Source of the DNA: a virus
Reading direction: 5' to 3' (one strand)
DNA length: 32,738 nt
IMG/VR virus record: IMGVR_UViG_3300033141_003935
Coordinates: 1-32,738 of that record
The position numbers and the translations under genes are program-made. Positions within the stretch are counted from its first letter, which is position 1. Every line of letters begins with the position of its first letter. Positions 1 to 32,738 of the stretch are shown here, in pieces. The notes below the pieces were generated by a model. It saw only the letters and a program-made list of their open reading frames with translations. It was not told the origin of the DNA and ran no database searches.

Positions 1-1
1 A

Positions 2-394
2 TTAAAAGATTTGAAAAGTTTAGAAGATAGGGTTTGTGAAGAAGGTTTAGAATATTTCAAAACGAATTTTCCGAAGGGTGCAAAGGTTATAGATGTAATT
101 AGGAGATTGGAAGATGTAAAAAATCCAACAGGTTGGATCGGTTGGCTTTGTGATGTTTTTAAACTTACTTACGAAGCTAAAAAATGGTACAAGAACGGAC
201 AACTTAGATCTAATTGCAATTGCAAAGATGGGCAAAAGCATGGGCTTTGTCAGGGGCGGTACGAAAACGGAGACCTTGAATTTAGTTATAATTATAAAGA
301 TGATCAAAGGCACGGGCTTTGTCAGGAGTGGCATTCGAACGGGCAACTTTGGTCAAGTCGCAATTATAAAGATGGTGCATTAATAGAGGTCTAA
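2..394 (+). CDS. MORN_2-repeat protein, 5' end outside window (partial)
   Basis: The gene is open to the left edge; comparison with its neighbours shows that only about the first 10 codons are missing. The visible 130 residues hold the rest of the family N-terminal domain (CEEGLEYFKTNF, then VIDVIRRLE and WIGWLCDVFKLTYEAK). Three MORN_2-type repeats of 24 residues follow (WYKNGQLRS..., RYENGDLEF..., WHSNGQLWS...), the last one cut short at YKDGALIEV. MORN_2 repeats are typical of YwqK-like proteins; the biochemical role is unknown. It heads a tandem series of paralogues and is followed after 4 bp by a broken copy. The first internal in-frame initiation codon (TTG at 11) lies inside the conserved domain and is not a credible start. 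Confidence 0.8.
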   Translation, partial: LKDLKSLEDRVCEEGLEYFKTNFPKGAKVIDVIRRLEDVKNPTGWIGWLCDVFKLTYEAKKWYKNGQLRSNCNCKDGQKHGLCQGRYENGDLEFSYNYKDDQRHGLCQEWHSNGQLWSSRNYKDGALIEV

Positions 395-398
395 ACGC

Positions 399-936
399 AT
401 GGATAATTTAGAAAAGTTTATTACATTAAAAGATTTGAAAAGTTTAGAAGATAGGGTTTGTGAAGAAGGTTTAGAATATTTCAAAACGAATTGTAATTAG
501 GAGATTGGAAGACGTAAAAACTACAACATGTTGGATTGGTTGGCTTTGTATTGCTTTCAAACTTACTTACGAAGCTAAACGTTGGTACGAAAACGGGCAA
601 TTTCGATCTATTCGCAATTGCAAAGATGGTCAAAAGCACGGACTTTGTAAAGAATGGTACGAAAACGGACAACTTCGATCTAATTGCAATTGCAAAGATG
701 GTCGAAGACACGGACTTTGTCAAGATTGGTACGAGAGCGGGAAGCTTTGGTCAAGTTTTAATTACAAAGATGGTAAAGAGCATGGGCTTTGTCAAGATTG
801 GCATGAGAACGAGCAACTTTGGTCAAATTGTAATTACAAAGATGGTAAGCTACACGGACTTTCTCAAGATTGGAACGAGAGCGGGCAGATTTTATCTGAC
901 GATACCTATAAAGATGGTCATTTAATAAAGGGCTAA
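399..936 (+). pseudogene. Broken MORN_2-repeat paralogue (26-bp deletion, frameshift)
   Basis: Starts with ATG at 399 right after the previous stop, with MDNLEKFITLKDL as in the paralogues, but terminates at TAG 498-500 after 33 codons. Aligning the DNA with the preceding gene shows that 26 bp were lost after AAAACGAATT (near 492), removing the PKGAKVID part of the N-domain and shifting frame. The original frame resumes at about 501 and runs to the stop at 934-936, encoding the rest of the N-domain (EDVKTTTCWIGWLC) and five MORN_2 repeats. A TTG at 505 could restart translation of a 143-residue repeat-only product, but no good ribosome site precedes it. The repeats show no further stops, so the break is probably recent. 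Confidence 0.8.
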
Positions 937-938
937 TT

Positions 939-1427
939 ATGAGTAATTTAGAAAAATTTATAACATTAAAAGATTTGGAAGATTTGGAAGCTTGCGAGAA
1001 AGGCTTAAATTATTTCAAAACGAACTTTTCGAATGGCGCAAAGGTTATAGATGTAATTAAGAAATTAGAAGGTTCAAAAACTACAACAAGTTGGGTTTTT
1101 TGGCTTTGCAAAGCTTTCAAGCTTACTTATGAAGTCAAACGTTGGTACGAAAACGAGCAACTTTGGTCAAATTGTAATTACAAAGATGGTAAACTACACG
1201 GACTTTGTCAAGATTGGCACAAAAACGGACAATCTCTAACAAGTTATAATTACAAAGATGGTAAGGAGCATGGGCTTTGTCGATGGTGGTATTCAGATGG
1301 GCAACTTAGATTTAGTTATAATTACAAAGACGGTCAATGGCATGGGCTTTGTCGAGAATGGCACGAAAACGGACAACTTCAAACTAGTTACAATTATAAA
1401 GATGGTGAATTAATAATAGAGGATTAA
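939..1427 (+). CDS. MORN_2-repeat protein with family N-terminal domain
   Basis: 162 residues. Residues 1-65 are the family N-domain: MSNLEKFITLKDL, an acidic spacer, C-x3-GLNYFKTNF, NGAKVIDVIKKLE, then a tryptophan-rich segment ending in FKLTYE. Four 24-residue MORN_2 repeats follow, from WYENEQLWS to the truncated last unit ending YKDGELIIED. No signal peptide or membrane segment is visible, so a cytoplasmic location is likely. The start lies 2 bp after the previous stop, with an AAAGGG ribosome site inside the end of the previous gene, implying translational coupling along the array. The second repeat is unusual (QSLTSY). Function unknown; the repeat type matches YwqK-like proteins, often labelled antitoxin components without firm proof. 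Confidence 0.85.
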   Translation: MSNLEKFITLKDLEDLEACEKGLNYFKTNFSNGAKVIDVIKKLEGSKTTTSWVFWLCKAFKLTYEVKRWYENEQLWSNCNYKDGKLHGLCQDWHKNGQSLTSYNYKDGKEHGLCRWWYSDGQLRFSYNYKDGQWHGLCREWHENGQLQTSYNYKDGELIIED

Positions 1428-1429
1428 TT

Positions 1430-1651
1430 ATGAAAATTGTTAATATACGAAGTAAATTATGTAAACTAGAGCAATCTTTAAGTAGTGTTATTTTATATCA
1501 CGAAAACAACCATACGACATTTTTTAAAAATAATCAGAAGCTAGAAATGTTTAAGCAGGTTAGATTTGCTATTCGGCAAGCTATTCAGACAATTGATGAT
1601 TACGAATTTGAATCATTAAATAAAGGGGCTGATTATGAAATTAATATTTAA
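1430..1651 (+). CDS. Small hypothetical protein
   Basis: 73 residues, starting 2 bp after the preceding MORN_2 gene, with AGAGGA as ribosome site. The sequence (MKIVNIRSKLCKLEQSL...) looks helical, with no membrane segment and no motif I recognise. The stop overlaps the start of the next reading frame (ATG at 1635). It belongs to a three-gene insert, with the next ORF and a VRR-NUC nuclease gene, that interrupts the MORN_2 gene series. The clean ribosome site and spacing support it as real; a function cannot be assigned. Confidence 0.6.
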   Translation: MKIVNIRSKLCKLEQSLSSVILYHENNHTTFFKNNQKLEMFKQVRFAIRQAIQTIDDYEFESLNKGADYEINI

Positions 1652-1964
1652 TGTTAAGATTTTTATACAACTTCTTTTGATGGCTTTTTTTATTGGATCA
1701 ATCTCATTTATTTTAAAATATTGTAGTTGCGGTCAACTTGAGATGAAATCTTTAATACTTATTAAAAATGATTTTCGAATAATTAAAGATAGATTGGAGA
1801 AGTTGTTATTTATGCCTCAAAAGGGCATATGCGTTGTCAATTATAATTTTTTAATATATCTTCATAAGCATCATATATATAATTTTTTAAGGGTAGCTTA
1901 CTATGAAGATTGTTATCAGAGAACGCATCGTAAAACAAAAGATAGCGAAGTTGCTGAGGTGTAA
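1635..1964 (+). CDS. Putative small membrane protein (uncertain)
   Basis: 109-residue frame starting at ATG 1635, preceded by AAAGGGG, with a 17-bp overlap with the upstream gene. Residues 7-28 (FIQLLLMAFFIGSISFILKY) form one clear hydrophobic segment, suggesting an N-terminally anchored inner-membrane protein with a basic, helical tail. Its 3' end overlaps the VRR-NUC gene by 62 bp, more than its neighbours show, so the last ~20 residues may be fortuitous. No homologue recognised. It could be a small phage membrane protein of the kind often found between early genes. Confidence 0.45.
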   Translation: MKLIFNVKIFIQLLLMAFFIGSISFILKYCSCGQLEMKSLILIKNDFRIIKDRLEKLLFMPQKGICVVNYNFLIYLHKHHIYNFLRVAYYEDCYQRTHRKTKDSEVAEV

Positions 1965-2193
1965 CGGTGTATTTTATTTTATGCCGCAATCCGGCATTTA
2001 TGGAAAGGCGGGCATTGCAGATTTTGTTTGCTGTGTTGATGGTCGTTTTCTCGCTATAGAAGCTAAAGGAAGTAATGGGAAACAGACAGAACTGCAAAAA
2101 CAAAATGAATTAGCTGTGAAAAAAGCGAATGGAACTTATTTATTAATCGATGATAAAAATATATCGCAGCTAGAAAAGTTTATTGTTGGTTAA
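1903..2193 (+). CDS. VRR-NUC domain nuclease
   Basis: 96 residues covering a complete stand-alone VRR-NUC domain, a PD-(D/E)XK-type nuclease fold common in phages and linked to structure-specific cleavage (Holliday junction or flap processing). Visible family features: GKAGIADFVCCVDGRF with the catalytic Asp (the usual G-x-P-D appears as GIAD), FLAIEAKG with the catalytic E-x-K, then TELQKQNELAVKKANG with the Gln-containing helix and Gly. The start at 1903 has AAGGG 9 bp upstream. Placement amid replication genes fits processing of replication or recombination intermediates. It overlaps the preceding small membrane ORF, and the next MORN_2 gene follows after 13 bp. Confidence 0.85.
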   Translation: MKIVIRERIVKQKIAKLLRCNGVFYFMPQSGIYGKAGIADFVCCVDGRFLAIEAKGSNGKQTELQKQNELAVKKANGTYLLIDDKNISQLEKFIVG

Positions 2194-2206
2194 TATAGGA
2201 CTAATT

Positions 2207-2749
2207 ATGAGTAATTTAGAAAAGTTTATAACATCTAAAGATTTGAAAGCGTGCAAAGAAGGTTTAGATTATTTTAAAACGAACTTTCCGAATGGTGTGA
2301 AGGTTATAGATGTGATTAAGAAATTGGAAGACGTAAAAAATTCAACAGGTTGGATTTTTTGGTTATGCAAAGCATTTAAACTAGATTATATAGCTAAAAA
2401 TTGGTACGAGAGCGGACAACTTCGAACAAATTGCAATTTCAAAGATGGTCAATGGCACGGACTTTGTCAGGGATGGTTTAAAAGCGGAAAGCTTTGGTCA
2501 AGTTATAATTACAAAGATGGTCAATGGCACGGACTTTGTCAGGGATGGTTTGAAAGCGGAAAGCTTTGGTCAAGTCATAATTACAAAGATGGTCAATGGC
2601 ATGGGCTTTGTCGAGAATGGCACGAAAACGGGCAGCTTAAATCTAGTTATTTTTACAAAGAGGATCAAAAGCACGGACTTTGTCGAGAATGGTCTGAAAG
2701 CGGAAAGCTTCGATGTAGTGATGTTTTTAAAGACGATACGTTAAAATAG
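2207..2749 (+). CDS. MORN_2-repeat protein with family N-terminal domain
   Basis: 180 residues from ATG 2207, chosen over an in-frame TTG at 2183 because MSNLEKFIT is the shared family start and AGGA sits just upstream. The N-domain (KACKEGLDYFKTNF, NGVKVIDVIKKLE, WIFWLCKAFKLD) is followed by five 24-residue repeats. Repeats two and three (WFKSGKLWSS, WFESGKLWSS) are almost identical at the DNA level, a recent 72-bp duplication. Several units carry E-S-G-K-L in place of E-N-G-Q-L. The last repeat ends with DVFKDDTLK. Cytoplasmic, function unknown; the next paralogue starts 8 bp after its stop. Confidence 0.85.
   Translation: MSNLEKFITSKDLKACKEGLDYFKTNFPNGVKVIDVIKKLEDVKNSTGWIFWLCKAFKLDYIAKNWYESGQLRTNCNFKDGQWHGLCQGWFKSGKLWSSYNYKDGQWHGLCQGWFESGKLWSSHNYKDGQWHGLCREWHENGQLKSSYFYKEDQKHGLCREWSESGKLRCSDVFKDDTLK
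2474..2617 (+). repeat. Tandem 72-bp repeat unit duplication
   Basis: Two neighbouring 72-bp units (2474-2545 and 2546-2617) inside a MORN_2 gene share nearly all bases, including synonymous positions, differing by A/G in the third codon, a C/T in the tyrosine/histidine codon and changes near the end. The match extends upstream through GGTCAATGGCACGGACTTTG. This indicates recent slippage or unequal recombination rather than protein-level convergence. Confidence 0.8.
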
Positions 2750-2757
2750 GACTAAGC

Positions 2758-3309
2758 ATGAGTAATTTAGAAAAGTTTATAACATCTAAAGATTTGGAAA
2801 GATTAAAAGCTTGCAAAAAAGGCTTAAATTATTTCAAAACGAACTTTTCGAATGGCGCGAAGGTTATAGATGTGATTAAGAAATTGGAAGATATAAAAAC
2901 TACAACAAGTTGGATTGATTGGCTTTGCGATGTTTTTAAACTTACTTATAGGGCTAAAGAATGGTATCCAAACGGACAACTCGCGTCAAGTTATAACTAC
3001 AAAGATGGTCTATATCATGGGCTTTGTCTGAATTGGTATCCAAACGGACAGCTTTGGTCCAGCGATGTTTGTAAAAATGGTCGAAGGCACGGACTTTGTT
3101 TGGATTGGTACTCAACAGGACAACTCCAAACTAGTTACAATTGTAAAGACGGTCGAAGACACGGACTTTGTTTGGATTGGTACTCAACAGGACAACTCCA
3201 AACTAGTTATAATTACAAAGATGGTAAAGAGCATGGGCTTTGTGAAACCTGGCATTCAAACGGGCAGCTTTGGTCCAGCGATATTTATAAAGATGGTAAA
3301 TTAATGTAG
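2758..3309 (+). CDS. MORN_2-repeat protein with family N-terminal domain
   Basis: 183 residues. The N-domain runs to about residue 66 (MSNLEKFITSKDLERLKACKK..., YFKTNF, VIDVIKKLE, WIDWLCDVFKLTYRAK). Five repeats follow: two of the WYPNGQL type, two of the WYSTGQLQTS type that are DNA-level duplicates, and a last WHSNGQLWSSDIYKDGKLM unit. AGGACTAAGC precedes the ATG. The WYPNGQL and WYSTGQL units are specific to this member, so the paralogues differ mostly in the residues around the turn of each repeat. No membrane segment. Role unknown; same translationally coupled series as its neighbours. Confidence 0.85.
   Translation: MSNLEKFITSKDLERLKACKKGLNYFKTNFSNGAKVIDVIKKLEDIKTTTSWIDWLCDVFKLTYRAKEWYPNGQLASSYNYKDGLYHGLCLNWYPNGQLWSSDVCKNGRRHGLCLDWYSTGQLQTSYNCKDGRRHGLCLDWYSTGQLQTSYNYKDGKEHGLCETWHSNGQLWSSDIYKDGKLM
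3106..3249 (+). repeat. Tandem 72-bp repeat unit duplication
   Basis: The units 3106-3177 and 3178-3249 are a recent direct duplication inside the MORN_2 gene. The first ~45 bp (TGGTACTCAACAGGACAACT and beyond) are identical, and the preceding CGAAG[G/A]CACGGACTTTG is also shared. Differences are concentrated towards the end of the second unit. Confidence 0.8.
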
Positions 3310-3317
3310 GGCTAATT

Positions 3318-3815
3318 ATGAGTAATTTAGAGAAGTTTATTACATTAAAAGATTTAGAAAATGAAGCTTGTGAAGAAGGGTTAAACTATTTTAAAACGAA
3401 CTTTTCGAATGGCGCGAAGGTTATAGATGTAATTAAGAAATTAGAAGACTCGAAAACTACAGCATGTTGGATTTTTTGGCTTTGTGTTGCTTTCAAGCTT
3501 ACTTACGAAGCTAAAAAATGGTATAAGAAACGTTGGTACAAGAACGAGCAGCTTCTAGCAAATCACAGTTACAAAGATGGTAAGCCGCACGGACTTTGTC
3601 AGGGATGGTATAAGAACGGACAGCTTCAATATAGTTTTAATTATAAAGATGGTAAGGAGCATGGGCTTTGTCAGATTTGGTACGAAAACGGGCAACTTCA
3701 ATCAAGTTATCATTACAAAGATGGTAATGCATATGGAATTTGCTTATTTTGGCACGAAAACGGGCAGCTTTGGTCAGGTTGTGATTACAAAGATGGTTGT
3801 ATTTCCACACAATGA
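3318..3815 (+). CDS. MORN_2-repeat protein with family N-terminal domain
   Basis: 165 residues with the family N-domain (MSNLEKFITLKDLENEACE..., GLNYFKTNF, VIDVIKKLE, WIFWLCVAFKLTYEAK) and four MORN_2 repeats. The junction between domain and first repeat carries a small duplication, K-K-W-Y-K-K-R-W-Y-K, not seen in the other members. The last repeat ends in DYKDGCISTQ rather than the usual acidic tail. The stop TGA (3813-3815) overlaps the ATG of the helicase gene as ATGA, so helicase translation is probably coupled to this gene. Function unknown. Confidence 0.85.
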   Translation: MSNLEKFITLKDLENEACEEGLNYFKTNFSNGAKVIDVIKKLEDSKTTACWIFWLCVAFKLTYEAKKWYKKRWYKNEQLLANHSYKDGKPHGLCQGWYKNGQLQYSFNYKDGKEHGLCQIWYENGQLQSSYHYKDGNAYGICLFWHENGQLWSGCDYKDGCISTQ

Positions 3816-5356
3816 TATATAGAGATAAATATTTAATTTTAGATGGTAAGTTCCCTTTTGGAATTAATAAAGTTATTAAGCATAAGGAAGTTACGATCTT
3901 GCCATGGACTTATGAAAATTATATTTTTTGCCTAAATAATAATATTAAAAATTTACCGTCTCCGATGGAGACTTTTAATTGGTACTTGTCGCCACTAAAA
4001 CCATACGATCATCAGAAAATAACATCAAATTTTTTAGTTTTGAATGAACGGGCTTTTTGTTGGAATGAGGCGGGAACCGGTAAAAGCGCATCTTGTGTTT
4101 GGGCGTATTGCTATCTTATTAAAAACCATCCTTCCATAATACTAAATCCTCGAATGATGATCGTATGCCCTTTATCTACTGTAAAATCAGTGTGGAGCAA
4201 AGAGATTTTTATGATTGCTCCTTATCTACATGTTGCTGAGATATTAGGTAGTCGAGATAGGAAAATTAAATTATTAAAAAAAGATCCTCAGGTTATAATT
4301 GTAAATCACGATGGTATTAAATCATTAAATAGCGAACTAAAAAAATGGAATCCTGCCATCATAATCATTGATGAGAGCACTGCTTTTAAAAATGCAAGGA
4401 CAGATCGATGGCGAGCTTTGAGAAATCTTGTGAAAGATACTGCATATTTATGGTTATTAAGTGGTACGCCTGCACCTCAAGCGCCTACTGATTTGTACGC
4501 TCAGGCAAGACTTGTATGTCCTGAAAAAGTTGGTAGAAGTTTTTTACGTTTTCGTGATTTGGTTATGCGCCAAGCTTCTCAGTATTCCTGGGTAGCCAAA
4601 CCAGACTGGCAAAACATCATTAAAGACGTTATCCAACCTGTTATTAGGTTTTCGCGGGAAGATTGCATTGATTTGCCTGCAGTTGTTGAGCAAAATTACG
4701 AAGTTAGTTTAAGCCTTTTGCAGAAGCAAACTTTTGCAACATTGCGTAAAAGGGCTGTAGTACTAACTCAGGAAGGTACTATAACAGCTGTTAATGAAGG
4801 CGTGATGCGTAACAAGTTATTACAATGTTGCGCTGGGTATGTCTACCTTATTGATGATACAACTGGAGAACGTATAACTAAGGATCTAAATCCTGATAAT
4901 CGCATAAGAGCGTTGCTTGATTTGGTTAACGAGACTGATCGCGGAGTGTTAGTGTTTGCTCCATTTCTAAATGCTATAAAATTTATTTCTAAGCATTTCA
5001 ATGCTAATAAAATTTTATACGATGTTATAACCGGCGAAGTTTCTGTTAAAAAAAGATCTATTATATTTAATAAATTTCAAAAAGGAGAGATTAAAGTTTT
5101 AATCGCGCATCCTAAGACAATGGCTCATGGTGTTACGCTTACTTATGCGGATACTGTAATATGGTATCTGGTAACAAGTGATAATGAGCTTTACGAACAA
5201 GCTAACAGTCGCATACAACGCATTGGGCAATATCATAAAATGCGTATTATACAATTACTCAGTACAAATTTAGAGCAAAACGTTCTAAAAAGATTAAAAC
5301 AAAAGCAAACAATGCAAGGTGTTTTGCTTGAAACGTTGGGGCAAAATAAATTGTAA
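3812..5356 (+). CDS. SNF2-like DEAD/DEAH-box helicase
   Basis: 514 residues, a superfamily 2 ATPase/helicase close in style to the compact SNF2-like enzymes of phages. Visible motifs: Walker A W-N-E-A-G-T-G-K-S near residues 84-92, motif II I-I-D-E-S near 187 (DES instead of DEAH), motif III-like L-S-G-T-P-A-P near 215, and motif VI Q-R-I-G-Q near 469, typical of SNF2 proteins. It lacks the long insertions of chromatin remodellers. Likely role: DNA translocation or strand remodelling in phage replication or recombination. ATG 3812 was chosen because of the ATGA overlap with the MORN_2 gene upstream; a TTG at 3797 is the alternative. A promoter follows its stop. Confidence 0.88.
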   Translation: MIYRDKYLILDGKFPFGINKVIKHKEVTILPWTYENYIFCLNNNIKNLPSPMETFNWYLSPLKPYDHQKITSNFLVLNERAFCWNEAGTGKSASCVWAYCYLIKNHPSIILNPRMMIVCPLSTVKSVWSKEIFMIAPYLHVAEILGSRDRKIKLLKKDPQVIIVNHDGIKSLNSELKKWNPAIIIIDESTAFKNARTDRWRALRNLVKDTAYLWLLSGTPAPQAPTDLYAQARLVCPEKVGRSFLRFRDLVMRQASQYSWVAKPDWQNIIKDVIQPVIRFSREDCIDLPAVVEQNYEVSLSLLQKQTFATLRKRAVVLTQEGTITAVNEGVMRNKLLQCCAGYVYLIDDTTGERITKDLNPDNRIRALLDLVNETDRGVLVFAPFLNAIKFISKHFNANKILYDVITGEVSVKKRSIIFNKFQKGEIKVLIAHPKTMAHGVTLTYADTVIWYLVTSDNELYEQANSRIQRIGQYHKMRIIQLLSTNLEQNVLKRLKQKQTMQGVLLETLGQNKL

Positions 5357-5363
5357 AGATAAC

Positions 5364-5391
5364 TTGACTTTATAATTTAAATTTGTATACT
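5364..5391 (+). promoter_or_regulatory. Sigma70-type promoter
   Basis: TTGACT (5364-5369), a 16-bp spacer and TATACT (5386-5391) lie in the gap between the helicase gene and the fused MORN_2 gene at 5424. The 15-mer AACTTGACTTTATAA (5361-5375) recurs exactly at 13862-13876 in another inter-operon gap, which supports a regulatory role. Confidence 0.65.
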
Positions 5392-5423
5392 AGCCCTATT
5401 GATAATTAAAAAGTAGGTGTTTT

Positions 5424-6827
5424 ATGCCAGTATTGACAGTAGGTAATTTATTGAACGAAGACGAAGTAAGCATGTGTCCATTTTGTAATCAGACGTGTTT
5501 TTATGAAATAGAGTATAACTCTGATTCGTCTACTTTCTTAACTAATACAGCTTGTTTCAGAGCAGGTTGTCGATGTCGTGATGGCTTTATAGTTTCAAAA
5601 ATTGCTACTAATAACTTTGATAGTCTCAGTTCGGAATGGCGTGTGTTTCAAATGATGGGGTTATTAAGTCTTTATGTCCAGTCTGCTAAATTTTGGATAA
5701 GAGAACGGAGACTGGAGGCTAAAGATGGTGAATTAGAAGACAGTAAGGATGATCCTTTAGAAAAGTTTGTAACGTTAGAAGATTTGAAAATATTAGGAAC
5801 TCGCGAGGCAGTCTTAAACTATTTCAAAATGAACTTTACGGTTGGCACGAAGGTTATAGATGTAATTAGGAAATTGGAAGCTGTAAAAATTACAGTAGGT
5901 TGGATTGATTGGCTTTGTGTTGTTTTCAAACTTACTTACGAAGCTAAAGAATGGTACGGAAACGGGCAATTTAAATCTAGTTACAATTATAAAAACGGTC
6001 TAAAACACGGACTTTGTCGATGGTGGTACGAAAACGGACAACTTTGGTCAAGTTATAATTACAAAGATGGTAAGGAACATGGGCTTTGTCAAAGTTGGAA
6101 TTCAGATGAGCAACTTCAATCTAGTTTTAATTACAAAGATGGTGAATTAATAGAAGACCCTAGCGATGATCCTTTGCATAAATTTATAACATTACAAGAT
6201 TTAGAAAATTTAGGAGCTTGTGGAGCAGTCTTAAACTATTTTAAAACAAACTTTCTAAATGGTGCGCAGATTATAGATGTAATTAAGGGATTAGAAGATG
6301 TAAAAACTACAACAGATTGGATTGATTGGCTTTGTGATACTTTCAAACTTACTTACGAAGCTAGACGTTGGTATGAAAACGGGCAACTTAGGTCGAGTTA
6401 CAATTACAAAGATGGTAAAAGGCACGGACTTTTTCAACGTTGGTCTTCAGATGGGCGATTTCGATTTAGTTGTAATTATAGCGATGGTCCTTTAGAAAAA
6501 TTTATAACATTAAAAGATTTGGAAAGATTAGGAGCTTGCAAAGAAGTCTTAGAATATTTCAAAACGAACTTTCTAAATGGTGCACAGATTATAGATGTAA
6601 TTAAGGGATTAGAAGATATAAAAACTACAACATGTTGGATTGATTGGCTTTGTGAAGCTTTCAAGCTTACTTATAAAGCTAGATGTTGGCACAAAAACGG
6701 GCAGCTTAGGTCAAGTTATAATTACAAAGATGGTCAATGGTATGGACTTTGTAAAGAATGGCACGAAAACGGACAACTTCGAAATAGTTACACTTATGAT
6801 GATGGTGGATTAATAGTAAAGGGCTAA
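5424..6827 (+). CDS. Zinc-ribbon protein fused to three N-domain/MORN_2 modules
   Basis: 467 residues. Residues 1-60 contain C-P-F-C...C...G-C-R-C, a zinc-ribbon arrangement resembling small phage proteins of the Lar (restriction alleviation) type; this resemblance is weak. After a linker, three complete family modules follow in one frame: N-domain starting LEKFVTLEDL plus three repeats, N-domain LHKFITLQDL plus two repeats, and N-domain LEKFITLKDL plus two repeats. The last two modules join directly (NYSDGPLEKF), as if intergenic starts and stops had been lost between former separate genes. ATG 5424 follows GTAGGTG, and a TTGACT-16-TATACT promoter lies just upstream. The role is unknown; the fusion suggests that several N-domain/MORN_2 modules can act in one chain. 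Confidence 0.8.
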   Translation: MPVLTVGNLLNEDEVSMCPFCNQTCFYEIEYNSDSSTFLTNTACFRAGCRCRDGFIVSKIATNNFDSLSSEWRVFQMMGLLSLYVQSAKFWIRERRLEAKDGELEDSKDDPLEKFVTLEDLKILGTREAVLNYFKMNFTVGTKVIDVIRKLEAVKITVGWIDWLCVVFKLTYEAKEWYGNGQFKSSYNYKNGLKHGLCRWWYENGQLWSSYNYKDGKEHGLCQSWNSDEQLQSSFNYKDGELIEDPSDDPLHKFITLQDLENLGACGAVLNYFKTNFLNGAQIIDVIKGLEDVKTTTDWIDWLCDTFKLTYEARRWYENGQLRSSYNYKDGKRHGLFQRWSSDGRFRFSCNYSDGPLEKFITLKDLERLGACKEVLEYFKTNFLNGAQIIDVIKGLEDIKTTTCWIDWLCEAFKLTYKARCWHKNGQLRSSYNYKDGQWYGLCKEWHENGQLRNSYTYDDGGLIVKG

Positions 6828-6829
6828 TT

Positions 6830-7552
6830 ATGAGTAATTTAGAGAAGTTTATTACATTAAAAGATTTGAAAGATTTGGAAGATTTGAAAGTTTGTGAAGA
6901 GGGTTTAGAATATTTCAAAACGAACTTTTCGAATGGTGCACAGATTATAGATGTAATTAAGAGATTGGAAGACATAAAAACTACAACATGTTGGATTGAT
7001 TGGCTTTGTATAGTTTTCAAACTTACTTATGAAACTAAACGTTGGTACGAAAACGGACAATTTCGATCTATTTGCAATTGCAAAGATGGTCAAAAGCACG
7101 GACTTTGTCGATGGTGGTATGAAAACGGGCAGCCCCAATCAAAATACAATTACAAAGATGGTAAAGAGCATGAACTTTGTTGGCATTGGTATGAGAACGG
7201 ACAGCCCCAATCAAAATACAATTACAAAGATGGTAAAGAGCATGAACTTTGTTGGCATTGGTATGAGAACGGACAGCTTGAATGTAGTTATAACTACAAC
7301 TTTGGTCTATACCATGGGCTTTGTCAGATTTGGTACGAAAACGGGCAACTTAAATCTAGTTATAATTATAATTATAATTATAAAGATGGTAAAGAGCATG
7401 GACTTTGTAAAATGTGGTACGAAAACGGGCAACTTAAATCTAGTTATAATTACAAAAAGGGTCAAAGACATGGGCTTTGTCAGATTTGGGACGAAAACAG
7501 GCAGCTTAGATCTAGTGATAATTATAAAGATGGTCATTTAATAGATTGTTGA
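6830..7552 (+). CDS. MORN_2-repeat protein, longest repeat tract
   Basis: 240 residues: the N-domain (MSNLEKFITLKDLKDLEDLK, GLEYFKTNF, IIDVIKRLED, WIDWLC) and seven MORN_2 repeats, the largest number in a single-domain member. Repeats two and three are a 72-bp DNA duplication (WYENGQPQSKY...). Repeat five contains an expanded Y-N-Y-N-Y-N-Y stretch caused by a short TATAAT tandem repeat, lengthening it by four residues. The final unit is D-E-N-R-Q-L-R-S and ends in DGHLIDC. It starts 2 bp after the fused gene's stop, with AAAGGG upstream. It is followed by the DNA polymerase gene. Function unknown. Confidence 0.85.
   Translation: MSNLEKFITLKDLKDLEDLKVCEEGLEYFKTNFSNGAQIIDVIKRLEDIKTTTCWIDWLCIVFKLTYETKRWYENGQFRSICNCKDGQKHGLCRWWYENGQPQSKYNYKDGKEHELCWHWYENGQPQSKYNYKDGKEHELCWHWYENGQLECSYNYNFGLYHGLCQIWYENGQLKSSYNYNYNYKDGKEHGLCKMWYENGQLKSSYNYKKGQRHGLCQIWDENRQLRSSDNYKDGHLIDC
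7115..7258 (+). repeat. Tandem 72-bp repeat unit duplication
   Basis: Units 7115-7186 and 7187-7258 are identical except for two A/G changes in the GAAAACGGGCAG versus GAGAACGGACAG part. This is the cleanest sign of recent unit copying in the MORN_2 family in this window. Confidence 0.9.
7361..7384 (+). repeat. Short TATAAT tandem repeat in coding sequence
   Basis: About four copies of the hexamer TATAAT (the last ends TATAAA), encoding alternating Tyr-Asn within one MORN_2 repeat. The tract adds 12 bp to the normal 72-bp unit, so the frame is kept. It is a plausible slippage site. Confidence 0.75.
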
Positions 7553-7581
7553 TTTTACAAACGTAGTGAGTTGAGTGTGTT

Positions 7582-9483
7582 ATGAAATTGATAGCATTAG
7601 ATATAGAAACATGGGGTTTGAAAGAAGGTTATACATTACAGCCTTGGCAATGCGCTTCTAATGAGGCTGGTATACTAAGTGTTGCTATCGCAAATAAAGG
7701 GGGCAACATGCTTGTTTCAGATTGCGACTCAACGCTCAATTTTATTGAAAGTTTTAATTCTATAACTGATTGTAAATGCGAAAACCCTGTAATTTGCGGA
7801 TGGAACTTGAAATTCGATTTAGCATTTTTGCTTACTTGCGGGCATAACTACTTTAAAAACTATATATATCTTGATGGAATGCTTTTGCTGAAAAGATTAG
7901 AACAAGATTTAGAGTCGTATTCTTTGAAAAATACGCTAAAAAGATATTCAAAACACATTCCTAATTATGTTGATGGTTATCACGCAGATATTGAGTTTAA
8001 AGTAGGCAAACCTTCTGAAGTTTATACGCAAGAAGAATTACTCAAAATGCACAAATATAATATAAAAGACGCTGAATATACGTATTTTTTGGTTAGGCAT
8101 TTGGTTGCAAAAGCTACACCTCAATGTTTAGCACAAGCAATTCGTGAGAGTACTTTATGTGTATACTTTGCTGAATCTTGGACTAATGGGCTTCATTTAG
8201 ATGATTCGGCAATTGCTAATTTTGAAAAAAGCATTGTTGCAAAATTAAATAAGTTCGATAAACTTTTTACAACTATAGGTTTGACTAAAAAAATAATAAA
8301 CTCTACAAAGCAATTGCCCATTTTTTTAACAGAGAAACTAAACATTACTTTATCTGATTTGACAGAGAAAGGAGCTTTAGCTGTCAATCAAACTGTTTTA
8401 AAGAAAATACTCTATCAAAGTTCCGGTATCCCACAAAAAATTATAAAATCGATTTTAATGTACAAAAGCTTGGAAACGGAGTTGACTAAATTTATTGCTT
8501 CCGCCAAAAGTTGTTATGTAAATTATCGTAAAGCACATTCTGATCCTATGCTGAATAGTACATATACAGGACGTATTACATATTCGATCCACCAATCTAT
8601 AAAAAAAGAAAAAACATATAAAAACGGTTCTATTAAAATTACTAATAAAAAAATAACAATAGGTTTGCCAATACATCAAATGAAACGTGGTAAAATTAGG
8701 AATATATTAATTGCGCCACCAGGTCATGATCTTTTAGAATTAGATTTCTGCGCTCAAGAGATGAGGCTAATGGCTTGCATTGCAAGCGAGTCTACTATGA
8801 TAAAGTTATTTAACGAAAATAAAGATTTGCATTCTTACACTGCTGCTGAAATTGTAGGCATTACATACAAAGAATTTAAAGCGTTGGCACAGAGTGATCC
8901 AGATGCATATAAGAGGTCAAGATTTATTGGAAAGTTAACTAATCTATCATTGCAGTATAGACTAAGCGCTAAAAATTTGTACAGGCAGTGGCACATAGTT
9001 TATGGCATAACAGACAAGACAGAGAGTGACGCTATTATCGCAAAAAATACTTATTTAAAAATCTATAGCGGCATCGGCAGATATTGGAATTCTATTATAG
9101 AATTTGCTAAAAGAACGGGTTATGTTAATAACCTAGCGGAAAGAAAGCGCTATATAAGCGAATGGGGTTATGAACATTCATGGAAGTCGGAGCAAACTGC
9201 TATTAACTTTCCTATCCAATCCGCAGGAGCTGAGCAAAAGGTACTGGCTTTATTTTCGTTGCGTAAATTTATTGATAAGAACAATGTTAAATTCGCATGG
9301 GATTTGCATGATGGCTTGTATTTTTATGTTCCGATTGCTAATCAACAGGAGGTTGTACATGACATGGTTACTATTATGAGTAATCTAGATTACAAAAAAG
9401 CTTGGTTTTGGGAGCCACAATTAAAATTTCCTGTTGAAGCTAAGATAGGCAAAAACTGGGGCGAATTAAAAATTGTAAAATAA
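7582..9483 (+). CDS. DNA polymerase, family A (phage type) with 3'-5' exonuclease
   Basis: 633 residues, the size of phage family-A replicative polymerases (T7-like size class). The N-terminal proofreading domain begins L-D-I-E-T-W with catalytic D7 and E9, followed by WNLKFDLAFL (Exo II). Polymerase motif A is L-E-L-D-F-C-A-Q-E-M-R with D388; motif B is R-S-R-F-I-G-K-L-T-N with the dNTP-binding lysine at 451, although the usual N-F-G-x-x-Y-G reads N-L-S-L-Q-Y-R; motif C is D-L-H-D-G-L with H576-D577. No 5' nuclease domain. It should be the main phage replicase, working with the primase-helicase at 11151. No strong ribosome site precedes ATG 7582. Confidence 0.93.
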   Translation: MKLIALDIETWGLKEGYTLQPWQCASNEAGILSVAIANKGGNMLVSDCDSTLNFIESFNSITDCKCENPVICGWNLKFDLAFLLTCGHNYFKNYIYLDGMLLLKRLEQDLESYSLKNTLKRYSKHIPNYVDGYHADIEFKVGKPSEVYTQEELLKMHKYNIKDAEYTYFLVRHLVAKATPQCLAQAIRESTLCVYFAESWTNGLHLDDSAIANFEKSIVAKLNKFDKLFTTIGLTKKIINSTKQLPIFLTEKLNITLSDLTEKGALAVNQTVLKKILYQSSGIPQKIIKSILMYKSLETELTKFIASAKSCYVNYRKAHSDPMLNSTYTGRITYSIHQSIKKEKTYKNGSIKITNKKITIGLPIHQMKRGKIRNILIAPPGHDLLELDFCAQEMRLMACIASESTMIKLFNENKDLHSYTAAEIVGITYKEFKALAQSDPDAYKRSRFIGKLTNLSLQYRLSAKNLYRQWHIVYGITDKTESDAIIAKNTYLKIYSGIGRYWNSIIEFAKRTGYVNNLAERKRYISEWGYEHSWKSEQTAINFPIQSAGAEQKVLALFSLRKFIDKNNVKFAWDLHDGLYFYVPIANQQEVVHDMVTIMSNLDYKKAWFWEPQLKFPVEAKIGKNWGELKIVK

Positions 9484-9495
9484 TGAGGTGACTTT

Positions 9496-9873
9496 ATGAA
9501 TGTAGCAGAAAAAGTAAAAGAGTATATTAGTTTGAGAGGTAAAAAGGCAAAGTTAGAATCTTTAATAAAGGCTAAAGTAGCGCCTATTAAAACAAGAATG
9601 ATAGAAATTGAAAATGAACTTTTGAAATTTTTAAATGAAACTGGTCAAAGATCATCTAAAACATCGTTCGGCACTCCATATAAGGCGATTAAAAAATTCA
9701 TTACTGTTTCTGATTCTGAGAAGTTTTTTAAATTTGTAAAAGATACGGACGCGTTTGACTTATTGCATAAAAAAGTTGCAACGTCTGTTTATGATACTTA
9801 TATTAAAGAGGGAATCGAAGTTCCTGGGATTACAGAAACATCTGAAATTGTTGTACACATTTTAAAAAGTTAG
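9496..9873 (+). CDS. Conserved phage replication-block protein, unknown function
   Basis: 125 residues. An N-terminal coiled-coil-like segment (MNVAEKVKEYISLRGKKAKL to IENELLKFLNETGQ) is followed by a compact part, KTSFGTPYKAIKKFITVSD, then FFKFVKDTDAFDLLHKKVA and a C-terminal EVPGI...VVHILKS. This pattern matches a widespread family of small phage proteins beside polymerase and ssDNA-binding genes; I know of no established activity. GAGGTG precedes the ATG by a few bases (the GAGGTGACTT leader also occurs before the gene at 15808). Probably co-transcribed with the polymerase 12 bp upstream and the next gene. Confidence 0.75.
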   Translation: MNVAEKVKEYISLRGKKAKLESLIKAKVAPIKTRMIEIENELLKFLNETGQRSSKTSFGTPYKAIKKFITVSDSEKFFKFVKDTDAFDLLHKKVATSVYDTYIKEGIEVPGITETSEIVVHILKS

Positions 9874-9913
9874 AAAATTTTATTATAAATTAATTTAAAA
9901 GAGGTCTATAAAT

Positions 9914-10777
9914 ATGAATCTAAATGATATGAAGCAACTACCGTCCTATTTTTCCGAGACGGATCTGTCTGAGAATAAAAAATTAATCACCACATCAGCG
10001 GGATTGGCTATGATTAAAATCTCAGGCAAAACTTTTGAACTTTCCAAAGGAGATGATAAAACATCTTTAGGGACATCTATAACAGGAGTTATCGTTGGAA
10101 TCGGAAGTATTTCTAAAAAATATTATAGCAGCAAGTATAATCCAAAAGTAGAGGCTATGTCTCCTGACTGTGCTTCTGCAAATGGTAAAACACCTGACAA
10201 AGCAATCGAGAAGCCAATCTGTTCTGCGTGTACTAAGTGTTCTTTCAATGTTTTCGGAAGCGAAATATCCGGTTTCGGGAATAAAACTAAAAAATGTAAA
10301 GATGTGCAAAGGTTAGTTATTTATTTCCCGACTTTAAAGGTTGCAGAAAAGTTATATAGACTAGACGTTCCTGCAGCATCCCTTAAACCATTATCTGTCT
10401 ATGGGAATATGCTTAGTAATAAAGGCATTCCTGTTTGTGGGGTATTTACAACTATCAGTTTTGATACTGTTGAAAAATTCATAAAATTAAAATTTGATTG
10501 TCAACAAGTTTTAAATGAAGAAACTTATAATGCAATAAAAAAAGTTAAACAGAATTTTGAAATTGATAGATTACTAACTATGGAAGTTGCCGCGTTCACA
10601 GAAGATTCCGATGTTGCTGAAGATTCCGATGTTGCTGAAGATTCCGATGTTGCTGTTAAAGAAGAATCTAAAAAGGAAGTTAAAATCGAAAGCAGTCAAT
10701 CAACTTCAGGTCAACAGTTGGAAATCCCCGACAACTTCGAAAGTGAAGTTGACGCTATTATAGACAATATAGAATAG
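9914..10777 (+). CDS. Phage ssDNA-binding-like protein with acidic tail
   Basis: 287 residues. The core matches a phage family with a cysteine cluster (ICSACTKCSFNVFGS ... KKCKDVQRLVIYF) followed by LDVPAASLKPLSVYGNML and VFTTISFD, found next to replicative polymerases and usually considered ssDNA-binding. The last ~80 residues are strongly acidic and low in complexity, including three exact E-D-S-D-V-A repeats, and end D-A-I-I-D-N-I-E. An acidic C-terminal tail is the usual partner-docking element of SSB proteins. AAGAGGT lies upstream of ATG 9914. Binding is inferred from family and tail, not shown directly. Confidence 0.7.
   Translation: MNLNDMKQLPSYFSETDLSENKKLITTSAGLAMIKISGKTFELSKGDDKTSLGTSITGVIVGIGSISKKYYSSKYNPKVEAMSPDCASANGKTPDKAIEKPICSACTKCSFNVFGSEISGFGNKTKKCKDVQRLVIYFPTLKVAEKLYRLDVPAASLKPLSVYGNMLSNKGIPVCGVFTTISFDTVEKFIKLKFDCQQVLNEETYNAIKKVKQNFEIDRLLTMEVAAFTEDSDVAEDSDVAEDSDVAVKEESKKEVKIESSQSTSGQQLEIPDNFESEVDAIIDNIE
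10601..10654 (+). repeat. Three exact 18-bp tandem repeats
   Basis: GAAGATTCCGATGTTGCT occurs three times without a mismatch (10601-10618, 10619-10636, 10637-10654), encoding E-D-S-D-V-A in the acidic tail of the ssDNA-binding-like protein. Copy number is likely to vary between isolates. Confidence 0.95.
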
Positions 10778-10785
10778 TAATAAAC

Positions 10786-11082
10786 ATGAGCCAGTTACTA
10801 GACAAAATACAATTAGAAACTTATAGTGCTGTCATTTCTCGAAGTGGTCTTACCAACAGGGATGTTGCTTTCATGGCAAATATTAGTGATTCTTACTTAA
10901 GCGTGTTGTTGAAACAAAGGCAGGCGTGTCCTGATGACTTGCAAAATTTAATTTTTAATGAGATTTTGGATTTAATTAAAAAAGAAAAAATTAAAATAAT
11001 TAAACTTTGTGAAGATACTCCTGCCGAACACGCAGTTAGGAAATTAAAAATAGTTAGAGAATTAAAAAAAATGCTAGGTTAA
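10786..11082 (+). CDS. Small helix-turn-helix-like protein
   Basis: 98 residues. Residues ~20-45 (GLTNRDVAFMANISDSYLSV) have the pattern of a Cro/Xre-type helix-turn-helix: a helix, a turn around N-I-S, then a recognition-like helix S-Y-L-S-V-L-L-K. The C-terminal half is lysine-rich and helical. It lies between the ssDNA-binding-like and primase-helicase genes, 8 bp after the former, so it may bind DNA at an origin or regulate the block. The ribosome site is weak. The HTH call rests on pattern only. Confidence 0.6.
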   Translation: MSQLLDKIQLETYSAVISRSGLTNRDVAFMANISDSYLSVLLKQRQACPDDLQNLIFNEILDLIKKEKIKIIKLCEDTPAEHAVRKLKIVRELKKMLG

Positions 11083-11150
11083 AAGTATAAGAACTTTAAC
11101 TGTGTTGGGTTAACTAATTTTTCTTTGATAATGGGCTATAAGAGGACTGC

Positions 11151-13847
11151 ATGCAATTGAAATGCACACTTAATTTTTATAACAATCTGTGGGGCGATGC
11201 TGGTGGATATCGTTCTATATGGTTTGTCGGAAAAGATAAAACATTTCGCAGCAATTGGTTTTTAACTAACGAAGAAGCTTTTAAATTTGTAGATGCTTTG
11301 GATAAATCTCTATTCAATGTTTATCATGCGTGCTCTCTTTTCAAAGAAAAGAGAAGAAGGCAGACACATTTTTTAAAATCACGTGCTTTATGGGTCGATT
11401 TAGATTTGAAAGGTACTGATTGTGCTAACTATGAAGAGCTTTTAAAGCAGTTTGATGTACTCAAAGGGACTGCGTTTGATATTTCTAATTGCTGGGTTAT
11501 ATTTACAGGGCATGGTTATCACGTTTACTGGATATTCAAAGATTATTTGAATAAAGAGCAATGGACTGTTGCTGCTAATCTGCTTTATCAGATTTTAAAA
11601 GATAAACAAATCATAGTAGATCCTGCTAGAACAAAAGATTGCGCTTCAGTACTTCGTGTTCCTTATTCTTATAATATAAAAAATAAGGAGCCAGTTTTAG
11701 TTGAAATTGTTAGAGAAGCTTCTTTGATAGCAAACTCATCTTTAAAACATAGTGTAAAGAATAACGATCCTGTAACTTCTAAAGTTAAGTATAGCCAGGA
11801 AGATTTTAATTTAAATTCTAATCTACAACAGATAGTTAACATTGAAAGCGATGTTAATTTAGTGACTGAAAAATGCAATGTGATTAAAACATTTAAAGAA
11901 ACTGGCTTTCATGGGAATGAGCCGTTGTGGTATAAATCTTTAGCTGTTGTCAGACTTTGTGTGGGCGGTGATGGTTATGCGCATACATTCAGTGCAAAAG
12001 ATGTTGATTATAAAGAAGGTGAAACTGAAACTAAGTTAGATCAGTTGCGTAGTAAAGATGTTGGACCAACTCTGTGTGAAACTTTTCTTGATTCTGGATT
12101 GTGCGAAAACTGTCCTTATAAAGACAAAATTAAAAGCCCAATTCAATTAGGCGCTGTTTTTAAACCTATCGCAAATGTACTTGAAGAATTATCCGATATA
12201 AAAGAAAAGAGTCGAGCTGAAGAATTGATAAGCTTAGCGCCTAAAAATTCTTGGACTGTTTGTGAGAACGGAATTTTTAAAATAAAAGATGGCATTCCTG
12301 TATTAGTTTGTGCAGTGCCATTTTTTATCATCGATCTTATTTGTGAGGATTTTAACGATACTACTGTAATTACAGCTATTTTAAGATATTTTATTTTAAA
12401 GCGCCCACATCAATTTAAATTACAACTTAAATGTATTGCAGATGATAAAAAATTATTAGGAGAATTTAATAGCCGTAGGATTTTCCCTATTAATAAAAAA
12501 TATTTAAAAGAATTCTTAGCGTGTTATGTAACTAATTTGCATCATGTATCCCCACAAAGGGCTGTTATTTCCCTAGGCTGGCAGGAAAACAATCTATTTG
12601 TCTATAATTCCGAAGGAGATGCTTTTGATACATCTGGAAATATAGTTAATTGTGTTCTTGATAGGAAGGTTAACGGGTATGCGTCTGGCTTCTCTGCTAA
12701 AGGAAGCATTGAGAATTGGGTAAAAGCATTGAGTTGTTTAGAAACTGATGATAAATATCTACCACATTTGTTTAGCGTACTCTGCTCAATTGGTTGCCCG
12801 TTAATGCCGTTCACCTCCACTAAAGGTTTTTTGTTATCGTTACAAGGCAAGTCAGGAAGTGGTAAAACCTTAGCTCACAAATTAGCTCTAAGTATTTGGG
12901 GCAATCCAGATTTGGCTGGTGTATTAAGTACTTATGATACTAATAAAGCTTTGCTCGGAAGAATGGCAACTGTAAAAAACCTCCCTTTGCGCTTAGATGA
13001 AGCAACATTGCTGAAACCCCATCAACTATCTGGGTTAATATTTGAATTAGTTAATGGGCGAGGTAGATCGAGAGCTACGATAGATGGTTCTTTGTCTAAT
13101 ACAGCTGCCAATTGGCAAACAGTTACTTTAGTTACTACTAATAAGCCACTTTTAGAAAATGACATGTCGACAATTTCAGAAGCTGAGAGATGTCGTATTC
13201 TTGAGTTATCTGTTGAGTTACCTGACGATATTATGAATTGTGGTAAAGCTATAGGTTCGATAATAGAAAAAAATTATGGCGTTGTAGGAAAAGAGATTAT
13301 TTATTGGATTATTAAAAATAAAGAAAGTTCAATAGTTACTTTAGAAAAATTCTACAATAAATTTCAAGAATTAGTTCCATCGGATAAACGTTTTTGGGTC
13401 ACTTGCGGCGCTATTGCTTTGTCAGGAGCTTTTATACTTTCCAAGTTAAATTTAGTCAATCTCGATATTAAAAAAATATACAACTGGTTTGTCCAAATAT
13501 TAAAGCAGCAAACTTTTTTTAATTCTCAAGCTATAACAATGGCTCGTGGTTTTGATTCTAAAGAAGAGTTTGTGCATACCTTGTTTGATTCATTGCATGG
13601 GCACATAGAAATTTTCAATTCTAGATATGACACTGTTAAAACACCAGAACGAGAGATTAAAGCAAGATTAGTAGAGAATAGAAATGAAGGGGATACTTTA
13701 TATGTGCTGACTAAAATAGTTCGTAAGTTTGTAGAAGAGTATTATGTAGATAGTTTGGAATCTGTAATGAATGGCTTTGAGTTTGAGAAATCAGGTGTGC
13801 GAAGGATAGGGAAGCATACGATGAGATGCTTTTGTTTTAAATTATAA
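11151..13847 (+). CDS. Primase-helicase (AEP-like primase plus SF3/DUF927-like ATPase)
   Basis: 898 residues. The N-terminal third is an archaeo-eukaryotic-primase-type domain: catalytic-looking L-W-V-D-L-D-L with D83 and D85, then G-H-G-Y-H-V-Y-W near 121, and D-P-A-R-T-K-D...V-L-R-V-P, all hallmarks of phage and plasmid primases of this group. A cysteine-bearing segment (DSGLCENCPYKDK) follows. The C-terminal half is a DUF927-like ATPase with Walker A G-K-S-G-S-G-K-T near 566 and Walker B L-R-L-D-E-A. It would unwind and prime the fork for the family-A polymerase. AAGAGGA sits 5 bp before ATG 11151. The gene ends the replication block; a promoter follows. Confidence 0.9.
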   Translation: MQLKCTLNFYNNLWGDAGGYRSIWFVGKDKTFRSNWFLTNEEAFKFVDALDKSLFNVYHACSLFKEKRRRQTHFLKSRALWVDLDLKGTDCANYEELLKQFDVLKGTAFDISNCWVIFTGHGYHVYWIFKDYLNKEQWTVAANLLYQILKDKQIIVDPARTKDCASVLRVPYSYNIKNKEPVLVEIVREASLIANSSLKHSVKNNDPVTSKVKYSQEDFNLNSNLQQIVNIESDVNLVTEKCNVIKTFKETGFHGNEPLWYKSLAVVRLCVGGDGYAHTFSAKDVDYKEGETETKLDQLRSKDVGPTLCETFLDSGLCENCPYKDKIKSPIQLGAVFKPIANVLEELSDIKEKSRAEELISLAPKNSWTVCENGIFKIKDGIPVLVCAVPFFIIDLICEDFNDTTVITAILRYFILKRPHQFKLQLKCIADDKKLLGEFNSRRIFPINKKYLKEFLACYVTNLHHVSPQRAVISLGWQENNLFVYNSEGDAFDTSGNIVNCVLDRKVNGYASGFSAKGSIENWVKALSCLETDDKYLPHLFSVLCSIGCPLMPFTSTKGFLLSLQGKSGSGKTLAHKLALSIWGNPDLAGVLSTYDTNKALLGRMATVKNLPLRLDEATLLKPHQLSGLIFELVNGRGRSRATIDGSLSNTAANWQTVTLVTTNKPLLENDMSTISEAERCRILELSVELPDDIMNCGKAIGSIIEKNYGVVGKEIIYWIIKNKESSIVTLEKFYNKFQELVPSDKRFWVTCGAIALSGAFILSKLNLVNLDIKKIYNWFVQILKQQTFFNSQAITMARGFDSKEEFVHTLFDSLHGHIEIFNSRYDTVKTPEREIKARLVENRNEGDTLYVLTKIVRKFVEEYYVDSLESVMNGFEFEKSGVRRIGKHTMRCFCFKL

Positions 13848-13864
13848 TTTCTTGTTAAAATAAC

Positions 13865-13893
13865 TTGACTTTATAAAATTATTGTAGTAATGT
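13865..13893 (+). promoter_or_regulatory. Promoter candidate sharing a 15-mer with the 5.36-kb promoter
   Basis: TTGACT (13865-13870) with a 17-bp spacer to a weak TAATGT -10 (13888-13893), in the gap after the primase-helicase gene. The surrounding AACTTGACTTTATAA (13862-13876) is identical to 5361-5375. The -10 is poor, so the shared 15-mer is the main evidence. Confidence 0.5.
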
Positions 13894-13916
13894 ATTAATT
13901 ATAAGAGGTTTTGATA

Positions 13917-14279
13917 ATGAGCAAAAAAAGTATAATAGTTACAGAAAAAAGATTAGCAGAGTTAGAAGATATAGAATTACAATTTTTATCATTTAAACAT
14001 GCTGGTATAGATTATTGGGATAGTTACGACCGTTCTGTTGATATTTATGATAAATTACGTTCAGAAAAAGAATCAAAAACAGATATTAGAGAATTTCAGG
14101 TAGACATTCAAAATTGCCACGATTCTATATTAGAAGTTCTATGTGAAGGAGTCTTGGGGTCATCAGAGAAGTGTGCGAGAATTGAATTTTCATACGGATC
14201 AACGATTATGGCATTTAATTTTTTAGAAAAATTAGCAATAAAAATTGTTAGAACTTTAACGCAAGATAAAATAAAGTGA
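13917..14279 (+). CDS. Hypothetical phage protein
   Basis: 120 residues from ATG 13917. An in-frame TTG six bases earlier would lie too close to the AAGAGG ribosome site. The protein starts MSKKSIIVTEKRLAELEDIE, is largely helical and charged, has no membrane segment, and carries no motif I recognise. It is the first gene behind the repeated TTGACT element and leads the small-gene operon ending with the RNA ligase region. Confidence 0.7.
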   Translation: MSKKSIIVTEKRLAELEDIELQFLSFKHAGIDYWDSYDRSVDIYDKLRSEKESKTDIREFQVDIQNCHDSILEVLCEGVLGSSEKCARIEFSYGSTIMAFNFLEKLAIKIVRTLTQDKIK

Positions 14280-14289
14280 GAGGCGGGAA

Positions 14290-14469
14290 ATGCAATTCGG
14301 ATTTTTAAGTTCATTATCACTTATTTTTATGATTTTGAAATTATGTGGGGTAATTAATTGGTCATGGTGGTTGGTTTTCCTTCCATCCTACATTGTTGGG
14401 CTAATTGTTATTTGTATATTCTTTTTTTTAACGATAATTAATTTGTATAGGAGACTGAAATGGAACTAA
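14290..14469 (+). CDS. Small two-segment membrane protein
   Basis: 59 residues: MQFGFLSSLSLIFMILKL, then CGVINWSWWLVFLPSYIV, then a long hydrophobic run to LTIINLYRRLKWN. The W-S-W-W-L-V-x-L-P motif is common in very small phage inner-membrane proteins of unknown role. A strong GAGGCGGG ribosome site lies directly upstream. The stop overlaps the next small ORF by 10 bp, which supports both as real. Confidence 0.7.
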   Translation: MQFGFLSSLSLIFMILKLCGVINWSWWLVFLPSYIVGLIVICIFFFLTIINLYRRLKWN

Positions 14470-14639
14470 ATAAACCCTTATTTTTTATGATGCTCTTGGC
14501 GATTATAATTCTATCTTTTGGTAATATGTGGCAGTGTTATCATGTAGAAAACCAAGCAATACGAATAATTGAAAATCAAGCGCCTCCACTTACTTTGTCT
14601 AAAGCGCAGACTGATAATTTAAAACATTTAATTAGGTAA
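14460..14639 (+). CDS. Small membrane-anchored protein
   Basis: 59 residues beginning MELNKPLFFMMLLAIIIL, a single N-terminal hydrophobic segment, followed by a soluble tail (NMWQCYHVENQ ... LTLSKAQTDNLKHLIR). TAGGAG precedes the start at good distance. The frame overlaps the upstream membrane gene by 10 bp and ends 5 bp before the RNA ligase start. The topology resembles small signal-anchor phage proteins such as spanin-type subunits, but nothing specific supports a lysis role. Confidence 0.65.
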   Translation: MELNKPLFFMMLLAIIILSFGNMWQCYHVENQAIRIIENQAPPLTLSKAQTDNLKHLIR

Positions 14640-14644
14640 CTATC

Positions 14645-15328
14645 ATGATTATGTATCCAAAAATAGACACACTTTTTAAAAGAGGTTGTAAAGGCAAACT
14701 AATTTTGGGAGAATGGGCTTGTCCTGAGTTTGAATATCTGGCTAATAATAAGTGGTTGGCAACAGAAAAGATAGATGGGACGAATATTAGAGTTTACTGG
14801 TCACATATTAAAAAAACATTTGAGATAGGCGGAAGAACTGATAACGCTCAAATACCAACTTTCCTTTTTAAGAAATTGACAGGGATATTTACGAAAGATA
14901 AATTTATAAAATTGTTTCCTTCGACAGATATCTGTTTATACGGCGAGGGTTTTGGAAATAAAATTCAGAAAGTAGGTAGCCAATATATTAAAAACGATGT
15001 GGATTTTATTTTATTTGATGCTTTGGTTGGTAAATGGTGGCTTAAAAGAGAAGATGTTAGGAATATAGCTTGTAGTTTAGATTTGAAACTTGTTCCTGAA
15101 TATTCTTTATTAACTTTATACGAAGCTATAAATTTAATAAAGAAAGGCATTAAATCTACTTGTACTGAATTATCCATCGCAAATAACTTACTTACTGAGG
15201 GGCTAGTCTTGAAACCGAAGGTGGAATTGAAAGACAGAGCTGGTAATAGAATTATCACTAAAATAAAACATAAAGATTTCAATAATATAAATGATGAGGA
15301 GTTTGACTTTTGGGTAAGTTCAAAGTAA
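14645..15328 (+). CDS. RNA ligase (Rnl2-like nucleotidyltransferase)
   Basis: 227 residues with the motifs of the ATP-dependent RNA ligase family: motif I E-K-I-D-G-T-N with the nucleotide-accepting lysine at K42, a central L-Y-G-E-G-F (motif III region), V-D-F-I-L-F-D-A, motif IV L-T-E-G-L-V-L-K-P, and motif V I-T-K-I-K-H-K-D-F. It is short, lacking a large C-terminal domain. Such phage ligases seal nicked RNA, for example tRNA cut by host defence nucleases; whether that applies here is inference. The start has TAGGTAA upstream. It follows two small membrane genes; no polynucleotide kinase lies beside it. Confidence 0.88.
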   Translation: MIMYPKIDTLFKRGCKGKLILGEWACPEFEYLANNKWLATEKIDGTNIRVYWSHIKKTFEIGGRTDNAQIPTFLFKKLTGIFTKDKFIKLFPSTDICLYGEGFGNKIQKVGSQYIKNDVDFILFDALVGKWWLKREDVRNIACSLDLKLVPEYSLLTLYEAINLIKKGIKSTCTELSIANNLLTEGLVLKPKVELKDRAGNRIITKIKHKDFNNINDEEFDFWVSSK

Positions 15329-15361
15329 AAAACAAGTAATCAATTTAACGAGGAAGCGAAA

Positions 15362-15667
15362 ATGGGAGCAGAAGGTACAATAGAAATTTATGATTATGAC
15401 ATTGTTAGAAAAATAGAATTAGAAATCAACACTACAATTAAAGATGAAGCTAATTATGTTTCTTTTCCAGGATATATATGCGATTGGACGTGCAATGATA
15501 AGAACGTGTGCTTTACTTACTTCGGCGAAAACACACTTTACGAGGATGACTTTGATCGTAAAATAGAATTTGAAATAATAGAAGAAGTTGTCCAAGAATT
15601 TTGGAAATTGTTTAAAGAAAGATGTCATAAAGAAGCGTCATTATTATTTCAAGAAGTGTGGACTTAG
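15362..15667 (+). CDS. Hypothetical phage protein
   Basis: 101 residues starting MGAEGTIEIYDYDIVRKIEL. Acidic and rich in aromatic residues, with D-W-T-C and Y-F-G-E-N-T-L-Y-E-D-D-F in the middle and a helical acidic C-terminus. Small phage proteins with a similar M-G-A-E-G-T-I start exist in other phages to my memory, without known function. A good ribosome site (ACGAGGAAGC) precedes the start. Downstream is a 140-bp AT-rich gap with weak hairpins only. Confidence 0.7.
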   Translation: MGAEGTIEIYDYDIVRKIELEINTTIKDEANYVSFPGYICDWTCNDKNVCFTYFGENTLYEDDFDRKIEFEIIEEVVQEFWKLFKERCHKEASLLFQEVWT

Positions 15668-15807
15668 TTTATGTTTACTGATACTTTATGTTTTTAGTTA
15701 TAGGTTCGAAATAAAAAATCCTCTTTTAAATAAGAGATTTAAATAAAAAAAACAACAATGCCTTAATTAGGGCTTAATTCTTTTATTAATTAATTATGAG
15801 GTGACTT

Positions 15808-16893
15808 ATGTACGATCGTAGTGATGTTGAAAATATTCTTATAGATGTAAAGAGTTTTAGTCTTTACATGCCGAAAGACATCCGCTATATAGTTTTGAAT
15901 GAAAAAGGAAATAAATTCGATGAGTCGATGTACGGACCAATGATTTCAATAATATATAAATGCAAGTTTTCACAGACGACAAGGGCGCATTTTGATAAAA
16001 TATATCAGACTTTAGAGGAAGCGGAGCAGGATTATCTGAGGCTGATAAATTATTTTGAAAAGGATTTTAAAGATTTAAAACTCGGTAACAACAGAATTTT
16101 CATACCAGTTCGCCGAATAGAAGCTGCCTTACATCACAATGTTTATTCGGGAGCTGAGTTAGATTTGGATTTGGGTGATGTACCTGGTAACTTACCTGAT
16201 AATTTACGTTATGTTGCTTTTAAGAATGTTTTAAAATCGGACTTTGATTGTTTTATTGCGCAAATTGAGAGTCTTCGAAGTAAAAATAGACAACTTATAC
16301 AGAGTTATTCTTTTATTAACCTTCCTGAGTTTAGTTGCTATACCAAAACAAGCGATTTTTATTCTCTATTACTTTTTAATTCTTATAATAAAGATTCTGA
16401 CGGTACTATAACTACTACTAAGCCTGCGATTTCGATTAGTACTCGTCTTCGGTTTTGTTTGACAACCTTTTTTAGCACTTTTGATGAAGCGAAAGCAGCT
16501 TATGCGAAAGTGAAAGCTATTTTGGATTATCATTCGAATGAATTCATCGAAGTTGTTTGTGATGAAAGTAAAATTTATACAAATCGTAATTTTGATATTT
16601 TGGCGAGTTATCAGATCGGTCACAAATCGCATCAAAAGATTAAGGTTGAAATTCTTATACCTTCTAAATTTGGGCAAATTTACGCTCCATCGTTAATATT
16701 TAAATATAGTAATTCCGAAGATATAAAACATCATTATTTGGCGCTAGTTGATCAAATACGCAATAAACAGGCATTAAAGGCGTCTCGACCGCAATTAGCT
16801 TCTAAACATTTGTTTTGGAACGATATGCAGATTATTGAAAAGGATGCTAAGGATGCTATTGAGAAGGATTGGGTGCTAATTAACCACGTTTAA
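15808..16893 (+). CDS. Hypothetical protein with internal duplication
   Basis: 361 residues, no membrane segment, no recognised domain. Two halves resemble one another: M-P-K-D-I-R-Y near residue 21 followed by ISIIYKCKFSQTT...TLEEAEQDYLRLINYFEKDF, and L-P-D-N-L-R-Y near 129 followed by AISISTRLRFCLTT...TFDEAKAAYAKVKAILDYHSNEF. The shared plan is a beta-strand-rich segment followed by a long helix. A GAGGTGACTT leader, the same as before the gene at 9496, precedes the ATG. A strong terminator lies 8 bp after the stop, so this is the last gene of its operon. Confidence 0.7.
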   Translation: MYDRSDVENILIDVKSFSLYMPKDIRYIVLNEKGNKFDESMYGPMISIIYKCKFSQTTRAHFDKIYQTLEEAEQDYLRLINYFEKDFKDLKLGNNRIFIPVRRIEAALHHNVYSGAELDLDLGDVPGNLPDNLRYVAFKNVLKSDFDCFIAQIESLRSKNRQLIQSYSFINLPEFSCYTKTSDFYSLLLFNSYNKDSDGTITTTKPAISISTRLRFCLTTFFSTFDEAKAAYAKVKAILDYHSNEFIEVVCDESKIYTNRNFDILASYQIGHKSHQKIKVEILIPSKFGQIYAPSLIFKYSNSEDIKHHYLALVDQIRNKQALKASRPQLASKHLFWNDMQIIEKDAKDAIEKDWVLINHV

Positions 16894-16901
16894 TTGATAA
16901 G

Positions 16902-16933
16902 AGTCGTACTTGAATTAGTGCGGCTTTATTTTT
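16902..16933 (+). terminator. Rho-independent terminator
   Basis: An 8-bp stem AGTCGTAC (16902-16909) / GTGCGGCT (16918-16925), with two G-T pairs and an 8-nt loop, is followed by TTATTTTT. It closes the plus-strand operon ending at 16893. Its T-tract is also the first part of the direct repeat that starts at 16926. Confidence 0.75.
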
Positions 16934-16953
16934 CAATGCCAGCACCGCGTTGG
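16926..16953 (+). repeat. Cassette-boundary direct repeat, copy 1
   Basis: 28 bp beginning TTATTTTTCAATGCCAGC and ending ACCGCGTTGG, identical to copy 3 (17903-17930). It contains an imperfect dyad CAATGC-N7-GCGTTG. It lies between the terminator stem and the lone MORN_2 gene. Confidence 0.85.
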
Positions 16954-16986
16954 CTAACAATTTATGATATAGAGGTGTAAAAATAA

Positions 16987-17412
16987 ATGAAGAATTACTT
17001 GGAAGATGACGGCGTTCAAGTATGGTGGTATGACAATGGGCAAATAAAAGAAATAAAAACATCAGGCAATAAGGCGAAAGGTTTTTGGCAACGTTGGCAT
17101 GAAAACGGGCAGACAGATATTATTTTCAGAGGCGATACTTATATAAGATATTATGACACAGGTCAAATAGCAAATAAGGGCAACTATACTAAATACAGTG
17201 ATAGAACTGGTAAGTGGGAAGCTTTTTTCGAGGATGGAAGTGTAAAATCAATCTCACACTTTAAAGACGGAAAGTTACACGGATATCGTGAAGTTCGTAA
17301 CGCCGCTGGTGATATAACCTACAAAGGAAGTTATAAAAATGGATATGAAGATAGTGTTGATGGAAGGGGTGCAAAAGTAATTATAGAAACTCTTACGGGA
17401 GTGTATGGCTAA
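16987..17412 (+). CDS. Lone MORN_2-type (YwqK-like) protein
   Basis: 141 residues made almost wholly of divergent MORN_2 repeats: VWWYDNGQIKEI, RWHENGQTDIIF, RYYDTGQIANKG, AFFEDGSVKSIS followed by HFKDGKLHGYREV. It lacks the N-domain of the 0-7.5 kb family and its repeats are far less uniform, so it is a separate lineage rather than a recent copy. AGAGGTG precedes the ATG. It sits between copies 1 and 2 of the 26-28-bp direct repeat, as a one-gene cassette. Related proteins are often annotated as YwqK antitoxins; no partner toxin is visible beside it. Confidence 0.75.
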   Translation: MKNYLEDDGVQVWWYDNGQIKEIKTSGNKAKGFWQRWHENGQTDIIFRGDTYIRYYDTGQIANKGNYTKYSDRTGKWEAFFEDGSVKSISHFKDGKLHGYREVRNAAGDITYKGSYKNGYEDSVDGRGAKVIIETLTGVYG

Positions 17413-17427
17413 TCATTACTAGTTATT

Positions 17428-17453
17428 TTATTTTTCAATGCCAGTACCGCGTT
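17428..17453 (+). repeat. Cassette-boundary direct repeat, copy 2
   Basis: 26 bp matching the other two copies except for one C-to-T change (AGTACC instead of AGCACC), diverging after GCGTT. It lies 15 bp after the MORN_2 cassette gene and just before the leader of the next gene. Confidence 0.8.
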
Positions 17454-17469
17454 TTATATTTTTACAACA
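17452..17469 (+). repeat. 18-bp leader repeat, copy 1
   Basis: TTTTATATTTTTACAACA, followed by TTTTAGAGG, lies directly upstream of the gene starting at 17486. The same 18 bases occur at 18738-18755 upstream of the zinc-ribbon gene, also followed by a TTTTAAGAGG ribosome site. It may be a shared promoter or leader; AT-richness weakens the case slightly. Confidence 0.6.
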
Positions 17470-17485
17470 TTTTAGAGGGACAACT

Positions 17486-17893
17486 ATGAAAACAATGGAC
17501 ATTAACATCCTTAGGGATTTATGCGAAAGGCGCGAAAAAGAAAAATTAATAATTGATAAGGAATTATCGCATATTAGGGCTTTAATAGCTTTATGTGAAG
17601 ATGCCCAAAATGACACTGGGGGGAAGCATAAAAAAATAAATAAAGGGAAGGTGGTAAATGACGCATGCAGAGATATGATTGGAGAATTTTGCTCTAATGA
17701 TATTAAAGAGATACTAAATAATTATATTGATGCGGAGGTAAGGCAAATTACTTTATCCTATATTTCGGCGCTGTTAGGGAAATTATCGAAAGCGGGGGTA
17801 TTGGTTAGATCAAAACGGGGGCTCAGAGTGGGTAGTTCTAATTATTATGTGGTGAAACCTGAGGGCGGGATTAATAATGCTAAAGAAGGCTGA
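17486..17893 (+). CDS. Coiled-coil / winged-helix-like protein
   Basis: 135 residues from ATG 17486, chosen over an in-frame ATG at 17438 because AGAGGGA lies just upstream and the earlier ATG falls within the direct repeat. Residues 1-45 (MKTMDINILRDLCERREKEK to IRALIALCED) look like a coiled coil. The C-terminal 70 residues (IKEILNNYI, ITLSYISALLGKLSKAGVLV, RSKRGLRVGSSNYYVVKP) have a winged-helix pattern: helix, recognition-like helix, then two strands with a wing. A small DNA-binding regulator is likely but not shown. It fills the interval between direct-repeat copies 2 and 3. Confidence 0.65.
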   Translation: MKTMDINILRDLCERREKEKLIIDKELSHIRALIALCEDAQNDTGGKHKKINKGKVVNDACRDMIGEFCSNDIKEILNNYIDAEVRQITLSYISALLGKLSKAGVLVRSKRGLRVGSSNYYVVKPEGGINNAKEG

Positions 17894-17902
17894 ATACCTA
17901 CA

Positions 17903-17930
17903 TTATTTTTCAATGCCAGCACCGCGTTGG
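17903..17930 (+). repeat. Cassette-boundary direct repeat, copy 3
   Basis: 28 bp identical to 16926-16953. On the minus strand it encodes the last residues (Q-R-G-A-G-I-E-K-stop) of the gene at 17903-18319, so here the repeat doubles as coding sequence; similarity with copy 1 continues weakly for another ~8 bp (TTGGYTARC). Confidence 0.85.
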
Positions 17931-18319
17931 TTAGCTATAATAGTTAATATCCGTAGGGTGTCATCGTGTTGTTCTTTTATTGTAGATTTAAAATTTGTAA
18001 TTTCATCTTTAATGTCTTGATGTAGTTTTTCGAGTGCTATCGATAACGTATCTTTAGTAATATAATTAGAATTTAATTCTCTGTTAAGGTCGCTACATTT
18101 TTTTTTGAATTCATTTTTAGTTACAAAATTAGAGAGTGTCCACAAGAACAGGTAGATAGTTGTACATGCCATTAATATCGCAAGAAAGAATTCGGATTTT
18201 TCTAACACTTCGAAATGTGTCGAGATAAACGTATCATAGAAATTATTAAATTTCATGGCTAAGGTAACAAATAATCCAATACCACTGAATATACTTATTA
18301 TCTTGATGTTTTTATTCAT
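17903..18319 (-). CDS. Membrane protein with coiled-coil tail
   Basis: 138 residues with two hydrophobic segments (IISIFSGIGLFVTLAM near 7-22 and FFLAILMACTTIYLFLW near 44-60), then a charged coiled-coil-like tail (KKCSDLNRELNSN ... IALEKLHQDIKDEITN). The ATG overlaps the stop of the upstream membrane gene as ATGA. Two membrane segments plus a coiled coil would suit a holin or lysis accessory protein, by context only. The final eight codons and the stop coincide exactly with the direct repeat found twice more at 16926 and 17428, so the 3' end may have been supplied or copied by that repeat. Confidence 0.65.
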   Translation of the reverse strand: MNKNIKIISIFSGIGLFVTLAMKFNNFYDTFISTHFEVLEKSEFFLAILMACTTIYLFLWTLSNFVTKNEFKKKCSDLNRELNSNYITKDTLSIALEKLHQDIKDEITNFKSTIKEQHDDTLRILTIIANQRGAGIEK

Positions 18320-18672
18320 TTTTTGTTTATTTGTAAAACGGTCACTATTGCTACAGTAGTTAGAAGAACAGTATTAATGCTAAAAGCTATCGCCATAGCT
18401 TGCGGATAAATAGCTCCTAAATCTTTAGAGAGGTATAGTAGATAATTGATAATATAACTTGAAAAGCATATCAGAGCACTAGCACGTAGCGCTTTAGTAG
18501 TTTTAGTATAATATACATAGGACGCTGCTAAAAAGCCGTAAATTACGCTGAATCCGCTAAAGCGTTCTATAAATAATTTTATTTGTAATGGGAAGGAGTT
18601 TATTATTACTATTAAAGTTAGCAAAACTGATAGTGATATTAAAACCGCAGCTATTAATTTAGTATGTTTCAT
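18316..18672 (-). CDS. Small polytopic membrane protein (holin-like paralogue 1)
   Basis: 118 residues starting MKHTKLIAAVLISLS at ATG 18672 (AAAGAGAAACC upstream); an upstream in-frame start at 18708 lacks a ribosome site. About four hydrophobic segments are visible. The C-terminal half (YIINYLLYLSKDLGAIY, AMAIAFSINTVLLTTVAIVT, VLQINKK) closely matches the shorter protein at 19459-19698, so the two are paralogues. Size, topology and closeness to amidase and GTA-type holin suggest a holin-like role. It may instead be an antiholin; the sequence does not decide. Confidence 0.7.
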   Translation of the reverse strand: MKHTKLIAAVLISLSVLLTLIVIINSFPLQIKLFIERFSGFSVIYGFLAASYVYYTKTTKALRASALICFSSYIINYLLYLSKDLGAIYPQAMAIAFSINTVLLTTVAIVTVLQINKK

Positions 18673-18737
18673 TGGTTTCTCTTTTAAATAAAATAGTAGA
18701 TTGTACAAAAATTATATACAATTAAACTATAACATAT

Positions 18738-18755
18738 TTTTATATTTTTACAACA
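18738..18755 (+). repeat. 18-bp leader repeat, copy 2
   Basis: Identical to 17452-17469. It precedes the plus-strand zinc-ribbon gene and is followed by TTTTAAGAGGAG, which includes the ribosome site. Confidence 0.6.
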
Positions 18756-18779
18756 ATTTTAAGAGGAGTAGTGGTTGAC

Positions 18780-19010
18780 ATGACTGATGATACAAATGAT
18801 ACAAATTACTGTTGTAGGCGCTTTCAAACTGATGAAACAAATTACTGTTTTTGGCGACTTCAAAAGGATACACATTGTAAAAACGCAACGTACGAGACGG
18901 ATTGTGGGTCAAGATATACATTTTCAAGTGGACGTATTAAAGACCATTACTACCATACGTTTTGCCCCTACTGTGGCAGAGAATATAAAGAAGTGAAGGA
19001 TGAGCAATAG
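18780..19010 (+). CDS. Small zinc-ribbon-like phage protein
   Basis: 76 residues from ATG 18780; a GTG at 18771 is too close to the AAGAGGAG site. The C-terminal half matches a common small phage pattern: HCKNATYETDCGSRYTF ... F-C-P-Y-C-G-R-E-Y, with the terminal C-x2-C and the upstream Cys residues likely binding zinc. The N-terminal part has two near-copies of T-N-Y-C-x-x-R-x-Q from a 36-bp imperfect duplication (18801-18828 and 18837-18864). It is the only plus-strand gene among minus-strand lysis genes. Its end abuts the holin gene tail to tail. Role unknown. Confidence 0.65.
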   Translation: MTDDTNDTNYCCRRFQTDETNYCFWRLQKDTHCKNATYETDCGSRYTFSSGRIKDHYYHTFCPYCGREYKEVKDEQ

Positions 19011-19040
19011 AAGCGAAAAGTTAACATCACCCGCTTTTTC
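19011..19040. terminator. Weak bidirectional terminator candidate
   Basis: AAGCG (19011-19015) pairs with CGCTT (19032-19036) across a 16-nt loop, with TTTTTC on the plus side. It lies between converging genes ending at 19010 and 19027. The stem is short, so this is tentative. Confidence 0.25.
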
Positions 19041-19440
19041 TAGCCACTCCTTTTATTTTTTCGTAAGTTCGTAATCCTCCCATGCCCAACATCGCAAATA
19101 CTAATTCTAGCAGGTCATTGAAGCCCAAGTCTTTTATAACGTGTCCGGTTATGATGCTAAGAAGGGGATTGATTATAAAGTGTACAGCAATTCCGATTGC
19201 ACACACCCAACCGATTGCGGGTCGCCAACCAGCAACAAAAACGCTTTTGTGAGCAGCTTCAACTTTATTGATTTCTGTTTGCGCTATAGCTGGCTGCTGT
19301 CTCATCCGTTCAAGCAGTATCTGCTTGTCTAGCCGCTCTCCATCAGTAGTAAAAAGTTTATCAAGTACGTTTCCGACCGCATCAATTGGAGAGACGATTT
19401 CTTTTATGCCTGTGCTAAATATTTTTGAGAAAAAGCCCAT
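19027..19440 (-). CDS. 3TM holin (GTA-type holin family)
   Basis: 137 residues matching the holin family first described for gene-transfer-agent release. An amphipathic N-terminal part carries the family pattern K-x-I-V-S-P-I-D-A-V-G-N-V-L-D and AQTEINKVEAAHKSVFVAGWRP. After G-W-R-P come hydrophobic segments (AIGWVCAIGIAVHFIINPL and LLELVFAMLGMGGL), ending K-I-K-G-V-A-R-K-S-G. It would form the membrane lesion that frees the amidase at lysis. AGGA precedes the ATG. It lies downstream of the amidase and of a small membrane gene in the same minus-strand operon. Confidence 0.85.
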   Translation of the reverse strand: MGFFSKIFSTGIKEIVSPIDAVGNVLDKLFTTDGERLDKQILLERMRQQPAIAQTEINKVEAAHKSVFVAGWRPAIGWVCAIGIAVHFIINPLLSIITGHVIKDLGFNDLLELVFAMLGMGGLRTYEKIKGVARKSG

Positions 19441-19458
19441 TATTCGTCCTCGATATTT

Positions 19459-19698
19459 TTATTCATTTTTTCTCAATTTCTCAATTTGCAAAACCGTAGC
19501 AATCGTAACAGTAATTAGTAAAATCGTATTAAAACTGAAAGCTATCACCATAGCTTTCAGATAACTAACACCCAAATCCATTGAAAGGCATAATACGTAA
19601 TTAATCATATACGCCAGTATCAAAACTCCTAAAGAAACAATTAATGCGCCTGTAACTAACGCACCTATAACCATCGTCACCAATTTAAGTTTTTTCAT
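19459..19698 (-). CDS. Small membrane protein (holin-like paralogue 2)
   Basis: 79 residues with two strong hydrophobic segments (VTMVIGALVTGALIVSLGVL and AFSFNTILLITVTIATVLQI) separated by Y-M-I-N-Y-V-L-C-L-S-M-D-L-G. It is homologous to the C-terminal two thirds of the 118-residue protein at 18316-18672. The start ATG touches the amidase stop (TAAATG), so the genes are coupled. Two membrane segments, this size and the position between amidase and GTA-type holin suggest a holin or antiholin. Confidence 0.7.
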   Translation of the reverse strand: MKKLKLVTMVIGALVTGALIVSLGVLILAYMINYVLCLSMDLGVSYLKAMVIAFSFNTILLITVTIATVLQIEKLRKNE

Positions 19699-20181
19699 TT
19701 AACCATTCATATTTCTTATTAGATTTCTAATCTTATTCATATCTAAATTTGGACAGGTTTTACCTTGTTTTTTGCCGCTTTCAGTTTCGCAATGTCCGAG
19801 TACCGCATCGTAAGTTAATTGATATTTTCTCACCAATTCATTACACAACAGCATTATTGATTTTTCTTGACTCGCAGTTGCTGCATTTCCAACATAACAT
19901 ACTCCAATACTTTTTCTATTATACCCTAAACATTGTGATCCTTCTTCATTATCGTCCATAAATAAGCTGCTGTTGAGGTATCGTCCGCATTCTATTTGTC
20001 CATCAAGATTCTCAAAACGGCTGTTATTTTTAAAATCTTCGTAAGTCGGAAAACCGTTCATTATGACAAAATGATAACCGATATCTCGCCAACCTTTCGC
20101 CATATGCCAGTCTCGAATTGCTCTACAGCACCCCCACTCGCCTGCGGAGCAATGCAAAATTATGTTTGTGATTTTGCTCAT
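19699..20181 (-). CDS. N-acetylmuramoyl-L-alanine amidase (endolysin)
   Basis: 160 residues, a complete Amidase_2 (PGRP-like) zinc amidase that cuts the bond between N-acetylmuramic acid and the peptide stem in peptidoglycan. Visible signature: I-I-L-H-C-S-A-G with zinc ligand H10, W-H-M-A-K-G-W-R-D-I-G-Y-H-F with conserved H37, and G-H-C-E-T...K-T-C-P-N with the distal His and Cys. No signal peptide, so export should need a holin. ATG 20181 was chosen because it overlaps the upstream stop as ATGA; a longer frame from 20220 lacks a ribosome site. It is the lysis enzyme of the minus-strand block. Confidence 0.92.
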   Translation of the reverse strand: MSKITNIILHCSAGEWGCCRAIRDWHMAKGWRDIGYHFVIMNGFPTYEDFKNNSRFENLDGQIECGRYLNSSLFMDDNEEGSQCLGYNRKSIGVCYVGNAATASQEKSIMLLCNELVRKYQLTYDAVLGHCETESGKKQGKTCPNLDMNKIRNLIRNMNG

Positions 20182-20468
20182 TTTATTATTCCACTTAATC
20201 GTTTGAAAAATATTCTCCATTTTGAAATTCTGTATCCCTTCGGCAAATCTCTCGGATTTTTAAAAAACATAAAACCAAAAGGAATATTCATTTTTTCAGA
20301 TAATATTTTAACTTGAGATAATGTTAAAACTCCTGCTTTAATATCATTTGATATTTCTTCTTGTTTCCAAAGTTTTTCTATAAATTTAACAAATCCATCA
20401 TAGCCCCTTGCATAACAATAACAATTAAGCACTTCAATATCTAACTTTAGAATAACTTCTTTACCCAT
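20178..20468 (-). CDS. Regulator-like protein resembling the N-domain of ImmA/IrrE-type proteins
   Basis: 96 residues. The stretch LTLSQVKILSEKMNIPFGFM then FFKNPRDLP is typical of the HTH-containing N-terminal region of ImmA/IrrE-linked (COG2856-like) regulators, where the pattern T-L-x-Q-L-x-x-L-A...P-F-G-Y-x-F-L-x-x-P-P occurs. The metallopeptidase part with HExxH is absent, so this is either a stand-alone domain or a truncated gene ending in a basic tail (KRLSGIIK). It starts 15 bp beyond the tRNA 3' end and its TGA overlaps the amidase ATG. A regulatory role is an inference. Confidence 0.6.
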   Translation of the reverse strand: MGKEVILKLDIEVLNCYCYARGYDGFVKFIEKLWKQEEISNDIKAGVLTLSQVKILSEKMNIPFGFMFFKNPRDLPKGYRISKWRIFFKRLSGIIK

Positions 20469-20483
20469 GCGATAACTCTCAAA

Positions 20484-20558
20484 TGGTTGCAGAGGTGGGA
20501 TTTGAACCCACGACCTCCTGCTTATGAGACAGGTTAGCTACCACTGCTATACTCTGCT
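20484..20558 (-). tRNA. tRNA with CAT anticodon (Met or Ile2)
   Basis: 75 nt folding as a full cloverleaf on the minus strand. Acceptor AGCAGAG / CTCTGCA (first pair A-A mismatched), D stem TAGC / GCTA with loop AGTGGTA, anticodon stem CCTGT / GCAGG with loop CTCATAA, 5-nt variable loop AGGTC, T stem GTGGG / CCCAC with loop TTCAAAT, discriminator A and encoded CCA. The anticodon stem lacks the three G-C pairs of initiator tRNA, so an elongator Met, or an Ile2 read after lysidine modification, is more likely. It starts 1 nt after the stop of the Acb2-like gene, so it must be cut out of the operon mRNA. Confidence 0.93.
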
Positions 20559-20559
20559 A

Positions 20560-20883
20560 TTACTTGTTATTACTTCCTTCAACCCCTCTCTTTTCCCTAT
20601 CCATTTTACGTGATAAAAGCCATAGGTATGCCTCTTCTAACTTAGTTATCGCGATATTATTTTCGCGGCATTCCAAATTTTTATTAAATGATTTTAAAAT
20701 ATCTCTTAAGACTAAAATTAAATCATCTATTTGAATCCCATTGACTCCTACTTCTTTAATGGGAGCACTTTGTAATTGAACTTCAATTTTTGATATAGGA
20801 TTGTTATTGGCAAAATCAAAAACCTTATCTAAATCAATATTATGAGAATTTAATTGTAAGAAATTTTTAATAAGTATCTCCAA
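20560..20883 (-). CDS. Acb2/Tad1-hairpin-like phage protein (candidate anti-CBASS/Thoeris)
   Basis: 107 residues. The C-terminal half carries the marks of a phage family I recall as containing the Acb2/Tad1 hairpin domain: A-P-I-K-E-V-G-V-N-G, then D-D-L-I-L-V-L-R-D-I-L, C-R-E-N-N-I-A-I-T-K-L-E-E-A, Y-L-W-L, and R-x-x-R-G-V-E-G near the end. Acb2 and Tad1 bind cyclic-nucleotide or cADPR-type signals and so blunt CBASS or Thoeris defence; activity here is inferred from the motif only. The start is TTG at 20883, 2 bp after the upstream stop and without a ribosome site, implying coupled translation. The tRNA follows its stop by 1 nt. Confidence 0.6.
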   Translation of the reverse strand: MEILIKNFLQLNSHNIDLDKVFDFANNNPISKIEVQLQSAPIKEVGVNGIQIDDLILVLRDILKSFNKNLECRENNIAITKLEEAYLWLLSRKMDREKRGVEGSNNK

Positions 20884-20885
20884 AT

Positions 20886-21062
20886 TTATTTATAATGTGT
20901 ATTAGAATCATTATATTTAATTGCTGACCACTTTGTACCATCCCATACAAAACCGCTTTGTCCTGGTATCCATGCAATCTCTTGCCATGGTGCAAATAAC
21001 TCGCTAATAAAATCTTTAGAAGCATCTTTAGATGCTTCTTTTACACCGCCTATCTCTACCAT
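20886..21062 (-). CDS. Small hypothetical protein with WDGTKW motif
   Basis: 58 residues: MVEIGGVKEASKDASKDFIS, then ELFAPWQEIAWIPGQSGFVW and DGTKWSAIKYNDSN. The final W-D-G-T-K-W resembles short segments of phage tail-appendage proteins (compare V-W-H-G-T-N-W in the 854-residue fibre gene here). AAAGGAGAG sits ahead of the ATG at good distance, and the stop is 2 bp before the next gene, so it is well supported as a gene. Function unknown. Confidence 0.7.
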   Translation of the reverse strand: MVEIGGVKEASKDASKDFISELFAPWQEIAWIPGQSGFVWDGTKWSAIKYNDSNTHYK

Positions 21063-21085
21063 ACGATTCTCTCCTTTAGCACTGT

Positions 21086-21682
21086 TTAAATATTTATTTT
21101 ATAAGAAACTGAAAAACCATATAAATCCAAACTCGGCTGTTGCTTTTTATAAATTATATCTACCGGATTTTTAGAGCCGCCGTTGTAGTGTGACCATGAA
21201 ACGCCGGCAGTTAAGTTTTTAGAGATTTTATAGTCTAGCCCCGCACCGTAGGTAATATTTATTTTATCTTTATTAAATTTCTCACCATCCAAAGGCTGAA
21301 AATAAGTGACCCCACCGCGAGCATATGCAATGAAGCTTTCATCGAGAGGAATGTTCACGCGGAGGGTCAAATCGGCTATCTGCTGTTTGATTTTAAAATT
21401 TTTAATCACTTTATCGTTGATTGCGAATTTTAAATCACGTTTATCAGTAATCAAATACCCCGTTTCTACAGCAAAATGTTTTGTAAAATTATATCCAACA
21501 AAAGCACGTCCTGCAAAATTGGTTGTATGCTCTTTGAATAAGTTATTATTAAGACCGTCATAAACGAAACCGCCTGTTGCGCCTACGTAAACAGACTTGT
21601 TTGAATTGGTTTTTGGCGATACGCCATTGGCAAATACATTGCAACTAACTACTAGTAATGCCGCTAAAAATATTTTTTTCAT
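21086..21682 (-). CDS. Outer-membrane beta-barrel protein (OmpA/Lom-like moron)
   Basis: 198 residues. An N-terminal signal peptide (MKKIFLAALLVVS...VFA, cleavage probably after residue 19) precedes an 8-strand-type barrel: VYVGATGGFVYDGL, AGRAFVGYNFTKHFAVETGY, ADLTLRVNIPLDESFIAYAR, GGVTYFQPL, TYGAGLDYKISKNLTAGVSW and a final Y-G-F-S-V-S-Y-K-I-N-I. Alternating hydrophobic strands and the YNFTKHFAVETGY pattern are typical of OmpA-like barrels. The V-V-S-C within the signal could be a lipobox, but a barrel favours ordinary processing. In phages such genes (for example Lom of lambda) alter the lysogen's surface. GGTAAG precedes the ATG. Confidence 0.85.
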   Translation of the reverse strand: MKKIFLAALLVVSCNVFANGVSPKTNSNKSVYVGATGGFVYDGLNNNLFKEHTTNFAGRAFVGYNFTKHFAVETGYLITDKRDLKFAINDKVIKNFKIKQQIADLTLRVNIPLDESFIAYARGGVTYFQPLDGEKFNKDKINITYGAGLDYKISKNLTAGVSWSHYNGGSKNPVDIIYKKQQPSLDLYGFSVSYKINI

Positions 21683-21696
21683 TTTCTTACCTTAAT

Positions 21697-21882
21697 TTAA
21701 TTGTTAATAATTTCGATATCGTTTGTTGAAAACGATACTTTTTTTTGCATTTTTTGCGTATTTTCTGCGTTTTCCTCGATAAAAGTTATTAAATGCGCCA
21801 AAGAACTTTTCCTATCAGGAACTTCAGGCGGTTTATCTTCTTTAGACTTATGCTTATTTTTATGTTTAAAAAATCTTAGCAT
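21697..21882 (-). CDS. Small charged hypothetical protein
   Basis: 61 residues: a lysine/histidine-rich start (MLRFFKHKNKHKSKEDKPPE), a proline-containing link and a helical part (LAHLITFIEENAENTQKMQK). No membrane segment or known motif. The start overlaps the upstream gene's end by 7 bp (ATGCTAA), fitting a coupled operon. Coding status is supported by this overlap and by position, not by homology. Confidence 0.6.
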   Translation of the reverse strand: MLRFFKHKNKHKSKEDKPPEVPDRKSSLAHLITFIEENAENTQKMQKKVSFSTNDIEIINN

Positions 21883-22184
21883 TCTTTATTGTCTGCCGCT
21901 TTACTTTCGAATTCCTTTTTAAAATCAGCCATAAGCTCTAAAAGTCTATCACGGTAGATTGGAAAGCAAACTCCATTAGAATTTTCTACAACTTCATAGA
22001 GTAGATTAAAATCTACCTCATCAATATCTAAAACTGTAGTTTTTGCAAGCGTCTCACGCAATAGTTTCGCTTTTTCAGGGTATTTAGATGTAACACGTTC
22101 GAGTATTGGAATTAATGCTTCACACGCAATGCCCAAAACTACTCCTTTTGTATCATAAATCGGTTTATTAAAATCTAACTTCAT
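21876..22184 (-). CDS. Phage hypothetical protein, first gene after a promoter
   Basis: 102 residues starting M-K-L-D-F-N-K-P-I-Y-D-T-K-G, a beginning I associate with small phage proteins near tail or lysis genes that have no known function. The rest is helical (VLGIACEALIPILERVTSKY, LLRETLAKTTVLDIDEVDFN). An AAGAGG ribosome site precedes ATG 22184, and a TTGACA-17-TAGCAT promoter lies just upstream, so it is the first gene of the block that includes the barrel, tRNA and lysis genes. Confidence 0.7.
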   Translation of the reverse strand: MKLDFNKPIYDTKGVVLGIACEALIPILERVTSKYPEKAKLLRETLAKTTVLDIDEVDFNLLYEVVENSNGVCFPIYRDRLLELMADFKKEFESKAADNKEC

Positions 22185-22213
22185 ATCATTCCTCTTCTTA
22201 TTAAAAAGAACTT

Positions 22214-22242
22214 ATGCTATCAAAAACGTAACAGATTGTCAA
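22214..22242 (-). promoter_or_regulatory. Sigma70 promoter for the lysis/moron operon
   Basis: Read on the minus strand: perfect -35 TTGACA (22242-22237), a 17-bp spacer, and -10 TAGCAT (22219-22214). It sits in the only sizeable gap between the tail-fibre genes and the block starting at 22184, where an independent promoter is expected. Confidence 0.65.
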
Positions 22243-22248
22243 TGTTCG

Positions 22249-24675
22249 TTATGCTATTACAGTTGTCGTTGTAACGCCCCCAAAATTTTTAGTGATTTTA
22301 ACATCGCCAGTCGTTGAATTAAAATATAAGCTGCAATAATTAATCGCTGGAGTTGGTGTTACAGTATGTCCGTGTAGCGACCAAAACATCTCGGCAATTA
22401 CATCCAGGTCATCATTTAAAATCGATATAATTGAATTCCCTGTATTATCTTTAAAAATAATATCACCAGTTCCAATGCCTCTTATATCCTCAACTTCTAC
22501 GTGCCCTCCGCCCGCACCCAGAATTACGTTTTGGCTCGATGTGCCATTTAACGATAAAGCCCCACCTGCACTATCGATTGTCGAGCAATTATAAATTTCT
22601 CCGCAAGCTAAAGATAGAAACGCAACGTGCGCCATAGTGCTTAAGTTTTGATTTATCGAACATGAACTAGTCGCGTTAAAAGAAGTCGTTCCTGCGTCAA
22701 TATTAATCGTATCGTCAGTGTGACCATTCGAGAGATATAGCGGCGTTTTACCTGTGTTGTTACCCACGGATAGGTCATCTGAAACTTTAAGAAGATTTTT
22801 TTCAGGGTAGTGCGGGAAATTTTTACCAATAGAGAACGCGTTTTGCATCGCCCCATCACGTATGACATCTAAACTCGCGCCTCCTTCTTGATTCCCGTCA
22901 TTGATCCAATTATTGAGTGTGGAAAAGCTAAAACTTCCCTGCTCAATATAACCCGCAGGTGCAGGGAGTTTTTGTCGGAATAGAATCGTATTAGAAGTAT
23001 TTGTTATATCAGCCGCTTCTATTAAATTGTCGATAGTAATATAGTTTTTGTTAGCTTGCGCGATTCCCGGTGATTGTAACGATAAATCCGAAAAAGTTAG
23101 CGTACCTTTGCCGTCAAAGTGAAAACGATTTGCGCCGTCTATCAACATAGTAACGCTATCTGTCGTTCCCGCTGTGTATGCTAGATTAACTTCTTTAGTG
23201 GTGTCAGAATCCCTGATGACCATCATTCCTACGACATTCGCAGGATCGCCAACACTGCTACCTTCAATTCTAAAAACCGAACGTCTCGCTGTGTTTTTGC
23301 ACAAAGAACTACTTTCGTTAACGCCAACCGCGTTTGTGATATTTAAAACCCCGTCCTCTTTTAAAATTCCAGAACTTTCAATTACCCCGTTTTTAGTATC
23401 ATTTACTGTTAAGATTGAACCCGCGGCTGCGTAATTTATTATTTCAACGTCCGTTAATCCTGTGAATGAGGTTGCGCCCCCGCCACCACTTGCTCCACCT
23501 GCGCCAGATAGAGTTCGTATATACGCTGTCTTATTCTCGAGTGCCTCGGCTAAATTTGTAGTACCCTCTTCGATTAAAATTAACGCTCGATCGGATGCGC
23601 CCGCAACATCCTCGTTAATTACCGCATTGTAACTTAATATAGCTGTCATTCCATCCGTAAAACTGTTGTAAATAGCTTGCCCATAGGCAATCATTACCGT
23701 ATATTTTTCATTATTCGGAAATAAAATCGTTTGCTGAATAGTCCATTTGTTCGGCGGCACTTCTACTAACACGGTGCTACCATCGTCATAAAAATTTGGA
23801 TCTAGGTCAAAAACTACTACATACGTTGCGGTAATTGTGCCTGTTGCTGGAGTGACTGGAGTGCCAACAATTTCATACGTAAATGTTGTTGTTGATGGTG
23901 TCCCCGTTATTATAAAAGAACCATTATACTCGGATTGGTCTGCGTCTGCGATCACGATTCTTGTGTCCGCGAAAATTTTATGCGGAGTAGTGGTTGTGGC
24001 GGTTACAGTCGTGCCTGACCGCGTTAAAGAAGAGACGCTTAACGTTGTAGATGTGATTGTTGAATTACTAGCTCCCCGATAAATTCTTAAATATTCTATC
24101 TCAGAAACTGCTGGAGTAGTCGGCATATTCGGATTATTTTTATCCGTTTCATAATTTGCACCGATTCGCGAAGACAACCCAACAGTTTTGTTTAATCGAA
24201 GATTTGCTCCGTTCGCAGAAAAAATATTCCCACTTTCGTTTACAGTTCCTTTTTGAATTATAGAATTAATCCAATCGATATTCGCGCTCAGATACCGAGC
24301 GGGATAAAAAAATCGTCCAGTTATTGTACTACGGTTAAAATGACTTAACCGTCCAATACGTGTAATAGAGTTAGCCATCTGGGTAGGCGAGAAATCAGTT
24401 ACCTGCATTACAACAGCCCCCCCGCCATCCAGACCAACAAAAGTTCCTGCATGTGATGTTAAAAAAGGAGTTGTCAATTCGAGTTTCGGGTCCCATGTGA
24501 CTTCCGTGCGTACGGGATTATCAGGATCGGATTTGTCAACAACATAACTATTACCCGGTTCAGGTATATCGTATTTCGTAGGATTAGCATTAATTGCTAG
24601 ATTTCCTCCGTTCGCTAAGCCCGTAAAATCCATACCTTCTTTTATAGATGTCTGTTTTAATCTAAGTGTACCCAT
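22249..24675 (-). CDS. Large tail-fibre or appendage protein
   Basis: 808 residues. Starts MGTLRLKQTSIKEGM. Near residues 205-285 lies an Ig-like module (S-G-T-T-V-T-A-T-T-T-T-P-H-K-I...Y-N-G-S-F-I-I-T...F-T-Y-E-I-V-G-T-P), of the kind seen in phage structural proteins and also present in the baseplate J protein here. Around 400 a glycine-rich hinge (GAGGASGGGG) precedes T-S-F-T-G-L-T-D. The C-terminal part is a repetitive beta-rich shaft ending Y-F-N-S-T-T-G-D-V-K-I-T-K-N-F-G-G. This domain plan suggests a trimeric host-contact fibre. AAGGTG precedes the ATG. It is the last gene of the tail block, before the operon promoter. Confidence 0.75.
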   Translation of the reverse strand: MGTLRLKQTSIKEGMDFTGLANGGNLAINANPTKYDIPEPGNSYVVDKSDPDNPVRTEVTWDPKLELTTPFLTSHAGTFVGLDGGGAVVMQVTDFSPTQMANSITRIGRLSHFNRSTITGRFFYPARYLSANIDWINSIIQKGTVNESGNIFSANGANLRLNKTVGLSSRIGANYETDKNNPNMPTTPAVSEIEYLRIYRGASNSTITSTTLSVSSLTRSGTTVTATTTTPHKIFADTRIVIADADQSEYNGSFIITGTPSTTTFTYEIVGTPVTPATGTITATYVVVFDLDPNFYDDGSTVLVEVPPNKWTIQQTILFPNNEKYTVMIAYGQAIYNSFTDGMTAILSYNAVINEDVAGASDRALILIEEGTTNLAEALENKTAYIRTLSGAGGASGGGGATSFTGLTDVEIINYAAAGSILTVNDTKNGVIESSGILKEDGVLNITNAVGVNESSSLCKNTARRSVFRIEGSSVGDPANVVGMMVIRDSDTTKEVNLAYTAGTTDSVTMLIDGANRFHFDGKGTLTFSDLSLQSPGIAQANKNYITIDNLIEAADITNTSNTILFRQKLPAPAGYIEQGSFSFSTLNNWINDGNQEGGASLDVIRDGAMQNAFSIGKNFPHYPEKNLLKVSDDLSVGNNTGKTPLYLSNGHTDDTINIDAGTTSFNATSSCSINQNLSTMAHVAFLSLACGEIYNCSTIDSAGGALSLNGTSSQNVILGAGGGHVEVEDIRGIGTGDIIFKDNTGNSIISILNDDLDVIAEMFWSLHGHTVTPTPAINYCSLYFNSTTGDVKITKNFGGVTTTTVIA

Positions 24676-24689
24676 ATCATTATCACCTT

Positions 24690-27254
24690 TTATCGTCTTA
24701 AGTATCTGTGGTAAATTCCTAAATAATCTATGTTACCACCTATTGAATTGTGTTGTACTTTAACGCCAATTAAATCCCCTGCGTTTCTCGGCGCAGAATA
24801 TATTTTTGTTAAATCTAACTGTACAAATTTATCTGTTTTTCCTGTAAAGTCATACAATGTAGCAGTATCGCTTTCAGCTACAGCATGATAAGTCGTATCT
24901 GCAAAAAAATTTCCATGATCAGAAAATAAATCTATATCACGACTTGTTGTAGCTGCGCCAGCAGTACAAATACCAACCAGCAAAAAGTCTACAGTTGAAA
25001 TGTAATCCTGCGGCATGACAAAATTAAAATGTGCCGAGTCATTTTGCCCTATGCGCTGCACGCTGAAATATCCCCTAACATTATCATACGTTGCGGGAAT
25101 GAATAAAACTCGTGTCGTAAACAACAATGTCCTTAACCAAGTAGGACCGTTACTAACTAATTTAATGGAATCGTACTGATCAATTAGTGGATAATTTGTG
25201 TAAACCCCATCAATTAAGCCGACCAGGACAACGAAGTAATTGCCGTCTGTGGTGCGTTTTATGGTCAACTCACGCCCGGGGAAAACCGTTGAATCAGGTA
25301 ACACAACATTTATATTCCCTGTAGTCGGATTTGCCACCACAACATCGTCTGTTGGCTGAATCACGTAAGGTGAGGTCGTTGTAGTAACTAGATTAAGTAC
25401 TTTTGAACTTCCAGCAGAAACGGTATTATACCTAGCAATTAATTCGTCTCCGATTTCTTTTAGAGTTAGCCCTTCTGGGTCTAGCCAAGTAAGTGTTGTG
25501 CCACTTACTATATACTCCTTAATTTCAGCCCTTCTCTGCCCGTTTAAATACAAATCAAAGCCGTTATTATCCAATGGTGCTGTTGGTAAAGTAAACACCG
25601 TCTGTCCGTCACTAGATATGTTTAGCAATTTTTTATCAGGCGCTGGCACATTGTCATCGAAGTATTTTTTATCGATGATATCCACATCAGCTGTTATTGT
25701 CGGGTGCGTAGCGTAAGTCATTTTTTCTATAAATTCTTTTGCGCCATCAATAATCTGTGATTGATTATTTATATGACCATCAACGACACCTGGTCCAGCC
25801 ATCTGTATCCCTGCCAATGCGTTATGCTCCTGCACCGCAGCTTGTACAATTCTAGTACTCCCGTTTTTTATTTGTTCGGCTAACTCGATTCGCACTTTTC
25901 CTGTGGTCGTGTATGCGGATGAAGTTTTAAAAACGATTCGATAAGCGAATGGTGCTTCTTGGATTTCCAGTTCAGTAAGATTAAGATGCTCAATAGTTTC
26001 TGCATTCGCAGAAATTAAAGAATCGTGCTGTTGCTGTGGCATTATGAGAATCGATTTAAAATCTGTATCGCCGTTAATTGATGGGTTTTTAGTCACCCAA
26101 AGGTTATAGTATTTATTATTTTCACCTTCAACAAACGTCCAATTTCCCGTCACCAATTTATTGTAGTATATGTATCCCCCAGGAGCATTTGTAAAAGGAA
26201 ACGCAACCCATTTGTTCCACGCCCACTGCCCAGCCGCATGTTTTCTAAAAATTGTGTATAGTCCGCCAGCCGCTAAAGCAGGTAGCCACGTATGCAAATC
26301 CTCATCAGCTACTGTTCCAGCCGTTAGCGAAAAAGTATTATCTGCGTCAATAGGGGTAACTGGTTTTTCTTCATAATCTCCGATCACAAAATCAGTTGCG
26401 GGATCTAAAATATATGCGCCGTTACGAACATGCTCTTGCTTGTGCCATTGCGGAATTCCAGTTGATGAATGCCTTTCTTCGTTAGCGAAACCGTCAGAAA
26501 CCGCTTGACTATATTTCGCATACGAAATCGGAACATCTATTAATAAATCGTATTTTGTTGTACTAAACTGAAAAACATTAGCGCTATCCACATAAAAATA
26601 ATAATTATCATTCAGATGAGGGTGATCAAAAATTTGCGCCGAACTAACGGTGTATTTAACTGATCTTAAATAGTAAATAAAACTTGTTGCGGGTAATTTA
26701 GGTCTGACAGCTATCGAACGCGCTGGTAGAGTTAGTGTGCCGTCAATTACTAAGGGAGTTCCTGTCGGGTTATAAAATATTTCGCTATTTTCTATATCTG
26801 GAAATCCGGTGGGTGATTGTAATCCGCCGTAAAATCTAGTATCCAATTCATTAATTCCGCCAAAAACTGAAGTATCACTGGTATTTAACTCAGGGTTATT
26901 GCGCGTAAAAATATTTTCGTCATTTATTTTATAAATTTGACTTGATGCGACATTTACACTTCTAGGGTTAAGCGGTAATAAATCAGTCAGATCATCTCCC
27001 CACAAAGCAGTATCTCCGATAACTACCCAATTTGTGCCATGCCATACAATCTCTTGTCCTAGCAAAAACGACCGTCCTGTATTAGTCTTAGTTACATCAT
27101 TATCCGTTACATTTGCACCAATGATATACATCCAACCAACTTGCACTTCAGCCAAAGTAGGAAAATCAGCAGCAACAAAGATAACTCCTTTTAAAATAAG
27201 CTTGCCGCTTCCACTTAAGATAGTATCCAGCAAAGATATAATTTGATCGCCCAT
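24690..27254 (-). CDS. Large tail appendage protein
   Basis: 854 residues without clear enzyme motifs. The N-terminus (SGKLILKGVIFVAADFPTLA, V-G-W-M-Y-I-I-G-A-N-V, E-I-V-W-H-G-T-N-W-V-V-I-G-D-T) resembles attachment regions of phage fibre proteins. The middle contains E-H-N-A-L-A-G-I-Q and F-D-L-Y-L-N-G-Q-R-R. The C-terminal third has P-D-S-T-V-F-P-G-R-E-L-T-I-K-R, typical of trimeric fibre or spike shafts, followed by a compact terminal domain ending Y-L-G-I-Y-H-R-Y-L-R-R. It probably works with the neighbouring 808- and 423-residue proteins as virion adhesins. The gene ends 14 bp before the next start. Confidence 0.7.
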   Translation of the reverse strand: MGDQIISLLDTILSGSGKLILKGVIFVAADFPTLAEVQVGWMYIIGANVTDNDVTKTNTGRSFLLGQEIVWHGTNWVVIGDTALWGDDLTDLLPLNPRSVNVASSQIYKINDENIFTRNNPELNTSDTSVFGGINELDTRFYGGLQSPTGFPDIENSEIFYNPTGTPLVIDGTLTLPARSIAVRPKLPATSFIYYLRSVKYTVSSAQIFDHPHLNDNYYFYVDSANVFQFSTTKYDLLIDVPISYAKYSQAVSDGFANEERHSSTGIPQWHKQEHVRNGAYILDPATDFVIGDYEEKPVTPIDADNTFSLTAGTVADEDLHTWLPALAAGGLYTIFRKHAAGQWAWNKWVAFPFTNAPGGYIYYNKLVTGNWTFVEGENNKYYNLWVTKNPSINGDTDFKSILIMPQQQHDSLISANAETIEHLNLTELEIQEAPFAYRIVFKTSSAYTTTGKVRIELAEQIKNGSTRIVQAAVQEHNALAGIQMAGPGVVDGHINNQSQIIDGAKEFIEKMTYATHPTITADVDIIDKKYFDDNVPAPDKKLLNISSDGQTVFTLPTAPLDNNGFDLYLNGQRRAEIKEYIVSGTTLTWLDPEGLTLKEIGDELIARYNTVSAGSSKVLNLVTTTTSPYVIQPTDDVVVANPTTGNINVVLPDSTVFPGRELTIKRTTDGNYFVVLVGLIDGVYTNYPLIDQYDSIKLVSNGPTWLRTLLFTTRVLFIPATYDNVRGYFSVQRIGQNDSAHFNFVMPQDYISTVDFLLVGICTAGAATTSRDIDLFSDHGNFFADTTYHAVAESDTATLYDFTGKTDKFVQLDLTKIYSAPRNAGDLIGVKVQHNSIGGNIDYLGIYHRYLRR

Positions 27255-27270
27255 TTCGAAGCACCGTTAA

Positions 27271-27621
27271 TTAAATTGATCTTGTTAATAAATTTATTTG
27301 CCTTTCAGCTGACTCAGTAGCATTGCTTACTATTTTTAAATGCTGAATAGAATAAAAATCTATAGCTCCTAAACCATAAGCCCTTCCTGCGCTACATGTA
27401 ATGGAGACTAAAATATTATCTATGTTATAGTAATTATAGAAAGTAAGCCCATCATATGAAATTTTAAAAGTAATTGCCGTCCCATCAAACGCAGCAGGCA
27501 TGAATATAGTCTTCACTGTCGTTGCATACGGATTGATAATATTACTTTCGCTCTGACCGCTCTGAATAACCGCTACCAATGGCGGGATTAATTGTGTTGT
27601 AAAATTTTCTATTATTGCCAT
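27271..27621 (-). CDS. Small phage structural protein, unknown
   Basis: 116 residues, beta-rich: MAIIENFTTQLIPPLVAVIQ, then NPYATTVKTIFMPAAFDGTA, F-K-I-S-Y-D-G-L-T-F-Y and I-Q-H-L-K-I-V-S-N-A. The plan of a strand-rich domain with a D-G-T...S-x-D-G-x-x-F motif is common in small phage proteins between fibre genes. GAGGTAAAA precedes the ATG. A role as a fibre accessory or baseplate decoration protein is likely from position only. Confidence 0.6.
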   Translation of the reverse strand: MAIIENFTTQLIPPLVAVIQSGQSESNIINPYATTVKTIFMPAAFDGTAITFKISYDGLTFYNYYNIDNILVSITCSAGRAYGLGAIDFYSIQHLKIVSNATESAERQINLLTRSI

Positions 27622-27643
27622 TTTTTACCTCGTTAATTATTTA

Positions 27644-28915
27644 TTACATCTTCCAGCCTATTATTTTGTTATAAAGAGTAAGTACTAAACCACCAAAACC
27701 ACCTGTATCCTTATAAGCATAATAAACTTGGCTAGATAGATTCGTCACAACGTCTTGTATCGTAATACCTAGCGGCGGTTGCGTACCAGCAGTTGGGTTA
27801 TAACCTAATATTACTGTCCATTCATCATCCTCAGTTACACTAGGAGTATTTTCAAACGGCGAATATATCATGGCTCTTGCATAGCCTGCTGCTGCAGGTG
27901 TATTTCCTGGTGTACCTATACTAGATCGTATTATTGCTAATACCTCCAAATCTGGAGGCGTTGGTATTACAAGAAGCTCGTCTACTTTAGTCAGACCTTG
28001 TAAAGCTGGTACGTTTGCAGTATTTTTATTTTTCCATATTGTCGATCTAACTCTTGATATTTTGCATTGATGCATATAAAACGGTTCGATGTGAGTACTT
28101 ACATCAGTAAGCACGCTACCAAGGTATCCATAAAATGAATAAGTCGATGCGTCTGCTAATAAATTAACAGCATCAATTGATATATCATATCCAGCATCAA
28201 ATGTCCCATCGACCTTACCTAACGCAAATTTGTGATACCAAGTATCTGCAGTTAACGCTACTGTGCTAGCTCTCCCGCCATTACCAGTTCCCTCAGCCCA
28301 TACTTGATCTAATTTTTTAAAAAATGCATTATCTCTGTTAACTATAATTACAGAATTAGGAAATGCCGCTGTCCCACCAGAACAAGAACCCGCCGATATA
28401 TTGACATCATATTGTGGATCAGAAACATTGTTGGACAATAACATTTCATTGATAAATGAATTATTGATAATTACATTTTGATGATGTTCCGATAATCTGA
28501 AATTAGTACCATCGTATTCAAGTTCTGTATTCAATCCTTTTTGGATTTCGCCTCCTATTAAAGCGTGGTTACTATATGTTTTAATAGTCTTAACACCTAA
28601 ACTACCTACGTTTATTGTAGCAACTCCTGTATTTGTATTTGTAGGATTAAAACGTATCCTTAACCCATCTACATAATCTGTGGGAGATTTCATCGTTCCC
28701 TGAGCAGATACAACATATGTGTTAAGCGTTCCGCTATCGACAAAGAAATCTCCAGAGGTAGCATAAACTGATGAGGACTTCGAAACTTGAAAATTATCAG
28801 CTTCATTTAAAGTCTGTCCTGTATCTTCGACAACATTCTTAAGTTCTTGAGTCAGGGGGTTATATTCATCAGCAGCAACTGCGTTGCCATTTATTTTAAT
28901 CGGTATATCTTTCAT
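27644..28915 (-). CDS. Tail fibre protein
   Basis: 423 residues. The N-terminal part has phage-fibre features: NPLTQELKNVVEDTGQTLNE (helical), D-G-L-R-I-R-F-N-P-T-N-T-N-T-G-V-A-T-I-N-V-G-S-L-G-V-style repeats, and G-G-E-I-Q-K-G-L-N-T-E-L-E-Y-D-G-T-N-F-R-L, a strong signature of tail-fibre modules. The C-terminal half is beta-rich and ends NKIIGWKM. The ATG overlaps the stop of the gp48-type gene as ATGA. In Mu-like phages the fibre gene follows gp48, which agrees with this order. It should form the host-recognition fibre or its proximal part. Confidence 0.8.
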   Translation of the reverse strand: MKDIPIKINGNAVAADEYNPLTQELKNVVEDTGQTLNEADNFQVSKSSSVYATSGDFFVDSGTLNTYVVSAQGTMKSPTDYVDGLRIRFNPTNTNTGVATINVGSLGVKTIKTYSNHALIGGEIQKGLNTELEYDGTNFRLSEHHQNVIINNSFINEMLLSNNVSDPQYDVNISAGSCSGGTAAFPNSVIIVNRDNAFFKKLDQVWAEGTGNGGRASTVALTADTWYHKFALGKVDGTFDAGYDISIDAVNLLADASTYSFYGYLGSVLTDVSTHIEPFYMHQCKISRVRSTIWKNKNTANVPALQGLTKVDELLVIPTPPDLEVLAIIRSSIGTPGNTPAAAGYARAMIYSPFENTPSVTEDDEWTVILGYNPTAGTQPPLGITIQDVVTNLSSQVYYAYKDTGGFGGLVLTLYNKIIGWKM

Positions 28916-29559
28916 GGTGCTAACTCCTCATTAAAAACAAGTCTGCAATCTACAGGAACAAGTTTGTTGAACAAGCATTCTAATAATGCGGCGGCGCTCT
29001 CTCCTAATGTAAAAGGCAACGTTAGGGGAAATACATCGCCAACATAATGCAAATTTTTAATAGTAATTATAATAGTATATGCTAAAGCTAAATCACTTTC
29101 TTCTAAAATAAAAGGCAGCGTTAGGGGGAAAATACTATTGGCAAAAGCATGGTCTATTTTAATATCGTAACCTAAATATTTAGCTAAAAATATCCAGTCA
29201 TCTTCTGTTAGTGTATTCATCAAAGCTAATTTTACAATAACCCATTTTCTTCTTATCTCAATAGACTGATCTTTAGGGTTTTTAAAACATTCATCGGGTA
29301 TGCCTACAACAACTTCCCATTCTTCAATAAAATCATTAGTCGTTTGAATGTAAATTTCGTCTGCTACTTTCTGCACTTTCAACTCTAATCTTAGTATCGA
29401 TTGTGCCATCGCTCCTAAAAAAGTTCTCATATTTGAATTATTTAAATTCTTAGCTCTAAATAACTCACCGCCAGGCAAGTAGTTTGCTAAGCTTTGAGTT
29501 ATTTGCTCATGTGTATCAGCAACAAAAATAGTTTGATTCCCAGGATAAACGAGTGTCAT
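28912..29559 (-). CDS. Baseplate/tail protein, Mu gp48 family (DUF2313)
   Basis: 215 residues with the family pattern: Y-L-P-G-G-E-L-F-R-A-K-N, then M-R-T-F-L-G-A-M-A-Q-S-I-L-R-L-E, D-F-I-E-E-W-E-V-V-V-G-I-P-D-E-C-F, and a compact C-terminal domain. It links the baseplate wedge to tail fibres (equivalent in place to P2 gpI). The segment P-L-T-L-P-F-x-L-x-E-S occurs twice (near residues 145 and 180), a local duplication. It overlaps baseplate J by ATGA at its start and the fibre gene by ATGA at its end. Confidence 0.88.
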   Translation of the reverse strand: MTLVYPGNQTIFVADTHEQITQSLANYLPGGELFRAKNLNNSNMRTFLGAMAQSILRLELKVQKVADEIYIQTTNDFIEEWEVVVGIPDECFKNPKDQSIEIRRKWVIVKLALMNTLTEDDWIFLAKYLGYDIKIDHAFANSIFPLTLPFILEESDLALAYTIIITIKNLHYVGDVFPLTLPFTLGESAAALLECLFNKLVPVDCRLVFNEELAP

Positions 29560-30875
29560 GAGTAGTTTATATCCCCCAAAATTGGTAGCTTAGACGCACT
29601 TACAGTAATGTCACTTACAGGTTCAGATAAAGAAAACGAAATTAATTTCTCTCCTGTTTCAGGATTAATAGTATCTTTAATAGCACTTCGATAATCATCT
29701 ATTAAAATTTCTTGTCCTACATTAACGTCATCTAGAAAAAATTGTTTTAAAGACAACTCGATCGCATCTCTCATAGATTGAGAGTTAGGCGACAATGCGG
29801 TAAATGTAAAATCAACAGGTAAAGGCGTTGGGGACAAGACAACAATATTATCATCATCTCTATCGATAGGTTTATAAGCTAAAATTCTATTTTTAACCTC
29901 GGCAATCTCTGTAGGATTTGGAAATATGCCTTCAGGATCATTATCGCGAACAAAAAAGTTTGTAACAAATCCGACAGCAGGCGTTTTTGAAAAAATCCAA
30001 GCTCTCGTGACGCCAGATGTGTTTAGAATTACTTGCTTTACGAAGGATTTATTAAAAAAAGCAAATGGATTTCGCCAACTATCTTCCACTCTCAATTTAT
30101 ACTCTTCGTTTGTTTCTATATCAGCTCCATTGCCAATCTCATTAAATGGAACATAGTTATCGCTGCTAACCCCAATAATAGGAGCGTCAAGTGTAAGTTT
30201 GGCATTTAAACCTAAGTTGCTACTATAACCTGTTTTCGAAGATTTAATTTCTACGTTGGCAAACACAGATGTCGAATTACCAGTCGAATCGCTAGTAGTG
30301 GACAAACTACTAGTACATGTGAATTGTGTGTTACTAATTATTTGCGCTATTGTAAAAGTTCCGTTATAAAGCGGGTTAATAACCCCTGTAATAGTAACAG
30401 TCATATTTATAGAATAATTATGCTCGACACCTGTATCTATAGTTATCGCCAACCCATCGGATGTTATGTTTACAATGTTAATTGTGACAGACTGTACGAG
30501 ATAATTATCCCCGCCAATAACGGAATATTGAATAGAATCAGAAGTATTAAGTAAAGTTCCTAAAGGTATTACAGATAGAACAGTACCTTCAATAGGAATA
30601 AATCCTGTGGCATATGTCGCAGCTTTAAGATCAGCATTTCTTAGAAATCCCCAATACTTTATAAATGTTAAATTAAGAGCTGTCTGTAAAAAAAATTCTT
30701 GCAGTAACAACGGTATTTTACGTTCAATGTCAAATAATCTACCTGCTACAGCTATTCCTATTGATTTTATAATATTTTCTTTTTGAAAAGGGTTCAATTC
30801 AGGCAATGCTGATTGGATATCCGCAAATATCATAAGAGCAATTTCCCTTGGATTTTGTGATGTAGAAATAGCCAT
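29556..30875 (-). CDS. Baseplate J-like protein (Mu gp47 family) with inserted Ig-like domain
   Basis: 439 residues. The N-terminal helical region, the A-T-G-F-I-P-I-E-G...I-P-L-G-T core entry and the C-terminal part (EEYKLRVEDSWRNPF, V-T-R-A-W-I-F, and V-L-S-P-T-P-L-P-V-D-F) match baseplate J/gp47 wedge proteins. Between about 125 and 205 sits an inserted module (ITSDGLAITIDTGVEHNYSI, I-T-G-V-I-N-P-L-Y-N-G-T-F-T-I), an Ig-like domain that also occurs in the 808-residue fibre protein. The core J fold continues after it (K-S-S-K-T-G-Y-S-S-N-L-G). It forms the wedge ring around the hub. Confidence 0.9.
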   Translation of the reverse strand: MAISTSQNPREIALMIFADIQSALPELNPFQKENIIKSIGIAVAGRLFDIERKIPLLLQEFFLQTALNLTFIKYWGFLRNADLKAATYATGFIPIEGTVLSVIPLGTLLNTSDSIQYSVIGGDNYLVQSVTINIVNITSDGLAITIDTGVEHNYSINMTVTITGVINPLYNGTFTIAQIISNTQFTCTSSLSTTSDSTGNSTSVFANVEIKSSKTGYSSNLGLNAKLTLDAPIIGVSSDNYVPFNEIGNGADIETNEEYKLRVEDSWRNPFAFFNKSFVKQVILNTSGVTRAWIFSKTPAVGFVTNFFVRDNDPEGIFPNPTEIAEVKNRILAYKPIDRDDDNIVVLSPTPLPVDFTFTALSPNSQSMRDAIELSLKQFFLDDVNVGQEILIDDYRSAIKDTINPETGEKLISFSLSEPVSDITVSASKLPILGDINYS

Positions 30876-30876
30876 T

Positions 30877-31341
30877 TTATATAGAATTATCTGTAAAAGA
30901 TTTTCTCACAAGATCATAACCTTTTGTGGTTATGATATTATTTTTAATGAATTTGAAATAGATATTTAAAATTCTATTTTCAATAATTCGCCCTGTTACT
31001 TCTACTCTATCAAAAAGATCATCTTCAATTAACCATTGTACACAGTCTTTACCGAAATTAACAGCTTTGTTTACAGTATCTTGCAACAATCGAGCTTCAG
31101 ATAAAAGCCATAATTTAGAACCAATTTCAAAATTTAAAACATCAGAAGCATCGTTACCCCACCACCCTCGTCTTTTTTGTGGTAGCGCCCTTTCACTTTC
31201 AGAGGCTCTTCTCTCACATAAAATAGACATCTGAATCGCAGAATCTAAACCCTCTACATAAGTAAAATCTCCGTCAGCAAATGAAAAATCGTAGATTCCC
31301 TGACTATTTTTACGCATCTTAATATCTTCTATCTTATTCAT
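30877..31341 (-). CDS. Baseplate protein, Mu gp46 family
   Basis: 154 residues with the gp46 signature: YDFSFADGDFTYVEGLDSAI, L-C-E-R-R-A then P-Q-K-R-R-G-W-W-G-N, G-S-K-L-W-L-L-S-E-A-R, and a C-terminal R-V-E-V-T-G-R-I strand region. This family belongs to the baseplate wedge and links the spike/hub to the J protein. It overlaps the upstream gp45-type gene by ATGA, and its stop lies 1 bp before the J start. Confidence 0.9.
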   Translation of the reverse strand: MNKIEDIKMRKNSQGIYDFSFADGDFTYVEGLDSAIQMSILCERRASESERALPQKRRGWWGNDASDVLNFEIGSKLWLLSEARLLQDTVNKAVNFGKDCVQWLIEDDLFDRVEVTGRIIENRILNIYFKFIKNNIITTKGYDLVRKSFTDNSI

Positions 31342-31895
31342 ATTGATGTATTTGTACCCCCGCCTGTTATAGTACCTGTTCCTGTCCCTGTATTCACTTG
31401 CACAGCATCTCCTAATCTGGCGATTGGCTGACCTCCTGATCCTAAATTTACTTTATTTGCATTTACATTTACATTGTTAGCATTGTCGATATTAACATCT
31501 GCTCCTAAAACATCTATATTTACGGGAGATGATTCTATTATAATTTTTTGAGCATTCTTGATATGTACGTTTCCGTCCTTATCAAGTTTTATAACTACTC
31601 CTGTTACCAAATTTACGATTCCAGACTCACCCACTTCTAAATTTTTTTCCCTTTCAGATAAAGCACAACTTATTCCTACTCTACTCCCTTCGTTTCCGTT
31701 GGCAGAAAATAAAAACACGTGCATTCCCACAGGTGGTTTGGAAAAAAAACCATACGGAGTTATCAAGCAAGCGGATACATTTTCTTTTTTTAAATAGGAA
31801 ACATAATCTCCAGGCTTAGCTTCAGTATCAGGTATAGACTTTGTTACTTTAGCCCATTTAACAATATTTTTAATTTTAGCTAGTAAATCACGCAT
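31338..31895 (-). CDS. Baseplate spike protein, Mu gp45 family
   Basis: 185 residues. An OB-like domain (SIPDTEAKPGDYVSYL, L-I-T-P-Y-G-F-F-S-K-P-P-V-G-M-H-V-F-L-F, G-N-E-G-S-R-V-G-I) is followed by a repetitive beta-helix (K-I-I-I-E-S-S-P-V-N-I-D-V...V-N-I-D-N-A-N-N-V-N-V-N-A), and a glycine/threonine tip region (P-I-A-R-L-G-D-A-V then GTGTGTITGGGTN). This plan is that of the trimeric central spike in Mu- and P2-like phages, which pierces the outer membrane. It starts 1 bp beyond the hub gene's stop. Confidence 0.92.
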   Translation of the reverse strand: MRDLLAKIKNIVKWAKVTKSIPDTEAKPGDYVSYLKKENVSACLITPYGFFSKPPVGMHVFLFSANGNEGSRVGISCALSEREKNLEVGESGIVNLVTGVVIKLDKDGNVHIKNAQKIIIESSPVNIDVLGADVNIDNANNVNVNANKVNLGSGGQPIARLGDAVQVNTGTGTGTITGGGTNTSI

Positions 31896-31896
31896 G

Positions 31897-32738
31897 TTAT
31901 GGTTCAGGAACTCCTAAAATTTGATAATCGTCCGCTTCTTTGTTATCTTTCTTCTTTTTTTTATTTCTATTAACCTCAGCTGTAAATGCATCAGAAGTTA
32001 ACAATTTCATTTTAACAAGCGATCCTTGGTTCTCTAAAACAGATTGAGAGTATTCAACAGATGTAATTAATAATATTGATTTAATATCGTTGATAGTGTC
32101 GTTTACTCTAACTAGTTTATTAGGTTGCCAAATACCGTCATCTAATGCAGGTTTAAAGTAAGGCACAGTAACTTCGTATATAAACGATTGCCCTCGCCTA
32201 AAATTAGCTTCCCAATTAACTCTTAATTGAGAATCTTCTTTTGAAGCCTGTCCGTCTTCTGCTGAAAATGTATACTGTCGACTTGGTCGGATATCCGTAT
32301 CTACAGCATTCGCCACTATAGATGCTGAGTCGTCATCAATAGGAACGCCTAGAATAGAATAGTCATTCTGCCCTACAATTTCATAATTATGGAATCTTGC
32401 CGTAAAATCAAGGGTCATAATAGAACTTACTATCGTATTAGGATCATCGATGTTTTTCGACAATATCGTATCATACACTTGAGTTCCAGCTCGTATAAAC
32501 TCTATATTTCCGTCATTTGTTGTTATAGGGATGACCTGTAATTTTTTGGCAAAGTATTGTAAGAAATCATAATAACTAATACCTACTTCTGTAGATTCTG
32601 TACTAGTAAGTTTGGCAAGTTTATAATTATTTATAACTTCTATGTCAGATAATCCGAGATCCGATAAAATTTTTCTAGTTAAATTTTCTAATGAAATTGG
32701 GGGTGTGAAATTTAACGATGCTGCTGTACTATCTAGTA
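31897..32738 (-). CDS. Baseplate hub protein, Mu gp44 / P2 gpD-like (5' end outside window)
   Basis: The frame is open to the right edge: upstream of the first internal GTG it continues without a stop as F-T-P-P-I-S-L-E-N-L-T-R-K-I-L-S-D-L-G-L, Y-Y-D-F-L-Q-Y-F-A-K-K-L-Q-V, and T-N-D-G-N-I-E-F-I-R-A-G-T. Together with R-P-S-R-Q-Y-T-F-S-A, W-Q-P-N-K-L-V-R-V-N-D and the K-M-x-L-L-T-S-D-A-F end, this is the hub fold of late-control D/gp44-type proteins that sits on the tail tube and holds the spike. About 279 residues are visible. A lysine-rich stretch (NRKKKKKDNKE) lies before the C-terminus. Confidence 0.9.
   Translation of the reverse strand, partial: LDSTAASLNFTPPISLENLTRKILSDLGLSDIEVINNYKLAKLTSTESTEVGISYYDFLQYFAKKLQVIPITTNDGNIEFIRAGTQVYDTILSKNIDDPNTIVSSIMTLDFTARFHNYEIVGQNDYSILGVPIDDDSASIVANAVDTDIRPSRQYTFSAEDGQASKEDSQLRVNWEANFRRGQSFIYEVTVPYFKPALDDGIWQPNKLVRVNDTINDIKSILLITSVEYSQSVLENQGSLVKMKLLTSDAFTAEVNRNKKKKKDNKEADDYQILGVPEP

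Follow-up and report, generated by a model that had tools for sequence, protein, structure and literature searches.

One end of a linear phage contig carries a tandem family of genes in which a constant N-terminal head is joined to a repetitive body of variable length. The contig (IMG/VR record IMGVR_UViG_3300033141_003935, from a phage of bacteria) was analyzed over its whole 32,738 nucleotides, hereafter the window. Between positions 2 and 7552 we count about ten copies of the head (the N-domain, ~65 residues), each followed by 24-residue MORN_2 repeats and distributed over a first gene truncated at the contig end, a frameshifted copy, five intact single genes, and one triple fusion. By analogy with bacterial polyimmunity loci, our leading though tentative reading is that the array encodes amplification-prone, small cytosolic binders that would block variants of a host defense effector, toxin-type or other. 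Since a distant phage has tandem copies of the same head-plus-repeats design, we suspect a family of binding proteins that is re-shuffled and that may neutralize bacterial defenses.

The inventory of reading frames and domains (Table 1) agrees with the initial annotation, which had counted six intact or partial genes, one broken copy, and one triple fusion. Adjacent copies are separated by gaps of 2–8 nt and all lie on the plus strand, with unique genes (nuclease, helicase) also intervening; the neighbors of the array are the nuclease, the helicase, the polymerase, and two small ORFs that match no family. The helicase and the position directly before the polymerase, both proposed earlier, hold up (PolA starts 29 nt past the last copy), and the proposed VRR-NUC gene finds support in its match to an endonuclease family in PHROG, though it receives no Pfam call. 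Compared with c0, the broken copy c1 has a 26-nt deletion after ~492 that causes a frameshift and a stop after ...YFKTNCN. The triple fusion holds several domain copies in one polypeptide, with heads at about 5748, 6165, and 6486. A zinc-ribbon or Lar-like identity for its start is at most tentative, the scores falling below all cut-offs. No toxin gene was found among the interrupting and neighboring genes, the left side being cut by the contig end.

Table 1. Features of the array and its surroundings in the window
Feature	Position	Strand	Remarks
c0, N-domain + MORN_2 gene	2..394	+	5' end cut by contig end
c1, broken copy	399..936	+	distal frame 505-936 open, several MORN_2 units
c2, intact N-domain + MORN_2 gene	939..1427	+	ORF and MORN_2 profile
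Small ORF among the copies, without family match	1430..1651	+	
VRR-NUC-type endonuclease	1903..2193	+	PHROG 93, E 1.5e-9
c3, intact N-domain + MORN_2 gene	2207..2749	+	
c4, intact N-domain + MORN_2 gene	2758..3309	+	structure predicted
c5, intact N-domain + MORN_2 gene	3318..3815	+	
SNF2-type helicase	3812..5356	+	SNF2, E 1e-19; ATG overlaps c5 stop
Promoter-like site (TTGACT, 16 nt, TATACT)	5364..5391	+	precedes triple fusion; consensus match only, such matches being no commoner in the window than in shuffles
c6-c8, Cys-rich segment + three fused N-domain/MORN_2 modules	5424..6827	+	
c9, intact N-domain + MORN_2 gene	6830..7552	+	longest ribbon (about seven repeats)
PolA, family A DNA polymerase	7582..9483	+	E 5e-49
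Lone MORN_2 gene without N-domain	16987..17412	+	E 5e-15

In every array protein tested, MORN_2 (PF07661) scores 43.9–87.4 bits against a gathering cut-off of 29.6, with E-values of 1e-11 to 1e-26 that lie far beyond chance. Pattern extraction yielded 29 full 24-residue units, plus one unit of 28 residues and truncated last units. For full-length c4, AlphaFold2 predicts (pLDDT 93.6) a four-helix head attached to a MORN beta-ribbon. The model matches MORN4 (6jle) with Z 11.0 and rmsd 4.5 (117 aligned) and other MORN chains with Z 9–11, and many of the top PDB structure matches are MORN proteins (MORN1, MORN4, junctophilin, and radial-spoke chains). The head is well shown only in the full-length model: folding the N-domain by itself yielded a poor model (pLDDT 68) with no usable fold match, and a PDB sequence search with the N-domain profile returned nothing significant. 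By inspection only, the N-termini, among them MSNLEKFITLKDLERLKACKKG, carry charges and do not resemble signal sequences, and no signal peptide or membrane segment is evident. Of three array proteins searched from the window, none matched PADLOC, a library of defense and not of anti-defense proteins, nor was a known anti-defense family found for the array proteins.

Ribosome sites lie inside the preceding gene's end, as had been noted; in AAAGGGCTAATTATG, AGGG is placed within the last codons of the upstream copy. Since the next copy's ribosome site lies in the 3' end of most genes, head-to-tail duplicates could stay translated from one message. The leaders are indeed almost the same, with 48 nt shared exactly between 3308 and 6820. 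Within and between copies there are exact repeats of 76, 68, 50, 48, and 41 nt, identities are mosaic, and the first 68 nt of c0 exactly equal 425-492. Unequal recombination, acting both on the 72-nt units and on entire genes, may be the source of new copies. The analysis bears out that a constant domain carries variable repeat bodies and that the genes are duplicated in tandem with differing repeat numbers; that the family is "actively duplicating" fits the exact repeats and mosaic identities, albeit on one contig.

The N-domains in the window are 58–82% identical to that of the first copy. With a pooled pN/pS of 0.46 in the N-domain and 0.43 in the repeats, the copies are mainly under purifying selection and thus maintained as proteins. 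This tempers the earlier picture of variable repeat surfaces, of which a few freely variable positions remain: variation is concentrated at repeat positions 3, 8, 17, 18, 23, and 24, with 8, 18, and 24 varying most freely. As no position has pN clearly above pS, this variability could stem from relaxed constraint and not from selection for new binding. The per-position variability profile recurs, at largely the same positions, in the MORN_2 genes of another phage, L019 (Spearman 0.80, p 2e-6).

The initial annotation had named a fixed, single-copy orthologue as evidence against itself. The only intact relative found, on a distant phage contig (L057), instead has two tandem N-domain and MORN_2 genes with 5 and 3 repeats, adjoining terminase genes and small ORFs and not a polymerase. 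Window and L057 heads align with a probability of 97% in hhalign (E 3e-11), and none of 5000 shuffles scores as high. A type I specificity subunit match to L057 (PADLOC, E 0.08) was treated as chance. The head is also homologous to that of PHROG 38757 (hhalign 90%, E 1.6e-6), the family matched by a protein of L030 (E 8e-25), and the L057 head bridges to L030 (25.3 bits) and to the Methanosarcina virus MetMV (22.1 bits), with 0/5000 shuffles each. The PHROG 38757 proteins (L030, and MetMV AZF89938.1 via similarity to L030) share the N-terminal head and a repetitive body with the array. They differ in that this body is Imm5-like with Ala-rich repeats, not MORN_2, and was seen at one place per record. 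Its matches to Imm5/Imm5_like are weak and under the Pfam cut-off, and where its matches in Streptomyces and Haladaptatus are annotated, they carry the name "putative immunity protein". As the same head family carries either a MORN_2 or an Imm5-like body, two immunity/antitoxin-labeled bodies occur on one head. The antitoxin label of MORN_2/YwqK rests largely on annotation.

MORN_2 arrays in replication or early blocks are found in the window, in L019, and in a Helicobacter equorum prophage (BK070118.1, L022). In L019, tandem MORN_2 genes lie near a VRR-NUC-type nuclease; homology of their head to the N-domain was tested by shuffles and rejected, the heads being unrelated. The H. equorum prophage has three tandem MORN_2 genes between integrase and DnaG, without N-domain and with another repeat sequence. 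Exact-peptide N-domain scans found nothing in genome_contigs and, in viral_contigs, nothing with a single sequence and only L016 with an alignment; the patterns are narrow, one scan missed even L057's own contig, and absence in these scans is therefore not evidence. With PolA as bait, no related phages came up, named phage records gave matches to the MORN body only, and the N-domain alone gave nothing significant against phages and plasmids. A degenerate head pattern hit 31 loci, most of them chance or wrong-frame, and only L030 was kept.

The literature searched contained no phage system of this form. Nevertheless, the statement that none is described was too strong, since three known groups have a similar anatomy. 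Bacterial polymorphic toxin systems include homogeneous polyimmunity loci and polyimmunity proteins, described for SUKH, Imm6, Imm11, and Imm36 (PMC3482391). Like such loci, the array consists of tandem same-strand paralogues with tiny gaps and no toxin gene seen among them, and like the polyimmunity proteins, its triple fusion joins several copies in one protein. Unlike them, it sits among phage replication genes, has unique genes between its copies, and has a MORN_2 body, which is not among the immunity superfamilies listed; the text consulted does not mention MORN. In Fusobacterium, MORN2 proteins have expanded into many paralogues with 1–27 MORN_2 repeats; they are bacterial, mostly have signal sequences, are often near autotransporters, and this head is not described there (PMC12940168). 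BFVD structure matches, finally, point to large MORN-repeat multigene families of the giant viruses Orpheovirus, Pithovirus, and Hyperionvirus, which are likewise viral with many paralogues and the same beta-ribbon, although these are viruses of eukaryotes and the matches cover mainly the ribbon, with no head homology seen. Compared with MORN_2/YwqK-type proteins in general, the array shares a body above the Pfam cut-off and the predicted MORN fold, whereas the four-helix head, the multi-copy array, and the lack of an adjacent toxin in our search set it apart.

Beyond these observations, we infer that the genes are expressed early, that recombination generates the copies, and that the proteins bind a protein target and counter host defense. 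Each protein has the constant head and a ribbon, with length and a few repeat positions differing between copies. The locus would act as a homogeneous polyimmunity locus, in which the triple fusion takes the part of the polyimmunity protein. Several paralogues together would bind, and so block, several variants of some protein encountered in the cell, most plausibly an effector of host defense, whether toxin-type or other. Segmental amplification has a precedent in phage anti-defense loci (PMC13096335). On the other hand, no target or toxin partner was found, PADLOC gave no relevant match, and the nuclease and helicase genes interrupt the array, unlike in a pure polyimmunity locus. A bolder extension, which we consider rather unlikely, would make the conserved head a chassis for exchangeable bodies (MORN_2 here, Imm5-like helical repeats elsewhere), with in-frame 72-nt recombination and polyvalent fusions creating new surfaces against changing host defense toxins, in arrays largely hidden from short-read catalogs by broken assemblies.

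Copy number could also mean dose and not diversity, with all copies binding one conserved host or phage factor, e.g., a replication protein. The location between nuclease, helicase, and polymerase genes, the pooled purifying selection, and the similarity of the heads (58–82% to the first) suit such a host-takeover family; yet the number of repeats and specific positions vary from body to body, a triple fusion exists, and the distant L057 keeps the architecture next to terminase genes and small ORFs and not to a polymerase, so that we give this explanation only a modest chance. Less probable still is a largely non-adaptive birth and death of copies, in which the 72-nt units and the nearly identical leaders of a recombinogenic repeat gene lead to unequal crossing over, and copies persist or decay while diversity brings no special benefit. 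The copy at 399-936 is already broken, there are exact duplications inside genes, and no position has pN clearly above pS, but five single copies and the triple fusion stay open with pN/pS about 0.45, tandem copies recur in L057, and MORN_2 arrays are found in the early blocks of unrelated phages.

Superinfection exclusion, whereby the proteins bind variable proteins of rivals and block the establishment of related phages, seems improbable to us. Variable repeated binders would suit rival-phage targets, and the same phage has an OmpA-like barrel gene; however, no lysogeny gene was identified in the window, and as the N-termini show no evident signal peptide or membrane segment on inspection, surface entry is unlikely to be the blocked step. 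That the array is an artefact of a collapsed or chimeric repeat region is very improbable. The contig does start in a 68-nt exact repeat of 425-492, at whose end c1 has its 26-nt deletion, but most copies are far too divergent for this (the N-domain range given above), unique genes lie between them, and tandem copies are present independently in L057 and L019. The array is confirmed as real, and doubt is confined to the c0/c1 junction. The outer-membrane protein, taken as a clue to the host, returned no more than weak gammaproteobacterial matches.

If the polyimmunity-like reading is true, phages would own a counterpart of bacterial polyimmunity loci, made by repeat recombination and not by capturing separate immunity genes. 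Through the shared head, further members could be found in phages of bacteria and archaea. Short-read catalogs probably under-report such arrays, since contigs tend to end in the arrays (exact internal repeats form the start of both the window and L019, and L016 ends inside an N-domain) and MORN repeats in marine viral data are reported to be 37 times as frequent in long reads as in assembled sequences (PMC9238414). Under-counted arrays could be recovered from long-read viromes.

Ten N-domains (the constant N-terminal head of about 65 residues) are spread over eight genes at window positions 2-7552, of which one is cut, one is frameshifted, five are intact and single, and one is a triple fusion (see table). 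C-terminal to each head come 24-residue MORN_2 repeats (Pfam E 1e-11 to 1e-26), of which 29 full units were extracted. Genes for a VRR-NUC-type nuclease, an SNF2 helicase, and a family A polymerase lie between and around the copies, on a linear IMG/VR virus record whose plus-strand half encodes replication and whose minus-strand half encodes tail and baseplate proteins (baseplate wedge match, E 1e-31). Adjacent copies are separated by only 2-8 nt. As read from the sequence, the tail of one gene holds the ribosome site (AAAGGGCTAATTATG and variants) for the copy that comes next, so that a head-to-tail duplicate would bring its own ribosome site. The triple fusion starts with a Cys-rich, zinc-ribbon-like region (5424-5747) with weak zf-LITAF-like and Lar restriction alleviation matches, perhaps a captured phage gene.

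Genes with MORN_2 repeats or with the head domain, in the window and in other viral sequences
Feature	Sequence	Position	Strand	Remark
Intact single N-domain/MORN_2 genes	window	starts 939, 2207, 2758, 3318, 6830	+	
Triple fusion of N-domain/MORN_2 modules	window	5424-6827	+	
Tandem MORN_2 genes	L019 (another phage)	690-1367 and 1931-2668		different constant head (MCMCEFVSWIEDK...)
Three consecutive MORN_2 genes	L022 (Helicobacter equorum prophage)	3404-6111		between integrase and DnaG
Head-domain protein	L030	50-724	-	Imm5-like region, then long Ala-rich repeats
Head-domain protein	L054	2977-3648		Imm5-like region, then long Ala-rich repeats

The copies (c0-c9, in order) share long exact stretches: up to 76 nt inside one array gene, 68 nt between c0 and c1, 48 nt spanning a gene start (positions 3308 and 6820), and up to 41 nt between repeat units from separate genes. 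In the broken copy c1, 26 nt are missing relative to c0, where the 68-nt identity ends. The leader, N-domain halves, and repeats of a copy each have different nearest neighbors. The c3 leader, for instance, is nearest to c4, whereas the first c3 repeat has its nearest first repeat in c0 and its nearest unit overall in c1. Recurrent unequal exchange or conversion would produce a mosaic of this kind.

For the 183-residue copy at 2758-3309, AlphaFold2 (mean pLDDT 93.6) predicts four helices at 10-15, 20-29, 36-45, and 51-59, followed by an unbroken beta-meander. Among the solved structures, the matches of this ribbon include eukaryotic MORN proteins such as MORN4/Myo3a (Z 11.0, rmsd 4.5, 117 aligned), Morn1, junctophilin, and radial-spoke chains; viral matches comprise uncultured-phage MORN proteins and many from giant viruses, e.g., Orpheovirus. 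The N-domain modeled by itself is poor (pLDDT 68), and we claim no fold for it.

Known relatives of the head are few, and the pattern scans were narrow. Searching with a profile built from the window heads turned up L016, a viral contig cut within its own N-domain; a degenerate pattern made of the head's best-conserved residues turned up L030, which belongs to PHROG 38757 and resembles the Methanosarcina virus protein AZF89938.1 (MetMV). These two then led to L057, a viral contig where two tandem genes combine a window-type head with a MORN_2 body of 5 and 3 repeats. The L057 heads align with those of the window (hhalign probability 97%, E 3e-11; 34.7 and 31.1 bits, best shuffle 11.6) and with L030 (25.3 bits) and MetMV (22.1 bits), with 0 of 5000 shuffles as high in each case. 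Directly, L030/MetMV reach 90% (E 1.6e-6) against the window heads, the score of L030 being somewhat inflated because it was picked by the head pattern. MetMV by itself scores weakly against the window profile (4.5 bits; 41 of 5000 shuffles equal or better), so its link depends on L057 and L030. The L030/MetMV body is similar to Imm5/Imm5_like, under curated cut-offs, and its annotated plasmid matches are named 'putative immunity protein'; the MetMV protein also has near-exact internal repeats. Since L030 and L054 carry Imm5-like/Ala-rich bodies, the head bears more than one type of repeat body and, judging from these alignments, is probably a reusable phage module. Narrow pattern scans of the species genome collection returned no genome with the head, which is weak evidence of absence.

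MORN_2 arrays also occur independently of this head. L019 carries three MORN_2 genes as well as a fragment at the contig start. Two of them, in tandem, have a head unrelated to the N-domain and lie upstream of genes for a VRR-NUC-type nuclease and other replication-type functions; this L019 head by itself found no match in PHROG. Per-position repeat variability is similar in L019 and the window (Spearman 0.80). In the prophage (BK070118.1), the largest MORN_2 gene has about 400 residues, and two of the three share the C-terminal tail SLNVGVSNVGN. The window itself has a single MORN_2 gene without N-domain distant from the array (16987-17412). Two contigs begin in exact internal repeats of a MORN_2 array, the window in one of 68 nt (1-68 = 425-492) and L019 in one of 121 nt (1-121 and 2359-2479), and L016 ends within an N-domain (10177), a pattern that would be expected of short-read assemblies breaking at such arrays.

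Pooled pN/pS values of 0.46 (N-domains) and 0.43 (repeats) indicate that these frames are maintained as protein-coding. Among repeat positions, 8, 18, and 24 vary most, followed by 3, 17, 23, and 11, around a constant HGLC and W core. No single position gave a clear nonsynonymous excess among the window units, and positive selection is thus not demonstrated. Bacterial polyimmunity loci are same-strand tandem paralogues of varying number, with very short gaps, no toxin genes in their midst, and multi-domain fusions within one protein (PMC3482391). The window array, in which no toxin family was recognized among the interrupting genes, has this key anatomy in common with them. Phages, moreover, amplify anti-defence loci under pressure (PMC13096335). 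From these two analogies comes the favored reading of the array, held at somewhat less than an even chance: it would supply several cytosolic binders of protein targets that vary, possibly host defences of the toxin type. Its main rival is a dosage or host-takeover family whose members share one conserved partner. On the favored reading the array would work like a polyimmunity locus, but we do not file it as one because unique genes interrupt it, membership of an immunity superfamily is not established, and no toxin gene was found at the array.

Elsewhere in the window, a phage-encoded OmpA-like outer-membrane beta-barrel, apparently bearing a signal peptide, lies among the minus-strand genes (21086-21682, -) and could alter the host surface. 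An RNA ligase gene lies at 14645-15328 (Pfam E 1.5e-14); phage RNA ligases are often tied to the repair of defence-cleaved tRNA. An 18-nt unit (EDSDVA) occurs three times, perfectly, at 10601-10655, near the C-terminus of the gene at 9914-10777. Finally, a 36-nt repeat occurs twice at 18796-18864, where no ORF of at least 80 aa is listed, on the minus-strand side close to the junction of the two gene halves.

Follow-up and report, generated by a model that had tools for sequence, protein, structure and literature searches.

The early and late genes of a tailed phage converge at a site that carries three copies of a short sequence, all in one orientation, and each of the two intervals between these copies holds a single gene. 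The locus raises the question of whether these repeats are the seams left by the addition of genes or elements that serve the genes behind them. The window, by which we mean the whole stretch of 32,738 nucleotides that was analysed, comprises positions 1 to 32,738 of IMG/VR virus record IMGVR_UViG_3300033141_003935. This contig is probably a fragment, and the phage it comes from is tailed, with a baseplate of the contractile type. Its plus-strand block encodes a family A DNA polymerase, an SNF2-type helicase, a DUF927 primase/helicase-like protein, an RNA ligase and many MORN_2 paralogs, and its minus-strand block carries genes for amidase, holin and the baseplate. The two blocks, early (+) and late (-), meet head-on at about 17.9 kb, so a preliminary description of the sequence was right to place the repeats at an early/late junction.

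Several features of the two blocks are recorded here in their own right. About ten tandem MORN_2 paralogs occupy window positions 1-7552 and have a common N-terminal domain (MSNLEKFITLKDLE...) and start region; several are fused into a single open reading frame (ORF; 5424-6827), and the family is a strong lineage-specific expansion. Within the late block lie a tRNA-Met (CAT) gene (20484-20558, minus strand) and, adjoining the lysis and tail genes, a gene for an OmpA-type outer-membrane beta-barrel (21086-21682, minus strand; Pfam E = 1.8e-16), which points to a Gram-negative host. A 107-aa ORF (20560-20883, minus strand) matches phrog_2428 strongly (E = 1e-21) and the Acb2/Tad1 hairpin domain below threshold (E = 0.0013), and on this sequence similarity its product is possibly related to anti-CBASS/anti-Thoeris sponge proteins. 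PADLOC reported no defence genes among the proteins tested.

The elements of the junction and of the adjacent late block are, in order along the window:

15808-16893, plus strand: ORF for a 361-aa protein, the last gene of the early block, directly before the terminator-like hairpin
16900-16927, plus strand: terminator-like hairpin (stem of 11 bp); repeat copy 1 starts with its T-tract, TTTATTTTT
16926-16953, plus strand: repeat copy 1, 28 bp
16987-17412, plus strand: cassette 1, gene, with its own ribosome site, for a 141-aa MORN_2-repeat protein (Pfam PF07661, E = 5e-15)
17428-17453, plus strand: repeat copy 2, 26 bp with one mismatch, diverging past GCGTT
17452-17478, plus strand: leader of cassette 2, TTTTATATTTTTACAACATTTTAGAGG, which begins at the end of copy 2
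17486-17893, plus strand: cassette 2, gene for a 135-aa protein with its own ribosome site and weak winged-helix (Rrf2-type) similarity
17903-17930, plus strand: repeat copy 3, 28 bp, identical to copy 1
17903-18319, minus strand: ORF for a 138-aa protein, the last gene of the late block as read, ending within repeat copy 3
18738-18766, plus strand: recurrence of the cassette-2 leader, here lacking the repeat, located by local alignment
18780-19010, plus strand: 76-aa Cys-rich ORF within the late minus-strand block, behind the second leader copy

The three direct copies, beginning at 16926, 17428 and 17903, have in common a 26-bp block, TTATTTTTCAATGCCAGYACCGCGTT, in which copy 2 departs from copies 1 and 3 by a single C/T difference. 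Copies 1 and 3 are the same over 28 bp and 96.8% identical over 31 bp, and the sequence searches thereby confirmed the number, positions and 28-bp identity given in the preliminary description. When up to three mismatches to the core were allowed, the window returned three matches, exactly these copies, and with up to two mismatches the entire viral record yielded the same three only. Chance would be expected to supply 0.00 matches in the window for a 20-mer and 0.12 for a 16-mer, and exact direct repeats within 1.5 kb reached at most 17 bp in 30 simulated windows. The three-copy repeat is far above chance. Near-identity is limited to the 26-28 bp, with alignments of the 40-bp flanks lacking significant similarity, and the repeat therefore has the hallmark of a boundary sequence, namely a short, near-identical sequence at gene borders with unrelated flanks. 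Few pairs of comparable intergenic repeats (at least 18 bp) occur in 113 other phage loci (about 1.29 Mb); the pattern is uncommon, not unique.

No comparable distinction attaches to the symmetry of the repeat. The dyad CAATGC-N7-GCGTTG, singled out in the preliminary description, proved unexceptional, since a dyad of matching quality is present when the repeat is shuffled (22% of cases) and in 33% of random 28-mers. Folding of the repeat copies was no better than that of shuffles, and Rfam gave no family match across the region. Both the dyad and an RNA hairpin were thus rejected as significant features of the repeat when set against shuffled or random controls.

The outer copies overlap functional elements of the two converging blocks. 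The early block ends at the terminator-like hairpin, which forms the main stem of the fold of the region (region z = -2.25) and takes its T-tract from copy 1; the 361-aa protein encoded directly before it has no notable match in Pfam or PHROG. Copy 3, in the minus-strand reading, supplies the final nine codons and stop (NQRGAGIEK*) of ORF 17903-18319, whose 138-aa product has hydrophobic segments and carries a probable coiled coil. The stop inside copy 3 proves little alone, because an arbitrary frame that enters the repeat would stop there by chance about one time in three. The repeats bound single-gene intervals as first described, but copy 3 is not purely intergenic, since it forms the 3' end of a minus-strand ORF.

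Each interval holds one complete gene with a ribosome site, as had been noted, and the first of these indeed encodes a MORN_2 protein. The second had been called winged-helix-like, of which a weak Rrf2-type similarity stands: the best profile match (E = 0.0076) falls below the cut-off and the structure model has low confidence (pLDDT 47.6), although the predicted helix order and two strands of the 135-aa protein are compatible with a winged helix. The CAATGC of the repeat precedes the start codon by 53 nt in cassette 1 and by 50 nt in cassette 2. The two copies of the cassette-2 leader match at 27 of 29 aligned positions, with two single-base gaps, and their local alignment score of 44 compares with a null maximum of 36 in 200 shuffles. 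The 76-aa Cys-rich ORF behind the second leader copy probably encodes a zinc-ribbon protein, its PHROG, Pfam and phage matches all being weak, and can be read as a third moron-like single gene, antisense in the late block.

The moron concept, which reportedly comes from Juhala and colleagues in 2000, is that of autonomous single genes inserted between phage genes. The cassettes resemble morons in being single genes with their own leaders, placed between the early terminator and the convergent block, and in having a third such ORF antisense within the late block; they differ in that repeat copies bracket the genes. A moron is also expected to have its own promoter and terminator. A terminator-like hairpin precedes cassette 1 only, and promoter-like matches (60 in 9 kb, where 42.4 plus or minus 6.8 are expected) are scattered, with no specificity for the cassettes.

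We propose, with about an even chance of being correct, that the repeat is a junction or 'boundary' sequence that was duplicated as two moron-like single genes joined the convergent point. The ancestral, empty site would have held a single copy, with the early terminator hairpin on one side and the last late gene on the other, and this copy would have served at once as the T-tract of the terminator and the final codons of the late gene. Two single genes may then have been added successively where the early (+) and late (-) blocks converge, each insertion leaving a copy of the linker on either side. The route could have been homologous recombination or strand annealing with gene-plus-linker DNA, provided for example by the arrangement of a relative or by a circular gene-plus-linker molecule, or it could have been template switching. 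We infer the empty ancestor, the order of insertion and the recombination route; homologous or illegitimate recombination most likely added the genes. Cassette loss would be equally conceivable, by way of the 28 bp over which copies 1 and 3 are identical.

Copies 1 and 3 can be viewed as the two halves of one junction because copy 1 completes the T-tract and copy 3 the late gene, and copy 2, which has neither a terminator nor a coding role, is the diverged copy. Furthermore, linker and cassette appear to be separate modules because the cassette-2 leader starts at the end of copy 2 and recurs elsewhere without the repeat. Of the two modes of cassette insertion put forward in the preliminary description, a repeat-mediated one fits best, given the exact meeting of repeat and cassette-2 leader, the dissimilar flanks and the repeat-free convergent junctions of related contigs, whereas a site-specific one is disfavoured by the lack of attC boxes and of an integrase in the scanned proteins. 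Several points weigh against a duplicated boundary sequence. No close relative was found with an empty or differently filled junction, the near-constant distance from repeat to start codon is directly what a regulatory element would give, and the stop codon at the edge of copy 3 has the chance explanation given above once a frame enters the repeat.

The main rival to boundary duplication is that the repeat is a cis-acting leader (a promoter, an activator or operator site, or a 5'-UTR element) that co-expresses the two small genes, with copy 3 as a leftover or autoregulatory copy. We regard this as possible and clearly the less probable of the two. The repeat lies ahead of both start codons in one orientation at the similar distances noted above, promoter-like matches overlap copies 2 and 3, and a ribosome-site-plus-start pattern occurs 55 nt downstream of copy 3, as it does at 2.5-4.5% of random positions. 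There is also phage precedent for repeats before a subset of gene starts (PMC3203893, PMC9753669). However, copy 3 has no gene behind it, the spacing between the repeat and -10-like elements varies, the repeat is missing before a gene that shares the cassette-2 leader, and the copies number three in all, every one at a single junction. From the sequence, a module-separating linker fits better than a promoter, because linker and leader part at one point, the flanks of the copies are unlike and the gene that shares the leader has no linker.

The closest precedent of this kind is the SAS of Cluster K mycobacteriophages, a 13 bp sequence that sits right at the translation start and numbers 11-19 copies per genome (PMC3203893). 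As with SAS/ESAS, some of the small genes have a short asymmetric repeat, in one orientation, ahead of their starts, but here there are three copies, about 50 nt upstream, the third without a gene, rather than many copies at translation starts. Repeated gene leaders occur independently in another phage contig (L069:4396-5040), where adjacent small genes are preceded by short intergenic repeats that span a ribosome site and start.

A narrower regulatory proposal, which we think unlikely, is that the 135-aa winged-helix-like protein binds the repeat as an operator and thereby regulates its own gene and its neighbour. A regulator-like gene with weak Rrf2 similarity does lie directly behind one copy, and the repeat contains an imperfect dyad. 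This dyad is equally common in shuffled sequence, however, and is weaker in copy 2, the very copy that precedes the gene for the proposed regulator, and the protein model is the low-confidence one described above.

The preliminary description had itself raised the competing outcome that the repeats are only shared remnants of transcription terminators, which now appears quite improbable. Copy 1 does supply the T-tract of a good terminator-like hairpin. In copies 2 and 3, by contrast, both a scan and the folds find no hairpin before the T-tract, and the conserved core is located past the T-tract. A GC-rich hairpin with a T-tract exists at copy 1 only, and the terminator reading, which holds there, is largely refuted for copies 2 and 3.

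Duplication of another kind is evident nearby. At the end of the late block, a separate 163-bp duplication (73% identity) relates positions 18302-18456 to 19449-19611 and includes the start of late gene 17903-18319, which indicates that the junction region undergoes duplication. It takes in half of a small membrane-protein gene (the 3' half) together with the opening codons of the gene that follows; behind its second copy lies only a stub of that following gene's start (MNKNIEDE*), and then the holin. Copies 1 and 2 might be remnants of duplicated 3' ends of late gene 17903-18319, for which we see a very slight chance. The common block coincides exactly with the final nine codons and stop of that gene, the outermost bases differing in copy 2, and the neighbouring duplication takes in its start; against this, the similarity stops short of the rest of the gene, and a stop at the repeat edge has the same one-in-three chance.

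Least probable of all, to the point of being close to dismissed, is site-specific cassette integration of the type seen in an integron or CALIN array with attC sites: the repeat-gene-repeat-gene-repeat array has its genes in one orientation and phage CALINs are known, one of them just after a terminator (PMC9892861), but no exact GTTRRRY or RYYYAAC box occurs in any repeat and no spaced pair in the region, the repeats are 26-28 bp and have no conserved fold, and Pfam scans of most but not all ORFs detected no integrase domain. Integron gene cassettes and CALINs are documented in phages (PMC9892861), and the likeness to them (a one-orientation array of single genes with repeated sites after a terminator) is superficial, given that the repeat has neither the core boxes, the length nor the fold of attC. 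An attC identity was rejected on the defining boxes and the imperfect hairpin fold.

Alignment of the polymerase recovers relatives at about 30% identity that are linked by replication genes only. These contigs likewise change from plus to minus downstream of the replication genes, and one of them (G001/L041) has the same convergent layout, with a terminator-like hairpin ending the early block. There the hairpin is followed by one possible small plus-strand ORF (L041, 2690-2848), at which the gene caller preferred an overlapping minus-strand ORF. No such repeat is present at the convergent junctions of these replication-gene relatives, tblastn found no cassette-gene homologs in them (at about 30% protein identity), and their contigs have no homologs of the genes that flank the junction. 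An alignment of the holin brought in 80 loci, among which L058 alone has the tail module in common, and the repeat is absent from both the polymerase-aligned and the holin-aligned sets.

Broader searches gave a similar picture. IMG/VR and phage records yielded no relatives of the cassette or junction proteins: the phage collection has none of the 141-aa or 135-aa protein and IMG/VR none of the 135-aa protein. A single-protein polymerase scan and MORN-family scans of viral and genome contigs turned up no close relative. An exact scan for the repeat in 84,980 genomes had zero matches. Core-pattern scans of IMG/VR matched 8 contigs in one case and 18 in the other; all of the 18, and two from the set of 8, were viewed in context, where they neither extend the match nor contain a comparable junction and were put down to chance. 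Across the loci and databases searched, no locus outside the junction was found to share the repeat.

A duplicated boundary sequence has a ready counterpart in the boundary (linker) sequences that lie between lambdoid phage genes (Clark et al. 2001; Susskind and Botstein 1978, as cited in PMC3233612), and recombination targeted to short boundary sequences is a published model of phage mosaicism (PMC3233612). The repeat resembles them as a short, conserved border sequence that parts putatively exchangeable single-gene modules and is a possible target of homologous recombination, and differs in that its copies lie within one genome at one junction. We consider it very unlikely that a dedicated process inserts single genes at the convergent junction while duplicating the junction sequence, as a cassette system unlike integrons. 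The locus looks like ordinary phage mosaicism, or gene shuffling at short common sequences, and not like a new mobile-element system, and the repeat-bounded gene pair requires no new mechanism. Should the linker reading be right, the junction would be a natural site of deletion and exchange, and would provide a small, clear example of accessory-gene addition in a safe slot, with the recombination seam still visible.
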